IMG/VR virus record: IMGVR_UViG_3300010401_000005
Span: 1-64,000 of that record
Direction: 5' to 3' (one strand)
DNA length: 64,000 bases
From: a virus
Positions 1 through 64,000 of the stretch are shown here, one piece after another (the stretch's first letter is position 1; every line of letters starts with the position of its first letter). The notes under the pieces were generated by a model that worked only from the letters and a program-made list of their open reading frames with translations, ran no database searches and was not told the DNA's origin. The position numbers and the translations under genes were made by a program.

Positions 1-301
1 CCTTGCCGGTATCGTTGGGGTCTATCATCTCCCGCAGTCGCTCTAGCGTGTCGCCTACAGCCTTCGCGGTTTCTGTTCGGCGCTTCCCCGGTGCGCCCAC
101 ACTTGCCTTACCTGTTGAGATAACCGCATCGGCTCCCTCATACGCCTGCACTGCCATCTGCTTCACATCCTTACCCGTCACACGCTCCCATCGCGTTCCC
201 CACCCTTCAGGAGCAGTCAGGGCGTTCTGCACGAATAGCATGAACAGTTCACGTGCCATCATATCACGCTCAAACTCATTGCTCGAATTCTCGTCCATCA
301 T
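1..301 (-). CDS. Hypothetical protein, C-terminus cut off by window edge
   Basis: An uninterrupted minus-strand frame starts at an ATG at 301, overlapping the TGA of the gene before it (ATGA), and runs off the left edge after about 100 codons. I do not recognise the family. It contains short charged helices and a Thr/Ala-rich stretch. It lies directly downstream of the terminase genes, where small head or packaging-associated genes usually sit, but that is inference only. Confidence 0.6.
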   Translation of the reverse strand, partial: MMDENSSNEFERDMMARELFMLFVQNALTAPEGWGTRWERVTGKDVKQMAVQAYEGADAVISTGKASVGAPGKRRTETAKAVGDTLERLREMIDPNDTGK

Positions 302-570
302 TCTCCCCCTTCGATCCGCGCCTTAATCCGCGCCTCAATCTCTGCGCGTTTCTCAGGCGTCACCGCGCTTCCTCCCCTGCCTGGATTGACAACACAACCA
401 GGATTTAGCGCCTTATCCCACTCCTCCCCAGATACTTGCCCCTGCCATGATTTCACCTCCACCACATAGGGTTCATGGTGTGCTTTCATCTCCTCTCGCG
501 CTACACTATCGCGCTCCTTAATGGAATCTGTTATCGTTACGCCCCAATTCGTAATTACTACCCATGCCAT
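298..570 (-). CDS. Hypothetical 90-aa protein downstream of terminase
   Basis: Small soluble protein with a strong ribosome site (AAGGAGA, then ACGACGAA, then ATG). The C-terminal 25 residues form a Glu/Arg-rich helix. It is cotranscribed with the terminase genes and overlaps the next gene by 4 nt. Unrecognised; real gene likely from its spacing, start signal and coupling. Confidence 0.6.
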   Translation of the reverse strand: MAWVVITNWGVTITDSIKERDSVAREEMKAHHEPYVVEVKSWQGQVSGEEWDKALNPGCVVNPGRGGSAVTPEKRAEIEARIKARIEGGE

Positions 571-595
571 TTCGTCGTCTCCTTATCATCCTGTT

Positions 596-627
596 GGCAA
601 GCATGTTACAGATTGTTCATACTTGCC
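596..627 (-). promoter_or_regulatory. Hairpin in the leader of the 298-570 gene
   Basis: A 10-bp stem with one G-U pair (GGCAAGCATG against CATACTTGCC) and a 12-nt loop lies in the 132-nt gap after the large terminase gene, about 15 nt before the ribosome site of the next gene. No U-run follows, so an mRNA-stability or processing hairpin is more likely than a terminator. Confidence 0.4.
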
Positions 628-702
628 ATGTGCTATGTAGAAACCTATTCGCCTACATTTGTGCCGAAATCGTCCACAAGGGTTAATGTCTGTGCAGGCG
701 GA

Positions 703-2469
703 TTATGCACCGCGTCTGCCGTAGCCGGTGGTAGGTTGACGTGGCTCCAATTCACTCCTGCCCGCTGTACGTTCAAAACGCAGGTTTAACATTCCGGCGT
801 TCGCGCCTATCGAGGATACCGCGTCGTCATGCGCACCCTTCTCCGCACCACTCCCACCTCCCGGAAGTTTGATGTAGGTCATCATCTGCTCAATGGTCTT
901 CTTACTGTTGATGACAAGACCCGGTACCATTTCGATACCGCGCACCAGCTTGCCGAGCATCCACGGCTTTGTCATCGCATTCTCAGGGAATCCTGCTTCC
1001 AGACGTTTCGGATCATCTCTTGACGCCTTGCCGGTGATCTCCCACGGCGCGAAGTAGAACAGCCCTGAATGCCCTCTGCCGCGTTGCTTGGGGTATCCTA
1101 TCGTCTTGTCATTGGGGTTGATGACGACATTCAGCATATTCTCTGTCGTTGCTCCGCCTGGGCGTCCCTGGTTCAGAATCACCATCAGCGCCAAGTTATA
1201 CCAGTGACCTAACTCGTTGAGGATCTGCGCAAAGTCATGCGGTTCCCATTTGCCGTAAAGGTGTCCAACTTGCTCCCATGTGTCGGCGTCCACCACGTCC
1301 GCAGAGCAGTAATCGGTATCGCCTCTGTCGGTCAAGCCCATCGAGGGGTCCGCAGTCACGATGTAGTAATGGCCTGACTGGGGTACATCCCACAGTTTGA
1401 GTTCTGCGGTTTTGTAAACATCGCGCAGTTCGGGCCAATGGTCGGGATTGAAGACGATTCCCTCAATGGGGTCAAATTCAGAGGATTGCAACTCCATCAA
1501 GCGCGCATGAAGCCAGTCCTGGTTAAAGTAATGGGTGCCGGTGCTGATAAACGCTTCCTCTGGGGTATGCGGATACTCCTGGGGCATCAGTTCCCCTCGC
1601 TCCTCTGCCTTGTTGCGATACCACTGTAACTGCTCATCGTCGAGGTTAAAGGCTTGCGCTCTGCGCTCCTCATCCTCAGTGCGTTTGAAACCAATCTCTA
1701 CAGGGGAACGGTACAGGGGATTGTCGAACCAGGCGAAGAAGATGGGTTGATAGATGCCTCTGCCTGCCTTGCTGGCGTTCCAATCGGCAAAGAAGAAGTT
1801 AATGCCGTTGGCCGTGGTTTCTTCGATGATATTCCCCAACCGGCACGCTTCGTCAAGAGAAGCATCGAGGAGAGCAATATCTCTGGGTTCGCCCTTCCAC
1901 TTTGCCCGCTCTGATTTCAAAACATTATGCAGTGTGGACCCGGAACCTACGTTGTCCGTGCCAGCGGTGGCGCAGTAGAAGCGGCTATCGGTGAGTTGCC
2001 AGAACAGTTCCTTGCGATTGGATCGCTTCTTCGGAATCTTCTTGTATGTCGGCAGGTTATCGTAGAACCGCCCCACCATCTCAAAGATACTCTCTGTTGA
2101 CGGTCCCTCGTGCGCTACGATGATGGTTCTGCGGTGTTCGTTGTTATAGGTATCCAGAAACATCAAGGCGAGGATGATGGTGGACATCCCCTCACGTCGT
2201 GCCTTGAGGATACGTTTGCGCAGCATCTTCCCGGCAATCTTAGGCGCAGGATCGTCAGGGTCTAATCCGAACTGCTCCATCAGTTCCCGCTGGACGGGAT
2301 TCAAGATGAGGTCAACAAGTTCGCCGCTCTCGTTGGTGATCTTCAAGTCCCTGAGAGTAGCAAGGGCGCGTTTCTTGAGCCTGGCCCGATTCTTTCGGTA
2401 TCGTACTATAGCGTCACTCTTCGTAAATGTCTGCTTCAAGTGCGCGTACAACGTCGTCCCTGAGATCAT
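703..2469 (-). CDS. terL: Terminase large subunit (DNA-packaging ATPase/nuclease)
   Basis: The 588-aa length fits the TerL family. TerL binds the portal, hydrolyses ATP to pump DNA into the procapsid and cuts the concatemer with an RNase H-fold nuclease. The N-terminal half has the deviant phage Walker A loop RREGMST (residues 91-97), followed by the strand TIIVAHEG. The C-terminal half has the nuclease strand VTADPSMG with further Asp residues around 370-385 and a later Asn/Gly-rich loop. It overlaps the small subunit gene by 56 nt, the usual TerS-TerL arrangement. The C-terminal tail (about 30 residues) is Arg/Gly-rich. Family assignment is secure; the subfamily (headful or cos cutting) cannot be read directly. 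Confidence 0.93.
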   Translation of the reverse strand: MISGTTLYAHLKQTFTKSDAIVRYRKNRARLKKRALATLRDLKITNESGELVDLILNPVQRELMEQFGLDPDDPAPKIAGKMLRKRILKARREGMSTIILALMFLDTYNNEHRRTIIVAHEGPSTESIFEMVGRFYDNLPTYKKIPKKRSNRKELFWQLTDSRFYCATAGTDNVGSGSTLHNVLKSERAKWKGEPRDIALLDASLDEACRLGNIIEETTANGINFFFADWNASKAGRGIYQPIFFAWFDNPLYRSPVEIGFKRTEDEERRAQAFNLDDEQLQWYRNKAEERGELMPQEYPHTPEEAFISTGTHYFNQDWLHARLMELQSSEFDPIEGIVFNPDHWPELRDVYKTAELKLWDVPQSGHYYIVTADPSMGLTDRGDTDYCSADVVDADTWEQVGHLYGKWEPHDFAQILNELGHWYNLALMVILNQGRPGGATTENMLNVVINPNDKTIGYPKQRGRGHSGLFYFAPWEITGKASRDDPKRLEAGFPENAMTKPWMLGKLVRGIEMVPGLVINSKKTIEQMMTYIKLPGGGSGAEKGAHDDAVSSIGANAGMLNLRFERTAGRSELEPRQPTTGYGRRGA

Positions 2470-2971
2470 TAGGTAAAGCCTCTATGATAATATTAAGCTG
2501 GCGCATGTCGATCTCTATCTGCTGCTCTCCGAACATGCGGTAAATCCGGGCCAACCTCTCCATTGCGTCCATTGCGTCGTAACGCTCTACAATCAGCCTA
2601 CCCTTGTCCGAATACTTGGTTCCTTTGAAGGTATGGAGAAGGTGACGATCCTTCGCCTTCTTGAGATTGATCGTAACGCGGCCATCTTCGTCTATGTCCA
2701 CGAAATCGTCAAGGCTCCCACGTCCTACGTCTGTAAATCGCTTCGTGATCTCGGCAGGCGTCATGCAGTCTTTCAGTGCCTCTCGGAGTTCTGCTTGCAC
2801 GTAAGTATTTGTAAGTACGTCGTACCCCGTCTGTCTCCAGGAGTTTTCGTTCCCTGCATACCCTGCCGACTTCGCAGCACGGGCCGCGTTGAAGTTGCAA
2901 TCTCCTAGATAGTGATGAAGAAAGAGACGTTGCTTTACAGTCAGTTTTGACTTGGTTATCTCCTCATTCAT
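2414..2971 (-). CDS. terS: Terminase small subunit
   Basis: A 185-aa protein beginning with the TerS pattern: LTVKQRLFLHHYL, then NAARAAKSAGY (a helix-turn-helix for pac/cos DNA binding), then a middle oligomerisation region with MTPAEITKRF and a C-terminal tail. This matches the Terminase_2 family. TerS recognises the packaging site and stimulates TerL. I chose the ATG at 2971, with AGAGG 11 nt upstream; a TTG three codons earlier is the alternative. It is the first gene of the packaging cluster; the promoter was not found with confidence. Confidence 0.9.
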   Translation of the reverse strand: MNEEITKSKLTVKQRLFLHHYLGDCNFNAARAAKSAGYAGNENSWRQTGYDVLTNTYVQAELREALKDCMTPAEITKRFTDVGRGSLDDFVDIDEDGRVTINLKKAKDRHLLHTFKGTKYSDKGRLIVERYDAMDAMERLARIYRMFGEQQIEIDMRQLNIIIEALPNDLRDDVVRALEADIYEE

Positions 2972-3105
2972 AGACTTCAAAACCTCTACTTACAATTCGT
3001 TAACAAGTGGATTTTAAGGACTTTCCCCACTTATTTGATTAATCGGCATTTTAGCATATTTCTATCTATCACGCAACTATTTTCTAAAATAATCTCCAAT
3101 ACCTC

Positions 3106-3134
3106 TTGACAATTACTCTGTTATGTGCGATAAT
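3106..3134 (+). promoter_or_regulatory. Sigma-70 promoter for the 3163-4740 operon
   Basis: TTGACA (3106-3111), a 17-nt spacer and GATAAT (3129-3134): full consensus -35 and five of six at -10. It sits in the AT-rich gap between the divergent terminase operon and the plus-strand operon, about 30 nt before the first gene's ATG. Confidence 0.85.
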
Positions 3135-3162
3135 GATGTATCACTACGAAGGAGAGACGACA

Positions 3163-3435
3163 ATGACAATCGCAAACGCAATCAAGAAACTCAGCAAGTA
3201 CGGCAAAGTGAACCGCGGGCGCAACGGCCAATACTGGGCCATCATCGGGAACTACAAAGTCTCCTTTACCGCAAACGGTGAGGACATCCCGACCAACTCC
3301 ATTACCTGCGAGCATACCTGCCGCGTTGGTCTGGAACCGGATTACAACACCGATTACTTCCCCGGCACGTTCTGGGACAATCTCACGCAAGCCATCAACG
3401 CCGCGATCCGCTGGCAAGCAAGCGACAACAAATAA
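3163..3435 (+). CDS. Hypothetical 90-aa protein, first gene of plus-strand operon
   Basis: The ATG at 3163 is preceded by GAAGGAGAG, so this start is preferred over two upstream ATGs that lie inside the promoter region. The N-terminus is basic (AIKKLSKYGKVNRG), followed by a beta-rich core with two Cys. This resembles short phage proteins of the 'glyco-tyr-trp' small-domain style, but I cannot name a family. Strong promoter and first position suggest early, high expression. Confidence 0.6.
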   Translation: MTIANAIKKLSKYGKVNRGRNGQYWAIIGNYKVSFTANGEDIPTNSITCEHTCRVGLEPDYNTDYFPGTFWDNLTQAINAAIRWQASDNK

Positions 3436-3506
3436 CCCGTCATTTTATCAGAGAGGTTTTCCTCGGTATCCTGCTAAAAACCGAGGAGAAAAGAGAATAA
3501 AAGACG

Positions 3507-3764
3507 ATGAAAACAGAAATCTTGACAGGCAGGTACTCATGGCAAGAAGCAAGGCGCAAAGCCTCTTTTGGTCATAAGACTTGGATTATGTGGGTAGAGA
3601 ATGATGAACCAATGGCAGCAAGAATGACTGCCCCGATAGTCAAACGCGCCATGCTTGCACACGGAACACAAGGTCATTTCTTCATGCACGATACCTGCTC
3701 ATGGCGCGTCGGTTGGAACATGGCTATAACGATACTGCGAAATCTCAAGCGAGGATACATCTAA
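3507..3764 (+). CDS. Hypothetical 85-aa protein
   Basis: The product is rich in Trp and basic residues (WQEARRKASFGHKTWIMW near the N-terminus). No domain recognised. A 7-bp hairpin (3461-3486) precedes it. It overlaps the next gene by one base (TAATG), so it is translationally coupled. Confidence 0.5.
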   Translation: MKTEILTGRYSWQEARRKASFGHKTWIMWVENDEPMAARMTAPIVKRAMLAHGTQGHFFMHDTCSWRVGWNMAITILRNLKRGYI

Positions 3765-4024
3765 TGTCTGAAAATCTATTCCGCAAAGGTCTGTACGTCG
3801 GATGCACGGCGCATAGGCATCAGCAGATCGGCGTCCACATCGCCATAAACGCCCGTGCAGGCGAACTATGGCGCAACGATGACACACTAAACGAAACCGA
3901 GATGAAGCGAGACGCGCAGGCAGTAAAGGAATGGAGACGGATTCGACTGCGCTTCTTCCCCCGCTTTTACTCGAAATGGTTTCGTAAGCACATGAAGCAC
4001 ATCTTAGAGGAGTTGCAAGACTAA
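3764..4024 (+). CDS. Hypothetical 86-aa basic protein
   Basis: The ATG overlaps the TAA of the upstream gene. The C-terminal half is strongly basic and aromatic (RRIRLRFFPRFYSKWF), consistent with nucleic-acid binding, which is inference. Coupled by another one-base TAATG overlap to the following gene. Confidence 0.5.
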   Translation: MSENLFRKGLYVGCTAHRHQQIGVHIAINARAGELWRNDDTLNETEMKRDAQAVKEWRRIRLRFFPRFYSKWFRKHMKHILEELQD

Positions 4025-4299
4025 TGCCTGAACCCACACCCCGCCAACAACAAACCGCCGCAGCACGCAAACAAAAACTCCTCACCCACCCGCCACGTGA
4101 CTGCACCTGTAACAGCAATCCTCACCAGCGTCTCTGCCCTTGCTATAATCGTCAGCACGTTGCAGAGCATCGTGAGAGGGTCGCACAGGGCGTGAAGCGT
4201 ACTTTGAAGACTTGTACCTGTGGCAGCGATCCGCACAGGTGGAATTGTCCGATTTCGAGGAGAGAGAAGAAACGAGAGAAAAGGAGGTTGATGAAATGA
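4024..4299 (+). CDS. Small Cys/His-rich protein with a duplicated CxCxSxPH motif
   Basis: A 91-aa basic protein holding two copies of one motif, CTCNSNPHQRLCP and CTCGSDPHRWNCP, about 37 residues apart. Each offers three Cys and one His, so each could bind a metal ion such as zinc. Ends are Lys/Arg-rich. I do not recognise the family. It overlaps the next start by 4 nt (ATGA). Confidence 0.55.
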   Translation: MPEPTPRQQQTAAARKQKLLTHPPRDCTCNSNPHQRLCPCYNRQHVAEHRERVAQGVKRTLKTCTCGSDPHRWNCPISRREKKREKRRLMK

Positions 4300-4460
4300 G
4301 ATACTTTGCCCGACAGCGCCGCGTAGACGACTTTCCCCACAATGGGGAACTGTGTTGGGGAGTAGCGGACTCCCTCGGTGGATTTGTTATCTGCCGCGAC
4401 GAAGAGAGCGCAGTATCCGAGGCGATGCTGCGGAATGCGATGTCACAAACCGCCGAATAG
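4296..4460 (+). CDS. Hypothetical 54-aa protein
   Basis: The ATG at 4296 overlaps the previous stop (ATGA) and is preceded by AAGGAGGTTGATGAA, a near-perfect ribosome site. Short, with a WGVADSLGGFVIC strand and an acidic-Ala helix. Unknown function. Confidence 0.5.
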   Translation: MRYFARQRRVDDFPHNGELCWGVADSLGGFVICRDEESAVSEAMLRNAMSQTAE

Positions 4461-4488
4461 TCGGCATTCTTGAAAGTAGAAGATTGAA

Positions 4489-4740
4489 ATGAACATGGAA
4501 ACACCGGAAGAGATTAAAACATTTTGGACGCCGGAAATGCACCGGCAATATTGGGCGGACGATAGCCGAGGTGGCGGACAAGGCTACGGCTATTATGAAA
4601 GTTACGGATGTCCCGTCCACTTTCACGGGCACTCAGAAGAACACCGATCCTGCTCCTGCCGATGGATTCAATGCGAGGAAGAAACTTTTTCGGAACATCG
4701 CTGGCGCAAAGCCACACAACGCCAACTCGCCGCCGCTTAA
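4489..4740 (+). CDS. Hypothetical 83-aa protein, last gene of the operon
   Basis: The product is rich in Trp, Tyr, His and Glu with a CSCRWIQC cluster that could bind metal. Start at 4489 or two codons later (4495); the AAGTAGA site is weak. It ends just before the operon's terminator hairpin. Confidence 0.45.
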   Translation: MNMETPEEIKTFWTPEMHRQYWADDSRGGGQGYGYYESYGCPVHFHGHSEEHRSCSCRWIQCEEETFSEHRWRKATQRQLAAA

Positions 4741-4748
4741 CATTATCC

Positions 4749-4782
4749 TTCCCCCGATTTACTTACAGACCGGGGGAATTTT
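4749..4782 (+). terminator. Rho-independent terminator of the 3163-4740 operon
   Basis: An 8-bp GC-rich stem (TTCCCCCG with CGGGGGAA) and a 14-nt loop are followed by TTTT. It starts nine bases after the last plus-strand stop codon and overlaps the 3' end of the convergent minus-strand gene. Confidence 0.8.
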
Positions 4783-5016
4783 CCTCTCTACCCTATTCAC
4801 CTCCCACGTCACACGATCCAACCGCAACACATCCCCCTTCTTCACCTCCTCACACGCATTCCCTGACGCCAATCTACCGTCTGTCGGAACCTTCCACCAG
4901 TCTAAGCCAGTTTCGGACCAGAACGCCAAAGAGAACGATTTACCGACGTTCGGCTCCCACATCAGGAGGGTACCGAAACGGTGTCCTGCGTCGTCAGTTA
5001 TTGGGGTGCCTTTCAT
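4759..5016 (-). CDS. Hypothetical 85-aa protein, last gene of the early minus operon
   Basis: A beta-rich product with a LRLDRVTWEVNRVE C-terminal strand pair. Its ATG overlaps the upstream stop (ATGA). It ends convergently inside the terminator of the plus-strand operon. No family recognised. Confidence 0.5.
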   Translation of the reverse strand: MKGTPITDDAGHRFGTLLMWEPNVGKSFSLAFWSETGLDWWKVPTDGRLASGNACEEVKKGDVLRLDRVTWEVNRVERKIPPVCK

Positions 5017-5237
5017 GGCGTCTCAATCTCTCCTGTCTCCACAAACGCCTGTAAATGGGGCAGCAACTCCCTCACCATCTCCTGCGTCAAGTGCATCCTG
5101 CATCCGTCTTCGTCGTCGGTTCCCAACCATACCGCGTCCTGTGTGGCAAGAGAGGATTTTTGCAGGCTTGACTTTTTGCCATAGAGATCCACGAAACTGA
5201 CAAAAGAAAAGCCTCGCTCGGTGTACTCAATCTGCAT
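5013..5237 (-). CDS. Hypothetical 74-aa protein
   Basis: An ATG with GGAGGAAC upstream. The middle has WLGTDDEDGCRMHLTQEMV and an amphipathic C-terminal helix, a layout seen in many small phage proteins that bind a partner; no function can be assigned. Confidence 0.5.
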   Translation of the reverse strand: MQIEYTERGFSFVSFVDLYGKKSSLQKSSLATQDAVWLGTDDEDGCRMHLTQEMVRELLPHLQAFVETGEIETP

Positions 5238-5847
5238 TCTGTTCCTCCTTCATGGTCTTTACCAATGCCCGCAAATCCCCCACGTACGCACCCACCGACT
5301 CCGCGCGCTCGATCGCCTGCACCAACCTCTCCTCTGTGGCACGTAGCCGCTCCTGCATCTGTAACTGACACTCCACCGCCTTGACTAACTCCTGCTGCAA
5401 TGTGTCTGCACGTTTGGTCGCCACACCCAGAGACGACAGCAACGCTTTTAGAGAGGCTTGGATAGTTGACCACGATTCGGCGGGTGCGTTCTCCAGACGC
5501 AAAATCGCCATTGTGACAGAGAGTTGATGCCGTACCTCGATTTGATAGGCGGTATGTTCGTCGTGTTTTTGTTCGTAGCGTTCGCGGTAAATGTCCGCAT
5601 CGCGTTTTGCATCGTCACGTTCGCGTTCTAACCCTGCTATCCTCACCTCAAATGTGTCGGCATCATTTTCAGCCATCCGCGCCAATTTCGAGGTTGCTGA
5701 ACGCATCTGCTGGCTCTCTTGTAGACGATCCAGGAGCGCCAGCACATCCACTACACGGAAAGAGGCTTCCACGCTAGACCTCACCTCTTCGCGTGGGTAC
5801 ATTCGCAGGATTCGTTCGCATTCGGCGCGGATTTCATTGTCATTCAT
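5227..5847 (-). CDS. Coiled-coil protein (206 aa)
   Basis: Residues about 70-205 are Glu/Arg/Lys/Ala-rich with heptad-like spacing (DDAKRDADIYRERYEQKHDE and similar), predicting a long coiled coil. The N-terminal 60 residues form a small helical domain. Such proteins occur as accessory or scaffold-like proteins in phage early regions; the function is unknown. Confidence 0.6.
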   Translation of the reverse strand: MNDNEIRAECERILRMYPREEVRSSVEASFRVVDVLALLDRLQESQQMRSATSKLARMAENDADTFEVRIAGLERERDDAKRDADIYRERYEQKHDEHTAYQIEVRHQLSVTMAILRLENAPAESWSTIQASLKALLSSLGVATKRADTLQQELVKAVECQLQMQERLRATEERLVQAIERAESVGAYVGDLRALVKTMKEEQNAD

Positions 5848-6154
5848 CGCTTTTTGCCTCTTTCCTCAAATCCAAAACTTGACACAACGCCAACACAACA
5901 GCCTGCGCCTCCGTATCAGCATAAGCGTGTCCGTTACCTACGACGGTTTGCCCCACCATAACAGTAGATGTACATTTCTTATCTTCCCACTCAGGACAAG
6001 GCGTATTCGATCCTGAGATATGGACGTTATAGCAGAGTGTCTTCGCGGCATTCATGGCAGATTGTAAATCCTCGTGATATGCAGGCACTTCGTTCTCATA
6101 ACCTAGCGCTTCGGCAATCTGTCGATCTTTCTCTGCCCAATCAATATCACTCAT
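5840..6154 (-). CDS. Hypothetical 104-aa protein
   Basis: The ATG at 6154 follows GGAGGTAGGGAA and overlaps the upstream TGA in the pattern ATGA. The frame is open further upstream, to 6367, but only because of the frameshift described for 6151-6337. C-terminal part DTEAQAVVLALCQVLD is a helix typical of small phage 'site' proteins. Function unknown. Confidence 0.55.
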   Translation of the reverse strand: MSDIDWAEKDRQIAEALGYENEVPAYHEDLQSAMNAAKTLCYNVHISGSNTPCPEWEDKKCTSTVMVGQTVVGNGHAYADTEAQAVVLALCQVLDLRKEAKSDE

Positions 6155-6337
6155 TTCCCTACCTCCTTTGTCCGCTCTATTTGCCGACCGTGAAGCGGAC
6201 AATCTGCCGACATCCACCACCCGAACTTTGCCCCATTCCCCTAAATGCCCCTTACCGTGTCCGTTATCCAGCACCGGACAGGTACAGCCCTTTTTGATGG
6301 CTTCGGGGCTGCCGGGGTTGGGTTTGTCGTTACTCAT
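6151..6337 (-). pseudogene. Small Cys-rich phage protein interrupted by a frameshift
   Basis: The first 37 codons from the ATG at 6337 give NPGSPEAIKKGCTCPVLDN, the start of a common ~50-aa phage protein that ends in an aromatic strand plus DCPLHG. That ending (FGWWMSADCPLHGRQ) is present but in the +1 frame, from about 6226 to a TGA at 6153-6151 that overlaps the next ATG. A single-base indel in the G/A-rich stretch 6226-6243 separates them. It may be a sequencing error, a true mutation or programmed slippage. Confidence 0.6.
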
Positions 6338-6995
6338 TCTCGATACCTCCCTTCCATCTCTCCACACTCACCACCAATGCGCCACCCTCAACAGGCTCCC
6401 CGAACTCCATCTCAATCCGCCTCACCTGTTTGTCATCTCGCAGCACGATCCCACTCAGAGAATCCTCTGCGAGTTTCAAAATATTACTCAGATCCACACA
6501 GACGCCGCTTTCTACGCCCTTTTTCGTCCTGCGTGGATGCAACGTCACAAATAACGAAACATGGCCCAGGAATGGCACGGAGGGGCTGTACGCCTGTCGT
6601 GCAAGGTGTCCACACGCTTCTTTGTAGGCTTTCGCCTCCTTGCTGACGAAGACGCCGCTTTTGCCTGCCCTTGCGATACGGTTGACGGAGACGGGATAGG
6701 GAAATTCTATTGTCACCGGCAACCCTGAGTTTGCCCCTTCCGGCGCCTGTGGCATCTTCTGGAGAGGTTTAACCGCCTCCGCCTCATAATGTCCGCGTGT
6801 ATCCTGTGTGCGGTCAATCGGTTTCAGTCCCGCTTCTGCGCGCGCCCAATCGGGTAGTTTTCGCGCTTCCTCTCCTGCCTTCTTAATTTGTGCAGTAACG
6901 CCCGACGCTTCCAATTTCTGCCTGTTCTTGCGGGCGGTCTCCGGTTCCATACCACGCATCAGTTCGGCAACTTCTTCATCAGTAAATCCAGGCAT
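6330..6995 (-). CDS. rusA: RusA-like Holliday-junction resolvase with N-terminal extension
   Basis: Residues about 92-215 match RusA: the strand PVTIEFPYPVSVNRI, then CVDLSNILKLAEDSLSG (166-182) and RDDKQV (186-191), which carry the acidic metal-binding cluster. RusA dimers cut four-way DNA junctions after recombination or replication. The first ~90 residues, with a helical EEVAELMRGME segment, are extra relative to the ~120-aa core family; their role is unknown. It overlaps the next start by 8 nt and sits beside the MT-A70 methylase gene. Confidence 0.85.
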   Translation of the reverse strand: MPGFTDEEVAELMRGMEPETARKNRQKLEASGVTAQIKKAGEEARKLPDWARAEAGLKPIDRTQDTRGHYEAEAVKPLQKMPQAPEGANSGLPVTIEFPYPVSVNRIARAGKSGVFVSKEAKAYKEACGHLARQAYSPSVPFLGHVSLFVTLHPRRTKKGVESGVCVDLSNILKLAEDSLSGIVLRDDKQVRRIEMEFGEPVEGGALVVSVERWKGGIENE

Positions 6996-7009
6996 TAGTC
7001 TTTCCTTCC

Positions 7010-7693
7010 CTATCGTGTCCCCTGTTGCTCATCAAAGAGGGTCAGGGGTGGGGTGTCCTGTTCGTCTGTTTGTGTCAACGGGATCGGTTCGGGTTGTGGT
7101 AACGCGGCCAATATCCGAATATCCTCCGCTATATCTCTGCCTGTCACAGCGTTTCCGATGAACGTCCAATTCGGGCGCGGCGGGAACAGTCCGTTTCGTG
7201 GTCGGTGAAACATCTCAAGGTATGGGCCGTCCACAAGACGTTCCACGCGGTTGTACATCTCTTCGGGCTTCTCGCTGTGTTCGCCTATCCCTGAGACGAT
7301 CACCTGCGCGACTCCCTTGTCTAATCGCTTGGGCTTGCCGCGTGTCGCCAGCAAACAGGGTTCTGTGTTGGCGCGAGTCCAATAACCAAGATTGATGCGC
7401 GGCAGATTGCAGGCGGTCTTCTTCACCCAATCGAAGCCGAGCGTTTTGTACTCGAAGCCCCATGCCGTAATAGTTTCCAATGCTTCGGGTAACATCGGCC
7501 ACGTCGCCCACAAAAATAGAACACAATCCTCTGCCGCAACGTCTGGAACGGGGAGAGAGCGAATCCAGTTGATTTCCTGCGTTTCATAGTGATGTTCGAT
7601 TCGTCGGTCGTGCGTGTTGCCTGCTGACCATAAGGCTTTTGACCAACAATCAAACTTCCACGGCGGATCTGCGACGATAGTCCTGAATTTCAA
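7010..7693 (-). CDS. MT-A70 family DNA N6-adenine methyltransferase
   Basis: The 227-aa protein begins with a strand leading to DPPW at residues 9-12, the catalytic motif of MT-A70/ParB-linked adenine methylases. Later it has VLFLWATWPMLPEAL and GFDWVKK (SAM fold), LLATRGKP and the C-terminal PRPNWTFIGNA. These phage enzymes transfer a methyl group from SAM to adenine N6 in DNA, probably to evade host restriction. The C-terminal ~30 residues are Pro/Thr/Gln-rich linker. Good match in length and motif order. Confidence 0.9.
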   Translation of the reverse strand: MKFRTIVADPPWKFDCWSKALWSAGNTHDRRIEHHYETQEINWIRSLPVPDVAAEDCVLFLWATWPMLPEALETITAWGFEYKTLGFDWVKKTACNLPRINLGYWTRANTEPCLLATRGKPKRLDKGVAQVIVSGIGEHSEKPEEMYNRVERLVDGPYLEMFHRPRNGLFPPRPNWTFIGNAVTGRDIAEDIRILAALPQPEPIPLTQTDEQDTPPLTLFDEQQGTR

Positions 7694-7875
7694 TGACCTG
7701 CCTCTTTTGCGAGTTGCTGCTTGAGCGTCTTCACTTCCACTTCTAAATTCTCAATACGCCCGCTGTTAATGCGAGAAACAAAACCAAGCGCAAAGAGGAT
7801 ATACAAAAGAAACATCCATCCCATGACGCGCCACCCAAACGAAAACCTGCACGATTCGTATCTTGTCTCGAACAT
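7690..7875 (-). CDS. Small membrane protein with coiled-coil tail (61 aa)
   Basis: The start at 7875 is chosen because GGGAAGGAGAGAG lies directly upstream. Residues 17-36 (VMGWMFLLYILFALGFV) form one membrane helix, followed by a charged heptad segment (RIENLEVEVKTLKQQL). The layout recalls short phage inner-membrane proteins; the function is unknown. Its stop overlaps the methylase start by 4 nt. Confidence 0.55.
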   Translation of the reverse strand: MFETRYESCRFSFGWRVMGWMFLLYILFALGFVSRINSGRIENLEVEVKTLKQQLAKEAGH

Positions 7876-7977
7876 TCTCTCTCCTTCCCTCCTATCCCCC
7901 AAAAACCGCAGGGGTGTACACTTTCCCCGCAAAATCGTGTTTGCGTACCAGAATCACCTGCTACGTGTCCGTATCGT

Positions 7978-15711: not shown

Positions 15712-17130
15712 TTATAACGCCTCCATCAGACTTTCAAAGATCCTTTGTGCGAGAAGACAAGGAATCCCGTTCCCTATGATCGTAGTCGCAAGAGATGCCT
15801 TGTCAGGTAAAGGGTAGGTATCGGGTACGCTCTGGAATCGCGCTAACGCTCTCGGCGTCATGGAGACGACCCTTCCCATTTCCAGCCAGGCACGGAACGG
15901 ATGTTTCTCCATGCTTGCGGTGAGGGTCGGAGTCGGCGCCGCCGACTCCGCTATCTGGAGATCGCCTGCATAGTTTGCGGGTTTGCCGTCTACCAAAAAC
16001 GCCCTTTGATTTGCGTTGCGTCCGGAGGCGACTTGCGCAGCGGCGGACCCCGCCGCTGCGCGGAGTTCCATTGTGGAGGATTCGTTTGCAAGGAATGCCC
16101 GAAACACTCTTCCGCCTTCCGCCGCCTTGATCGTTGTTGCAGGCTCTTTGCTGAGGCGAACGGTGTCCCACCGTTCGCCTGCCGCGTCTCCGTCCATCAG
16201 AAAAGCGCGGTGCTTGTCCATGCCGTGATTGGCTGTCAGACAGGCGGCAGAACCTGCCGCCTGTCTTGCTGACGAACCCTCACCGTTCGGTATCATCAGG
16301 ATAGCGCGGGGTATATTTGCCTGTCGCCGTCCACATTGCGAGGCTGTCAGCGTGTGGCATGGTTCTGCTGACGTTCGGAGCGTCGCGTCTCTGACTGTGT
16401 TCTGCATTTCTACCAAAACGCTTTCCAATAGTTCGACAGGAAGTCTCTTTAACTGCCAATCAGCAAACTTCGACGACGGCAAGGTATCAATCAGATCCTC
16501 TATCGCCGCATACCATCCCACCCACCGAGGCGTAAGCGGCACATCGTCAAACAGTCCCGCCGTCATAGGTTTCTCACTGTGCGTCGGTCGTAGCGGCGGT
16601 ACGGAACCTTTCAGGACCGCTCGCAATATCAGGCGTTCTCTTGTCTGCGGGACTCCGAAGTCGGCGGCATTCAAGACGCCTTCCGTCCACTGATAGCCAC
16701 ACTCCGATAACGCACGTCGTATTCGTGCCATGCTCTCGGATCTCTGGTATTTGCGGACGTTCTCCAGCGTGAAGAATCTCGGTTTTAGGACACGAAGGAA
16801 GGAGCAGACACCTTCGGCGGATTCGATGTCTTCCGGCAGTTCCACCCCTCCCGAATTGGCGAGAGAGAAACTTTTACAGACCGGCGACGCATGACCGAAT
16901 AGAGGTCTCTCCTCCTTGCGCCAATTGACGCACTGGACAGGCATTGTCAGCACATGCGGACCTACAGCGGAGGCGTAGTGCGCGGAAATGGCAGGGTCGT
17001 ACTCAACAGCACGGATAGGGGTTAAGCCTGCCGCTATTGCGCCGATGTCACATAAGCCGCCGCCTGAAAATAAGGTTGTGATCGTGCCTGCTGTCAATGT
17101 GTCGTTCTCCTCAATCAAATCCTCAAACAT
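15712..17130 (-). CDS. C5-cytosine DNA methyltransferase (Dcm-like)
   Basis: A 472-aa enzyme that methylates cytosine C5 in DNA using SAM. Motif I is LFSGGGLCDIG (20-30); the catalytic cysteine lies in SPVCKSFS (82-89, where the usual text is PPCQ); motif VI ENV (123-125); motif VIII QTRERL (162-167); motif X GNGIPCLLA near the C-terminus. The target-recognition region (about 270-420) is built of four modules each containing RA(F/I)L and an Ala/Ser/Thr-rich strand. Each module's DNA contains a perfect palindrome. Likely guards phage DNA against restriction. Upstream coupling to the DpdA-like gene suggests a modification cassette. Confidence 0.92.
   Translation of the reverse strand: MFEDLIEENDTLTAGTITTLFSGGGLCDIGAIAAGLTPIRAVEYDPAISAHYASAVGPHVLTMPVQCVNWRKEERPLFGHASPVCKSFSLANSGGVELPEDIESAEGVCSFLRVLKPRFFTLENVRKYQRSESMARIRRALSECGYQWTEGVLNAADFGVPQTRERLILRAVLKGSVPPLRPTHSEKPMTAGLFDDVPLTPRWVGWYAAIEDLIDTLPSSKFADWQLKRLPVELLESVLVEMQNTVRDATLRTSAEPCHTLTASQCGRRQANIPRAILMIPNGEGSSARQAAGSAACLTANHGMDKHRAFLMDGDAAGERWDTVRLSKEPATTIKAAEGGRVFRAFLANESSTMELRAAAGSAAAQVASGRNANQRAFLVDGKPANYAGDLQIAESAAPTPTLTASMEKHPFRAWLEMGRVVSMTPRALARFQSVPDTYPLPDKASLATTIIGNGIPCLLAQRIFESLMEAL
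15928..15950. repeat. Palindrome 1 in the methyltransferase gene
   Basis: CGGAGTCGGC, 3-nt loop, GCCGACTCCG: 10-bp perfect arms. Codes for the AESAAPT part of the most C-terminal repeat module of the target-recognition region. Confidence 0.9.
16035..16061. repeat. Palindrome 2 in the methyltransferase gene
   Basis: GCGCAGCGGCGG, ACC, CCGCCGCTGCGC: 12-bp perfect arms with a 3-nt loop. Codes for LRAAAGSAA in the next module. Arm sequence is unrelated to palindromes 1 and 3. Confidence 0.9.
16154..16180. repeat. Palindrome 3 in the methyltransferase gene
   Basis: AGGCGAACGGTG, TCC, CACCGTTCGCCT: 12-bp perfect arms with a 3-nt loop, at the corresponding point of the next module (GERWDTVRL). Confidence 0.9.
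16238..16266. repeat. Palindrome 4 in the methyltransferase gene
   Basis: AGACAGGCGGCAG, AAC, CTGCCGCCTGTCT: 13-bp perfect arms with a 3-nt loop, coding for ARQAAGSAA of the first module. Confidence 0.9.
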
Positions 17131-17738
17131 GGTTGCGCCAGGGTATCCCTCACCAATCCCACCGTCTCCCGCGCAAACTTGTTCAGGGTTGTACCATCCG
17201 CGCTATCCACGCCCGCTGATTGGCACAACCGCAACCGCCTCCGTGTATTTACCCGCCCAACATGGACCCGGATACCGAGAGGGTGAAAGAACTCCGTCGC
17301 TGCGTGGATGTTGGACTCTTTCCATGCCGTCGAACCTGCCACAAACACCCAATCAGGGGAGAAGTCCAACACCTGCGCGAAGTCACATCCATCCTGCAAC
17401 GCTATCGCTACGTTCAACCCTCTCCCGCGCAGTAGGGGCAGGTAGAGAGAGGCGAGTTCCACGGTTCGCGACCAATCGGCAACGGCGTCGGGTAGTAGCA
17501 CCCATTCGGGCTGTCTGTCCTGTGTGGAGACTTTATCCAGCATTCCCAGATAGGCGCAGTGCATTGCTTCATCCCAGACTTTGCCCTTTGTCCAAGCCGC
17601 GAAGACTCCGTTATCACAGGCATAGGGGCAGAAGGGCGTTCGCCAGCTCTCTGGGGTGTAAAGCATCCCTAAATCTTGTATGTGGGCATTCATCCCAACA
17701 TAGGACGGAAACCCTTTTGCCCCCATGAAATACTGCAT
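17115..17738 (-). CDS. TGT/DpdA-like protein (putative deazaguanine base-exchange enzyme)
   Basis: The 207-aa sequence follows the end of the tRNA-guanine transglycosylase TIM barrel in order: ALQDG (113-117, like VQGG), AGSTAWKE (134-141, like GGLAVGE), VHVGRVNTRRRLR (158-170, like LMGVGTPEDL) and GVDSADGT (176-183, at the place of the catalytic Asp loop). The C-terminal zinc site of tRNA TGTs is absent, as in short phage DpdA-like proteins, which insert 7-deazaguanines into DNA. No preQ0 synthesis gene is seen here, so a host-made precursor would be needed. Overlaps the cytosine methyltransferase gene by 16 nt. Confidence 0.55.
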   Translation of the reverse strand: MQYFMGAKGFPSYVGMNAHIQDLGMLYTPESWRTPFCPYACDNGVFAAWTKGKVWDEAMHCAYLGMLDKVSTQDRQPEWVLLPDAVADWSRTVELASLYLPLLRGRGLNVAIALQDGCDFAQVLDFSPDWVFVAGSTAWKESNIHAATEFFHPLGIRVHVGRVNTRRRLRLCQSAGVDSADGTTLNKFARETVGLVRDTLAQPCLRI

Positions 17739-17959
17739 CAGAGTAACCGCGTTTTTGCGTCGTCTACAATTGCCTGCATCATGTCAAGGTAGTTTTGAGC
17801 GTCCCTGAGATCCTTACTCGCCTTGTCCTTTTCGTTGCGATGCTCTGCCCGCTTTGTCAATAGGTGTACCCATTGGCCTAATTCTGCGATGGTATAGGCT
17901 TGCCATGCGTTCGGCTTGTAGTTCGGTTCATCCTTGATAATGCTGCGCGGTGTTTTCAT
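17738..17959 (-). CDS. Hypothetical 73-aa helical protein
   Basis: Clear GAGGAG site before the ATG. Helical, charged protein (LTKRAEHRNEKDKASKDL) of a type seen in many phage early operons, probably a small coiled coil. It is the first gene after the gene-free stretch 17960-18489. Confidence 0.6.
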   Translation of the reverse strand: MKTPRSIIKDEPNYKPNAWQAYTIAELGQWVHLLTKRAEHRNEKDKASKDLRDAQNYLDMMQAIVDDAKTRLL

Positions 17960-18489
17960 TTGTTCTCCTCAATCAAAACCCCCAATACCCACCGAAACCC
18001 CCTCTGACGTGTCCCTTGTGGTGGATGCTGTCCATTTACAAATGCTAAAACCAACGTGAGGACTTGAACCTCCCCGACATAAACGGTTCCACTCTTGCGA
18101 GGCGTTGGTTCCCGGATTCCGTCTGGCCTAGCCATCCGTGTCGTCTCCCGGCGAAGACATTTCCCGCGAGGTTGCGAATCCTCGTCACGCTATCGGGAAC
18201 AGGTTTCGATAGAACGGACTCCCCTCCGTTCGGCGTTTACTTTTTAGCCGTGCCTCTCGTACCTCAATCATGGGCAGGAGACGTTTGATCGACCTTGCGG
18301 TTCATTCCGCACTCTTGAAAGCCTAGTGTCTCAAGGCCATACGCCGCGATGCTCTCCAGCACCGCTACCGTCAGCATTTACTGCTGAGAATTCTTCAAAT
18401 CAGAGCGAGTAGACTCAACCCGTCCCGGTTGTCTTTGCCGCCTACTCGCCGCCTGCACGGATCTGTCTCCAAGATCCTGATGTGCAAGA
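17960..18489 (-). ncRNA. Candidate large structured RNA with cloverleaf-like 3' domain
   Basis: 530 nt without a credible gene, filled on the minus strand with successive stems: GCGAGTAG/CTACTCGC (18442-18449 with 18405-18412), inside it CAACC/GGTTG; TCAGCA/TGCTGA; GGTGCT/AGCATC; TGCGG/CCGCA; GAACGGA/TCCGTTC (18212-18231); CTATCG/CGATAG (18190-18212); CGAGG/CCTCG; CGGAT/ATCCG around TGGC/GCCA; and last a three-hairpin domain closed by 8 bp (18049-18110). This density, in a genome where genes overlap, suggests a functional RNA cotranscribed with the operon. Exact ends unknown; resembles no family I can name. Confidence 0.5.
18049..18110 (-). other. tRNA-like cloverleaf fold
   Basis: An 8-bp closing stem (AACCAACG/CGTTGGTT) holds three hairpins: CTC-GCAA-GAG, CCG-TTTATGT-CGG (7-nt loop) and GAGG-TTCAAGT-CCTC, whose loop fits the T-loop consensus TTCRANN. 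At about 62 nt with a GNRA-capped D-position arm it is too short and lacks the G18-G19 D-loop, so it is not an ordinary tRNA. Confidence 0.5.
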
Positions 18490-18888
18490 TTACAGAGACG
18501 CTACCAGTTCCCGCAGTTCCTCTTCGGACTTGCCCTCCAACGCCTCATTCTGCTTGCGGTGGATGATCTCAAGGATCTGCTGCTTCTTCTCCGAATTGGC
18601 CCGCAGGGTCTCTGCCGCTTCCTCTGCCACCTGTCGGACTTCAATGACGCGCAGAACGATGTCGAACTTGAGTTTCAGAATCTCGTTCGGCCTGGTCGCC
18701 TTCTTCACGAATGATGTGGTTCCGGCATCCTGAATCTGCTTGTTCAGGTTCACCGCCAGCGTATCCAGGTCAACGCGGTTCGGGCGGTTTGTCGTCAGCG
18801 GGAGATCCCAGAGGTCTTCCACGGACAGCGGTCCCTGCGTCGTCTCGAACCGAATCTTCTGCTGCGATGCTTGTTCAAAAATGCTCAT
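18490..18888 (-). CDS. Conserved phage protein of unknown function (132 aa)
   Basis: The N-terminal SVEDLWDLPLT motif and the long C-terminal helix (EIIHRKQNEALEGKSEEELR) are typical of a widespread small phage family that sits next to large unknown proteins in early operons. The helix suggests coiled-coil oligomers. Strong AAGGAG site. The structured region 17960-18489 follows immediately. Confidence 0.65.
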   Translation of the reverse strand: MSIFEQASQQKIRFETTQGPLSVEDLWDLPLTTNRPNRVDLDTLAVNLNKQIQDAGTTSFVKKATRPNEILKLKFDIVLRVIEVRQVAEEAAETLRANSEKKQQILEIIHRKQNEALEGKSEEELRELVASL

Positions 18889-18899
18889 TGTTTTTCTCC

Positions 18900-20942
18900 T
18901 TAAAAGATGACTTTCAACACCTGGTTAAAGGAACCGGAAACCTTTACCACGATGCTATTGCGTTGTGTGGACGAAAAGCCCAAACCGGACAGTTGTTCGT
19001 CACTGTTCTCCGTCCTCATGCGACTTCCGACGATCTCCATAGTCTTGCGATGTGTCTCCAGTTCGGAGGTCAGGAACTCATTGTAAAAGCCTCGTGCCGT
19101 ACCGTCATTTTTGCACCCGTCCAGCATGAAGAAGAAGTGCTTGTTCCCCACGCCTCTGCCGTCCCAGAAGTTCGGAGAAAGCATCAACGCCGACACGCGG
19201 GTAAACTGCTGCGTTTTGATTCCCCATTTCTCCCGTGTAGCCTGCGAGGATTGCAGGACAGGGACGACCTCGATTCCCTGCTCGGTGACGTTCAGTTTTG
19301 CTACCTCGACAGTGCCGGTAACGGGCTTTTCGTAGGAGAAAGAATAAACGGTTCCGAGGACATCTATCTCCACGTCAAAACCGACATCCACCGATTCGCG
19401 CTTTCGGTATTGGTTGACGACAAGGGAATAGGTTCCTTTTGCCATAGTCGCCTTAGTACCGTAGAAAATGTTCTCTACCGCGTTTCTGACAAGGACACCG
19501 CTCACGTTCATATCCACGTCCAGACGCCCGCCCGTTCGCGGACTGTGCTTGTTGGCATAGTGAACATGGAAACCGCCCGCCTCTCGCATGTGAAGATCCA
19601 AGTCATCGGTATTCCACCACGCCAACCGACAGCACACATCTCCGGTAACGTTCCCACCCGCCGCCTTCACCTTCTCCTTGATGCTATCCGCCACATCGCC
19701 CGCATACGACCACGAAAACGGGTTCGGCCATTTGAACAGGTTCTTTGCGGTCAGGTCGAACGGCGCAATCAAAGAGACAAGATTGCTGACGTGCTTGTTC
19801 TCAAACAGAACTTCCAGGCTTTCCGCAGTTGGCAGGATGTCCGCAAGGAACTTCTCTATCCCGATTTCCTCCACCCTATCAAAGTTCTTTGCCGCCTGTC
19901 CTTTTGTGGGAAGGGTATCGAACACATCCCCGGCAAGACGGTTCCTGATATTCCTATCTGCGAACAGGACATTCGTTATATTGATGTCCTCCAGTCGCGC
20001 ATAACGCCGGTCAAGGGATTCCAACAGCCCCAAGCTTTCGAGTGTCACCTTCGCCGCATCCTTCATGCGAGGAGTAATCAGGGCAGTCGGACGCTTGTAA
20101 TTCGTACCGCTCACCTTGTCCTCGAAACTTTTGACGGCTTTCTCCAAGTCAACGCCCTCGGACAGGTCAACAAGCAAAGTCCCGATCACGTCGTTTCGGA
20201 AGCGGCAGGCAAACGCATTCGGCCCGACCACCTGAGACCACGCGAAGAGATCCTGCGCTTTGTCGCCGGTAACGTTATCGAAATCCCTCTTCATCTGAGC
20301 GAAGGTATCCAAGACGGCTTTCTTCTCCGCGCCCCGATAGAGGCTGTTTTGAGCGATCAAATCCTGCACCGTCTCAATCGTATCTGTGGTGATCTCTTGC
20401 AAACCTCTCAGACAAACATCGTGCGCCGAACGATAGTCAGACCATTTCGGGCCACGCAGCGCCGCCGAACAGTAGAGGTTTTGGGGCAGGCTTAGGTTGA
20501 AATGATCCCACGTCAGAACATTCCCGCTGCTCTCCTCAAAGTTCCTGCCCTGTCCTACATGCCCCTCGAAGTGCAGGAATACGTTGCTGATGGGTAGACT
20601 TCGGACGTACTCTGCCAGTGCGTCCACAACTGGCTGATACCCCGGTACAGCCATGTCCCAGAGCGTTTGCACTTCGCCATGCAAAATCGTCACCATACCG
20701 CCCGCGTTCTTGACAAACGACCGGCACCCGGAACAATCGTGTTCGGTGCGCTCTCGAAACATGGGGTTTGTCCCTTCCGGGAACGAGGCAAGGTAGATGC
20801 GCCAGATTTCGTCTTTGTCGATCTCTGCCTGAAAGATCGGTAGACCTTTCATTTCGTTGAATCGTCGCTGAACTGCCAGTTGGATGTCCTGAAAGTTCAG
20901 CTTTTTAACATCGGTCTCCGCTTTTGTTTGTGTTACTGTCAT
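18900..20942 (-). CDS. Large conserved phage protein with Cys pair and DUF2135-like region (680 aa)
   Basis: Start taken at 20942 (AAGGAAAAGAGAG upstream). The first 200 residues include ERTEHDCSGCRSF, a conserved His-Cys-x-x-Cys patch. Around residues 420-500 the text WWNTDDLDLHMREAGGFHV resembles the DLDLHV core of the DUF2135/YfaP beta-sandwich. I know homologous proteins of this size from unrelated phages, always unassigned. It follows a small helical gene partner (18490-18888) and is among the largest early proteins, so it is probably made in quantity. Confidence 0.6.
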   Translation of the reverse strand: MTVTQTKAETDVKKLNFQDIQLAVQRRFNEMKGLPIFQAEIDKDEIWRIYLASFPEGTNPMFRERTEHDCSGCRSFVKNAGGMVTILHGEVQTLWDMAVPGYQPVVDALAEYVRSLPISNVFLHFEGHVGQGRNFEESSGNVLTWDHFNLSLPQNLYCSAALRGPKWSDYRSAHDVCLRGLQEITTDTIETVQDLIAQNSLYRGAEKKAVLDTFAQMKRDFDNVTGDKAQDLFAWSQVVGPNAFACRFRNDVIGTLLVDLSEGVDLEKAVKSFEDKVSGTNYKRPTALITPRMKDAAKVTLESLGLLESLDRRYARLEDINITNVLFADRNIRNRLAGDVFDTLPTKGQAAKNFDRVEEIGIEKFLADILPTAESLEVLFENKHVSNLVSLIAPFDLTAKNLFKWPNPFSWSYAGDVADSIKEKVKAAGGNVTGDVCCRLAWWNTDDLDLHMREAGGFHVHYANKHSPRTGGRLDVDMNVSGVLVRNAVENIFYGTKATMAKGTYSLVVNQYRKRESVDVGFDVEIDVLGTVYSFSYEKPVTGTVEVAKLNVTEQGIEVVPVLQSSQATREKWGIKTQQFTRVSALMLSPNFWDGRGVGNKHFFFMLDGCKNDGTARGFYNEFLTSELETHRKTMEIVGSRMRTENSDEQLSGLGFSSTQRNSIVVKVSGSFNQVLKVIF

Positions 20943-20969
20943 TCGTCTCTCTTTTCCTTTCACACAAGA

Positions 20970-21257
20970 TTAACCGGCGTGAAGTTTTTCTTGTATCGCC
21001 AGCACTTCGATCTGTGCCTCATCCGTTCCCTGTTGAAGTTCCAGAAGTTGCCTGACCACGCCGACAGGGGTTAGTGGAGAATTGCCGCGCTCTTTCACCA
21101 TTTCCGCCTCTTGCCGTGTGTAGTGGTAAATATGATCCTTGTAGGTATCGCATCCACAGCAAGGAGGGCCACCGCCGTAGAACTTGGTACCCTTCTTCGG
21201 GCATTCCCAGATACCGTAACTTCCTTCGTTCTCGTTGTCTGCTACAATCGGAATCAT
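20970..21257 (-). CDS. Hypothetical 95-aa Cys-containing protein
   Basis: N-terminal half is Gly/Cys-rich (WECPKKGTKFYGGGPPCCGC), with four Cys able to form a small zinc site; the C-terminal half is helical. AAGGAGAAGAGACG precedes the ATG. Function unknown. Confidence 0.55.
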   Translation of the reverse strand: MIPIVADNENEGSYGIWECPKKGTKFYGGGPPCCGCDTYKDHIYHYTRQEAEMVKERGNSPLTPVGVVRQLLELQQGTDEAQIEVLAIQEKLHAG

Positions 21258-21272
21258 TCGTCTCTTCTCCTT

Positions 21273-21356
21273 TCATCGCGGCCAAACAAGTGCCGCACCG
21301 ATCACTAATCCTGCCAACAGCCATACCAGATCCGTCAAGAGTTCCTTGCGCTTCAT
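21273..21356 (-). CDS. 27-aa single-span membrane peptide
   Basis: ATG at 21356 with AAAAGGAG 5 nt upstream. Product: a Lys/Arg start followed by LVWLLAGLVIGAALVW, one membrane helix, and a basic end. Too short for ORF callers but packed exactly between neighbours (starts 4 nt into the preceding stop, ends before the next gene's ribosome site). Function unknown. Confidence 0.6.
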   Translation of the reverse strand: MKRKELLTDLVWLLAGLVIGAALVWPR

Positions 21357-21565
21357 GTATCTCCTTTTGTTGGGAATTCCCATTCAAGAGACCAGAAATA
21401 ACAACCCTTTGGATTGTGGTCGTTGCCGAATCGCACAAAAGCCGATGTCGTACTGAAATTGGTAAGGACGCCATGTTCGCAGTCTGTGTGCGTCCTGTCA
21501 CCTTGCGCGTGTCCCGGTATGTAGACCACGCTACGGCCAATGTCTGCGGACGAAGGAGAAATCAT
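21353..21565 (-). CDS. Small phage SH3-like protein (70 aa)
   Basis: Pattern IGRSVVYIPGHAQGDRTH, DCEHGVLTNF, AFVRFGNDHNPKGCYF, SLEW: matches a frequent small phage protein with an SH3-like beta barrel (bulk 'EGVVTSVN..FVFVRF..LEW'). Function in phages is unknown. Coupled on both sides by 4-nt overlaps. Confidence 0.6.
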   Translation of the reverse strand: MISPSSADIGRSVVYIPGHAQGDRTHTDCEHGVLTNFSTTSAFVRFGNDHNPKGCYFWSLEWEFPTKGDT

Positions 21566-21978
21566 TTCTTTTCTGCCTCCTTATCAAACACAACTCGAAT
21601 ATTCTTGTAGTTCGGATGACGCCGCTCCCACTCAGCAGCAACCTCCGCTTCGGTCTCGGTTTCTGAACACGTCATGCGGTGTTTCTCAGGAGTGCCGAAG
21701 GGGTTGTTGTAGTGGATTGTTGCTATCTTCCCCGGTTTATGCGTGTAATCCGTGGTTGCAGGAGGGGCTTCTTCGAGTGCATTCCAAAATCCCATGAATC
21801 CGACATCCTGAAAGGAAACCGATTCGCCGGGGATGTCGTAACCCATAACCTGCTCAATGCAACCACGCGCGGAACAACCCGCAAGCCATCCTTTGACGAG
21901 ACATTCTGTAACCCATCGGGTTTGCTCAAGAGTTGGTTTATCCACGATACCGGGAAGTGGATTATAAAGATTGCTCAT
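21562..21978 (-). CDS. Hypothetical 138-aa protein
   Basis: Start at 21978 overlaps the upstream stop (ATGA). Contains CSARGCIEQVMGYDIPGES and a C-terminal RRHPNYKNIRVVFDKEAEKK tail. No family recognised. Confidence 0.5.
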   Translation of the reverse strand: MSNLYNPLPGIVDKPTLEQTRWVTECLVKGWLAGCSARGCIEQVMGYDIPGESVSFQDVGFMGFWNALEEAPPATTDYTHKPGKIATIHYNNPFGTPEKHRMTCSETETEAEVAAEWERRHPNYKNIRVVFDKEAEKK

Positions 21979-22301
21979 CGGCTTGTCCACCACCACACCA
22001 GCAGAGTAACGACAATGAATCCGATAGCGACAATCACTAACCCGGTGCCGACAAACCGCTCCTGCCGTCTCAGACCCTCGATGAAGTCTTTCGCAGACTG
22101 CGGGTTTTCGTCCTGTTCATCACTTTCCGCATTTGCAAGGTCACGCACAACCACCCCGCGAACATATTCCGGGCGCTCAGGATACCCGCAAAGGATCTCA
22201 TTTCCCCGATACACAAGCGGCTGTTGGCATACATGGCAGGTCAGGTTCGTCTCTTTGTTGAGAAGATCCGGGTAGAGTTCTTCAAGCGTTTTTGTCTTCA
22301 T
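21975..22301 (-). CDS. Membrane-anchored zinc-ribbon protein (108 aa)
   Basis: N-terminal half has CHVCQQPLVYRGNEILC, a three-Cys ribbon-like motif; a charged helix follows and the last 20 residues (TGLVIVAIGFIVVTLLVWWW) form one membrane helix, so the ribbon would face the cytoplasm with a C-terminal anchor. Function unknown. Confidence 0.55.
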   Translation of the reverse strand: MKTKTLEELYPDLLNKETNLTCHVCQQPLVYRGNEILCGYPERPEYVRGVVVRDLANAESDEQDENPQSAKDFIEGLRRQERFVGTGLVIVAIGFIVVTLLVWWWTSR

Positions 22302-22536
22302 GGCGGTACCCTTTCACCATTTTCTGAACGGACTTCACGGCGCGTTCTGTAAGGTCAAAAGCCGCCCGTTCCGTCATCCTGTCGCAAAGGTTGTTGTAGA
22401 GGTCGTGCGCGTTCTGTGTGGCTGATGTAGCGGTATCCATGCCCATCTGCGTAAGGATCGCCAACGCTACATCGTCGCCGGTGGGATGGAGGAATGCGTC
22501 TGTTTGTTCGGGTGTCATGGCGTGACGGGTAAACAT
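22282..22536 (-). CDS. Hypothetical 84-aa helical protein
   Basis: Overlaps both neighbours by about 20 nt. Helical throughout (LYNNLCDRMTERAAFDL). Ribosome site AAGGAGA within the upstream gene. Unknown function. Confidence 0.5.
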   Translation of the reverse strand: MFTRHAMTPEQTDAFLHPTGDDVALAILTQMGMDTATSATQNAHDLYNNLCDRMTERAAFDLTERAVKSVQKMVKGYRHEDKNA

Positions 22537-22859
22537 TGTGATTGTCTCCTTGCCTCGATATTTTGGTACATGCGCTCCTGAGCCACGATGTCGTGTATTC
22601 TTTGTCGGCTCAGTTCAAAGGCTTCCGCAATGTCTTCCATGTCAACGCCGTCCTGCGAAAGCCGGAATATCTCCGCGTTGCGCTCGTTGCGCACTATCGG
22701 AGCATCTTCGGTTAGAATTGGGTACGACATATTGACATTCGGGAACATGCCGTATCCGATAGTCTGGGAAGGGTTCGCCTGCACCCACCGCTCCATGCAG
22801 CGTTTGCCACAGAAGCGCAGAAAGTGGGGAATGTCTCTATGGCAGTATTTACATTTCAC
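22515..22859 (-). CDS. Zinc-finger plus helix-turn-helix protein (114 aa)
   Basis: GTG start overlapping the upstream TGA (GTGA). Residues 3-21, CKYCHRDIPHFLRFCGKRC, give four Cys of a treble-clef-like zinc site. Residues about 70-95, DMEDIAEAFELSRQRIHDIV, read as a helix-turn-helix of the sigma-70 region 4 type. Probably a DNA-binding regulator; targets unknown. Confidence 0.6.
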   Translation of the reverse strand: MKCKYCHRDIPHFLRFCGKRCMERWVQANPSQTIGYGMFPNVNMSYPILTEDAPIVRNERNAEIFRLSQDGVDMEDIAEAFELSRQRIHDIVAQERMYQNIEARRQSQCLPVTP

Positions 22860-23089
22860 TTCGTGTCCCCTTTCACCAATCCCCACGCCCGTTTCTTGAT
22901 GTAAACCAATCCACTCACCGACCACCGCCCGATTATCGCCGCGTTCACTTCACCCCATTCCTTACACCCGGCGCGCAACATGTCGGCATAAAACTCGGAC
23001 ATATCGTTTCGTCTGCACGCTTTGTCACGGGTGCCGACCAGGGCGTTGGAGAGGGCGATTTCGGGGATGTGGATTTGTTGGATAATCAC
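22856..23089 (-). CDS. Hypothetical 77-aa protein
   Basis: GTG start overlapping the stop of the 22-aa gene upstream (GTGA). Sequence FYADMLRAGCKEWGEVNAAI suggests an N-terminal helix bundle. Function unknown. Confidence 0.5.
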   Translation of the reverse strand: MIIQQIHIPEIALSNALVGTRDKACRRNDMSEFYADMLRAGCKEWGEVNAAIIGRWSVSGLVYIKKRAWGLVKGDTK

Positions 23090-23154
23090 CGCTTCCTCCG
23101 TTTCAGCGGCCTAAAGGTGATCCGCCGCGCCGCTTTTGATGTCAACCTTTTCAT
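23086..23154 (-). CDS. 22-aa highly basic peptide
   Basis: The ATG at 23154 overlaps the preceding TGA (ATGA) and the TGA overlaps the following GTG (GTGA). The product has 10 Lys/Arg in 22 residues. Double coupling in the middle of an operon argues that it is translated; at the least it keeps ribosomes running to the next gene. Confidence 0.45.
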   Translation of the reverse strand: MKRLTSKAARRITFRPLKRRKR

Positions 23155-23423
23155 TTGTCGCCTGCCTTAGAAATCTTGAAGGAATCGTTAAACTCCTCCA
23201 CTTGCGCTTCTTTGTCCTTGACCGCTTGAATAGCCTGCATCATGACCTCCAGATATGCAGGCGTCGGATCTTTACGGATTTCCTGCCCTGGTACGTAGTG
23301 CTGCCATATTCGCGCTTGAAGCAATCTCGGAACCATGAACCAATGACGCCGACACATCAGCATCTTGGGCGGAACGGGCGTTTCACAACCGTCTGCATGG
23401 CATCGGTGAATATGCTCACTCAT
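23151..23423 (-). CDS. Conserved phage zinc-binding protein (90 aa)
   Basis: Pattern HRCHADGCETPVPPKMLMC then RRHWFMVPRLLQ and YLEVMMQAI is a common phage family: two Cys, a Cys-x-x-His knuckle and the HW(F/Y)xxVP signature. Probably binds zinc; role unknown. Start 23423 overlaps the preceding stop (ATGA). Confidence 0.65.
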   Translation of the reverse strand: MSEHIHRCHADGCETPVPPKMLMCRRHWFMVPRLLQARIWQHYVPGQEIRKDPTPAYLEVMMQAIQAVKDKEAQVEEFNDSFKISKAGDK

Positions 23424-23746
23424 CGCAACACCCCTTCTGCCCATTGAATCCTGATCCCGAACCGCTCCGCATGGGCAGTCACGAGATCCCCGATTGCCGA
23501 CTTCTGCGACTTCCCACAACCCCACACGCCAGGTTCGCCCGTAATGCAAGCGTGGAAGTCATCGTGTCGCCGTGTGACCACTACGCGGCAACCAACACCG
23601 GACTCTTGGGCGGCTTGGGTGTCCGGTCGCTCCCCATCCACCACGCCAACACCAGCGCCGTCAACATTAGTAGACTCATGCCGGTTGCCAGTTCCGGCGC
23701 GTTCTGGATCAGCGGTTGCGGGTCGGTTTGAATTTGAATGGTGCAT
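23420..23746 (-). CDS. Hypothetical 108-aa protein
   Basis: The first 50 residues are low-complexity (Asn/Ala/Gly/Thr). The second half, VVVTRRHDDFHACITGEPGV and WGCGKSQKSAIGDLV, matches a common small phage domain of unknown function. The start may be further downstream if the N-terminal stretch is not translated. Confidence 0.5.
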   Translation of the reverse strand: MHHSNSNRPATADPERAGTGNRHESTNVDGAGVGVVDGERPDTQAAQESGVGCRVVVTRRHDDFHACITGEPGVWGCGKSQKSAIGDLVTAHAERFGIRIQWAEGVLR

Positions 23747-23825
23747 TTCAGCATCCTCTCTTCGTCCTTTCTGTGTTCGGGGGCGTGTGGTGCATCCAGG
23801 CAGGTAACGCCCCCTCTTGTTCGGT

Positions 23826-24110
23826 TTAGTTCTGTTCGGCTTTTTCTATCGCCGCTCTCGCTCGTTCCACGGCTTTAATTGGTTCATCGGTATGCCACTG
23901 TTCGCGCCCCGGCACCCATCTGATCACGTCGCGCAATGCTGCAAGAAGATCTGGTGCCGCCTCTATCAGATGGGCGTTGTCGCGAGTTTCGCCGCCTCTG
24001 TCTGTCACATGGCAAACCGTCATGCCATCTGGCCCCCATATGGCGCCATCAGAAGCGTATAGGTGTTCGTCAATGCGCCACGGCGCCGAGGTATGTTTCG
24101 GTGTACTCAT
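23826..24110 (-). CDS. Small conserved phage protein, APWRI..ANA/LIEAAPDLL family (94 aa)
   Basis: Contains HTSAPWRIDEHLYASDGAIW, then NAHLIEAAPDLLAAL and a helical end. This is a very widespread phage family of unknown function. Start overlaps the upstream stop (ATGA). Confidence 0.65.
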   Translation of the reverse strand: MSTPKHTSAPWRIDEHLYASDGAIWGPDGMTVCHVTDRGGETRDNAHLIEAAPDLLAALRDVIRWVPGREQWHTDEPIKAVERARAAIEKAEQN

Positions 24111-24340
24111 CGGTTATCGTCCTCCCGAAACGCAAGCATCTCCGTGTAATCCGTCGCCCCGTCTTCTCGTTCCATCGCGGTAAAGTCTTCCCAATACTCC
24201 TGCATCTGTTGGCGGTCGGAACTCTCTTCTTCCGGCTCGTCATCACAAGACGGAAGATCGTCGGCTTCATCGAACACATAACCGAAGAACGGGACGCCGG
24301 TGAGCAGGCGCATTTCGAGGGGTGAAAGTTCTGTGGTCAT
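24107..24340 (-). CDS. Acidic 77-aa protein
   Basis: Strongly acidic (DDEPEEESSDRQQ and a C-terminal EDDNR), which recalls DNA-mimic proteins of phages, though acidity alone is weak evidence. Coupled to both neighbours by 4-nt overlaps. Confidence 0.5.
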   Translation of the reverse strand: MTTELSPLEMRLLTGVPFFGYVFDEADDLPSCDDEPEEESSDRQQMQEYWEDFTAMEREDGATDYTEMLAFREDDNR

Positions 24341-25080
24341 CGGTAGTGTCCGCCTTGTGTTCGCTTGAAAAACAGTCTGCTTCGTTCTGTAGTGCGATAG
24401 TTGTAAATCCCTTCCAGCATTGTCACGTAGGAATTCGGGTCTGCCTGCTTCGTAATGCGGGCACTCTGGAATGCCGCCTTTTCAAGCAACCTTGTCCGCG
24501 AGAAACCAACCGTTCGTTCCATCGTGCAGAGCGCAGAGAGGAAGTAAGCGGAATCAGCAACGCCCTGCGCAAAAGGTCGCAGTCCGTCCACAAGAGAGAG
24601 AACGTCAAAAATCAGTTGCTCGTCCTGATCTTCCATCGTCCATTCCCCACTGATGAACTTGTTATAAGCGGGGCCGGATTGCACACCGAGAATCCGAAGT
24701 ACCTGCGTCGTTCCTCGGTTGACCTTATCCAGAATGCCCTCTAACCGCAGATAGGATTCCTTGCCCTGTGCTGCGAAGGATTTGACATAATCGAGTGCCG
24801 TCCATGCGCGGTTCGTCCCGCCTGCCGTCTGCACCGTCTCCATGTCCAAGTTCTGAATGGCGTAGTAGACCGGCAGTCCGAGCAACTTAGCGGCGGCGTA
24901 TCGGTGCTGACCATCCACAATCTGAAACTGTTCGTTGACCGTGATGTGGTAAGCCTCGATAAAGCCGTGCTTCTTCATGCTCTCCATGATGCGGCGAGTA
25001 TGGGCGTCGGTAATGGGTCGCTGTTCCGGGTGGAACTTGAAAAGCGAATAGTCCGTCGTGCATTTGATTTGCATGGTCAT
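24337..25080 (-). CDS. ParB/Srx-fold domain protein (247 aa)
   Basis: Residues 15-75 have the ParB N-terminal pattern: HPEQRPITDAHTRRIMESM, ITVNEQFQIVDGQHR and YAAAKLLGLPVYY, including the GxHR catalytic/CTP-site signature seen as DGQHR (56-60). Phage members act as nucleases or CTP-dependent DNA clamps. The remaining 170 residues are helical and unassigned. Lies downstream of the SWIM-finger gene under the same tandem-repeat promoter. Confidence 0.75.
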   Translation of the reverse strand: MTMQIKCTTDYSLFKFHPEQRPITDAHTRRIMESMKKHGFIEAYHITVNEQFQIVDGQHRYAAAKLLGLPVYYAIQNLDMETVQTAGGTNRAWTALDYVKSFAAQGKESYLRLEGILDKVNRGTTQVLRILGVQSGPAYNKFISGEWTMEDQDEQLIFDVLSLVDGLRPFAQGVADSAYFLSALCTMERTVGFSRTRLLEKAAFQSARITKQADPNSYVTMLEGIYNYRTTERSRLFFKRTQGGHYR

Positions 25081-25566
25081 CTAAGCCGCCCTCCGTCCTT
25101 CCGTCACATCCTCACATTCAGGCACGAAACCGACAAGTCTTCTGGGCATGTAAAACTCAGCCGTTCCGGTCAAGTCTCCGAGCGCACATTCCAATTCCCA
25201 ACAAGCGTTTTCGATCTTATCAATAAACGCCTGCCGATACTGCTTCTCTTGCCACCCTCCCCGGAACCGCTTGAAATCTTGTCGGAGGGTATGCAGGCGT
25301 AGGTAGTAGGAATTGATTTGTGCCTGCACCAACAGCACCAACCCGGAAAGGTGCTTACAAAGTCCGAAGCGTTTGAAGCAAGTACACTCGCAGGTTTTCA
25401 TGCCGCGTGTCTCGATGGTGTAATTGCTTTCCGGGCGGTCGAGGTTGAAGACGCGGAACAGTCCGTCACCTGTTACGAGTTCACAGCGATAACCGTCTTG
25501 GAATAGTCGATTGGCGTTGCGCTGGATGGTCTGCATTGTGGTTGCGGGAATAAGTTGATTTGACAT
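25081..25566 (-). CDS. SWIM zinc-finger protein (161 aa)
   Basis: The SWIM signature CxCxnCxH is met by C61, C63, C70 and H72 in CECTCFKRFGLCKH. SWIM domains bind DNA or proteins. The N-terminal 50 residues form a beta-rich module (YRCELVTGDGLFRVF); the C-terminal part is helical with many aromatic residues. First gene behind promoter 25596-25624, so probably under control of the direct-repeat operator. Confidence 0.75.
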   Translation of the reverse strand: MSNQLIPATTMQTIQRNANRLFQDGYRCELVTGDGLFRVFNLDRPESNYTIETRGMKTCECTCFKRFGLCKHLSGLVLLVQAQINSYYLRLHTLRQDFKRFRGGWQEKQYRQAFIDKIENACWELECALGDLTGTAEFYMPRRLVGFVPECEDVTEGRRAA

Positions 25567-25595
25567 TTGAATTGTCCTCCTCTCTTCTTATTCCA

Positions 25596-25632
25596 CATTA
25601 TAACACGATACGTTAAATAACACAATAGGTTA
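25596..25632 (-). promoter_or_regulatory. Promoter with two 17-bp tandem direct repeats
   Basis: Minus-strand TTGTGT (25624-25619), 17-nt spacer, TATAAT (25601-25596). Two adjacent 17-bp repeats, ATAAC-ACGATACGTTAA (25599-25615) and ATAAC-ACAATAGGTTAA (25616-25632), differ at two positions and cover the -10, spacer and -35. They look like tandem operators. A third weaker copy overlaps the repressor promoter (26654-26682). Confidence 0.7.
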
Positions 25633-25655
25633 AACGGATTATTTTGAAAATACTT

Positions 25656-26423
25656 TCAGTCCATCGCGCAACGGTCGCAACCCATGTCAAACGAAAAGGC
25701 CGGTTCTGCGCCTGCGAGTTTCCTGCGTCCCTTGCGGCTCGGCACCTTGTCCGAAAGCGCAAGGTCAATGAGTTTTGGGCCGTCCTGCATCCATCTCAGC
25801 CCATGCGTAACCTCAAACGTTGCCGCTTCTGCGAACCCCTCCGGGAAGTGGTAAGCGTATGCAATCCAGTCCGCTTCTCGAAAGTTCTTGCATGGCATAC
25901 AGTTCGCGTGTTGAAAGTGCTGATAGACACGCGGTGGCTTTACGTTGTGTTGGGCAAAGTATCCGAAGCATTGCGCCTTATCTACTTGCCATTCGATCAG
26001 ATCAAACTTGACGCTGATGTGCTTGTATTCCCAATGCTCCATAACCTTGTCGGCACGGTGTTGCTCGTTGCGGTCGTAACCAATGTGAACAACCGCAGGA
26101 ATTCCTTTGCTCTCAAAGTTCTCATGCAGCCATGCACGGGACGGAATGATTTTGAAGGCGAGGGAGCAAGGCGATAACTGACGGGCAGGTATCATTTTCT
26201 GCTTTGCAAACCATTCCCACAAGTCCATTCCGTTCGACGCGTCCGCAATCTCAAAACCCCACCGATCTGCAACTTCATGCCCGAATCGGTAGGTGTCTAC
26301 ATCCTCTCTTTTCGTATCTGAAAAGAGAGGAATGGGCTTGCGGCATTCGTCTTGCAGGCGGCAGGTGATGTACGCCGAACAAATGCCCATGCTGAAGAAA
26401 ACTATGTCCTGCGGTTCGGTCAT
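25656..26423 (-). CDS. PP-loop ATPase of the PAPS-reductase-like family (255 aa)
   Basis: Residues 9-18, FFSMGICSAY, replace the PP-loop SGGxDS; next LFSDTKREDVDTYRF, ASNGMDLWEWF, ARQLSPCSLAFKI and RDxNEQ-like WVDK segments, then NCMPCKNF and a closing CDRCAM. These match phage members of the phosphoadenosine phosphosulfate reductase/adenine nucleotide alpha-hydrolase superfamily. Substrate unknown; relatives take part in sulfur transfer or, as QueC, in deazaguanine synthesis. Starts within the XRE gene's last codon. Confidence 0.7.
   Translation of the reverse strand: MTEPQDIVFFSMGICSAYITCRLQDECRKPIPLFSDTKREDVDTYRFGHEVADRWGFEIADASNGMDLWEWFAKQKMIPARQLSPCSLAFKIIPSRAWLHENFESKGIPAVVHIGYDRNEQHRADKVMEHWEYKHISVKFDLIEWQVDKAQCFGYFAQHNVKPPRVYQHFQHANCMPCKNFREADWIAYAYHFPEGFAEAATFEVTHGLRWMQDGPKLIDLALSDKVPSRKGRRKLAGAEPAFSFDMGCDRCAMD
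26302..26331. repeat. Perfect 12-bp inverted repeat inside the PP-loop gene
   Basis: TCCTCTCTTTTC (26302-26313), GTATCT, GAAAAGAGAGGA (26320-26331). Codes for the conserved LFSDTKRED stretch, so the hairpin coexists with a constrained protein motif. Confidence 0.85.
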
Positions 26424-26647
26424 GCTTTTATTCCTTCTTCAGCAGGATCGCACAGGAAGTCAATCCACGACACGCCGTAAAGTTGCGCCATGCGTTGCAG
26501 CATCTCAGGAGAGACGTTCCTGCCCGACTCTGCGCGGCTCAGAGACGCCTGCAAAATGTTGAGGCGTTCGGCGGCTTCCTTCTGGGACAGTCCTGCTTTT
26601 ATCCGTGCCTGCACGATGTTGTTCGGTTTAATCCATGTCTTTTTCAT
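26420..26647 (-). CDS. XRE-family helix-turn-helix repressor (75 aa)
   Basis: A single HTH_3 domain: IVQARIKAGLSQKEAAERL, SRAESGR, SPEMLQRMAQLYGVS. Length fits a minimal Cro/CI-type regulator. Its -10 hexamer ends only six bases before the ATG, so the message is probably leaderless. It likely binds the repeated TAACACxxxxxGTTAA elements at 25599-25632 and in its own promoter (inference). Confidence 0.9.
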   Translation of the reverse strand: MKKTWIKPNNIVQARIKAGLSQKEAAERLNILQASLSRAESGRNVSPEMLQRMAQLYGVSWIDFLCDPAEEGIKA

Positions 26648-26653
26648 GGTAAG

Positions 26654-26682
26654 ATTTTAACACGTCCGGTAAAGAATGTCAA
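26654..26682 (-). promoter_or_regulatory. Autoregulated sigma-70 promoter of the XRE gene
   Basis: Minus-strand TTGACA (26682-26677), 17-nt spacer, TAAAAT (26659-26654). The -10 region contains TAACACGTCCGGTAAA, an imperfect copy of the 25.6 kb repeats. Confidence 0.8.
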
Positions 26683-26759
26683 GTATCCCCTTCTACTTCT
26701 GATTGGGGCCGTTGGTGGGGGAAGTTGGGGAAAAAATTACTCCGTGTCACGTCAACGGC

Positions 26760-26966
26760 CTATTTCACATAATACGTATATCGCCCTTGCCGTGACCGCT
26801 TCACCACGCCTAACCCCGCGCACTCAGGACAGCGTATCCGTGCAAGCCGGACCTCCTTACTCGCTGTCGTCAACATAGGTAGATCGGGCGGATTGACCGG
26901 GACGAACTTGCGGACGCGCCCCGCGCCTCGGCATTTACGACAGGGCATGGTGTCAAGATCCATCAT
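26760..26966 (-). CDS. Small double-CxxC zinc protein (68 aa)
   Basis: The ATG at 26966 overlaps the upstream TGA. Contains MPCRKCRGAGRV and RCPECAGLGVVKR, a DnaJ-type four-Cys zinc site. Function unknown. Same knuckle as 8807-9016, 28978-29232 and 61576-61701. Confidence 0.6.
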   Translation of the reverse strand: MMDLDTMPCRKCRGAGRVRKFVPVNPPDLPMLTTASKEVRLARIRCPECAGLGVVKRSRQGRYTYYVK

Positions 26967-27331
26967 TCTTCCTTCCATCGCCCCGTCGCCCTCAAAGCGC
27001 ACTCCACAAATCGAATTGGTGTCACGTCAAAAGTCATCTTGACGGCGCGGAACCAATCCCAATCGCTGCCATTGGGGAACAGGATGCGAATGAACTTGAT
27101 GAAGTCGCCGGAAGCGCAGAGGGCTTTCCAGAGTTCGGGAATCGCATTACGATCTTGACAAAACTTTGGAGCCATTATAGCCCATACTATATCTTCCCTT
27201 AACACAAGCGACTGCCCCTTAATCGGTATGCCGTCCTTGCACATCAAAACGGCAGGTTCAAAGGATGGACTGGGTATCACGCTATAGCCACAAATGGTGG
27301 CGGCTTCACGGTTCATCTCGTTGGTATTCAC
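26963..27331 (-). CDS. Hypothetical 122-aa protein
   Basis: Mixed sequence with SVIPSPSFEPAVLMCKDG and LFPNGSDWDWFRAVKMTF. Coupled to both neighbours. No family recognised. Confidence 0.5.
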   Translation of the reverse strand: MNTNEMNREAATICGYSVIPSPSFEPAVLMCKDGIPIKGQSLVLREDIVWAIMAPKFCQDRNAIPELWKALCASGDFIKFIRILFPNGSDWDWFRAVKMTFDVTPIRFVECALRATGRWKEE

Positions 27332-27978
27332 CCTGATTCCCCTTTCTGTTCCTGCCCCTCCTGCCGACGAAATAGGTAATCAGATCCGCCTGCAAGGGTT
27401 GCATCATCTTGCCATTTCTGCCAGGTTTTGCCGCCGTCCGTGCTGTACTCCATCCGCAGAGTTTCCGTTTCCTGCGTGGTCGTGGCGGTCATTGTGGGGC
27501 TGTTGGCGAGGACTTCTGCTGCCCATCTCTGCACTGACGTTAACGCACCGCAAGCCGTTTCCAAGTTCAAGAATATCTCTTTCGTCTCCGGTTTCATTTC
27601 TTCGTAGGGCGTCACTGTTTGTTGGGAGTAGGCAGAGATTTCTTTGAGGCGAACTGTGGCGCATTGGCCTATCATCTGGAGGGCTTCGGTGAGTTCTTCC
27701 ACCCTCGCAAGCAGCGCCTGCTTCTCATACACCAATCTGACATTGTGCGCTTCGATCTCATCAGGCGCCATTACCAGCATAGACTCCCAGCGCGCATTCA
27801 TCTCCCGTTCGGATTCGGATTCCGTCAGCATCTCCAATGCCGCCAACATATCTGTCAAGTACATTCCCCTGAGTTTGTCTGCATACTCGGCTGCCGTGCC
27901 AGCGACAACGGTTTCCTTCACGCTATCCAGATGTTCGTGGAGTTGATTGGCACGCGCTTTTCGTTCTTCGGTATTCAT
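27328..27978 (-). CDS. Hypothetical 216-aa helical protein
   Basis: N-terminal 130 residues form an acidic helical region (LTESESEREMNARWESML). The C-terminal 30 residues, EYSTDGGKTWQKW, resemble a short beta hairpin found in carbohydrate-binding or BNR-like proteins. Function unknown. Confidence 0.55.
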   Translation of the reverse strand: MNTEERKARANQLHEHLDSVKETVVAGTAAEYADKLRGMYLTDMLAALEMLTESESEREMNARWESMLVMAPDEIEAHNVRLVYEKQALLARVEELTEALQMIGQCATVRLKEISAYSQQTVTPYEEMKPETKEIFLNLETACGALTSVQRWAAEVLANSPTMTATTTQETETLRMEYSTDGGKTWQKWQDDATLAGGSDYLFRRQEGQEQKGESG

Positions 27979-28250
27979 TCTGCTATCTCCTCATGGCATG
28001 GTCGTGGTCCCAACGCCTTCTGAATAAGCGCGAACCATTCCTTAAGCAAATCAACTTCATCCGCTGTCATGTTCGGCGGTAGGGAAAGGTATGCCATGCG
28101 TCCATGATAAAGCGGCAGAGTGAAAGTGTTGTTTTCAGATGGTACGCCCTGCGCTTTCGTCAGCAAGATAGCACGGCGAAGTTCTTGTAGCGTGGTCTCT
28201 ACTCTATTCAGGCGGCTTAAGATGGTGTCTAGTTGGTCTTTGTTGGTCAT
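27975..28250 (-). CDS. Hypothetical 91-aa protein
   Basis: N-terminal helix with Leu heptads (LDTILSRLNRVETTLQELRR) then LSLPPNMTADEVDLLKEWF. Small oligomeric helix protein; function unknown. Confidence 0.55.
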   Translation of the reverse strand: MTNKDQLDTILSRLNRVETTLQELRRAILLTKAQGVPSENNTFTLPLYHGRMAYLSLPPNMTADEVDLLKEWFALIQKALGPRPCHEEIAE

Positions 28251-28510
28251 TCTGTTGTTTCCTTTTCTGCACTTCTTGGTCTCCCTCTCCTCCGTTTCGG
28301 CGTGTTTTTTACTGAGGCTTTCTGCTTCATTGTTGCCGACACGATAATGGTCTGCCCGTAATGCGTCTTCTTTTCACTACTGAAATTGCTCGGGTCTATT
28401 CTTTGAAGATCACACATGAGGTCATAAAGCAGGCGCACTTCAGCCTCGATTCGCGCTTTTAATCGAACGGATTGTTGTTCATCAGATGTCATCTGGTATT
28501 GATCCTCCAT
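28247..28510 (-). CDS. Hypothetical 87-aa basic protein
   Basis: Helical N-terminus and a basic C-terminal tail (KNTPKRRRGRPRSAEKE) that contains RGRPR, an AT-hook-like sequence able to bind the minor groove. The start could be 28510 or the ATG six codons later. Confidence 0.55.
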   Translation of the reverse strand: MEDQYQMTSDEQQSVRLKARIEAEVRLLYDLMCDLQRIDPSNFSSEKKTHYGQTIIVSATMKQKASVKNTPKRRRGRPRSAEKETTE

Positions 28511-28563
28511 TCTTTGTCTATCCCTCTTCGCACCCTTCTTCCCGGTGATGGGGAAATGGGGTG

Positions 28564-28869
28564 TTATTCATTGGTCTGTTTGTTCTTACGTTCCTCCCAT
28601 CGCTTTTTCATTAGTTCAGACCGCGCCTTTTTTCTTTCCTCCGTCCACGGCGTAGATCGTGCAGATTTTAGATTTTCTGCGTTCGCGTCAGATTGTTTCT
28701 GTGTAACACGGTGGGAGAATTTCCGAAACTGTTCAACATCTGAACGCTTGAGCATCGGACCCCGTAAGCATGTCGCTTCAATACGTCCCTCTCTAATGGC
28801 AGCACGTACTCCCGCCGTCGTCATGCCTATGATTTCAGCGGCTTCTTTGATTGTCAGATAGTTTTCCAT
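28564..28869 (-). CDS. MerR/excisionase-type helix-turn-helix regulator (101 aa)
   Basis: Residues 4-30, YLTIKEAAEIIGMTTAGVRA, are a MerR/HTH_17 fold as in Xis and phage regulators, followed by REGRIEATCLRG. The C-terminal half is Lys/Arg-rich. I take the ATG at 28869: the -10 (28881-28876) ends six bases before it, so the message would be leaderless, as lambda cI is from PRM. It probably binds the inverted repeat in the divergent promoter region. Confidence 0.8.
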   Translation of the reverse strand: MENYLTIKEAAEIIGMTTAGVRAAIREGRIEATCLRGPMLKRSDVEQFRKFSHRVTQKQSDANAENLKSARSTPWTEERKKARSELMKKRWEERKNKQTNE

Positions 28870-28875
28870 ATCTCT

Positions 28876-28941
28876 ATTATACACCTTCTTTGAAAAATAA
28901 TCAAACATTTTCTTGACATCTATTAAAAGAAGGTGTATAAT
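28876..28941. promoter_or_regulatory. Divergent promoters with 15-bp inverted operator repeat
   Basis: Plus strand: TTGACA (28913-28918), 17 nt, TATAAT (28936-28941), perfect consensus, for the 28978 operon. Minus strand: TTGATT (28904-28899), 17 nt, TATAAT (28881-28876), for the regulator. TTATACACCTTCTTT and AAAGAAGGTGTATAA form a 15-bp inverted repeat so that each -10 with its upstream spacer carries the same AAAGAAGGTG box. This is a two-way genetic switch layout. Confidence 0.85.
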
Positions 28942-28977
28942 AAGTTATCGAACAAACGAGACGAGGGATTACTCAAA

Positions 28978-29232
28978 ATGACCACATGGCAATGTAAAAA
29001 TTGTGAAGGAAGCGGAAAACTTAAAGTTCGTGATGGTGAACGCGAACGCGAATTGATTAACGGCACCTTGCAGTTTAAAGAGTTCCCGTGCCGCGCCTGT
29101 GCCGGATCTGGAATAGTAGACGACAAACAGCATGGTATCCAGATGCGCGGCGTTCATGCCTTCCAATCCGCCGCATTAAAAGCGGGCCGATCCACCGTAG
29201 TAAGATTTATCCCGAAACAGATAAGCGAATAG
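28978..29232 (+). CDS. Small double-CxxC zinc protein (84 aa)
   Basis: ATG at 28978 after GAGGGATTACTCAAA. WQCKNCEGSGKL and, 40 residues on, PCRACAGSGIV form a DnaJ-type zinc site. First gene of the rightward operon, about 36 nt behind the perfect promoter. Function unknown; could regulate or chaperone. Confidence 0.65.
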   Translation: MTTWQCKNCEGSGKLKVRDGERERELINGTLQFKEFPCRACAGSGIVDDKQHGIQMRGVHAFQSAALKAGRSTVVRFIPKQISE

Positions 29233-29323
29233 ATCCGCCACAGAGCCGGAGTAAAGTCACACCAGGGGACGCACAATCCCCCTTTTCCCCTGATGGGATG
29301 AATAGAGAGGAGATTAGAAGACA

Positions 29324-29527
29324 ATGAACCGAGTAAAGATGTCACAGGATACTTCCCCGCGAGAGCGCAACGTTTACCGTATCAAGGAGACGATTGCAAC
29401 GCTGGAGAGGCAGATTGCAGACCTCGTATCTTGCGAGGAGAAGGGCATCCTCTCCAGAACCGGGCGTCGGCAGTTACATCAATACCGGATGCAGGTTATC
29501 GAACTGAAAGAGACGTTTGAGGAGTAA
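29324..29527 (+). CDS. Hypothetical 67-aa coiled-coil protein
   Basis: Preceded by a CAGGGG/CCCCTG hairpin (29260-29297) and GAGAGGAG. Helical, charged sequence (IKETIATLERQIADLVSCEEK) with a basic C-terminal half. Function unknown. Confidence 0.55.
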   Translation: MNRVKMSQDTSPRERNVYRIKETIATLERQIADLVSCEEKGILSRTGRRQLHQYRMQVIELKETFEE

Positions 29528-29593
29528 GCACACAGAGAGGAGGAAAGACCTGATTTCTGTATGTGTGGAATGTAGGGGAAAGGGGAAAAGAAG

Positions 29594-29872
29594 ATGGGAC
29601 CGAAGAAGTCACGGGGGCAAGTGGAACATCTGAAACGGTGCTGGCTGGCAGATCCTTGTTTTGATCTCTACGCCGAAGAAGGCTTTGAAGAGTATCGCAA
29701 AGAACTGACAGACTTCCAACGAAAACAGGAATTACTGTGGAAGGCGGAAGAGGAAGGACGGCGGCGGGAAAGAGCGCGAAAGATGGGAATACCTGACAAC
29801 CTCGAACTCGCAGACTATATCCGACTACTGGAGCATCGCATTACACAGTTAGAACAGAAGGTAGGAATCTGA
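29594..29872 (+). CDS. Hypothetical 92-aa protein
   Basis: Glu/Arg-rich helices (KELTDFQRKQELLWKAEEEG) and a C-terminal LEHRITQLEQKVGI coiled coil. AGGGGAAAAGG upstream. Unknown function; starts one base before the next gene's ATG region. Confidence 0.55.
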   Translation: MGPKKSRGQVEHLKRCWLADPCFDLYAEEGFEEYRKELTDFQRKQELLWKAEEEGRRRERARKMGIPDNLELADYIRLLEHRITQLEQKVGI

Positions 29873-29873
29873 A

Positions 29874-30248
29874 ATGCCAAAGTTCACAGAAATTGCCACC
29901 ACCACCGAACGCCACCCAAACGCACCGCCCGCATGGTGGGTTCTAAATGCCCCTCGTCCTCTGTATGGCACGATACACGTCAGCGGCAATGATGCATTTA
30001 CCTGGACAGGTCCATTCGTCGAAGGCATTCACTACGCCGCGATAGATCCCACCGACCCGGAAGCCTCCCGGTGGTTGGAGGAGAACCGGCGTCTAGGGGC
30101 TGTGCTGCTCAGGTATGTGACAGAGGATGAGATAGCGGAATGGGCGGGGGGGTATTGCCATCCGGTTCCTGTGGAGGAGTTCACGGAAGCGGATTTACGA
30201 CAGGCGTTCTTTGCGTTGTGTGGGCGAAGGGAGGTTGAAATCGGATGA
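29874..30248 (+). CDS. Hypothetical 124-aa protein
   Basis: Contains WWVLNAPRPLYGTIHVSG and later EWAGGYCHPVPVEEF; beta-rich, Trp-rich. No family known to me. Overlaps the next gene by 4 nt (ATGA). Confidence 0.55.
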   Translation: MPKFTEIATTTERHPNAPPAWWVLNAPRPLYGTIHVSGNDAFTWTGPFVEGIHYAAIDPTDPEASRWLEENRRLGAVLLRYVTEDEIAEWAGGYCHPVPVEEFTEADLRQAFFALCGRREVEIG

Positions 30249-30580
30249 CGGATGAGTACGCCGAATGGCTGAAAAGTTTGAAGGTTGATGACGCCGTTGC
30301 GGTTTCTTCTCGCTATGGCTACTCCATCAGTAAGATTGTCTCTATGACTGCTACACAGATCACCGCAGGCAGCACGCGGTATCAGAAGAAAGACGGACAA
30401 CAGATCGGAGGAGACAGGTGGTATCCGTCACATCTTACTCCCATCACCGAGGAAATCCGTGCCGAAGTCAAACACGCTCGATTGCTTTCTGCCGTTCGCG
30501 GCGTGAAGTGGGAGACGTTGACCACGGAGCAGATTGAACGGGTTGTCGGTATCACAAAGGAGAAACAGGGCAATGAATGA
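30245..30580 (+). CDS. Hypothetical 111-aa SH3-like protein
   Basis: Residues 10-65, VDDAVAVSSRYGYSISKIV, TATQITAGSTRYQKKDG, DRWYPSHLTPIT, look like the small beta barrel phage family that appears beside transcription or restriction-evasion genes; function unknown. Helical end. Confidence 0.55.
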   Translation: MTDEYAEWLKSLKVDDAVAVSSRYGYSISKIVSMTATQITAGSTRYQKKDGQQIGGDRWYPSHLTPITEEIRAEVKHARLLSAVRGVKWETLTTEQIERVVGITKEKQGNE

Positions 30581-30755
30581 AACCGCGCCCGAACAAGCAA
30601 TAACTCTCCTCAATGATCTCCTGACAGCCGCCTACCTCGTCGCACGCTTTGAACGAAAAGCCGACGAGAAACTGCTAAACGAGGAGATAACGAGAGTGTT
30701 TGAGAAGTTGGCGGGCAGAAAACCGAGGAAGGAAGAATTGGAGCAAATCGGATGA
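30573..30755 (+). CDS. Hypothetical 60-aa helical protein
   Basis: ATG at 30573 inside the previous gene's end (ATGAATGA), with AAGGAGA upstream. Helical with a basic end. Overlaps the next start by 4 nt. Confidence 0.5.
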   Translation: MNETAPEQAITLLNDLLTAAYLVARFERKADEKLLNEEITRVFEKLAGRKPRKEELEQIG

Positions 30756-31474
30756 AGTCAATATTACTTAACTCCCGTGAAGTACGCGGCATCCTGTCGG
30801 GCAATGTGAGGCTGTTGCTCCGACCACTCAAAAAACAGCCGTACCCGAGCAGAACGAATCCGCCCCATTTTAGCGACACGGAACCGGGGGATTTGTTCGT
30901 CTGCCCTGACATCTTCCCCACTACCGACAAACCAGGTTTTGTGCTTACCCTCTGTGAGTCGAAGGGGACGTATCACTACATGGGGCAGAAGGCATTTACG
31001 GAGAAGTTTTGTCCGTGGGGAGGTGAAGGCGCGGAGGTTTGCGGCAAAGAAACCTTCTTCGCTACAGAGTACCCAAACAAGCCACTTTTGCCGGGTGCTA
31101 TTGTGACGTTGAGCGGTTGGGCGCATGTTTCCTATCGCGCCGATTCGGATAAGTGGATGCGAGAGGCAAGCGCATGGAAGCCTGCACAAACGATGAAGCA
31201 GGAATATAGCCGCCTGCATTTACGCCTTCTCTCCGTCCGTGTAGTGAGGCTCAACGATGTCTCTGAGGAAGAGGCTATCGCGGCAGGCATAGAACGGTTT
31301 CCGATTCGTTACCACCATGCGCCGGGTTTCGTGTGGGGAGTGGATAGAGAAACCGCTTATGCAGACAATGCGACAGGAGGTTTGCGGGCGGTATGGGGGA
31401 AGGAATACCCGACGTTACCATTTGAAAAAACATGGATATGGATGCTCGGTATTAAGAGGATAGAGGCAAAATGA
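30752..31474 (+). CDS. ASCH-domain phage protein (240 aa)
   Basis: Layout of the common lambdoid ASCH protein: SGNVRLLLRPLKK (like GRKTQTRRVIK), GDLFVCPD, ETFF, YRADSDKWM and WKPAQTMKQEYSRLHLRLLS, LNDVSEEEAIAAGIE, and C-terminal FEKTWIWMLGIKRI. ASCH domains are PUA-like and are proposed to bind RNA or modified bases; precise function unknown. Overlaps both neighbours by 4 nt. Confidence 0.75.
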   Translation: MKSILLNSREVRGILSGNVRLLLRPLKKQPYPSRTNPPHFSDTEPGDLFVCPDIFPTTDKPGFVLTLCESKGTYHYMGQKAFTEKFCPWGGEGAEVCGKETFFATEYPNKPLLPGAIVTLSGWAHVSYRADSDKWMREASAWKPAQTMKQEYSRLHLRLLSVRVVRLNDVSEEEAIAAGIERFPIRYHHAPGFVWGVDRETAYADNATGGLRAVWGKEYPTLPFEKTWIWMLGIKRIEAK

Positions 31475-31824
31475 AACCATGTACAAGAGTCCGTATTCTC
31501 ATCGGTTCATATGCAAACACCAACGGGACGGTTATTGATGCAGGACTAAAGAATTCTCAGAATGTGGCCGTCATGCCCGACGAAAAGCAAATATGTTACA
31601 CGTTAGAAAGATACTGCAAAGAAATTGAAGGAGATGCTCCGCCGACAATGGAGGAGTTGCAGGTGCAGAATGCAGAACTCTACGTTGCGCTTTCGGATCT
31701 TGTCACCTTATGGGTGCAAGATGATGCTTTTGGATATGGGACAGAGGCTGAAACCGTGAAAATTCGTAATGCGCGGGAGGTGTTGGCGAAGTATGCCAGC
31801 AAGGAGGAACCAAAAAGTGGATAA
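31471..31824 (+). CDS. Hypothetical 117-aa protein
   Basis: N-terminal SH3-like strand (CTRVRILIGSYANTNGTVID) followed by a helical C-terminal half rich in Glu and Ala. Function unknown. Confidence 0.5.
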   Translation: MKPCTRVRILIGSYANTNGTVIDAGLKNSQNVAVMPDEKQICYTLERYCKEIEGDAPPTMEELQVQNAELYVALSDLVTLWVQDDAFGYGTEAETVKIRNAREVLAKYASKEEPKSG

Positions 31825-32128
31825 CACTCGTGAGATTATCGAAGGCTTGGTTCGTGTGGAAGAATACAACGAACAGTTCCGACAACCGAATCCGAACGGC
31901 GGGAATCCTGTCTGTACCCCACGCCTCGGCAAGCCTCTTCGCCTGAAAGCAGACGGTTCCGGTTATATCAAACCACCCCCTAAACCGGTGATATGTGAGC
32001 GCTGCGGGGGCGTGATAGATACGGAGAATCGCGGGCCTTGTCCTGCGATGCCGAGGTCGGAGAGGTGGGGCGAAGATTGGAAAGGGGAACCGGAAAATGG
32101 AAACAACTCAAATCCTGCGATGCCTTGA
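31817..32128 (+). CDS. Hypothetical 103-aa Cys-motif protein
   Basis: GTG start at 31817 with AAGGAGG 9 nt upstream, overlapping the end of the previous gene by 8 nt. CERCGG at residues ~55-60 and a later Cys (GPCPAMP) suggest a half zinc ribbon. Function unknown. Confidence 0.5.
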   Translation: MDNTREIIEGLVRVEEYNEQFRQPNPNGGNPVCTPRLGKPLRLKADGSGYIKPPPKPVICERCGGVIDTENRGPCPAMPRSERWGEDWKGEPENGNNSNPAMP

Positions 32129-32414
32129 AAACGAACGCAAGACATCCCGCTTTCTCAAGATATGGGGGCGCATTGCTTTAGGCATCCTCGGATTCAACGT
32201 CTACGCCCTTCTGCTAACCCTCTCCACGCACGGCAATGCCTTGTGGTGCCTGCCTGTCAACATCGTAAGCATCGGCATGAGTGTAGCAACGTACCGTTCT
32301 CATCTGAAGAATGTTCGGCATTGGGAGAAGCGTCACGCGGAATTAATCGAGGAGTTGGACAGGGAATCGGGAGAGCGGTTCACAATGGCGTTGATGCAGA
32401 AGCGTGAGGTATAA
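32097..32414 (+). CDS. Two-helix membrane protein (105 aa)
   Basis: IWGRIALGILGFNVYALLL and CLPVNIVSIGMSVATYR are hydrophobic spans separated by a short loop; a charged cytoplasmic helix follows (NVRHWEKRHAELIEELDRE). Overlaps the previous gene by 32 nt. Function unknown. Confidence 0.55.
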   Translation: METTQILRCLENERKTSRFLKIWGRIALGILGFNVYALLLTLSTHGNALWCLPVNIVSIGMSVATYRSHLKNVRHWEKRHAELIEELDRESGERFTMALMQKREV

Positions 32415-32422
32415 TACATCTA

Positions 32423-32776
32423 ATGTCTATCTACGCAACCCTAGCAATCCTAAAAGTCCAACGCCCTTCAAAAGTCGGGGAGGAGCCTTTCGAGTTTGAA
32501 GAGGCCTGGTTTCAAGGCGTCCCCGCCCACATTGACTATACCGGCGAAGCGTGGGCGTTTCTGCCCCCGCCTGTAGATGTGAACGGGCGGATGCGCTGCG
32601 TGTTCTGCATCCTTGCAGATACCGAGAAGGGAACTGAGCGGTGCGGACAAGAGTTTCACGACTGGCTGTTTATCCTATCCGACGAAGAGTATTTTGAGAC
32701 GCCTTTCTATCAGATGATGGAGAGGCTTGAAAAAGTGATTGAGGAACGGTTTCCTTCTGGTATGATTGTGGTATAA
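32423..32776 (+). CDS. Hypothetical 117-aa protein, last of the rightward operon
   Basis: Beta-rich, acidic sequence (FEFEEAWFQGVPAHIDY, EERFPSGMIVV). Its last codons double as an extended -10 promoter motif (TGGTATAAT, 32769-32777). A strong hairpin follows. Function unknown. Confidence 0.55.
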   Translation: MSIYATLAILKVQRPSKVGEEPFEFEEAWFQGVPAHIDYTGEAWAFLPPPVDVNGRMRCVFCILADTEKGTERCGQEFHDWLFILSDEEYFETPFYQMMERLEKVIEERFPSGMIVV

Positions 32777-32808
32777 TGTCCTTGATACGAAGTCCCCACC
32801 ACAGGAAA

Positions 32809-32839
32809 AGATACCCCTCGTTTATGGCGAGGGGTATCT
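32809..32839. terminator. Perfect 12-bp hairpin between converging operons
   Basis: AGATACCCCTCG (32809-32820), 7-nt loop, CGAGGGGTATCT (32828-32839). It lies 32 nt after the last plus-strand stop and 6 nt before the end of the minus-strand late operon. U-tracts are poor on both sides, so a boundary or 3'-end-protecting hairpin is as likely as an intrinsic terminator. Confidence 0.65.
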
Positions 32840-32845
32840 CCTTGT

Positions 32846-33124
32846 CTAAACGTTCTGCGCAACGAGTTGAACCGTCACGTTGACGCCATGCTGATTGTAG
32901 GCAAAGAGCGTCTTCGGTGTGGTTCCCGCCACGACGTTTTGAACGAGCGAGAGCAGTACGGACTGAGGGAAGCCCGGAAACATCTGCATGAGTTGATTGG
33001 TCACGTCGTCATGGAATGTTGAGTGGCCCAGATCCATCCCCCATATTCTGAATTTGATGTCACCATTGACAATGATATGGGCGACGGCGGTCATGCCCAC
33101 AGGGGCAGTTGGTTCGTTTACCAT
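32846..33124 (-). CDS. Hypothetical 92-aa protein, last gene of the late operon
   Basis: Hydrophobic beta-rich sequence (AVAHIIVNGDIKFRIWGMD, MFPGFPQSVLLSLVQNVVAG). Probably structural or lysis-related by position; no family recognised. Confidence 0.5.
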   Translation of the reverse strand: MVNEPTAPVGMTAVAHIIVNGDIKFRIWGMDLGHSTFHDDVTNQLMQMFPGFPQSVLLSLVQNVVAGTTPKTLFAYNQHGVNVTVQLVAQNV

Positions 33125-33134
33125 TGCGATTCTC

Positions 33135-33302
33135 CTATTTCCCGCTTCCGAAGACTGCCCACCCCAGAAGCCCGATGAGGATGAAGACGGCCAGCGAACT
33201 GCCGCCCCACATCCTTTGTTCGGCAGGCAGGCGATAGACGCCGAAGCCTCCGAGTAGCAGGCAGATTATAAAGACGATCCAGAACAATAATCCGATTGTG
33301 AT
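33135..33302 (-). CDS. Two-span membrane protein (55 aa), probable AUC start
   Basis: GLLFWIVFIICLLLGGFGVY and LAVFILIGLLGWAVFG are two membrane helices with a short loop, a holin-like shape. An in-frame ATC at 33302 lies 6 nt after GGGGAGG; the upstream ATG at 33335 lacks a ribosome site. Likely part of the lysis cluster (inference). Confidence 0.5.
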   Translation of the reverse strand: MTIGLLFWIVFIICLLLGGFGVYRLPAEQRMWGGSSLAVFILIGLLGWAVFGSGK

Positions 33303-33369
33303 AGTACACCTCCCCTTCTTGAGAGAGAAAACCATTTTCTATATCAAAACGCCCGGTGCGTCATATCGC

Positions 33370-33741
33370 CTACAACCACAGAAGGCTAAAGTGGTTTATC
33401 GTCAGATGCAGGGTATTGTCTGCTACGATCATAAGCCACACTGACAACCACGGTGGCATTGCAGACGGGTATCCCGTCGCCTGACAATCCTCCCATTTTG
33501 GCGGGTTAGGGCCGATAGAATTCTTGACGAATACCACATACCGAGCAAGCCTGAATCGGTCAATGAAGAAGTGAGTAATCCAGATAACGAGAACGGCTTT
33601 CCATGAACCAATGAACAGGAACGGCAGAGAGTAAACCGTTGCATGGGCCAATGCCGCCCAAGAGTTCTTGGTCTTGTTGGTTGCCATGCAATCGGTTTGT
33701 GTGATGTAATCGCCAATCATGTGCAGGATAAGTTGAATCAT
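33370..33741 (-). CDS. DUF3307-family membrane protein (123 aa)
   Basis: Pattern LILHMIGDYITQTDCMATNK, AHATVYSLPFLF, VIWITHFFIDRFRLARY, and WLMIVADNTLHLTI matches the DUF3307 membrane proteins found in phages and bacteria, with conserved HxxxD and THFxIDR signatures. Several membrane helices. Function unknown; often near lysis genes. Confidence 0.65.
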   Translation of the reverse strand: MIQLILHMIGDYITQTDCMATNKTKNSWAALAHATVYSLPFLFIGSWKAVLVIWITHFFIDRFRLARYVVFVKNSIGPNPPKWEDCQATGYPSAMPPWLSVWLMIVADNTLHLTINHFSLLWL

Positions 33742-33806
33742 GTCGTGCCTCCTATTTGATAGTTTAGCACGTTCTCTATTGATTGGCTATTAAATAGATC
33801 ACACCG

Positions 33807-34046
33807 TCAACCCTTCTCCTTTTTGCGTTCTGGGGGTGAGACGTACCCACGCCGCAAACAGTTCCCCCACGCCTCTGTATACGCTCCCTGCGCCAATCGT
33901 GACGCCGACTGCGCCTCCTTCAAATCCTCCCTCAATCGCGCTTGCGTTTCCATGATTGCATGTACGCGGGCGCGGGCGTTCATTGCGGCGTCTTCGAGTT
34001 CATGCAGGCGAGCAAGCGCGGCAGTTCTTTCGTTCTCCTCGTTCAT
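33807..34046 (-). CDS. Coiled-coil protein (79 aa)
   Basis: Charged helix (LHELEDAAMNARARVHAIME and TQARLREDLKEAQSAS). Resembles the cytoplasmic part of Rz-like or XhlA-like lysis proteins but has no membrane span of its own. Coupled to its upstream neighbour. Confidence 0.5.
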   Translation of the reverse strand: MNEENERTAALARLHELEDAAMNARARVHAIMETQARLREDLKEAQSASRLAQGAYTEAWGNCLRRGYVSPPERKKEKG

Positions 34047-34369
34047 CCCTGCGGATGCTCCCGGTCATCATTTCTGGTTTCCGCCTCCACTGCCCTCTGT
34101 GTCATCGCCGCCAGCTTCTCCGTCACCCCGTTCGTCTGCTGTTCCACGCGCTTGACTGCCTCATTGCCTGTCTGTGTGAGGGCGTTCCCTTCCTTCAGGT
34201 CTTCATGAACAGCATCTATCTTCGCCGCCGTCTCTATTTTCGCGGCATCGGTTTTGCGTCCATTGCGGAGGGAAACGAGGAAAGCGGCGATGACGGTCAG
34301 GAGCGTTCCCAACTGGAGCAGGATACCGGGGAGGTTTACAACAAGATCATGGAATTTTGCATCAGACAT
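34043..34369 (-). CDS. Membrane protein with long coiled coil (108 aa)
   Basis: Start at 34369 (GGAAGTAGG upstream). One hydrophobic span (LPGILLQLGTLLTVIAAFLV) followed by a long Glu/Ala/Arg helix. Same shape as the proteins at 34375 and 34552, so the three may assemble as holin/hemolysin-like lysis factors. Confidence 0.55.
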   Translation of the reverse strand: MSDAKFHDLVVNLPGILLQLGTLLTVIAAFLVSLRNGRKTDAAKIETAAKIDAVHEDLKEGNALTQTGNEAVKRVEQQTNGVTEKLAAMTQRAVEAETRNDDREHPQG

Positions 34370-34374
34370 ATTGC

Positions 34375-34542
34375 CTACTTCCAAACCATGTGAGGAGCGA
34401 AGATCCCCAATAGCGCAACGAGTATCGAGATGACGGAGAGACAGATAGTCAGAAGTTTGCCCATGCCATCGACTTTGGTCTCCAGAACAGCGACACGAAC
34501 CTCCAGGGCGTTCTCCTTGTCGGAGACTTCTTTGATTTCCAT
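34375..34542 (-). CDS. XhlA-like hemolysin/holin-type protein (55 aa)
   Basis: ATG at 34542 after GGGGAGGA. N-terminal coiled coil (KENALEVRVAVLETKVDGMG) then a C-terminal membrane span (LLTICLSVISILVALLGIFA), the layout of the XhlA family, which forms membrane complexes with holin during lysis. The gene fills the space between two similar genes. Confidence 0.65.
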   Translation of the reverse strand: MEIKEVSDKENALEVRVAVLETKVDGMGKLLTICLSVISILVALLGIFAPHMVWK

Positions 34543-34551
34543 TCCTCCCCT

Positions 34552-34857
34552 TTATCGCTTTGATTTCGGCGGTTCACTCTCATTGATCGCCTGGATGAAC
34601 GCCTTCTGGATCTTTAGAGGTTGCTCCCTCTGCTCCGCTTTAATTTCTGCTATCTGCGTCTGCATGTTCTGGATGTGATCGTCGGCAAGGGCGGCGCGTA
34701 CCATCGCCTGAGTGATTTTATCTGTCTGCTTGTCGATCCGATCCAACACCGTGAGAGTCATACCGGACGCAGCGATGAGGACGCCGATAATACCTATGTA
34801 GAACTGAGACATGCTCATGGTCGCCGCCTTCGCGCCTTCGGGGGCTGGTGTTGCCAT
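34552..34857 (-). CDS. Membrane protein with coiled coil (101 aa)
   Basis: The ATG at 34857 is preceded by AGGAGTATCTAAA. Residues about 16-38 (MSQFYIGIIGVLIAASGMTL) form one span, then a Gln/Lys-rich helix (RIDKQTDKITQAMVRAALAD). Third member of the lysis-like trio. Confidence 0.6.
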   Translation of the reverse strand: MATPAPEGAKAATMSMSQFYIGIIGVLIAASGMTLTVLDRIDKQTDKITQAMVRAALADDHIQNMQTQIAEIKAEQREQPLKIQKAFIQAINESEPPKSKR

Positions 34858-34876
34858 TTTAGATACTCCTACCCTA

Positions 34877-34905
34877 TTGACAAACGGCATAACTGCCGCT
34901 ATAAT
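34877..34905 (+). promoter_or_regulatory. Perfect sigma-70 promoter, plus strand
   Basis: TTGACA (34877-34882), 17-nt spacer, TATAAT (34900-34905). It is antisense to the lysis-like genes' leader and has no plus-strand gene behind it, only a terminator 40 nt on. Confidence 0.85.
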
Positions 34906-34911
34906 GAGTAA

Positions 34912-34975
34912 GAGAATTGTAAACTAATTTTTGTAAGCCTTCCCCCTCTCTTGAAAACGGAGGGGTTCTTTTTGG
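34912..34975 (+). ncRNA. Candidate ~60-nt small RNA ending at a terminator
   Basis: From the perfect promoter to a terminator stem CCCCTC/GAGGGG (34943-34965) followed by TTCTTTTT. The transcript would be antisense to the 5' leader of the 34552-34857 mRNA. No open frame beyond seven codons. Confidence 0.5.
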
Positions 34976-34989
34976 CAGTCTGCGATTTA

Positions 34990-35150
34990 TGGTATAATAG
35001 TGTTAGGGCCGCTCGGTCATTCCAACACACTCGGACTTTAATCCGTTTCCCTGTGCGATTGCAAGCGCGAGCAGGTATGTGAAAAGATATATCGAGGTAT
35101 CCAAATAGGTGATTCTGTCGCGACTGTCACCCGGCCCCGACCCTCCTCCT
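34990..35150. other. Intergenic region with extended -10 motif
   Basis: No gene seen. TGGTATAAT at 34990-34998 (plus strand) is an extended -10 element with TTGGCA 15 nt before it. GTGTT/AACAC and further short stems follow. On the minus strand this is the stretch after gene 35151-35510. Confidence 0.35.
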
Positions 35151-35510
35151 TTATGGCCCACCCGGAACTCCCGGACCAATCGGCACATACGAATCGTACA
35201 AACTCTGAATCGCCGCCTGCACCGCATCCTTATGCGCTTTCTTGATAATCGCTGCGAGGTTCCCCTGCCAGGTATGCACCACGTCGCGCACATGCTTGAG
35301 TTTGTCTACGTTGATCCTCGGCAGGGTCGGGATAGGCGGCGTGGTGATCTGCTCCGCATCAAAGTAGTCGGAATAGTCCGGGTCGTTCACCACCTCGTCT
35401 AAGAGTGCGTACAAATCGGCGCGTTCGGTCTCGGTCATGGGAATGTCATCGGCGTCGGTGTTGGCGGCGTATGCCCATTGTGCGAGTAGTAAAAGGGTGA
35501 GTTCGTCCAT
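35151..35510 (-). CDS. Hypothetical 119-aa protein
   Basis: Acidic helical N-terminus (MTETERADLYALLDEVVNDP), Pro-rich middle and an end rich in Gly/Pro. Starts one base after the stop of the giant virion protein gene, so the two are cotranslated. Function unknown; probably virion-related by position. Confidence 0.5.
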   Translation of the reverse strand: MDELTLLLLAQWAYAANTDADDIPMTETERADLYALLDEVVNDPDYSDYFDAEQITTPPIPTLPRINVDKLKHVRDVVHTWQGNLAAIIKKAHKDAVQAAIQSLYDSYVPIGPGVPGGP

Positions 35511-35511
35511 A

Positions 35512-38500
35512 TTATCTCCTTCGGGGTGTGATACCCGGTGTTTTAGGCAGGTTGATTTTGACTTTTCCGTTCTTATCTATCTTCACAATAGACGCGCCTC
35601 GCTGATTGGTGGAACCTTTCACAGGCAGACGATTGCGAAGACCCGGGATGCCCTCCTGTACGGTCTGTGTGAATCCTTTTTGGTCTCTTGGCACTACCTT
35701 GCCCTGACTGTCTCTATCGCCCAACTTTGCGCCCTGCTGCACGATCTGCGGAATAATCAGTCTCTTCACATACTGCCCCGCCGCCTTACCACCGCTGCCC
35801 TCATCCTTCAGGGCGTCTGCCACCTGCGCGGTACTCTCAAGACCTGGTGCCTCTTCCGCCATTCCTCTGATTGCCTGGTACGCACCGCTGCCGACCTTCC
35901 CCACACCCGTTTCGGCTTTACTCTGCTCGAAGCCCCGGCGTACAGTCGCCCAGAACTGCACGGCTTCGAGGAATGGGTTATGCGACAGGATCTTTGGCAC
36001 AGTCTTCCCGCCGATCTCCAGCCCACTCGCCTCCTTCGGTTCCCCGTCCGCACCTGTGCCGTAATCTGCACCGTGAGAGTAGAATCCTGCTGTCTGGAAC
36101 CACTTCGGCTGTGCGATACCCAGATACATTGCCACAAGGCCCAGACTACCATACTTGTACGCCCGCAAGATGTTATCCGCGACTTCAGGCGACATGGCTT
36201 CTCCGCTCGTCTTCGCTTCTTTCAGGGCATCAAAGTGGAGTTTTGCGCCACGAGCAACGCCTAACCCGGTCATATCCACCGCCTTACCGATGTAGTTTGC
36301 CGGAATCTTGACAATCGGTACCATCGTCCGCATGACGGCAGACAGGGTATTCAACGCACTGTTCGTCTGTGCTGAATACTTGCCCGACTTCGCCAGCATT
36401 TCAGGCTTACCGACGATCCCGTTCAAAACATCCGAAAGGGCGTTGTCACCCTGTAACTTGACGTTTTGTGCATCTACGGCTGCGCCCATGCCGATTTTTG
36501 CTACCTCTTCTGGGGTGGACAAATCCACCCCTGCCGCCCGTGCTTTTTGCAGGCGGATTTCGAGAGCCTTATGAAACTGCCCCGTTTGCAGGAAAGACTT
36601 CATCGCACCATGCAGCCGCCCAATATACTTTAACGGTCCTTCGTTCGCATTGTCCACATGGAGGTCTTTTCCTGATTGCACATCAAGGGAGTTAAACCCG
36701 TTTATGATGGTATCACGGGCATTGTTCAACGCTTCCCTACTCGCCATTTTCCGTAGCCCGGTCACTTCCGCAGACGGGCTGAAAGCGCCTTCACGGGGCG
36801 CAACTTCTCCGAGTGTCTTTCCTCCACCGGCAGGTAGTTTCGAGTAAGGCACGGAGGCAATATCGGCAAGGGCTTCAACGGGGGGTGCCCACAACGACGC
36901 GCCGCCCAACTTGGCAAACACGGAGACACCGGACAATTTGAACTGACGGGACATCTGCACGAACTTTTCGAGTGCGCTCTTGGGCTTCTGCGCCTCTATC
37001 CGCGCCTCTACCTGCTTCCGCAAATAATCCCGCTCCTGCATCAACTTCTGCACGTTCGCCGGAACCGCATCGGCCTTTGCCTTCCGCTCCGCTTTCGCTT
37101 TCTCGTTCGCCGTCTCCCACTTCTTCAATTCCTCCGGGGAAGACATCGCCCGCTCTAACTCTACCGCCTGCTTTTGAAGATCCTCAATCCGGTCTACTTT
37201 TGCCTTTGCATCGGCGCGTGCCTGCGGATCGCCTGCATACTTCGCCACATCCTTGTCCGAAATATCCGTCTGACTCTGCGCGGTCCTCTCCTTCGCCACT
37301 TGTTTACGGAGGTCGGCAAGTTGCTGCTCAAGTGCTGTCCTTGTAGGCTTCACGCCCGGTACAGTTGGCTTCAAATTACCTGTCGTGAGTTGTTCGGTCA
37401 GGTCGTCAATCTTCCCTTGAATGATTGCCTCTCGCTTTGCACTCGCTTCTTTCGCTCTCTCTGCTTTTGCCGCTGCCGCCTTTGCGTCTGCCGCTCTCTG
37501 AGGATTTGCTGCGTTGTCCGCGATTATCTGCTCAGATATTGGAATCTGTGCCGTGCGTTCCTTCGCCAACTGTACGCGGAGGTCTTTCAACTCCTGCTGC
37601 TGTGGCGATAACGTTCCTGGTTCCCGCTTTGCCAGAGGCTTCAAGTTCCCGCTCTCCAACTGTTGCCGAATGTCGTCGATCTTGGCCTGTAAATCCTGAA
37701 TCCGCTTCGGTCGGGCTGCTGCTTCTTTCCCCTCGTTTACCGCATCCCGTATCGCATACAGCACGTCGGGCACCGCATTGACAACGTTTGCGGCGCGGGT
37801 AGGCGCATTAGCGGTGTAGGCGGCTCTGAGGATTGCTTTTTCTGCCGGTACCAACTGCTCGTCATGGATGAGTTTATCCAGTATCCGAGGGCTACCGTCT
37901 TCTTCTGTGATGGCGTCGAGGAATGCCGATGCCTTCTGCCACCCCATACGCTTACCCAGAACCTCCGTAAAGTTAGAGGGTTCGGGTATCGTCTTCGCGT
38001 CGGGCAACTTCTGTGCTTCCGCCTTCACCTGCGCCCAGACGTGCTGCAACGTTGCGTCGTCGGCATTAGGTACGTCTTCGCGCATCCGTGCCGCCCAATC
38101 TCCGAACTTGCGGATACCGCCTTCAAGGTAATACCCGCCCACTTCTACGAGGTCGGGAATGAGGGAAGCGAGATGCGCCGCTGTCTGTGCGCCGAAGGGG
38201 TCTGCCTGTACCCCGATCTGTTTGAGTTTGTCGGCAATTCTCTGCTTCGCTTCGGCGGCTTTATCTGCCGTAAAGACAGTATTCTTGCTTCCGAAGTTTG
38301 TAGCCAACGGTTCCGGCGTACTCTGTGCGCTCTTGTTCTGTTGCTGACGTACCGAAGCAGGTTTCTTCTGCGCTTCAAGTGCCGCAAGTGCCGCGTCAAG
38401 TTCTGCTTGTTTCGCTTTCAAGGCATCGGCTGAATCTTTTAATTGCTTTGCGACAGTAGCGGAAACGTCACTTCCCTTCGCTCTTGTTGCCATTGAAACA

Positions 38501-41500
38501 ACATCGGGTGCGCTAGAGTAGTCTCGAATGACAATCATCTTGCGGGCATTAAACGCCGCCGATTGCTCCCGTCCACCCTTCACAAGTGCATCTTCGTTGA
38601 GGTTCGCGGCTTGCTGTACGGCGTCAAGATCCGCCTGCCGCTCCGCAATCTTCAACTTATCGCCGCCCGCTATGGCTTCATCCAATGCCTTACCTGCACG
38701 CTCGTAATCTGCTTTGATGCGTGTTCGGTCAAACGTCAACGCCCCGATTTCTACGGCGTCTAGCGGGCGCGGCTTGTCGGCAACCTTCTGCGCAAGTTCC
38801 ACCGGGTTGATTTGCCGAACGCTTTCATCCCGACTATCGAATGCCTGCACCGATGCCTTGCCCTGAACATAAGCGTCTCCCATTTTGGTATAAAGTTGAC
38901 GCTCTACCGGAGTCATGCCTCTCTGTGCGCGCTCCGCTTCCGTGATAGCGTTCTTCGCGCCTGTCGTTTGAGGGATAGGCTTTATTGGCGCTGTGGGGGC
39001 TTCTGTGGCAGCTTTTGGCGGTTCTACCGGCGACGTTGTAGGCGGGCGTGTCGGCGGTTTCACGGGAGGAGGAGACCCGGTTTTAGGCGTTGGGTTTTCA
39101 ACGGGACGTTCGAGGGTTTCCGTAGACGCAATCTGCCCGGAGACTTCTCGGAAATGCTGCAACGACGCGTCATAGATCGCCTGCAAATGCGGACGCACCG
39201 CCTCCCCGAATTCCTCCACCATTGCCTTCGACCAATCGGCAAAGGCGGTTGCACCCCTTACCAGATGGTCGGCACCGATGGCAAGGATGTCCGAGAGGTC
39301 GTAGTGTTCGAGACCTTTGAAGACGTTCGGGCCGGTGTTTAGGGTGCCGCCTTTGGCTTTGCGTTTGGCGGCGTTTTCGCGGGCTTTGTCGGCGGCGTCG
39401 GAGATACGTTCGACGATAGACGGCTTTACTTCTTGGGTGAAGAGACCGGTGTCTTCCACGCCCCGACTAACTTGTGGTGTTCCGGGTTCGGAGAGTCCGC
39501 TAACACCTGATCCGCTATTGAGTGAAACTGCTCCGGGGTTAGCGAGGTCCGCGACGCTTCTGCCGACGTGCGGACGGAGGGCGTCTGCAAGTTGCCCTGC
39601 GGCTTGTTCTTTTGTAAGTCTGCCATTTCCAACCTCTCCCGCAAGACGGGCAATTTCTGCCTTTACCGTGTCTTGCTGATACAACAAATTGAGACGTTCC
39701 GCAAGGGCTTTGTTGCTCTCAGCCATGCCCTGCGCTTCGGTCTGTCGTGCCGCTTCGTCTATGTGTTCGCCTTCGCGCAATCGTGCGCCGACAGGCTTCA
39801 ATAGATTACTACGTTCGGCAGACAGTTTCCTGCTTACGGCTTCCTTTAAGTCTACCCTAATTCCTCTTGTAGACTTTGCCGCTTCAAACTCCCCGCCGAA
39901 AAGATCCACTTGCCCCGACTTATCCGCAGCGAGTGTTCCATTCCTCTGGTCCTCAAGATACTCTAATGCAAGTTTCTGACCCTTCGCGTGCGTGGTATCG
40001 CCCCGTGTTGCGGATTCATCTATCGCGCCGTGCTGTGCTTCGGGTGTGAGACCTTCAACGCTCCCGATACCTGCCGCAACCGCTTCCGGTACGTCGCCGG
40101 ATCGGACACGGTTCAAAGAGGCTTCGTCAAGGGACATCAGTCCGCCCATGTTGCGGGCCATGTCGCCGGTCGTGGAAATCCCGCTTTTAGAGAAGTCTTC
40201 GGGCTTCATTCCTAACCCCTGCATGACTTCAATAGCATCTAAAGCGGTTCCTTTGCCGTCGCGGACGTTCTCCAACGCACCGCGAGCGCGAGCCGCCTGC
40301 ATGGTCCATCCGTCTTTAGCGTCCAGCACATTGACCGGAATATCATTCGGGACACTGACAGGTTTTCCGTCCGGCCCGATCTTCACAAAGGACTTTGCAC
40401 GGTTGGCAAGTTCTGCCCGGTGGTGTCCATTCACCGCGTAGTTATTGCCGTTCTCATCGCGCCATACCGTAAGGCGTCCGCCCTGATCTACGTCATAAAC
40501 ATCGGTTCCTTTGAGCACATCTGTCACTCCGGCTTTTGTGTCCACAATGCCCGACTTTTTGTACTGCATTCCGGGCAAGACTTTGATTTCAGCAGGCTTG
40601 AGTGTATCGGTTTTCACTGTCGGGGCGGTCGTAGGTTGCGGAACTTCGGCAGGCGTCAACTCCCGCGCCGGTGCTATCGGCGGAGTAACCCCCGCTTCCG
40701 GTGCTACCGTTTCAGGCACCTGCTGACGAGAAGCATTGATAGCCGCCACCCTCTGCCGTGCCGCTTCTGCCGCCGCCGTTATCTTTGCCACATATTCCGG
40801 CTGTGTGGGCGTAGAAACGTCAGGGGGCGTAACAGTCGGGGGAATAGGGTTTGCGATCTCTCCTGCCTGTACAGACGGCGTAGCGGCGTTCTGAGATGCA
40901 GACGGCTCCGCAACAGGTTCAGGAATACGAGGAACGCTAAACGTCTCCTTCGTCTGCACATTCTGCACCGTCGCCGTTCTTTTATTCCCACCCGTCACCC
41001 GCAGTTTCGTTCCGTCCGTTGCATGAACCGTCTCCCCTGGTCGCGCCTCCGTCAGATCCATATTCACCACCGGCTGCGGTGAGGGGTGCCGTAATCTTTG
41101 TTGTTCGAGGAATGCAGGGACTTCGGCAGGCGGCATGGTCTCTTTTGCGCCCGGAATATCCCCCCGTTTCGGCGTCTGAATCGTAAAGTTATCCCCGTCC
41201 AACGTCACCCGCGTCGGCACGGACTTCCCTTCAGCGTCAATCAGCGGCGTGACGGCAGAATCGTGACCTTTCGTTATGTGTGCGGCAATGAGGGTACCGA
41301 ACACGGTCCCTGCGCCCGCCCGTCCCGCTTTCTCGTAATCGCCCTTCTGTATGGCGTCCACAAACTCAGGCGCATTTGTTCCCAACTGGTCGAGCGCAAA
41401 TCCTGCCTCTGCCAACTTCTGCGCAATCCCTCCGAGTTGACCGAGTTTGCCTAATCCGCCGACAAAGGCACCCCCTGCAAGCATCAGAGGATCGTTCAAC

Positions 41501-42303
41501 AGCCCGGTGCCGACAGAGGAAACGCCATGCGCTGCGTCATAGGTGGGGTTGCCGGGTGCCATCGCCGCCGAAATCTGCGGGTAGGCATTCAACTGCCGCG
41601 CCGTCTCTTCGGGCGCAACAATCGCCTGCGCGGGTGGAGTCGCCATATTCGCCGCTGTCCCGCCCACCTGCGCTAAAGTATCGTTCATCTTCTCAGAAGA
41701 AATGCCGACTTTGCCGAGGAAATCTTTTTTCTGCCACGCCGGAGCGTTCTCCCAATACTGCTTTACTGCTTGTGGGCTTGCAAGATGCAGTCCTACAAGC
41801 GCCGTCGCCAACTTATCCCCGAATGCAGACGACAGATCGGAATAGCCGGGTATCGCGCCTGGTCCCGTCCCACTTCCCACCTTCACGCCCAACAGTTTAC
41901 TTTGCGTATCGTCAGGGTTGCCCGAAACCACATTCCCGCCCGCAACGTTCTGATACTGCTGCGCAAAGTTGGGGACGCCGGGAATAGGTATCGCGGTCGT
42001 CGGCGGTGCGAAGGGGTTGGTGGTCGGCACCATCGGGGCAGGATTGGCAAAGGCGTTTCCTGTGGCAGTCGAGAGCATCGTCTGCGCGGCAGTAGGTCGT
42101 GAGGCAGTTTTGGCGCGTTGAACAGGGACAGAGGCGGCACCGAGCGCGGCACCGGAAAGAATACCAAGTCCGGGGTTTGCGGCAGGCGTGGGGGTGGGCT
42201 TCCCGAATACCTTGTCGGAAATCTCGTCTATCTCATCGTCCGACAGAGGATTGTCGGCTTCAATGACCTTTGTTTGACCATTGCGTGAGAGTTGGTAACG
42301 CAT
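35512..42303 (-). CDS. Giant internal virion / polyvalent protein with ParB-like domain (2263 aa)
   Basis: Residues ~570-700 contain NYAVNGHHRAELANR, a ParB-like nuclease signature, followed by a helical region typical of the DdrB-ParB domain of phage 'polyvalent proteins'. Two copies of a linker-associated motif occur near 1010-1045 (LVRGATAFADWSKAMVEEFG) and 1380-1410 (LEGGIRKFGDWAARM). Long coiled coils span ~1450-1760. The last ~450 residues (FAKLGGASLWAPPVEALADI on) are a conserved hydrophobic region of large podovirus internal proteins. Such proteins are packaged in the head and injected. Pro/Thr-rich linkers separate the parts. Confidence 0.75.
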   Translation of the reverse strand: MRYQLSRNGQTKVIEADNPLSDDEIDEISDKVFGKPTPTPAANPGLGILSGAALGAASVPVQRAKTASRPTAAQTMLSTATGNAFANPAPMVPTTNPFAPPTTAIPIPGVPNFAQQYQNVAGGNVVSGNPDDTQSKLLGVKVGSGTGPGAIPGYSDLSSAFGDKLATALVGLHLASPQAVKQYWENAPAWQKKDFLGKVGISSEKMNDTLAQVGGTAANMATPPAQAIVAPEETARQLNAYPQISAAMAPGNPTYDAAHGVSSVGTGLLNDPLMLAGGAFVGGLGKLGQLGGIAQKLAEAGFALDQLGTNAPEFVDAIQKGDYEKAGRAGAGTVFGTLIAAHITKGHDSAVTPLIDAEGKSVPTRVTLDGDNFTIQTPKRGDIPGAKETMPPAEVPAFLEQQRLRHPSPQPVVNMDLTEARPGETVHATDGTKLRVTGGNKRTATVQNVQTKETFSVPRIPEPVAEPSASQNAATPSVQAGEIANPIPPTVTPPDVSTPTQPEYVAKITAAAEAARQRVAAINASRQQVPETVAPEAGVTPPIAPARELTPAEVPQPTTAPTVKTDTLKPAEIKVLPGMQYKKSGIVDTKAGVTDVLKGTDVYDVDQGGRLTVWRDENGNNYAVNGHHRAELANRAKSFVKIGPDGKPVSVPNDIPVNVLDAKDGWTMQAARARGALENVRDGKGTALDAIEVMQGLGMKPEDFSKSGISTTGDMARNMGGLMSLDEASLNRVRSGDVPEAVAAGIGSVEGLTPEAQHGAIDESATRGDTTHAKGQKLALEYLEDQRNGTLAADKSGQVDLFGGEFEAAKSTRGIRVDLKEAVSRKLSAERSNLLKPVGARLREGEHIDEAARQTEAQGMAESNKALAERLNLLYQQDTVKAEIARLAGEVGNGRLTKEQAAGQLADALRPHVGRSVADLANPGAVSLNSGSGVSGLSEPGTPQVSRGVEDTGLFTQEVKPSIVERISDAADKARENAAKRKAKGGTLNTGPNVFKGLEHYDLSDILAIGADHLVRGATAFADWSKAMVEEFGEAVRPHLQAIYDASLQHFREVSGQIASTETLERPVENPTPKTGSPPPVKPPTRPPTTSPVEPPKAATEAPTAPIKPIPQTTGAKNAITEAERAQRGMTPVERQLYTKMGDAYVQGKASVQAFDSRDESVRQINPVELAQKVADKPRPLDAVEIGALTFDRTRIKADYERAGKALDEAIAGGDKLKIAERQADLDAVQQAANLNEDALVKGGREQSAAFNARKMIVIRDYSSAPDVVSMATRAKGSDVSATVAKQLKDSADALKAKQAELDAALAALEAQKKPASVRQQQNKSAQSTPEPLATNFGSKNTVFTADKAAEAKQRIADKLKQIGVQADPFGAQTAAHLASLIPDLVEVGGYYLEGGIRKFGDWAARMREDVPNADDATLQHVWAQVKAEAQKLPDAKTIPEPSNFTEVLGKRMGWQKASAFLDAITEEDGSPRILDKLIHDEQLVPAEKAILRAAYTANAPTRAANVVNAVPDVLYAIRDAVNEGKEAAARPKRIQDLQAKIDDIRQQLESGNLKPLAKREPGTLSPQQQELKDLRVQLAKERTAQIPISEQIIADNAANPQRAADAKAAAAKAERAKEASAKREAIIQGKIDDLTEQLTTGNLKPTVPGVKPTRTALEQQLADLRKQVAKERTAQSQTDISDKDVAKYAGDPQARADAKAKVDRIEDLQKQAVELERAMSSPEELKKWETANEKAKAERKAKADAVPANVQKLMQERDYLRKQVEARIEAQKPKSALEKFVQMSRQFKLSGVSVFAKLGGASLWAPPVEALADIASVPYSKLPAGGGKTLGEVAPREGAFSPSAEVTGLRKMASREALNNARDTIINGFNSLDVQSGKDLHVDNANEGPLKYIGRLHGAMKSFLQTGQFHKALEIRLQKARAAGVDLSTPEEVAKIGMGAAVDAQNVKLQGDNALSDVLNGIVGKPEMLAKSGKYSAQTNSALNTLSAVMRTMVPIVKIPANYIGKAVDMTGLGVARGAKLHFDALKEAKTSGEAMSPEVADNILRAYKYGSLGLVAMYLGIAQPKWFQTAGFYSHGADYGTGADGEPKEASGLEIGGKTVPKILSHNPFLEAVQFWATVRRGFEQSKAETGVGKVGSGAYQAIRGMAEEAPGLESTAQVADALKDEGSGGKAAGQYVKRLIIPQIVQQGAKLGDRDSQGKVVPRDQKGFTQTVQEGIPGLRNRLPVKGSTNQRGASIVKIDKNGKVKINLPKTPGITPRRR

Positions 42304-43911
42304 TTATGGAAGTACCCTGTACGTCGTGCCTTTTTTGGTGGTGCCTGCCGTGCCTCGCGGTTTTGGTTTGATTGTCCCTGTCGGCTTTGCTTTCGGCGTA
42401 GAGACAGCAGGCGGTCCCGATGTCTGCTCCCAACTCCCGCCATTGAACCGAAACCACTGTCCGGTCTTACCGCCGTCACTACTCGAAAAGTACGGTTCGC
42501 CCTGTTTTGGATTGGCAGGGAACCCGTGAGAGGAGGATGCGCCACCTGTGAGGACGGACATTCCAGAATCCGTACTTCCCTTCACCGGCGCACCTGTAGA
42601 AGTAATCTCCTGCCGATGCTGCTCTAACAAATCCCGCCACGGTCGCGCCTTTTGTTCGCTCGCGTTGATCTCATCTGCGTGACGCCTGATGTCCATATCT
42701 ATGCCGGAAATAATCCCCGGTCCCGTTCGCTGCAATACCTGCCAATCTTGATACGCCTTTACGTTGGATTGCGGCGGCTCGGGCGCGTTCATCAGATCGC
42801 TAATCGTCTGCTTCCTCTGTACTAGTGTGCTATTGGTCTGCTTGAGAGCGGAGATATTCTTGTCGTACTTGTCTACCGTCCCCTGCAAGCCACGCAAGGC
42901 AGTCACGGCTTTGAAGTCCGTCGTATGCCCTCCGCTATCCAGCCTCGCGTATCCGAGGGCTTGCTGCGCGACATGGTAAGCTTTCTCTGCTTCTACCCGC
43001 GCATTCGCCGTTGCCTCTATCGCCTTATCATGGCGAGAACGCTCCTCCGTGGTCTTGTCCCGGTCAGTGTACATGCTGATAAGGTTCTGCACCTTCGGGT
43101 CACGCAAGGCATTTTCCGTCGCTGTTCGGGCTTGCAAGTTCTCCGTTGTCGCCTGCTGTTGTCCGATCTTTGCAGCCACCCCCGGCAATGGTGCAGACGA
43201 CAATCCCCCCTGTCCTGCCTGCATACGGTCAATGATGCTGAACGGGTTGTCGGCAGGCGTCTGATAGTTGAGTTGTGGCGTCTGGAGTGGATTCGGTGCG
43301 CCTCCTACCCCTGACGGTACGGCAGGCGGAATAACCGATGGCGCCACACTTGTAGCCTGTCCGAAGGGTGATTGCCCCTGCTGTTCACCTTGCTGCCCGC
43401 CGACTTGCGAGAACGGATGCAGATTGTTCTGCCCCATGTGCGCGGCAGTTTCAGGTGTCAACGGATTCCCCTGATGGTCAAACTGATGCGCTAAGATCAT
43501 GGCCTGCGTGTAAGCGTCCAGCGATCCCGCACCGCCCGCCCGCGCCTGCTTGTACACATCCATGAACTTATCCGCAAACACTTTCCCGTACTGCTGCTTC
43601 AACTTCTCCAATCCGAGCATTATCTGCCCGTCATGGTATTCGTCGGATTGCTTCGTCTTGGTGATGTCCAACTGATGCCGCTGCGTGGCGAGGTCATTCT
43701 CGAAATCCTGTTGCTTCTGGCCTGCACCGAACGCCCTGTCCGTGTTCGCCTGACGCTGCGTGTCCTGCGTCTGCTGATACGCCGTCTGTGCCGCCAGTGC
43801 GTCCTGTGCGGCGTCCTGCGCGTCCTGTTGGGCCTGCTGATCGACGCGGCGCATTTGGAGTGCCTGACCGCCTTGATAGCCGGAAACAAAGGTACTGAAT
43901 GGATTGTCCAT
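42304..43911 (-). CDS. Internal virion-like protein, Gln-rich (535 aa)
   Basis: ATG at 43911 after AAGGAG. N-terminal PFSTFVSGYQGGQAL followed by a long Gln/Ala/Asp-rich coiled coil, a Pro/Gly-rich middle, then another coiled coil; the end is Lys/Thr/Gly-rich. The N-terminal pattern is typical of podovirus internal core or injection proteins upstream of a giant transglycosylase-like or polyvalent protein. Ends 1 nt before the next gene. Confidence 0.6.
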   Translation of the reverse strand: MDNPFSTFVSGYQGGQALQMRRVDQQAQQDAQDAAQDALAAQTAYQQTQDTQRQANTDRAFGAGQKQQDFENDLATQRHQLDITKTKQSDEYHDGQIMLGLEKLKQQYGKVFADKFMDVYKQARAGGAGSLDAYTQAMILAHQFDHQGNPLTPETAAHMGQNNLHPFSQVGGQQGEQQGQSPFGQATSVAPSVIPPAVPSGVGGAPNPLQTPQLNYQTPADNPFSIIDRMQAGQGGLSSAPLPGVAAKIGQQQATTENLQARTATENALRDPKVQNLISMYTDRDKTTEERSRHDKAIEATANARVEAEKAYHVAQQALGYARLDSGGHTTDFKAVTALRGLQGTVDKYDKNISALKQTNSTLVQRKQTISDLMNAPEPPQSNVKAYQDWQVLQRTGPGIISGIDMDIRRHADEINASEQKARPWRDLLEQHRQEITSTGAPVKGSTDSGMSVLTGGASSSHGFPANPKQGEPYFSSSDGGKTGQWFRFNGGSWEQTSGPPAVSTPKAKPTGTIKPKPRGTAGTTKKGTTYRVLP

Positions 43912-43924
43912 AATTCCCGACTCC

Positions 43925-44833
43925 TTAATAGCCGTAATTACCCGGCGACGTGCCAAACATCGGGTAATCCGTCAGGCTGTTCCCCGCATACGCCCCGAAC
44001 GGATTAGAACTTGCCGACGATGCCCACGGCAGGGCGGCAGGCTGTTGTGTGAAGGGGTTGTCGGCAGAGAACGGGCCGAGGTTGGTATAATCCGCCGTCT
44101 GATTGTTCCCGCTCCCCGAACCCGATGTCGCCCCATGACCCCCGAAGATGTTAGGCAAGGAACCGAATCCGCCACCGGAACCGAACCCGACAAGATTCGT
44201 CAACCCACCGAGGGAATTGTTAAAGTTCGCATCGCTCTGGTTCTGCTGCTGTTGGTACTGGTTCGCCGCCGTCTGCGTCTGCCCCGCGAGGTTCGCCGTC
44301 CCACCTGCCGCCGTCTCCTGCTGCCCCGTCCCTACCTGATTGATCCCCTGAAGGTACTGCATTAGCTGCTGGAGGGCGTTCTGCCGGTCGGTCTTCGCCT
44401 GCTCCCCGAAAGCGGCTTGATGCTGACTTATCAGACCACCGAAGCCCTGCCGGATGTTGGCCTCGGCATTGGCGATATAGCGGGGGTCGTTTATGCCTTT
44501 TTGGGCGAGCGAGTTTCTGAGTTGTTCAATAGCCGTGTTTTGACGCTTGGTAAGGTCGTCTACATGGCCGTTTAGAATGGTCTGCTGATCGGGAGTTAGT
44601 GCGAAGGGATTCCCGATCTTACCGTTTACATCTTGATTGATACCGGCATTGGCCTTGAAGTTGCTAATCAGTCCCGGCACCTGGGAGGAGAACATCTGTG
44701 TGTTCGCGCCACCTTCGTTGCTGAGGGTGTTGTATTGGTTTCCGGCGTTCGTGCGAAAGCCTGCCGCCGTGGATGCGTTGGCGTCTGCTTGATGCTGATT
44801 TGATTGATCTCCGTGAATCCCTAGTAAACTCAT
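43925..44833 (-). CDS. Internal virion-like protein (302 aa)
   Basis: Ala/Gln/Asn-rich helices (LTKRQNTAIEQLRNSLAQKG, ADANIRQGFGGLISQHQ) then a Gly/Ser/Asn-rich low-complexity tail ending in NYGY. This fits the smallest of three consecutive internal proteins of short-tailed phages that are ejected to form a channel; assignment is by composition and position. Confidence 0.55.
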   Translation of the reverse strand: MSLLGIHGDQSNQHQADANASTAAGFRTNAGNQYNTLSNEGGANTQMFSSQVPGLISNFKANAGINQDVNGKIGNPFALTPDQQTILNGHVDDLTKRQNTAIEQLRNSLAQKGINDPRYIANAEANIRQGFGGLISQHQAAFGEQAKTDRQNALQQLMQYLQGINQVGTGQQETAAGGTANLAGQTQTAANQYQQQQNQSDANFNNSLGGLTNLVGFGSGGGFGSLPNIFGGHGATSGSGSGNNQTADYTNLGPFSADNPFTQQPAALPWASSASSNPFGAYAGNSLTDYPMFGTSPGNYGY

Positions 44834-44838
44834 GTCGT

Positions 44839-45321
44839 TTATTTACCTCGCTTTAACAAGGCTTGTCCTACCTCGTCAACACTCCCTACCTTGATAGTCG
44901 CCACCGTCTTAAATCCCAACGCCGCGAAAGGCTTGTGTGGACTGCCTGCCGCTTCGGTCAACATGAACTGCTCCGCGCCCCGTGTCGACAGGTGCTCATA
45001 CGCAAACAGCAGAAGACGGTACACCGTTCGGGGAGATTGGCCTTTGTTCATCCAGAGGTTCCCGATCTCCACCGTTCGCGCACCGAACCAATCTTCTCTC
45101 CACTTCGCGCAGAGACTTCCCACTACCTTGCCGTCTACTTCGCATACAAACGCATTCCCGGTACTCACCGCTTCATCTACCATCCGACAGATGCGGGCAG
45201 GTTGCGCAACTTGTAGGTCGGACACCTCGACGACGTTTTGAATGTGCTGTCCGAGTGTCAGAATGTCGCGGCATTGGGCTAGTCGGAATACGATTTCCAT
45301 GCTGACAGTATACCACGCCAT
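44839..45321 (-). CDS. GNAT-fold acetyltransferase (160 aa)
   Basis: GNAT pattern: beta strand EIVFRLAQCRD, helix, AFVCEVDGKVVGSLCAKW (beta4), VEIGNLWMNKGQSPRTVYRLLLFAYEH (acetyl-CoA pyrophosphate loop region) and a C-terminal GFKTVATIKVG. Phages often place GNAT genes in the virion block; targets unknown. The stop of the upstream gene abuts the ATG at 45321; an internal ATG seven codons on is the alternative start. Confidence 0.7.
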   Translation of the reverse strand: MAWYTVSMEIVFRLAQCRDILTLGQHIQNVVEVSDLQVAQPARICRMVDEAVSTGNAFVCEVDGKVVGSLCAKWREDWFGARTVEIGNLWMNKGQSPRTVYRLLLFAYEHLSTRGAEQFMLTEAAGSPHKPFAALGFKTVATIKVGSVDEVGQALLKRGK

Positions 45322-45699
45322 TCAGTACCGATAGATAAGTTCGGCAACGTCACCCCCCACCGTTTTCTGCACCCAGACCGAGGTGACAATACCGGGATTG
45401 AAGATACCGATGGTTCCGCCCGGTATCCACTGGCCTGTTCCCGAAGTCGGAGCAGTAGCGGAATTCAACTTGACACGGATCGGACTTCCTGCCGCGTTAC
45501 TGCCATCCGTGGAGACTACCGCCAACGCGCCTAATTGAATACCTGAATCCACCCCCGGAAAAGGCGTCTTGCCCGCCGCCGCTAATGCTGCTAAACTTGC
45601 ATAGTCCACGCCATCTGTAGCGATAACGCGATAGGATGTAGAACTTGCAGAGAACTTTGCGACGGGCGTCTCGTTGGGATATTGAGGAAAGACAATCAT
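45322..45699 (-). CDS. Virion-associated protein (125 aa)
   Basis: Beta-rich: FSASSTSYRVIATDGVDY, VRLN, and a closing VWVQKTVGGDVAELIYRY. The end motif VEYRY/LIYRY also closes the collagen-like protein at 48303, suggesting both contact the same partner. Probably a tail fibre accessory protein. Confidence 0.5.
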   Translation of the reverse strand: MIVFPQYPNETPVAKFSASSTSYRVIATDGVDYASLAALAAAGKTPFPGVDSGIQLGALAVVSTDGSNAAGSPIRVKLNSATAPTSGTGQWIPGGTIGIFNPGIVTSVWVQKTVGGDVAELIYRY

Positions 45700-45712
45700 G
45701 GTTTATTTCCTT

Positions 45713-47875
45713 TCAGGATATTCCGCCTGCACCACCGGAGAAGCGGACAACTTTGCGCGTAGTTGGATAAGAGAGACTTGCGGTCGGGTTCCCACCGCCC
45801 GCCACAGGTGCCGCCGACGTAGTGACACTCACTGAGGAACTATTCACCACCCCGCCGTCTGTGTCCGTCACCACCACCCGATACCAATAAGTTGTGTTGG
45901 CGGTCAAACCCGTATCGCCGTAAGAGGTGGCGGAACTGTTCGGTCCAATGTTTGAAAAACTCCCTGGCGATCCTGCAACGTCAGGCGCACGTTGGAACTG
46001 ATAGTTATAGGGCGACGTTCCCCCGCTCGCTGCCGTGGTAGAGACGGTCAGGGTGGTGGCGGTGACAAGGGAGGTGCTGACGACGCCGGTTGCGAGAAAA
46101 CTCCATGTTGTATCCTGGTTAATGTGGAATGCGGTGTCGGAATCAAAGACGATCCGCTCTCTGACGTACCCCGCGTTGTACATATCCGCGCCCGCGTCAA
46201 CCACATCCCACACGTCAAAGCCCGCGATCCATACGTCCTGCCCGGCAACCTTTTGGACGAACGAAGGTTGTGCGAAGTAGAGCGTTGTGCCGATGAGCGG
46301 AGCCGGTGCTTGCCATACGGATGTTGGCGTACTTGCCGATAATCCTAAAACGGTTGTGGCTACCTGATACTGCGCGGCAACCTGCGTCTGCGCCCCGTAG
46401 AGCAGACCCTTCCCCGTCATTAAGAAGATATAGCCGTTGCGCTCAAACATCTGCGGGGCTTCCTGGTTTGTTCCCGCAAATATAGTACCCCCTGTCGCCG
46501 TAAACGAGCAGTTGCCCGTTGCCGAGTCCGCTTTGTACGCTACAACATGATCCCCGCCGACAGCAGAGTTCGTGTACACAAACCACACATCGTTATTGCT
46601 CTGCACAAAGGCGCAACAGTCCTTGACTCCGAAACCGTCAGGTTTGAAGGGTGTTGCAACGTTGGTAAAGGCGCTTGCAGGAGTCGGCGCGTAAGAGATC
46701 AGGCAGTAATCGTCGTCATTGTAGTTTACGGCGACGTGTGAGTAAATAAGGTACTGCTTGTTCGCGTCCCCGGCTGTATTGGGATTGCGTATCATCGTCG
46801 GGCGCTCTATGTGCTGTTCGCCCGCAACAAGCCCCGGCAAGGTGGAGAGAACGTAGAAGGGTGAACCGTCCGCATTCGGGCTTTCCCAATTCAAAAGGTC
46901 GGTTGAACGATAGAGACACGTTCCGTAGTAGAAGTTCCCATCGGGCGGATAGGCCCCGGTTTCAACATTGTCCGGGTTCATCTTATCGCCTAGCCGGTAG
47001 TAATACCCGCTATGCGCCGTGTCGTCTAAGTAATGCCCACCGTGCGATTCGATCCTCGCGCTACGAATGCCGCTATCCCAATCGTACTCCCCTTGCTGCA
47101 CCGTCAAGAGAGGCGCGAACTGCGCGGGAACGTTGTAGTAGAACTCCACCACTTCGCTATAGTTAGTCGGACAGGAGGCGTCATAACAGACGACCTTCAC
47201 CTTCTGCTGTACGCTCGTACTTGTCGGAGTAAACGCCCCGGTGTTACTCGCATTCGTCGGAGTCCCCGGTTCTGTTCCGTCGCTTGTCGCAAGCCAGTAA
47301 CACGTTCCCGAAGTCGTGCGGCTTGTAAAGGTGATCGACTGCCCTACCGCGTACCGTCCGCTTCCGGGAGTTGCGCGAGGTCGGCAAGGTCGGTAGTTAG
47401 CCATCGCCAGGTTTACCGGCCCCTCCCATGCCAACTCCGTAAAGTCAAACGATCCGCTCTTGACGTTGATAACATCCCAATACCGATGACTCCCTGCTCC
47501 GCTTATCGCCTTCCTATTCCACGCCCCTCGGAATGTGCTACCGCTTGAGGTCGGATAGTCTGCCGTTCCAAGAGGGATAAAGGTACTTGTCAGGATGATG
47601 TAGGTTATGTTATCGTCGCTGTAGCGCAGGTTTGCCCCGCTCGTAAGCGTTGCAAAGTTAGTCCCTGTTCGGTCAAAGCGGGGTATCCATAGCATCGCGT
47701 CAGGCGTGACGTTTACGCCCATATCCTGCCCTATATGGATCGTATTACCCGTAGCGTTGGAGGCGTAGAAGGTCGTCGTATCGTCGTCATTAGACTTCGA
47801 TAGGGCGTATGTGGGGCTAAAGGCGGTGGAGCCTATCGCCGTTCCGATATATTCAACTGCACCTGTGGTGGGCAT
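45713..47875 (-). CDS. Tail spike/fibre with GH43-like beta-propeller (720 aa)
   Basis: N-terminal ~200 residues form beta domains that probably attach to the virion. Residues ~270-560 show the GH43 order: HGGHYLDD, CLYRSTDLLNWES, ERPTMIRNPNT (about 357), KDCCAFVQSNNDVWFVYTN (about 417) and EAPQMFERNGYIFLMTG (about 473), closest in arrangement to exo-beta-1,3-galactanases. A fibronectin III-like domain follows (TPTSVW to SVSVTTSA). Probable role: binding and trimming of a host surface polysaccharide. Catalytic acid residues are not certain by eye. Confidence 0.7.
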   Translation of the reverse strand: MPTTGAVEYIGTAIGSTAFSPTYALSKSNDDDTTTFYASNATGNTIHIGQDMGVNVTPDAMLWIPRFDRTGTNFATLTSGANLRYSDDNITYIILTSTFIPLGTADYPTSSGSTFRGAWNRKAISGAGSHRYWDVINVKSGSFDFTELAWEGPVNLAMANYRPCRPRATPGSGRYAVGQSITFTSRTTSGTCYWLATSDGTEPGTPTNASNTGAFTPTSTSVQQKVKVVCYDASCPTNYSEVVEFYYNVPAQFAPLLTVQQGEYDWDSGIRSARIESHGGHYLDDTAHSGYYYRLGDKMNPDNVETGAYPPDGNFYYGTCLYRSTDLLNWESPNADGSPFYVLSTLPGLVAGEQHIERPTMIRNPNTAGDANKQYLIYSHVAVNYNDDDYCLISYAPTPASAFTNVATPFKPDGFGVKDCCAFVQSNNDVWFVYTNSAVGGDHVVAYKADSATGNCSFTATGGTIFAGTNQEAPQMFERNGYIFLMTGKGLLYGAQTQVAAQYQVATTVLGLSASTPTSVWQAPAPLIGTTLYFAQPSFVQKVAGQDVWIAGFDVWDVVDAGADMYNAGYVRERIVFDSDTAFHINQDTTWSFLATGVVSTSLVTATTLTVSTTAASGGTSPYNYQFQRAPDVAGSPGSFSNIGPNSSATSYGDTGLTANTTYWYRVVVTDTDGGVVNSSSVSVTTSAAPVAGGGNPTASLSYPTTRKVVRFSGGAGGIS

Positions 47876-47933
47876 AAAGTAACCTTTTCTTCGGGTACAC
47901 TGTCAGATAAAGCGAAAGGAACCAAAACCGAAA

Positions 47934-48266
47934 ATGAATCCTCAGATACTCAAACAAATAACCGAAAAGCATCCTATTCCGTGGAAACTCGGAACTTCTT
48001 TCTCCGAATCGTGTTCGGTGAATGATGCCAACGGCAATAGTATTTGCAAAGTCACATCTCGCAATCCCGAAGGCGTCCCTGCGGAGATACTTGCAACTCT
48101 CCTGATCGAGTCTGTTCAATACGAACTTATCGAGACTACCCCAACGTCCAACTTCTTCCAGGGCGAAGACGGAAAACAGTATGTCGTTTGCGCCGATCCG
48201 GTCGCGCAGACCATCACCATACGAGGAGTAAATAACGACTTTCTCCACACCTTTCCCAATCCCTAA
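47934..48266 (+). CDS. Plus-strand 110-aa protein inside the late operon
   Basis: AAAGGAACC precedes the ATG at 47934. Text ITEKHPIPWKLGTSF, VNDANGNSICKVTSRN and AEILATLLIESV follows a small phage domain (PWxI...DANGxxI...) of unknown function. Opposite orientation to the surrounding genes suggests an independently acquired cargo gene (moron). No clear terminator after it. Confidence 0.6.
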   Translation: MNPQILKQITEKHPIPWKLGTSFSESCSVNDANGNSICKVTSRNPEGVPAEILATLLIESVQYELIETTPTSNFFQGEDGKQYVVCADPVAQTITIRGVNNDFLHTFPNP

Positions 48267-48302
48267 AGTAATGCCAACTACTGCCGAGAGTATTCCGCCT
48301 TC

Positions 48303-48701
48303 TCAGTACCGATACTCCACTATCACCAACCCCGTAACCAATGCCGTCAAAACGGTCATCACGGCACCAGAGAGGGAGAAACTTGCAGGATCTATCCTCA
48401 GCCCCGCTATGTAGACCTTCAAACTCCCTGCGGTCGGTGTATGCGCTAAGGTGTAGTTTGTGTTCAGTCCCGACACTGCCCCTGTCGGTTTCTCGTTATC
48501 CACAAAGTTATACGATATGCCACCTGCGCCGGTCGCACCTGCCGCTCCCGGTGCACCTGTGGCCCCAACACTTCCAGTATCGCCCTTCACGCCCTGTATC
48601 CCCTGCGCTCCAGTTGCGCCAACGCTGCCCGCATCGCCTTTATCCCCCTTCGGGCCAACAGGCAGATTATCGCTTGAGAGAACGCCGCCAAAACGTGTCA
48701 T
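48303..48701 (-). CDS. Collagen-like tail fibre protein (132 aa)
   Basis: Residues 14-70 consist of Gly-X-Y repeats (GPKGDKGDAGSVGATGAQG), a trimeric collagen helix used as a stalk in phage fibres; the C-terminal 60 residues form a beta head domain ending in VIVEYRY. Probably trimeric, surface-exposed. Confidence 0.75.
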   Translation of the reverse strand: MTRFGGVLSSDNLPVGPKGDKGDAGSVGATGAQGIQGVKGDTGSVGATGAPGAAGATGAGGISYNFVDNEKPTGAVSGLNTNYTLAHTPTAGSLKVYIAGLRIDPASFSLSGAVMTVLTALVTGLVIVEYRY

Positions 48702-49246
48702 GCCACTATCCCCTTTGCTCGGAGGTCTTCGATAAGCGTTCCGAGCGTGTCCGCAATCTCATCCAGCGTCGTAGCATTCGCATCATACGCCCGGTCTGTG
48801 GTCACGTTGGTAATGTTGTACGTCTGCGTAGCACCGAACGAAGCGTTGGTCGCAATCCTGTACCACTTACTCGCCCCGTCTGACTGAAACCAATAAGCCG
48901 CATCTGACGGAATAGAAACCGTGTCTATCGTGTCATCAGAACTCGACGGAACCAGAGTAACGGCATTTACCCCATTGTTGACTAACCTAACTATCGAGGT
49001 CAGCATGGTCACAGTCGGCAGAAACGTGAAAGACGCCGCTGCGCCCGATGCGGTAAAAATCACCGTGCCGTTGTTGTCCGTGGTCTGCATCACGTCGTTG
49101 GAATTGGTCAAATCCACGACACGGATACCAGGCGCGGCAACGGCTTGCAGGCGATTCAGGGCGTTCGTGATATTCACGAGGCTCTGTTCGGTCTGATAGC
49201 CTTTACCAGGCAGGACTTCGCTAACTAATCGGGTCGGCGCAACCAC
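48698..49246 (-). CDS. Tail fibre-associated protein (182 aa)
   Basis: Beta-rich sequence with a central block VVDLTNSNDVMQTTDNNGTV, FTFLPTVTMLTSIVRLVNNG, IDTVSIPSDAAYWFQSDGAS: repeated hydrophobic strands with Asn/Gly turns, typical of phage fibre domains. Overlaps the collagen-like gene by 4 nt, so the two probably form one fibre. Confidence 0.55.
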   Translation of the reverse strand: MVAPTRLVSEVLPGKGYQTEQSLVNITNALNRLQAVAAPGIRVVDLTNSNDVMQTTDNNGTVIFTASGAAASFTFLPTVTMLTSIVRLVNNGVNAVTLVPSSSDDTIDTVSIPSDAAYWFQSDGASKWYRIATNASFGATQTYNITNVTTDRAYDANATTLDEIADTLGTLIEDLRAKGIVA

Positions 49247-49470
49247 TAGACTTTAATCCCTTTTGCGTGCAATGTCGCCTGCACCGCTATGCTGTCGTCT
49301 ACAAAAGAGAGACCGTCAAACGCATCTACTTCAACGACGTACCGCCCCTGTGCCCATTGACGTGCCCATTCTTTTTGCTCCTTTGTGTTGTTCTTGGAAA
49401 CAAAGGTTCGGTTCGGCTTTACGCAGCTCCGAAACATACCGATATGTGCCTGCATGGATTCAATCATCAT
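49246..49470 (-). CDS. Hypothetical 74-aa protein
   Basis: Contains KEQKEWARQWAQGRYVVEVD and FVDDSIAVQATLHAKGIKV. Overlaps the fibre gene start by one base and the next stop by 4 nt. No family recognised. Confidence 0.5.
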   Translation of the reverse strand: MMIESMQAHIGMFRSCVKPNRTFVSKNNTKEQKEWARQWAQGRYVVEVDAFDGLSFVDDSIAVQATLHAKGIKV

Positions 49471-49691
49471 CCGCTCACTTTCGTGTAAGGGTATCGCCCC
49501 TTGATATGCTCCGCAAGGTACTTGCCTGCACTCGGGGCACTCATCAATCCGATGTACTCCGATTCAGGAACGCCCGCATATTGGCCTACATCGCCGAGAG
49601 TGCCGTTCTTGCCTTTGAAACCAACCTCCATGACGTTATTCTCCCACCCCACATCAGCGAGGTTACTTGACTGAACCGGAAATCTCACCAT
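49467..49691 (-). CDS. KTSC-domain protein (74 aa)
   Basis: Matches the KTSC family: VQSSNLADVGWENNVMEVGF, YAGVPESEYIGLMSAPSAG and KYLAEHIKGRYPYTKV. KTSC domains occur alone or fused to RNA-binding proteins and Lys-tRNA synthetases; their function in phages is unknown. Position is between tail hub and fibre genes. Confidence 0.8.
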   Translation of the reverse strand: MVRFPVQSSNLADVGWENNVMEVGFKGKNGTLGDVGQYAGVPESEYIGLMSAPSAGKYLAEHIKGRYPYTKVSG

Positions 49692-49730
49692 AGTCTTTCC
49701 TTTCAGGCCGTTGACGGAGAAAAAATTTCC

Positions 49731-51674
49731 TCACCCTACCAGAACGGCCTCTATCAACTGATCGCTCAACTCTACCCCCGTGCCTGCAAGGTTCACCGTA
49801 ATATCGAATGCCCTGCCGGTCGCGGAGGCAGGAAACTCCTGCGAGAACAATATCCCCTGCGCGGAGTCGGATTCGATACTTGCGAGGGTGTAGGTTTGTG
49901 TGCGTCCATCTACCGTCACCACCACCGTACCCGACATCGAGGTACCGCTTCCGAAGATCCGCCACCTTGCAAGCCTCTTCTGCGCGGCCCTCGGTTCCTG
50001 CATCCCGATCTCGTTGCGTTCCTTCGACGGCATGGTAAAGTCCAGAAACCGGGTACGGACAGACATGCCAGTTGTGGCGACGTTTTGGCTGATGAGATCC
50101 AACAAACTGATCTTCTGCGCGTCGGTGCGCCCCATAAGCGCCAATGCGGGCGAGTTCGGCGGATATGCCACCACCGCACAATTCACCGTGACGCCCACAG
50201 AAATTGTGAGCCATTTGCGGGTATCGACGTTAAAGGCATACATGCTTGTACCGATGCACAGGACATAGTGCCGCTGAACGAAGAAGGCGGTCGCGGCATA
50301 CATCGAAGCAATCCCCGCCGTGGTGGACATCAGGGTATAAAATTTGTCATCCAAATCCCCGCTGATCTTCTGAACCTCAAACTGCTGACCAATCGCATAC
50401 ACGCCGTCCTGAGACAGAAACAGCACTTCGTTGTCACACCGTATCATCGCATCAGGGCTTACGTTCCCATGATCGGACACCTTGCGCGGTATGAAGTCCA
50501 CGATTGAGTCACCGAACAGTACCCACGTTGAGCGTCGTCGCCCGATACACAGAACGGAACCCAGAGACGCCAATCCGGTCACGTCGTTACCACTATCCGA
50601 AGAAATCTGTAAGGTGATTCCGTCATTCGGGTTTGTCACCTGTTGGTTCACATCCAGCAGTAACCCGGTTGTAGAGAACTGCGTTGCACTCCCAAAGTTA
50701 CTGATTTGAATACTGTTCGCATCACTATTCACATTCAGAATCACATAGTTCTTATGCGTCGTGATGATCGAGGCGGGTAGCGGCGGGTCGTTTTGACCGA
50801 AGTTGGGCGCACTCGCCCCCGCTGCCACCTGCGCGTCCGTAAAATTGTCCGTCAACACCACGCCGCCGCCCTTGTTGGTCGTGGAACCGATTTTGTAGTA
50901 CAGCGCCCCGTTGCCGGTAGTAGCATAGATATTCGCGCTCACCACGTCCGCAAAGGTGGTGTTAAACCCTATCGGCATCGTGATGTCACCCACATCCGTT
51001 AAGCCCCCACCGAAGGCGAGAACGGAGGAAGGAGGAGAGGGACTGCTTTCTCTGCCCTGATTGTCCACCGTCGTGAAAACATAGGTTCTGTTGCCGGTAG
51101 GGTTCTGTGGGCCTCCAGGCGTCCGCAAGGCGACGGTGAGGGCGTTCATGGTCTGCAATCCCATGTTGTACCAATCACCGTTAGCGAGCATCCGGTAGTT
51201 GGCGATGTTGTTCTGATCCTGCACCCCGTACAGTTCTGGCCCGAACGCTGCGAAACGACACCGGAGAGCGTTGAACACGCCTATCGTGCCGCCCTTGTTG
51301 TCAAACGTCGGCGGGTACGTCAGCGTCCCCCCATCCGCAGGAGATACGAGGGCGTAGGAGGTAAGAACTTGCGCGGAACCACTATAGAGGGCCATCGCCA
51401 GTCGTGCCGGTGCGGGCGTGGTCGGTGTCGGGCCGGAGTTTATTACCACATCCTGCTGTGGGAGCCACCCTAAACCGTAGGCGTTGGATGTGACGGAGGC
51501 GAGTGTTGGCGTAAAGGTCAGGTCTACGTTTCGCACGTTCCCCCGGATCTTGCCCAATCTATCGCACAGAAAGTTGACAAGAGATTGTGCTTCCAGCGGG
51601 CCGAGGGCGGCGGGATCTTTCGCAGAGTTCTGTCCCTGCGGTGCTGATACGAGGTCATGGGATAACCGGGCGAT
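49731..51674 (-). CDS. Tail hub / head-tail stabilisation-like protein (647 aa), probable AUC start
   Basis: Beta-rich protein with repeated short blades (LYGVQDQNNIANYRML, ALYYKIGSTTNKGGGVVLTD, LCIGRRRSTWVLFGDS, LFLSQDGVYAIGQQF), a beta-propeller layout found in podovirus tail hub/gp10-like proteins. The frame stays coding-like (GQNSAKDPAALGPL, NFLCDRLGKIRGNV) 40 codons upstream of the first TTG. The only well-placed start is an ATC at 51674, 7 nt after AGAGGA. I infer AUC initiation. Confidence 0.6.
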   Translation of the reverse strand: MARLSHDLVSAPQGQNSAKDPAALGPLEAQSLVNFLCDRLGKIRGNVRNVDLTFTPTLASVTSNAYGLGWLPQQDVVINSGPTPTTPAPARLAMALYSGSAQVLTSYALVSPADGGTLTYPPTFDNKGGTIGVFNALRCRFAAFGPELYGVQDQNNIANYRMLANGDWYNMGLQTMNALTVALRTPGGPQNPTGNRTYVFTTVDNQGRESSPSPPSSVLAFGGGLTDVGDITMPIGFNTTFADVVSANIYATTGNGALYYKIGSTTNKGGGVVLTDNFTDAQVAAGASAPNFGQNDPPLPASIITTHKNYVILNVNSDANSIQISNFGSATQFSTTGLLLDVNQQVTNPNDGITLQISSDSGNDVTGLASLGSVLCIGRRRSTWVLFGDSIVDFIPRKVSDHGNVSPDAMIRCDNEVLFLSQDGVYAIGQQFEVQKISGDLDDKFYTLMSTTAGIASMYAATAFFVQRHYVLCIGTSMYAFNVDTRKWLTISVGVTVNCAVVAYPPNSPALALMGRTDAQKISLLDLISQNVATTGMSVRTRFLDFTMPSKERNEIGMQEPRAAQKRLARWRIFGSGTSMSGTVVVTVDGRTQTYTLASIESDSAQGILFSQEFPASATGRAFDITVNLAGTGVELSDQLIEAVLVG

Positions 51675-51678
51675 GTGT

Positions 51679-51924
51679 CTATCCTCTCAGAACTTGAATA
51701 GCAAACTTAATACGCTTCGCTATTTTCCGCCACCACGAAACACGAATTAGTCCTACCGCTTCGTAAGCAAATAAGTGCTTTGTTGGCGACAGTTCAACAT
51801 CACTCATGCTTCGATGAGGGGCTTTAAGGAAAACCTTGCCATCTTCTACCCGATAAAACTCTCTCCATCCCACGCAAGGAACCAGTTTCTTACCTCGTTT
51901 TTGCAATTCTTCTTGTGTCATCAC
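51679..51924 (-). CDS. Hypothetical 81-aa basic protein
   Basis: Basic, with aromatic strands (LVPCVGWREFYRVEDGKVFL) and a C-terminal basic-hydrophobic helix (WWRKIAKRIKFAIQVL). Function unknown; its end overlaps the ribosome site of the tail hub gene. Confidence 0.5.
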   Translation of the reverse strand: MMTQEELQKRGKKLVPCVGWREFYRVEDGKVFLKAPHRSMSDVELSPTKHLFAYEAVGLIRVSWWRKIAKRIKFAIQVLRG

Positions 51925-52184
51925 TTTATTCCGTTCGGGCCACGCATCCGGCCTGCCTTAAACTGTTTCGGGGTCATCGGCTTCGGCGGTGCGCCTGCAT
52001 TGCTGACCTTGCCCTGCGTAACAGGGGTTGCCATACCGGGCGTCGGCTTCATCGGCGTGCTGATTTTCACCGCAACCGCCGCTTTCGTCGGGCGCGGGGT
52101 GGAGGGCATGGGTTTTGGTTGTGCCTGCATGACGGGCGGTATGATGGGTTGCGGTGCGCGAACTGGCATGGTCGTTTTCTTCAT
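51921..52184 (-). CDS. Pro/Lys-rich 87-aa protein
   Basis: Low complexity: repeats of Pro, Met, Lys and Thr (PIIPPVMQAQPKPMPSTPRP), ending KQFKAGRMRGPNG. Perhaps a disordered virion or DNA-binding tail protein. Starts one base before the stop of the Acb2/Tad1-like gene. Confidence 0.5.
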   Translation of the reverse strand: MKKTTMPVRAPQPIIPPVMQAQPKPMPSTPRPTKAAVAVKISTPMKPTPGMATPVTQGKVSNAGAPPKPMTPKQFKAGRMRGPNGIK

Positions 52185-52417
52185 TATAGTTTCTCATTTC
52201 TCGCAATGGCGGCATTGGCCCAGAAGCAGGCGGTTTCGAGTTCTGTGATTGCAACGCTTCGTTCTCGTGACGGCGGGCAGAGCGTCAGCAGGAGAGTGGC
52301 GAAGTCCTTTGCGCCGTTACGAATGGCGATATATCGCTCCTGCTGTCCGGGCAGAGGCGGATGGTAGGTAAAGTTGTTCTCGTTGCGCTTCAGGTCGTCT
52401 TCTGTTGGTTCGTACAA
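52184..52417 (-). CDS. Acb2/Tad1-family anti-defence protein (77 aa)
   Basis: TTG start at 52417 with AAGGAG 9 nt upstream. The sequence has the signature of the small helical-hairpin family: FTYHPPLPGQQERYIAIRN, GAKDFATLLLTLCPPSRERS, LETACFWANAAIARNE. Members such as Acb2 and Tad1 are sponges that bind cyclic nucleotides or cADPR isomers made by CBASS and Thoeris, blocking abortive infection. I recall this family being renamed from a DUF (DUF7681). Which nucleotide this one binds cannot be read. Placed among tail genes, preceded by a structured leader. Confidence 0.75.
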   Translation of the reverse strand: MYEPTEDDLKRNENNFTYHPPLPGQQERYIAIRNGAKDFATLLLTLCPPSRERSVAITELETACFWANAAIARNEKL

Positions 52418-52433
52418 AGGTTTTTGCTCCTTA

Positions 52434-52582
52434 TGGTATAATGTCCCCACCTTGCAGGGGAAATGCGTAAGACGGGATGGTCCGCTATGATCGAGCGGGG
52501 CTTCGCGAAACGGGGCATTCCAGCAGTTCGAGTCTGCATTCCTGATCCTTACGCCGGGTAGAGGAAGAGGGGACAAAGCGCA
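52434..52582. promoter_or_regulatory. Structured leader before the Acb2/Tad1-like gene
   Basis: Between the adaptor gene and the TTG start: outer stem TGTCCCC/GGGGACA, inner stem GCGTAAG/CTTACGC, CCGCT/AGCGG and GCAG-TTCGAGT-CTGC, plus a competing local TCCCC/GGGGA hairpin. On the opposite strand TGGTATAAT (52434-52442) is an extended -10 promoter that would make an antisense transcript of the same element. The TTCGAGT loop resembles a T-loop but no tRNA fold is possible. Confidence 0.45.
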
Positions 52583-52600
52583 CGTTTCCTTTTCCTCTCT

Positions 52601-53392
52601 CTAAACCCACCTTATCCGTCTCCTCGACGCCGCAACAAGCGACGGCTGTAACGCCTCATTCCCCCGATTCAGCCATTTGATAATATCGTCTATCCCCCGC
52701 GCCGACGATGCCCCGTAGAGTTGCAAATGCTGAACTGCCATCGGTTGATCGGGTCGCATCTGACACAACTTCACCACCGCCATATCTTCAATGACCTCAA
52801 TATAGTCCATTGGCAACTGATCCAACGTTGCCTGATCGTTGGTGAAGTTGGGCAGTCCTGTTCCTACCCACAGCGTAAGTGTGCCTGACGTATCGGGTGC
52901 AGGCAGAATTGCCAGTTGGTAGGCTTCGAGGAAGAACCAACGCGGCTGTCCGGGGTTTTGCAACTCCATCGTCTGCCCCTGTCGATCCAACTGCCTGTAA
53001 TCAGTCGGTTTCAGTCGTATCGGGGTGTCTCCAGTGGTCCATATCACCCGCTTGACCTCATTGATACTATTCTGCAACCCGTAGATATGTCCCTGAAGCG
53101 GTATCCACAACGGGCCATTCGCGGATTGCGCCGACACGTCAATTGTCACCGAGGTTGCGGAGTGAAACATCGTACGGCGGCTGATTTCACGGATGCTATC
53201 CCCTATCGCCTGATTCAACACCACGTTTGACGGCCACGATTCTCCTGCGGGTTCCTCGCCTGGAACCGCCCCGTCGATGTCGTCAATAGGCGGCGTGATG
53301 CCCTTCTTGCGGCGGATGGTATCGCGCATGTTCGGACGCGTGATAAAGGTTTGCGCGCTGTCGGATTCTTGCCACACGTCAGGAACCGCCAT
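52601..53392 (-). CDS. Head-to-tail adaptor-like protein A (263 aa)
   Basis: Paralogue of the next gene: IDDIDGAVPG region, PSNVVLNQAIGDSIREIS helix, VTIDVSAQSANGPLWIPLQG strands, IRLKPTDYRQLDRQG, RWFFLEAYQLAILPAPDTSG, YIEVIEDMAVVKLCQM. Together they resemble the connector/adaptor pair that docks under the portal in short-tailed phages. One-base overlap with protein B. Confidence 0.65.
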   Translation of the reverse strand: MAVPDVWQESDSAQTFITRPNMRDTIRRKKGITPPIDDIDGAVPGEEPAGESWPSNVVLNQAIGDSIREISRRTMFHSATSVTIDVSAQSANGPLWIPLQGHIYGLQNSINEVKRVIWTTGDTPIRLKPTDYRQLDRQGQTMELQNPGQPRWFFLEAYQLAILPAPDTSGTLTLWVGTGLPNFTNDQATLDQLPMDYIEVIEDMAVVKLCQMRPDQPMAVQHLQLYGASSARGIDDIIKWLNRGNEALQPSLVAASRRRIRWV

Positions 53393-54204
53393 TACTTGCC
53401 TCCCTGTGCTTGACCCGTCGCCTGCATACGCTGCTGTTGCGTGTTTATGGGCGTCATCATCAGGATGTTTCGGGCGACTTCTACCCCGGTGTCATCGTAC
53501 CCGTTCTTCCACTGATAGACCTGAAGCATGGATTGTGCGGCCAACTGCTGAAACGCCGGGTATCGGCTCTGTGCTTCCACCGACTGCGCTTCACGAGCAG
53601 AGAGCAACATCACGGCCCAATAGACGAGACAGAATTCGTAGTCGTCCGGGATATAGGCAGGAACGTCGGTGTCGGTAAGCAAAGCACTTTGACCCGATGC
53701 GGCAGAGAATGTGAGAATCCCCGCTTCGGTAGGGGCAGGCAAAAGGCCGATCTGTACACCGGTTGTGATAAACTGAGAAGGACGCGTCGCGGGTTTGTAC
53801 TGCTGAAACTGCGTATATGCCTTCGTGGAACCGTAATATTGCTGAGGTTGGAGGCGGTTGGTGTTCCCATCCGTTCCTGTCCATAGCACGTCAAGAATCT
53901 CGGTAGCGTGAAATACTCCACCACCGGGCGGTTCAATAGTTGACACATTCACCCATGCAACCGAACGCTTGTCAGTCGTATAAGCAGGTACAGAAATCGT
54001 GTAATCCGTGAATGGCCCCACCCGAACGATTCTATTCAGGGCTTCGATAGCCTGATTGATAGCGGTGTTGATGGTGGGGTTGTCAGGGTCAGGTTGGGCA
54101 GTCGGAAGTGCGCCTGCCGCACCGGAGGAGGTGTCGATAGGCGGAACGATAGCGAGAAGCCTGCGCACGTCGTCTCTCATATCCGCTTGACTGTGTAATG
54201 CCAT
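53392..54204 (-). CDS. Head-to-tail adaptor-like protein B (270 aa)
   Basis: Shares with protein A, in order: NTAINQAIEALNRI, strand YTISVPAYTTDKRSVAWVN, NRLQPQQYYG, QIGLLPAPTEAGILTF, YIPDDYEFCLVYWAVML. Ancient tandem duplication is likely. Expected location: ring below the portal. A short intergenic gap (17 nt) separates it from the divergent SGNH gene. Confidence 0.65.
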   Translation of the reverse strand: MALHSQADMRDDVRRLLAIVPPIDTSSGAAGALPTAQPDPDNPTINTAINQAIEALNRIVRVGPFTDYTISVPAYTTDKRSVAWVNVSTIEPPGGGVFHATEILDVLWTGTDGNTNRLQPQQYYGSTKAYTQFQQYKPATRPSQFITTGVQIGLLPAPTEAGILTFSAASGQSALLTDTDVPAYIPDDYEFCLVYWAVMLLSAREAQSVEAQSRYPAFQQLAAQSMLQVYQWKNGYDDTGVEVARNILMMTPINTQQQRMQATGQAQGGK

Positions 54205-54221
54205 TTAGAAAGGATTCCCCT

Positions 54222-54794
54222 ATGCGCTACCTGATACCGATTGTTCTCGCCGCTGTTGTCGGATGTGGCAGTGGTTCATCTCAAAAGTATACAATGTATA
54301 CGAAAACTGTCGTCTTCTTAGGTGATTCCCTTGCAGGCGGGTCGTCACACGCTCCGAACGTCACCACCTACCCGAACCTTATCCCCGGCATCGTCAGCAT
54401 CAACAGAGGAATCGGCGGTGACACTTCGGCACAAATGCTTGCCCGAATCCAAGAGTGCTTTGTCCCACACCCGGAAACACTTGTCCTCGAATGCGGATTG
54501 AACGACATTCAGAACGGCGTCTCTGCGGCGTCCTACCGCGAAAATGTTGAAGCCATCATCCAGCAGTGTCACGTCCATAATATCAAAGTTATCCTCTGCA
54601 CCGTACCGAATACCAGTGTGGGCGATCCTGCCCCACTCAACGCCTCTGTGCGCTCTCTTGCCACCGAATACGGGTGTAAGGTCGCGGACATCGAATTAGC
54701 CTTACAGAAACCCGGTCTCCTTGAAGCGGATGGCGAGCATCCCAATCAACAAGGCCAAAACCTGATCGCTGCCGTCATCGGTCAGGCATTGTAG
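54222..54794 (+). CDS. SGNH/GDSL hydrolase lipoprotein (190 aa), plus strand
   Basis: Start at 54222 with AAAGGAT upstream. A lipoprotein signal (hydrophobic IPIVLAAVVGC, Cys-15) precedes the SGNH motifs: GDSL (34-37), GIGGDT (63-68), GLND (92-95) and DxxH (D170, H173). These enzymes cleave esters, such as acetyl groups on surface sugars. A phage-encoded lipoprotein made in infected or lysogenic cells could alter the receptor polysaccharide (superinfection exclusion), an inference. Inserted against the direction of the late operon, so probably an acquired moron. Confidence 0.85.
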   Translation: MRYLIPIVLAAVVGCGSGSSQKYTMYTKTVVFLGDSLAGGSSHAPNVTTYPNLIPGIVSINRGIGGDTSAQMLARIQECFVPHPETLVLECGLNDIQNGVSAASYRENVEAIIQQCHVHNIKVILCTVPNTSVGDPAPLNASVRSLATEYGCKVADIELALQKPGLLEADGEHPNQQGQNLIAAVIGQAL

Positions 54795-55516
54795 TACAGT
54801 GTCAACGTCAAGTTCGTGGTCGTGAACTGCGCCGTGTTGCCGGTATAGACGGCGCTGAAAAAGTCTATGATCGTCCTGAGCGTCAGCACCCCGCCCGCCG
54901 CCGCGTTGATGAGTGCTAGAATGCTTGCGTTAGTAGAAGGACTGCTAGGTGAGAAGGACGGGTCAAAATGCCCGTCACCTGTCACCACCTGACTACTCGC
55001 CACGCCCTCTATAGAGGCAGGCGGCGAGAGTTCCAACTGAATCGGCACTCCTAAAATCGGGTAGGTATACGACCAATCGCCTGCCCATTGGAACGTAAAG
55101 GCGGTATAGGTTTGGGCAGGCACCGAGAAGGTGATATTCGGGCCTGTGAACGATGAAGCAATATCGTCACAGGTGATGACAAAACCCTGATTAGAGGCAT
55201 ACAGCACCACCATGCTCGCGTCGGGGTTGGTGCCTCCGCCCGTGCCGCCCTCCGATGCAGGTGTATCCCTCCCCCCATTTGTCAGGAAAACCGAACCTCC
55301 TTGAATGTCTACGGAGGACAACCCGACGCCCTGACCCTCTGTTTTATCCCAGTCGAAGCCGTTACCCGTGCCGTCTACCTGTGTGCCGTAGTCGTCCGTT
55401 ACGATCAGGTCAGAGTAGGTCCAGAAGCCGGTTTGTTCGTCCTGCGTTCTGAACCCCTGCTGACGTAGTAACTGAGGGTTATTTCGGTAAGGTAGAGGGA
55501 ATCTGCGTAATGGCAT
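54782..55516 (-). CDS. Virion protein, beta-rich (244 aa)
   Basis: Sequences such as ITFSVPAQTYTAFTFQWAGD and VLTLRTIIDFFSAVYTGN are beta-rich with many Thr/Ser. Adjacent to the decoration and adaptor genes. Probably a minor capsid or head-tail component; no family recognised. Its end overlaps the SGNH gene by 13 nt. Confidence 0.5.
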   Translation of the reverse strand: MPLRRFPLPYRNNPQLLRQQGFRTQDEQTGFWTYSDLIVTDDYGTQVDGTGNGFDWDKTEGQGVGLSSVDIQGGSVFLTNGGRDTPASEGGTGGGTNPDASMVVLYASNQGFVITCDDIASSFTGPNITFSVPAQTYTAFTFQWAGDWSYTYPILGVPIQLELSPPASIEGVASSQVVTGDGHFDPSFSPSSPSTNASILALINAAAGGVLTLRTIIDFFSAVYTGNTAQFTTTNLTLTLYYNA

Positions 55517-55704
55517 TACTCGTCCTTTTCAGGATCTTCCACGGTAATTTCCACGGTTGGTGTGAACGCTATCTTCATGGCGTTGAATTCCATCAACGCG
55601 CCTCGGATCTCGTCCACCGCCTGCTTATCCTGTTCAAACGCCCTCTGCGCCAGCAGTTGACTGAGTTCAACACTCCGCTTCTCGATGTACTCTAAAACGT
55701 CCAT
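55516..55704 (-). CDS. Small helical virion-block protein (62 aa)
   Basis: Helical start (VLEYIEKRSVELSQLLAQRA) and an acidic beta end (TVEITVEDPEKDE). GAAAGGAG 8 nt before the ATG. Preceded by a pseudoknotted leader (55725-55801). Function unknown. Confidence 0.5.
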   Translation of the reverse strand: MDVLEYIEKRSVELSQLLAQRAFEQDKQAVDEIRGALMEFNAMKIAFTPTVEITVEDPEKDE

Positions 55705-55724
55705 TGCATTCTCCTTTCAATGCG

Positions 55725-55801
55725 CCTTCGTTTAAGTTGTTACCGGGCAGAGCGGCGAAGGAAAGACCGCCTCTTCGGGCTGCACTCCCTAGCCCGGTAA
55801 C
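55725..55801 (-). promoter_or_regulatory. Virion-leader RNA element 1 (pseudoknot)
   Basis: A perfect 10-bp stem GTTACCGGGC/GCCCGGTAAC (55739-55748 with 55792-55801) with TAGG right after its 5' arm on the transcript; inside, a GCGG/CCGC hairpin. CCTTCG in that hairpin's loop (55756-55761 on the map) can pair with CGAAGG just past the stem (55725-55730). Same topology as elements 2 and 3. Confidence 0.6.
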
Positions 55802-55806
55802 GCAGT

Positions 55807-57486
55807 TTAGACCGGAACGAGGGTCACGGAGACAATCGCGCCAGTGATGGAGCCAATCGTACCGCCCCACTTCACCGCTAACCGATCCCCTGCCGCAAGG
55901 GTCTTCGTCGCCACGGTGGTAGTCACGCTTCCGACCACGCGCGTGTTCGCCGTGGTGTCAAAGGTCATCACGGCAGTAAGCACGCTCGTACCGCCGCCTG
56001 GGGCCGTGGTGCCGGTGTCCTTGATAACGTCCACGGTCGGAACCGTCGCCGTCGAGGAGCAGGAACAGGATGCTGCCTTCACGCGATAGGCACGGTTCGC
56101 CATGAAGAAGGTATAGGAACTTCCCGACACCGGGACGCTTGCGGGCAGGTATTGCTGCCAGATCGCATCAAACAGCCCCGCCACAGAGTTCACCAACACT
56201 TCACCAGGCACACCAGTACTGACTGCCGCGCCGGGGATAAGGTTGATGTTCCCACCCGCCGCCGTGCCGCCCGTACCACCCGCGCCTGCTGTCAGTGTGA
56301 TCGCACCACCCGCGATAGAGCCGGAACCGTTGCCGCCCGCGCCTGCCGTGATGGTGACTGCGCCTGCCGCGCCGCCCGTCGTGGAACCCGTACCGCCCGC
56401 GCCCGCCGTGATGGCAACCCCACCGCCCGCACCACCTGTGACGGCATTGGTTCCGCCGCCTGCGCCTGCGGAGAGGGTAAGCAATCCGCCTGCGCCTCCG
56501 GTGCCGGTAGAAGTGACGACTGCGCCACCTGCGCCCGTGGAGACCGTGACCGCCCCGCCTGCGCCACCCGTGGAGGTGCCAGAGGTACCGCCTGCATTGC
56601 TGCCGAGGGTGACTGCCCCGGACGCACCGCCTGCGGTTCCGGTTGTGCCGGTTGCACCTGCTGCCGTGGTGATGGTCATGGCACCGGATGCCGCGCCTGC
56701 GCCTGCGGTTGGTGCGCCTGTCCCGATAGTCAGGACACCCGACGCGGAGGTTGTGCCGCCGACGCCGGTAGAGATTGCCACCGCCCCCGACAACCCACTT
56801 GTACCACCGGCACCGGAGGTAATCGTTACCGCCCCTCCTGCGCCTGTGGTCGTGCCCACGCCGCCGATCATCGAAACCGCACCACCTGTGCCAGCCGTTG
56901 AGAGCGCCGCGCCTCCGGTGAGAGATGCTGCGCCGCCGTTACCCGTCGCGCCTGTTCCAGACCCACCGCCGATGACGCTTGCTGCGCCTCCTGCGCCGGT
57001 TCCAGCCGCACCGCCTGCACCACCGGTCAGGTTCACGGCACCACCCGCGCCGGAGGTGGTGCCACCTCTGCCGCCTGTGATACCGCCCGCGCCGCCAGCC
57101 CCGGTCAGATCCGCTGCGCCGCCTGTGAGAGTGGTTGCGCCACCGTTCCCGCTGCCTTTGCCGACGCCGCCCGTGCCGGTGACTGCCCCGCCCGCGCCGT
57201 TTGTGCTGAGTGCCGCACCGCCGACAGAGGTGACGGCACCACCTGCGCCGGTTGCGCCTGCACCCGACGCACCGCCTGTGATGACGACCGCACCGCCTGC
57301 AAACGCGCCATTTCCTGCGCCGCCTGTTGCCGTTGCGTTGCCGCCTGCACTGCTCGATCCCGCCGCGCCGATGATACCCGCTGTGGTGATGGTGGTGACG
57401 TTCACGCCGTTGAGTTGTATGATACCGGTGCCGTCCCCATCGGGTCCGTTCACGGCAAGGTTTGATAGATGCGTATATTCAGGCAT
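55807..57486 (-). CDS. Gly/Ala/Thr repeat virion protein (559 aa)
   Basis: Residues ~45-420 consist of about 20 imperfect repeats with the core GGAVTITxGAGGTxxxG, likely a repetitive beta-helical or polyGly rod. The N-terminal 40 residues and C-terminal ~130 residues are ordinary: the end (YRVKAASCSCSSTATVPTVD, LAAGDRLAVKW) resembles the small beta domain found at the end of phage head-fibre/decoration proteins. Position between capsid and adaptor genes suggests a capsid fibre. Base composition is strongly GC-rich and repetitive. Confidence 0.6.
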   Translation of the reverse strand: MPEYTHLSNLAVNGPDGDGTGIIQLNGVNVTTITTAGIIGAAGSSSAGGNATATGGAGNGAFAGGAVVITGGASGAGATGAGGAVTSVGGAALSTNGAGGAVTGTGGVGKGSGNGGATTLTGGAADLTGAGGAGGITGGRGGTTSGAGGAVNLTGGAGGAAGTGAGGAASVIGGGSGTGATGNGGAASLTGGAALSTAGTGGAVSMIGGVGTTTGAGGAVTITSGAGGTSGLSGAVAISTGVGGTTSASGVLTIGTGAPTAGAGAASGAMTITTAAGATGTTGTAGGASGAVTLGSNAGGTSGTSTGGAGGAVTVSTGAGGAVVTSTGTGGAGGLLTLSAGAGGGTNAVTGGAGGGVAITAGAGGTGSTTGGAAGAVTITAGAGGNGSGSIAGGAITLTAGAGGTGGTAAGGNINLIPGAAVSTGVPGEVLVNSVAGLFDAIWQQYLPASVPVSGSSYTFFMANRAYRVKAASCSCSSTATVPTVDVIKDTGTTAPGGGTSVLTAVMTFDTTANTRVVGSVTTTVATKTLAAGDRLAVKWGGTIGSITGAIVSVTLVPV

Positions 57487-57523
57487 TGCTCACTTCCTTT
57501 CTGCTTTATTGTAAGCAATGACA

Positions 57524-58462
57524 TTAAGCTCCTGCGTTTCCGTAGCAGCCCCTCCAGTCCGACGAACCACAGACAAAACGTGAAGTAGATACAAACACGT
57601 ATGCCTGTACTCCAATCGCGTAATCGGTGGTGATTTCGGCCTCCTGCCGGATAAGGAACTGGAGGTAATGGTTATCCGCCACGATGAACCAACTGTTATT
57701 CGTGCCGGTGGAACCCGATGCCTGGAAGTAGGGCCACTCGATAACGTCCGCATCGTTTTTGTAGATGTTGAGGTTTCGATCCGCCGTCCCTCTCTCCCAA
57801 TCGCCGCGCATGATCTGATTCGCCACGCGATGCAGGACAGGGTTCACCACCAATACACGCGGGTTGTTCTGCAAAAACTGCGTGTTGTTCGCGGCTTTCT
57901 GCTGCCGGATGTTCACCGCGCCCGCGTCATAGGTGGCAAAGGACAGGTCGCCGCCCGATGAGGCGCGATTGCTGACGGTTACGCCGCTATTGGCCTGACT
58001 GATCGGGTGCGCGGTGGAGAAGAGAGGCTGTCCGTCTGCCATCTGCGGGGTATTGTTGCCGACAGTGGCGAAGGCGATGTTTTTGAAGAAGTTCGCCGCC
58101 ACGATCTCCTTGAGCGTCTGATGGGACACAGCCAACTGACCGCCCTTTGTGGGAAGGACTTTCGCCATGACGCCGTACTGGTCGTCCTTCCAGTCCTCGT
58201 ACGCCAATATATCACCGAGGGCGTAGTTGACCGGGGTGTACCGCTTACCGAAGGACGGCTTGAACTGACCCTGCGCGACGCCTTCACCGGGTCCACGGCG
58301 CAGCGGGAGACCGTACATCTCCCAGTTTTGTTCATCCGTATACCTGCCGTCCATTTGCCCCATGTGGAAAATCTGAGGCAGCACGGTCGGCCATGCGTCG
58401 TATGCTATTCCAAACTGCTTGGAGATGCCTTTGCTGAAAAGTGGAGTCAGGTCTTGACTCAT
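57524..58462 (-). CDS. Major capsid protein, HK97 fold (312 aa)
   Basis: Contains the features of phage capsid proteins of this group: E-loop region (YTPVNYALGDILAYEDWKDD), KEIVAANFFKNIAFATVGN, DGQPLFSTAHPI, RQQKAANNTQFLQNNPRVLV and VNPVLHRVANQIM. Length fits HK97-fold capsids without a delta domain, which a separate scaffold (60149-61003) would assist. Expressed behind a pseudoknotted leader (58504-58578). Confidence 0.85.
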   Translation of the reverse strand: MSQDLTPLFSKGISKQFGIAYDAWPTVLPQIFHMGQMDGRYTDEQNWEMYGLPLRRGPGEGVAQGQFKPSFGKRYTPVNYALGDILAYEDWKDDQYGVMAKVLPTKGGQLAVSHQTLKEIVAANFFKNIAFATVGNNTPQMADGQPLFSTAHPISQANSGVTVSNRASSGGDLSFATYDAGAVNIRQQKAANNTQFLQNNPRVLVVNPVLHRVANQIMRGDWERGTADRNLNIYKNDADVIEWPYFQASGSTGTNNSWFIVADNHYLQFLIRQEAEITTDYAIGVQAYVFVSTSRFVCGSSDWRGCYGNAGA

Positions 58463-58467
58463 CTGTG

Positions 58468-58578
58468 GTGAGGTTCCTTGTCCTCACTCGCCCTCGTGAA
58501 ACGCGCCCTGACAACGAATATCTATCCGGGGGAAAATCTCCAGGGCGGGAGAGTTTCAGGGGCCAGCCTATCCCCCGG
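58468..58578 (-). promoter_or_regulatory. Virion-leader RNA element 2 (capsid gene leader)
   Basis: Outer stem CCGGGGGA/TCCCCCGG (58526-58533 with 58571-58578), then TAGGCTG..CTGAAA, an inner TCTCC/GGAGA hairpin (58537-58552), and a loop CAGGGCG (58541-58547) that pairs perfectly with CGCCCTG (58504-58510): an H-type pseudoknot. Next, GTGAGG/CCTCAC (58468-58487) places the AAGGA ribosome site in a hairpin loop before the capsid ATG. Confidence 0.65.
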
Positions 58579-58595
58579 AACTGGTAACGCGGGGT

Positions 58596-59261
58596 TTACG
58601 TCGCCGCCGCGTAAAAGATACCGGTAAGGTACTGCTGATACGCAGGCTTGACCGAGAACAGGTACTTGCACTGCGTGGAGGAGACATTGAAGAACGGATC
58701 GGTCTCGTTGACCGCCGTCACCTCGCCCACGATGTCGGCAGTGACCGAGGACTCATTTGCCGCAAAGTCCACGGTGTTGTAAGTCTGAATCCCGATGGTG
58801 TGGCCGATCTTGGTAGAGGAGACCGTCACCGCCGCATTACCCGACGCCTGCGCACGGATATAGAACTCGCTGTCGTCGTTGAACACCTGCACGAGCAGGC
58901 GGGCGTTGCCAGTCACGGGGTCAGTGTCGATACCTGCGGCGTAGGAGGGCAGAGGGTACTGCGGCGCGGCACCTGCGGCGACAGTAGAAGGTGGGGTGAC
59001 GCCTCCGACCGGCGCACCTGCCGAATCGGTCTTCACGTCGTGCTTCGCCACGCCCAACAGTCCCGCCACGGAGGTGTTGGTAAAACTTGCGGCAATCATC
59101 GTGCTTGTCAGTTTGCAGACCCTTACCGTACTGTTGGCGTTGTTGAGAACAACGATGTCACCGGCGCTGATGGTCTGCGATACGTCCACGTCATAGCTTC
59201 GCGTCAGTCCCGCCCCCATATTGGAGGAGCCTGCACGCGCAAAATCAACAGAATGAGACAC
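58596..59261 (-). CDS. Capsid decoration-like protein (221 aa)
   Basis: GTG start. Beta-rich protein (YDVDVSQTISAGDIVVLNNA, LLVQVFNDDSEFYIRA) immediately upstream of the capsid gene, the usual place of a head decoration or stabilisation protein. Shares composition with other decoration proteins; family not pinned down. Confidence 0.65.
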   Translation of the reverse strand: MSHSVDFARAGSSNMGAGLTRSYDVDVSQTISAGDIVVLNNANSTVRVCKLTSTMIAASFTNTSVAGLLGVAKHDVKTDSAGAPVGGVTPPSTVAAGAAPQYPLPSYAAGIDTDPVTGNARLLVQVFNDDSEFYIRAQASGNAAVTVSSTKIGHTIGIQTYNTVDFAANESSVTADIVGEVTAVNETDPFFNVSSTQCKYLFSVKPAYQQYLTGIFYAAAT

Positions 59262-59299
59262 TGTTCGTTTTGTCCTGTCTCACATCCCCCAAGTGAAGA

Positions 59300-59371
59300 A
59301 CCCCATGCTATTATCCGGCAACGGGCCTCCGGGGTGGGAGGCTTTCAGTGATCAGCCTAAGATGCCGGATA
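59300..59371 (-). promoter_or_regulatory. Virion-leader RNA element 3 (decoration gene leader)
   Basis: Outer 9-bp stem TATCCGGCA/TGCCGGATA (59312-59320 with 59363-59371), then TAGGCTG..CTGAAA as in element 2, inner GCCTCC/GGAGGC hairpin (59325-59342) and loop GGGGT (59331-59335) pairing with ACCCC (59300-59304). The TAGGCTG/CTGAAA text shared with element 2 while the stem sequences differ implies a conserved RNA fold. Confidence 0.65.
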
Positions 59372-59376
59372 TATGA

Positions 59377-60144
59377 TTAACCTTTTCGCGCAGCCGCCGC
59401 AGCCATCGTATTGCGCGGCCTCACGCCCGCAGGGATGGACACGATCTTCCCGCCTCCCTGTGATTGCCTGTAGGCTTCTTGTCTATCCCCCCGTGCGCCC
59501 TCCTGGGTCTCGGAGCGTGTAGGCGTCTGATGGCGTCCTCCGTTGCGGTACTTCGCCTGTTCCGCCTCGTAACGTTCCTTGCCAATCTGCTTGACGACCA
59601 TCTCCACCGGCATACCCGCAAACTGACCGCCGATCAGACCCGCCTGCACGTTGCGTTGATGCTGCTGTTGTGCGCGTGCGCCGTACTGACCGGGTTCGAT
59701 CTTAAAGCGGGGGATCTCGGCAAACTCCGTCTCTTCCGGGTTCTCGGTCTGCGCGTCGAATTCCGCCGTTTCCCTCTGTCGCTGACGTTCACGCTCCTCG
59801 AACAAGGCGCGGGGCATAGCAGCAACCAACGTGTCGCCGTGGATGAAGGGATGGCCTTTTTCGTCGGTCAAGATCCTGCCACCTGGTGTCTCACGCTTGA
59901 ACTCCCGCGAACGGTCCTTATGCTCGTATTGCTGCCACTCTGCCGGGTTGCGGATATAGGTGATAACCTCATCGTCCCGGACACCCATATCCTTCAACTC
60001 TTCGGGGGTACGGCTGAATTCGTCCCACCCATCGGGCAGCAAGTCGCGTGTCTCACCCGAAAGCAGCGGGGGCGTGTTATCGACGGTCTTTTCGTGCATC
60101 TTCGTGCCGGTGCCGGGTTGTGGTCCCGGTAATCCTGGTCGCAT
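59377..60144 (-). CDS. Hypothetical head protein (255 aa)
   Basis: Charged protein: N-terminal TPEELKDMGVRDDEVITYIR, middle acidic (TENPEETEFAEIPRF), C-terminal Gln/Arg/Ala-rich (QEGARGDRQEAYRQSQGGGK). Located between scaffold and decoration genes; could be a minor head or maturation protein. Confidence 0.55.
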   Translation of the reverse strand: MRPGLPGPQPGTGTKMHEKTVDNTPPLLSGETRDLLPDGWDEFSRTPEELKDMGVRDDEVITYIRNPAEWQQYEHKDRSREFKRETPGGRILTDEKGHPFIHGDTLVAAMPRALFEERERQRQRETAEFDAQTENPEETEFAEIPRFKIEPGQYGARAQQQHQRNVQAGLIGGQFAGMPVEMVVKQIGKERYEAEQAKYRNGGRHQTPTRSETQEGARGDRQEAYRQSQGGGKIVSIPAGVRPRNTMAAAAARKG

Positions 60145-60148
60145 ATCG

Positions 60149-61003
60149 TTATCTCCTATTGAGGTTCAGAATCCGCTGCGCTTCGTCCGCCGTCACGCCG
60201 AATTCTTCCATGTAAAACTTCACGCCGCTCGGTACACTTGCGCCGCGTGTTGCCGCCGCCGATCTGGTCGCGGTGGGAGAGACGGCAGGAGAGGGCGTTC
60301 GCTGTGAGGGTGGCAACAGTCGGGGAGGAGCGGCGGGGGCTTTTGGTTTCTCCGCAGGTTTCGGGTTGAAGAGTTCGGCGGCACGCGCAAACGCCGCGCC
60401 GGGGTCTTTTGTCGCCTGGATCTCCTGCCACACTACGATAGCGGCGGCTTCGAGTTGCGCCTCTTCCGTCACCCTGCGCTCTGCGGGCATGGTGGCAAGA
60501 TGCGCTTCCATCGCTCTGCCATGCACCCGGTAAAAGTCGGGGGAAACGGCGGAACGCTGCTCCATCTGCCACGCCGCAATTGCCTGGGCTTGACGATCCT
60601 GCGCGGCCATGTAGCGGTACGTTTCCGCCGCCGCCGCTACCGGGTCGGTAATGGCGAGTTCATTCAACCGCGTGCGCACCTCTTCAGGCATCCCCTGAAT
60701 GGTCATTGCAGGCGCGGCAGGTTTGTACGCCGGTTTCTCTTCCGGCGTCTGTGCGGTCGCTACAGGGGCAGGCGTTTCAGGTTCGGCTACGATCTGCCAA
60801 ACGCCTTCATCGTTGGGTTTCCACTCGTTACCCGCATCGCCGGCATAAATCTGCGACGGGTCGTACTGCGCAGGAAAAGTTAGTTCTTCCTGCGATTCGG
60901 ATTCCGCCTGCTCGTATTGAGTGCCCTCTGTTTCAGGTTCAGCCTCTTGCGGCGAGTTTTGCAACCCTTCCAGCAGTTGCAGATCCTCTTCGTCCATTAT
61001 CAT
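60149..61003 (-). CDS. Scaffolding-like protein (284 aa)
   Basis: Acidic, Glu/Gln/Pro-rich N-terminus (EEDLQLLEGLQNSPQEAEPE), helical middle with AAETYRYMAAQDRQ, Ala/Pro-rich linker and a basic helical C-terminus (TADEAQRILNLNRR), the standard build of phage scaffolds, whose C-terminus binds the capsid protein. Gene order scaffold-decoration-capsid supports this. Confidence 0.7.
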   Translation of the reverse strand: MIMDEEDLQLLEGLQNSPQEAEPETEGTQYEQAESESQEELTFPAQYDPSQIYAGDAGNEWKPNDEGVWQIVAEPETPAPVATAQTPEEKPAYKPAAPAMTIQGMPEEVRTRLNELAITDPVAAAAETYRYMAAQDRQAQAIAAWQMEQRSAVSPDFYRVHGRAMEAHLATMPAERRVTEEAQLEAAAIVVWQEIQATKDPGAAFARAAELFNPKPAEKPKAPAAPPRLLPPSQRTPSPAVSPTATRSAAATRGASVPSGVKFYMEEFGVTADEAQRILNLNRR

Positions 61004-61316
61004 TCTCCTCGTTGCGGGCTTCCCGCGTCTGTCGGTTCACTTCGAGTGCCACCATCTGCGCGGGGGTCTTTATCATGGCGTCCAGTGCCTTCGCCTGTCC
61101 CTGCATGAAACGAAACTCTTCTGCCGTCTTCGCCTCCATCAACTTCTCAAGAGCGTTCTGACGAAGGGCAAAATAATAAGGGTAGATTTCCTGTGTCCAG
61201 ATGTCGGAGTACAGAATGCGTTCCCAATTCGGCTGACGCTCCAGGTTATCGGGCGGCGTGAGTTCGATGACGGGCACGGTGGATTCGGGTTCAGGTTTTT
61301 GCCACCAGAAGCGCAT
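60939..61316 (-). CDS. Hypothetical head-associated protein (125 aa)
   Basis: Overlaps the scaffold gene by 65 nt in another frame. Contains NWERILYSDIWTQEIYPYYF and helix FRFMQGQAKALDAMI, a pattern frequent in small proteins encoded between portal and scaffold genes. Basic C-terminal tail. Confidence 0.55.
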   Translation of the reverse strand: MRFWWQKPEPESTVPVIELTPPDNLERQPNWERILYSDIWTQEIYPYYFALRQNALEKLMEAKTAEEFRFMQGQAKALDAMIKTPAQMVALEVNRQTREARNEENDNGRRGSATAGRVAKLAARG

Positions 61317-61576
61317 TACTCTTCTCCCTCGAATCCCTCATCGGTATCATGGTTGCCGCTCAAGTGGTCGTGAATAAACTTCTGCGCCATGCCGACGCAG
61401 GTAAAACCGCCGCCGTAAAAGGCATTGCGAACCCGTTCTACGCCTTCATTACCTGCTTTGTCGTCCACATCCATCACGCAAACCAGAAGGGCGCGGTGAC
61501 GGGTCTTCAGTTCGTCAATGAGTTCTTGTGACGAAGCCACGGCAAGCGGATTGATGACAAAAGTATCCTCACCCAT
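61316..61576 (-). CDS. Hypothetical 86-aa protein
   Basis: The ATG at 61576 shares one base with the upstream TAA and follows GAGGATACGCCGTA. Mixed alpha/beta (LVCVMDVDDKAGNEGVERVR) with an acidic end; looks like a small nucleotide-binding or single-domain head protein. Unknown. Confidence 0.55.
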   Translation of the reverse strand: MGEDTFVINPLAVASSQELIDELKTRHRALLVCVMDVDDKAGNEGVERVRNAFYGGGFTCVGMAQKFIHDHLSGNHDTDEGFEGEE

Positions 61577-61701
61577 TACGGCGTATCCTCTTTCTTGGTA
61601 CTCTGATTCACCACCTTGCCCGTACCACGACAGGAAGCGCACTTCTTCGCGCCCTTCATGCCCGTGCCCTTACACGCCGAACAGGATTTTGCTTTCTTCA
61701 A
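61576..61701 (-). CDS. 41-aa DnaJ-type zinc knuckle protein
   Basis: TTG start at 61701, 5 nt after GGGAGA. SCSACKGTGMKGAKKCASC then RGTGKV gives two CxxCxGTG knuckles and little else: a minimal zinc finger. Common in phage head operons; role unknown. Confidence 0.6.
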   Translation of the reverse strand: MKKAKSCSACKGTGMKGAKKCASCRGTGKVVNQSTKKEDTP

Positions 61702-61711
61702 GGCGATCTCC

Positions 61712-62071
61712 CTACAACCACACAAACTGAATAATCGTCGTATTCGCGCACAGAAGCCCAAACGCAAAGGACTGCGACGGATCAATAGACAGCCAACAGG
61801 TCTGCGTCTTGTGCAGATACAAATGGGTTACATCACCCGATTCACCCTTTAGAACTATGGTCCCGGTGTTGTCGGAGGGTGGCTGAATCCCCACCTTGAC
61901 CGCGCCCGTCTGCACCGTAATTGCCGCAAAGGTGTTGGCGACAAAGGTCTGCTGCGTGCGGGTCTGAGGCGCGGCGGCGTTGGTCTCGGTCGGTACGTCG
62001 GCATGGTCGGTCTCGTTACCGGCGAGGTTGGTTTTCGTCCACGATGCGTTAAAGGTGCTGGATGCTGCCAT
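61712..62071 (-). CDS. Virion-block protein (119 aa)
   Basis: Beta-rich (FNASWTKTNLAGNETDHADV, VGIQPPSDNTGTIVLKGESG, CANTTIIQFVWL). Resembles small head stabilisation or tail accessory proteins. Unnamed. Confidence 0.55.
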   Translation of the reverse strand: MAASSTFNASWTKTNLAGNETDHADVPTETNAAAPQTRTQQTFVANTFAAITVQTGAVKVGIQPPSDNTGTIVLKGESGDVTHLYLHKTQTCWLSIDPSQSFAFGLLCANTTIIQFVWL

Positions 62072-62398
62072 TTACTTCGCCTCTCCGAAAATGTTGATCG
62101 CCTTCACCACTTCACCGGGTTTGCGTCCATACCCGAATTCGTTCATTGCGCCCCGCTTTTTGGCTTGCCCCCATGCCCATGACAGGAGAACCATATCTGC
62201 GCTTTCCTGATCCTGCATGACCGGGATTCGCACCACATCGGGCAATTCTTCCGCCGCAACTATCGCCAACAGGCAATCGTATGCTTCGCCCTTCTGCCGT
62301 TTGTCAATGTCCTTGTAGAAAATCATCTCCCACGTCAGACATTTGGCTTCCCAATGGGCCTCAGCGGAAATCCCCGATTCGAGTTCGATCAATGGCAT
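62072..62398 (-). CDS. Hypothetical head-block protein (108 aa)
   Basis: Contains LTWEMIFYKDIDKRQKGEAY and SWAWGQAKKRGAMNEFGYGR. One-base overlap with the next upstream stop. No family recognised. Confidence 0.5.
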   Translation of the reverse strand: MPLIELESGISAEAHWEAKCLTWEMIFYKDIDKRQKGEAYDCLLAIVAAEELPDVVRIPVMQDQESADMVLLSWAWGQAKKRGAMNEFGYGRKPGEVVKAINIFGEAK

Positions 62399-62622
62399 CA
62401 GTTTTTTGCCTTCTTACCCTTCAAAACCCGGTTCGCTTTCGCGTCTACGGTCGCCTTCTGTGCAGGCGTCAGGTTCCCCTTTGCCTCTTGCTGCGTTGCG
62501 CGGGCTTTTGCGTTCGCTGCGTGCGCCCTGTCGCCGGGAGGGATCGGATATTTGCGCTCCGAAGGTAAGGCGAAATCAGATTTGGGCAAGGCTTTGCGTC
62601 TTGCAGTCGAAAACTTGCTCAT
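62398..62622 (-). CDS. Small DUF6582-like head-block protein (74 aa)
   Basis: The stretch ALPKSDFALPSERKYPIPPG and HAANAKARATQQ matches a short phage signature (DFALPGERKYPI...HARNALARV) found in head-maturation proteases and near portal genes; the rest is basic. Function unknown. Overlaps the next gene by 47 nt. Confidence 0.6.
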   Translation of the reverse strand: MSKFSTARRKALPKSDFALPSERKYPIPPGDRAHAANAKARATQQEAKGNLTPAQKATVDAKANRVLKGKKAKN

Positions 62623-62821
62623 CTCTCCGAACTCCCCTTTCTTTCCAGAACTCTGCCGACATTCGGTCAAGAAAATCCGTTCGATGTACGTCCAACGCTT
62701 CGGAAATATCACGCATCGCATATTGAACAGGCGTATAACCGCGAAACAGATCGTCAGCAATATCGTCAATGCTGCACGGTTCCCAATAGGGCAACGAATC
62801 AGGCCAAATGTAAGAACTCAT
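62576..62821 (-). CDS. Hypothetical 81-aa protein next to portal
   Basis: Start overlaps the portal stop (ATGA). Helical protein: MSSYIWPDSLPYWEPCSI, VQYAMRDISEALDVHR and KERGVRRDEQVFDC. Real by coupling; unknown. Confidence 0.5.
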   Translation of the reverse strand: MSSYIWPDSLPYWEPCSIDDIADDLFRGYTPVQYAMRDISEALDVHRTDFLDRMSAEFWKERGVRRDEQVFDCKTQSLAQI

Positions 62822-64000
62822 TGCTGTAACAACGCTCCCCCACTCCCCGCAGGAGCGGTATTCAACCCACCCTGAGACGCCAATATCTGCTGTATCACCT
62901 GCGGCGGCACACCCGACGCCACCAACTGCGCGATATTGGCCGGAAGTTCCTGCGGTTGTGGCATCTGTGGCTCCGGGCCTATCCACTCCTCCGGTTGCCG
63001 TTCCCCCATATCCAAGAGGGCTTGACGCACGCCGTGCCAAATCAACGGCGCGAACTGGGGGCTGATCTGCATGACCTGCGCGAGTGCAGCGAAATAGCCC
63101 ATCTGGGCCTGAATCTTCGCCTGTGTCAACTTCAACCGCATCTCCGGTGTCACGGTCGTGCTTGTAGCAGTAGGGACGTAGCGGTACAGCCCCCGCATGT
63201 TCTGCGCACTCACTTCCATCTGCTTGCCCTGATAGTTGAAACTCTCCTGCAACCCTTCGCCCTCAAACTGCGCATGCAATGCCACAATGCGGGCGGCTAA
63301 CTCCTCCATGCTGCTTTGAAAGCCTTGAAGGAAGAGGTCGAACTTGGAGTCGGTGGCGGCAAGGACGTTCTGAATCTCCGCATCCTTGCGAACCTTCGCC
63401 TGCAACTCCCCATACCCTTCCGCTGCTACAAGCCCTTTGCCTCTCCCGACAATCGCGCCTTGTAACTCCATGCCTTTTTCGGCCTTACTGCCCCATTCCA
63501 GCGTCCGCAGGGTGTTCGGGTCGTCTTCGGGCAGTATCGCGCCGGGGTAGATGCTGAACGCGTTGTACTTTTGAATCCACTCCGCAGGGGCTACGAGTAC
63601 CGGTGCCATCTCCAGGTCCATGCCATCTATGGTCAACTGAAGGTTTGCGTTCGCTTCATCTTGGAGCGTCGCCAGCAGTTGCATAGCACCGATTCCGAGC
63701 AGGCGATTCGGACGCGGGAGCATCGAAAAACTGATGTATGGCCGATCCGTGTAGGGTGATATGTCCATCAGGAACACAATCTGCTGTTGAGGGCATAACA
63801 TACACATCAGGTCATCGGCCCTATACTGCTCCGGTATGGCGTCTTCATCGTCGCGCAGTTTCGGCATACGCCCGAAGTAGAGGAAGCACTCATAAAAACC
63901 GTCTTCGCGCACACTGGCGTTGTTCGAGGTGCCGTCGTATTCGTTGCGCACCGTCCGCAGTAAGTCGCCGCCCATAGAGTGCGTGGGGCCGAGGCGAATC
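62818..64000 (-). CDS. Portal protein, N-terminus beyond window edge
   Basis: 394 residues are visible; the frame is open to the right edge, so at least the N-terminal third is missing. Core portal text: ISFSMLPRPNRLLGIGAMQL, LATLQDEANANLQLTIDGMD, WGSKAEKGMELQGAIVGRGK, AATDSKFDLFLQGFQSS, plus the C-terminal NIAQLVASGVPPQVIQQILA. Portal dodecamers form the DNA gate of the head. Position upstream of the scaffold and capsid genes agrees. Confidence 0.85.
   Translation of the reverse strand, partial: IRLGPTHSMGGDLLRTVRNEYDGTSNNASVREDGFYECFLYFGRMPKLRDDEDAIPEQYRADDLMCMLCPQQQIVFLMDISPYTDRPYISFSMLPRPNRLLGIGAMQLLATLQDEANANLQLTIDGMDLEMAPVLVAPAEWIQKYNAFSIYPGAILPEDDPNTLRTLEWGSKAEKGMELQGAIVGRGKGLVAAEGYGELQAKVRKDAEIQNVLAATDSKFDLFLQGFQSSMEELAARIVALHAQFEGEGLQESFNYQGKQMEVSAQNMRGLYRYVPTATSTTVTPEMRLKLTQAKIQAQMGYFAALAQVMQISPQFAPLIWHGVRQALLDMGERQPEEWIGPEPQMPQPQELPANIAQLVASGVPPQVIQQILASQGGLNTAPAGSGGALLQQ

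Follow-up and report, generated by a model that had tools for sequence, protein, structure and literature searches.

Three int-alpA-Class RNA Leaders in a Phage Virion Gene Cluster Are Candidate Two-Site Switches of Translation Initiation

Genes and Structured Leaders at the Locus

The window, by which we mean the whole 64,000-nucleotide stretch of viral DNA that was analyzed, carries three structured elements, E1, E2 and E3, all on the minus strand, which the initial annotation had not given (Table 1). E1 lies between the stop of a 559-aa gene (55807) and a 62-aa gene with an AUG start (55702-55704), E2 precedes a gene whose proposed capsid identity is borne out by its match to PHROG major head families, and E3 precedes a 221-aa gene. 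In PHROG searches the 62-aa gene had no match and the 221-aa gene no family match, and the "decoration" label once given to the latter is a guess. The capsid shares at most 25-29% identity with phage relatives, and protein searches of viral contigs returned no relatives for it or for a 385-aa head-tail adaptor-like protein (62818-63975); this left no orthologues with which the leaders of the window could be compared.

Table 1. Coordinates of the three leaders, their pairing elements and the genes behind them.
Feature	Position	Strand	Details
E1 core, P1/P2/P3 three-way junction	55739-55801	-	RF02996 match 40.7 bits (gathering score 35.8); R3 34.9 bits, rank 1
E1 apical loop UCUUUCCUUCG	55756-55766	-	pairs with (i) and with (ii)
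E1 site (i) CGAAGG	55725-55730	-	6-bp pseudoknot with apical loop
E1 hairpin hpA GCAUU-GAAAGGAG-AAUGC	55706-55723	-	-5.0 kcal/mol
62-aa gene behind E1	55516-55704	-	ORF
E2 core, putative divergent int-alpA-class junction	58525-58579	-	R3 19.0 bits, rank 2
E2 site (i) CAGGGCG	58504-58510	-	complement of loop CGCCCU (58542-58547)
E2 hairpin hpA UUCAC-GAGGGCGA-GUGAG	58483-58500	-	site (ii) AGGGCG (58489-58494) in loop
E2 hairpin hpB GUGAGG-ACAAGGAA-CCUCAC	58468-58487	-	SD AAGGA in loop
Major head protein gene behind E2	57524-58462	-	PHROG 4523/371/133
E3 core, putative divergent int-alpA-class junction	59313-59370	-	R3 18.6 bits, rank 3
E3 site (i) UGGGGUU	59299-59305	-	complement of loop CACCCC (59331-59336)
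E3 hairpin hpA UUCAC-UUGGGGGAU-GUGAG	59279-59297	-	site (ii) GGGGG in loop
E3 hairpin hpB UGAGACA..UGUCUCA	59254-59282	-	around GUG start (59259-59261); excludes hpA
221-aa gene behind E3	58596-59261	-	ORF; virion neighbourhood, role putative

Fold and Family Membership

The three elements had been described as pseudoknotted leaders of one class in front of virion genes, and this description holds: all are three-way junctions with a pseudoknot. E1 scores above the gathering threshold of the Rfam family int-alpA (RF02996), a match that had been overlooked, and R3, a covariance model trained without any window sequence, ranked E1, E2 and E3 first, second and third when both strands of the 64 kb were scanned (E-values 2.5e-7, 0.006 and 0.008, the next match reaching 12.0 bits). 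It is because of these ranks that E2 and E3 are regarded as divergent members of the int-alpA class; their R3 scores lie far under that of E1, and the RF02996 model left both unreported up to an E-value of 5. A search of the whole record at default filters recovered E1 alone, and a narrow model, R1, missed E2 and E3, its anchor pattern having fixed P3. When folded as a single sequence, E2 takes a wrong structure.

The outer stem P1, annotated as 8-10 bp, measures 10 bp in E1 (55792-55801 with 55739-55748), 9 bp in E2 (58571-58579 with 58525-58533) and 8 bp in E3 (59363-59370 with 59313-59320). The junction also contains a short P2 helix that the first reading missed. In E1, P1 is followed by UAGG and the P3 hairpin, with joining strands GAAGA/CU. 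E2 reads UAGGCUG-GCCC-CUGAAA with P3 UCUCC/GGAGA and a UU junction; its joining strands are UA-GAAAC/UU, and relatives with a GAAAG/UU junction exist. E3 reads UAGGCUG-AUCA-CUGAAA with P3 GCCUCC/GGAGGC, has three nucleotides before UAGG, and carries additional nucleotides at P1 and J3/1. E2 and E3 thus have TAGGCTG(4 nt)CTGAAA in common, as first noted. The covariation and motif conservation to be expected of such a class are both found: P1, P2 and P3 covary strongly among relatives (414 cells with two-sided changes vs 141 +/- 10 in shuffled data), and UAGGCUG..C(U/C)GAAA is kept in unrelated phages. In viral contigs the literal pattern TAGGCTG..CTGAAA..CTCC yielded chance matches only, and the E2/E3-like subtype surfaced only with the form TAGGCTGATCAC(C/T)GAAA.

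A hammerhead ribozyme, with its CUGANGA core opposite GAAA, was considered and rejected: only CUGAUCA occurs, in one subtype and without stem II there, most members have instead a P2 such as GGGUAGCUCCC, and the window holds no Rfam hammerhead match.

One Loop, Two Complementary Sites

In E1, E2 and E3 the P3 loop pairs over 5-7 bp with a segment 3' of P1, as annotated; this is site (i), the classical pseudoknot. The same apical loop is complementary to a second downstream copy, site (ii), which lies at or adjoining the Shine-Dalgarno sequence (SD) within the loop of the small hairpin hpA (in E1 the SD and site (ii) are both inside the hpA loop, 55711-55718). Neither this second site, present in all three leaders, nor the hairpins that cover the SD or the start codon were noted in the first reading. 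Shuffled leaders matched the observed pair of sites in 47 of 2000 cases for E1, 0 of 2000 for E2 and 45 of 2000 for E3. In E2, hpA excludes a further hairpin, hpB, and is excluded by it, because the 5' arm of hpB is common to both.

Across 80 viral leaders, a set that includes E1-E3, cross-leader permutation gave z scores of 20.7 for loop:(i), 10.3 for loop:(ii) and 13.3 for hpA. The signals recurred in bacterial genomes, where 70 leaders gave 16.7, 9.2 and 11.4; the 63 loops among them that the viral set lacks gave 14.9, 8.8 and 10.2. Leader sets anchored only on UAG-P2 replicated the signals too. Among orthologous leaders of DUF1376 type, with 7 loop cores, the loop and sites (i) and (ii) change together; out of 20000 permutations, 8 and 31 gave a fit as good as the one observed. 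Site (ii) and the best SD site overlap in 69 of 79 leaders; site (ii) is not merely the SD, since in several DUF1376-type leaders it lies directly 5' of a separate AAGG/GAGG-like SD. As the mean energies of loop:(i) and loop:(ii) are close (-8.4 and -7.0 kcal/mol), the two pairings could compete; a point against a two-state switch is that (i) is energetically favoured in 76% of leaders.

Position Before Start Codons

In 97 of 105 relatives an SD and start codon follow 24-46 nt past P1, vs 6.1% at random positions, a placement that argues for a cis leader over an independent small RNA. Terminator-like sites (a G+C-rich hairpin with a T run behind it) are absent from the minus strand at the leaders, their count being at chance level. 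Around E1-E3 neither promoter-like nor terminator-like sites are in excess, which argues against attenuation; promoter and terminator functions of the leaders were considered and rejected.

RNAs of this class are present in considerably more than a hundred viral contigs, and bacterial genomes from several phyla carry them too. The genes behind them are highly diverse: HNH or endonuclease VII-type nucleases recur most, and replication proteins, Rha, methylases, tail genes and some head genes are also found. The location between integrase and alpA that gave the family its name is absent here, E1-E3 sitting between virion genes. With downstream genes so diverse, a single metabolite signal is hard to guess.

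Proposed Mechanism and Alternatives

We consider it probable, though well short of certain, that E1-E3 are cis-acting 5' leaders of the int-alpA class that control translation initiation through a two-site loop switch; translation control, earlier called plausible, thereby gains support. Within a polycistronic mRNA, each leader would act on the cistron that follows it. The rigid three-way junction would present the apical loop, and only one of the two complement copies, site (i) about 7 nt past P1 or site (ii), located in the hpA loop and either at the SD or immediately 5' of it, could be paired at once. In short leaders, the common kind, pairing with (i) would keep the SD accessible (ON), and a kissing interaction of the loop with (ii) would cover it (OFF). 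Long leaders of virion genes would hold the SD or start inside hpB, which has one arm in common with hpA, so that pairing with (ii) would make hpA more stable, open hpB and switch translation ON, reversing the logic; the exclusion of hpA and hpB rests on four leaders of this type judged by eye, namely E2, E3 and two leaders of major tail proteins. The balance may be shifted by a binder of the conserved junction or by a ribosome finishing the upstream gene.

Ribosomes figure more directly in translational coupling, in which the upstream cistron would stop directly ahead of P1 and ribosomes, on terminating there or moving through, would unfold the RNA and release the loop, the downstream gene being either translated only with the upstream one or insulated from it, as may be compared with the IncB/ColIb repZ pseudoknot. 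Gaps of about 4-16 nt between upstream stop and P1 in the window fit this explanation, as does a same-strand upstream ORF in 53 of 124 leaders, its stop preceding P1 by a median of 9 nt, but in the remaining leaders none was found near P1 and coupling may not be general; we think it rather unlikely. An element of mRNA stability or processing, part of the original proposal, would protect the downstream cistron by its compact junction or mark a processing site, with no initiation switch. The compact junction, the loop-to-3' pseudoknot and the intercistronic placement agree with such a role, which nevertheless leaves the second complement at the SD, hpA and the fixed start-codon distance unexplained and appears improbable.

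Control of capsid output by a capsid or scaffold protein that binds the leaders and represses its own synthesis was suggested by their place in a virion gene cluster, with E2 before the major head gene, and one relative, L086, likewise precedes such a gene. Most relatives, however, stand before genes that are unrelated, in many cases HNH or endonuclease VII nucleases; downstream genes this diverse mean that a capsid-specific operator cannot explain the class, and the suggestion has become very improbable. A trans-acting small RNA with an anti-SD-like loop aimed at other mRNAs, in line with the Rfam type "Gene; sRNA", is hardly credible when in 92% of members a start codon on the same strand follows at a fixed short distance, against a chance expectation of 6%, and the loop finds its match within its own leader.

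The cis-acting two-site switch may be extended, very tentatively and with more doubt than confidence, to the class as a whole: int-alpA could be a phage-wide, horizontally spread translational switch whose conserved junction senses a common signal of infection stage or host state, short leaders masking the SD and virion leaders inverting the response. If so, one signal would silence early or selfish genes and switch on those of the virion. A full-text literature search for int-alpA returned a single paper, which does no more than list the family, so an earlier published proposal of its function may have escaped notice. An orphan family presumed to be a small RNA would now probably be a translation-control leader acting in cis, with a concrete mechanism that can be mutated and that predicts divergent members missed by Rfam, and the question arises which signal so many unrelated phage genes have in common.

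Comparison With Known Systems

The closest known relative is int-alpA itself, with which the leaders share the P1/UA/P2/GAAAA/P3/CU three-way junction and the P3-loop pseudoknot; E1 passes the gathering score, whereas E2 and E3 fall under it. The 71-position RF02996 model stops at site (i); it covers neither site (ii) nor the SD hairpin, nor the location in cis ahead of a start codon. In the IncB/ColIb repZ leader (Rfam PK-repZ), a plasmid system under antisense-RNA control, a loop pairs upstream of the SD and this pairing is linked to the opening of an SD hairpin, features that our leaders would share, and no PK-repZ match was found in the window. SAM-II and preQ1 are translational riboswitches with SD pseudoknots; compared by architecture alone, they share with the leaders the pseudoknot competition at the SD that is proposed here, but each serves one pathway, in contrast to the diverse phage genes here.

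Among phage systems, the T4 gene 32 leader likewise places a pseudoknot upstream of a start codon (67 nt upstream), where it is bound by gp32 and controls the translation of a single gene; no three-way junction or two-site loop is described for it (PMC3014915). Hairpins that sequester the SD are known from T4 e, soc, 49 and I-TevI and from Aeh1 mobE, and, as in our leaders, a hairpin lies over the SD or start, although no junction or competing pseudoknot is described (PMC3014915). Such hairpins serve homing endonucleases too (PMC3014915), to be compared with the HNH and endonuclease VII-type nucleases that lead the genes downstream of int-alpA relatives.

Three related leaders on the minus strand

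The three pseudoknotted leaders proposed in the initial annotation (E1, E2 and E3, all on the minus strand) are real, each comprising a P1 stem of 8-10 bp, UAGG and a P3 hairpin whose loop is complementary to bases just 3' of P1. E1, a short-type leader, is int-alpA (RF02996) in an Rfam search (40.7 bits vs a gathering score of 35.8), and E2 and E3 were not reported as int-alpA in that search of the window. The int-alpA consensus pattern is matched by at least 120 viral contigs, which carry P1, P2, P3 and the pseudoknot. An alignment of 62 of these matches with E1 (covariance model R1), whose anchor pattern held P3 fixed, contains 241 cells changed on both sides, vs 93 ± 7 in shuffles. E2 and E3 belong to a second subtype, UAGGCUGAUCAC(C/U)GAAA, found in 38 contigs, with a P3 that varies in sequence and keeps its pairing and with GAAAA/CU or GAAAG/UU junctions. 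DNA anchors skew samples towards their own fixed bases, and invariance at anchored bases is therefore no evidence. The R3 model, trained on 93 sequences with none from the window, has both-side changes at all 16 pairs of its alignment and places E1, E2 and E3 first, second and third in the window (34.9, 19.0 and 18.6 bits; next match 12.0), E-values of these covariance models being rough. When the whole record was searched with default filters, E1 was the sole match and E2 and E3 were not recovered.

Leaders and other features of the window
Feature	Position	Strand	Description
E1	55725-55801	minus	before 62-aa gene; hairpin hpA, GCAUU-GAAAGGAG-AAUGC, carries the Shine-Dalgarno sequence (SD) directly before AUG
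E2	58504-58579	minus	before capsid gene 57524-58462; hairpin hpB, GUGAGG-ACAAGGAA-CCUCAC, with the capsid gene SD inside
E3	59299-59370	minus	before 221-aa gene 58596-59261; hpB, UGAGACA..UGUCUCA, encloses the GUG start
559-aa protein	55807-57486	minus	long Gly/Ala/Thr-rich repetitive stretch; directly upstream of E1; opposite strand open for >400 codons
198-aa ORF	54198-54794	plus	lipoprotein-like signal, SGNH-hydrolase-like motifs; opposite strand within virion gene cluster
2263-aa giant ORF	35512-42303	minus	possibly a large virion-associated protein
Terminase large subunit-like protein	703-2469	minus	~26% identity to Stx-phage and Vibrio phage terminases

Placement and downstream genes

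Among leaders anchored only on UAG and P2, 97/105 are followed on the same strand by an SD and a start codon, 24-46 nt beyond P1, an arrangement seen at 6.1% of random positions in the same loci; the median P1-to-start distance is 34 nt. An upstream same-strand ORF was detected for 53/124, with a median gap of 9 nt between its stop and P1. This placement in cis argues against the Rfam type 'sRNA'. In Pseudomonas phage vB_PaS_IME307 the annotated CDS L403:2493-3056 begins upstream of an int-alpA-like element and spans it; the start codon assigned to this CDS is probably wrong.

HNH and endonuclease VII-type nucleases are the commonest recurring classes among 97 viral downstream proteins (Pfam, PHROG), accompanied by DUF1376, Rha, Dam, DUF6387, AP2 and tail proteins; ten picked proteins included three tail assembly chaperones, two major tail proteins and one weak major head protein match, and in Rhizobium phage RHph_X2_25 the gene after the element encodes a Seg-like homing endonuclease. 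Bacterial occurrence is sporadic and low in copy (9/79 genomes in one family, 1-4 copies), as expected of prophages and mobile elements.

One loop, two complementary sites

The apical loop is complementary both to site (i), the known pseudoknot partner, and to site (ii), which lies downstream of (i) and ahead of the start. Matching loops against leaders of other elements (own vs cross) controlled for composition and generic anti-SD character, and across 80 leaders, each with a different loop (the window's three and 77 of viral contigs), gave z=20.7 at site (i), 10.3 at site (ii) and 13.3 at hpA, the small hairpin enclosing (ii). The corresponding values were 16.7, 9.2 and 11.4 in 70 bacterial-genome leaders, and 14.9, 8.8 and 10.2 for 63 bacterial-genome loops absent from the viral set; the set anchored only on UAG and P2 gave 18.5 and 10.7. 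The two pairings are alike in energy (loop:(i) -8.4, loop:(ii) -7.0 kcal/mol), and the best SD overlaps site (ii) in 69/79 leaders. For E1, E2 and E3, the pair of complementary sites was matched in 47, 0 and 45 of 2000 shuffled leaders, respectively.

Loop, (i) and (ii) vary in concert across 17 leaders before DUF1376-type genes, a class named from Pfam matches and a common N-terminus: UCGUCAC goes with GUGACGA and GACGAGG, CCUUCAC with GUGAAGG and UGAAGGG, UUGUCAC with GUGACAA and GACAAGG, and UCAUCAC with GUGAUGA and UGAUGA. With seven distinct loop cores, the observed fit was matched by 8 and 31 of 20000 permutations. Site (ii) is not merely the SD, since in L310, L314, L322, L335, L356 and L399 a distinct SD (GAGG-, AAGG- or AGG-type) follows the copy on its 3' side.

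E2 and E3 have both sites and the additional hairpin hpB, which shares an arm with hpA, so that the two are mutually exclusive; taken alone, hpB is the more stable. By eye, L031 and L095, both before major tail protein genes, have an E2/E3-like layout. Long leaders in which a second hairpin over the SD or start shares the hpA arm were seen, again by eye, only before virion-cluster genes (four cases: L031, L095, E2 and E3).

A possible switch at the SD

The analysis demonstrates the fold class, covariation, both complementarities, hpA and cis linkage. We infer that the loop moves between (i) and (ii), thereby setting access to the SD, that this logic would be inverted in the long virion leaders, and that the balance may be shifted at the junction, whether by a ligand, a protein or the ribosome. 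Parts of such a mechanism have phage precedents in the gene 32 pseudoknot and the SD-sequestering hairpins of homing endonucleases (PMC3014915).
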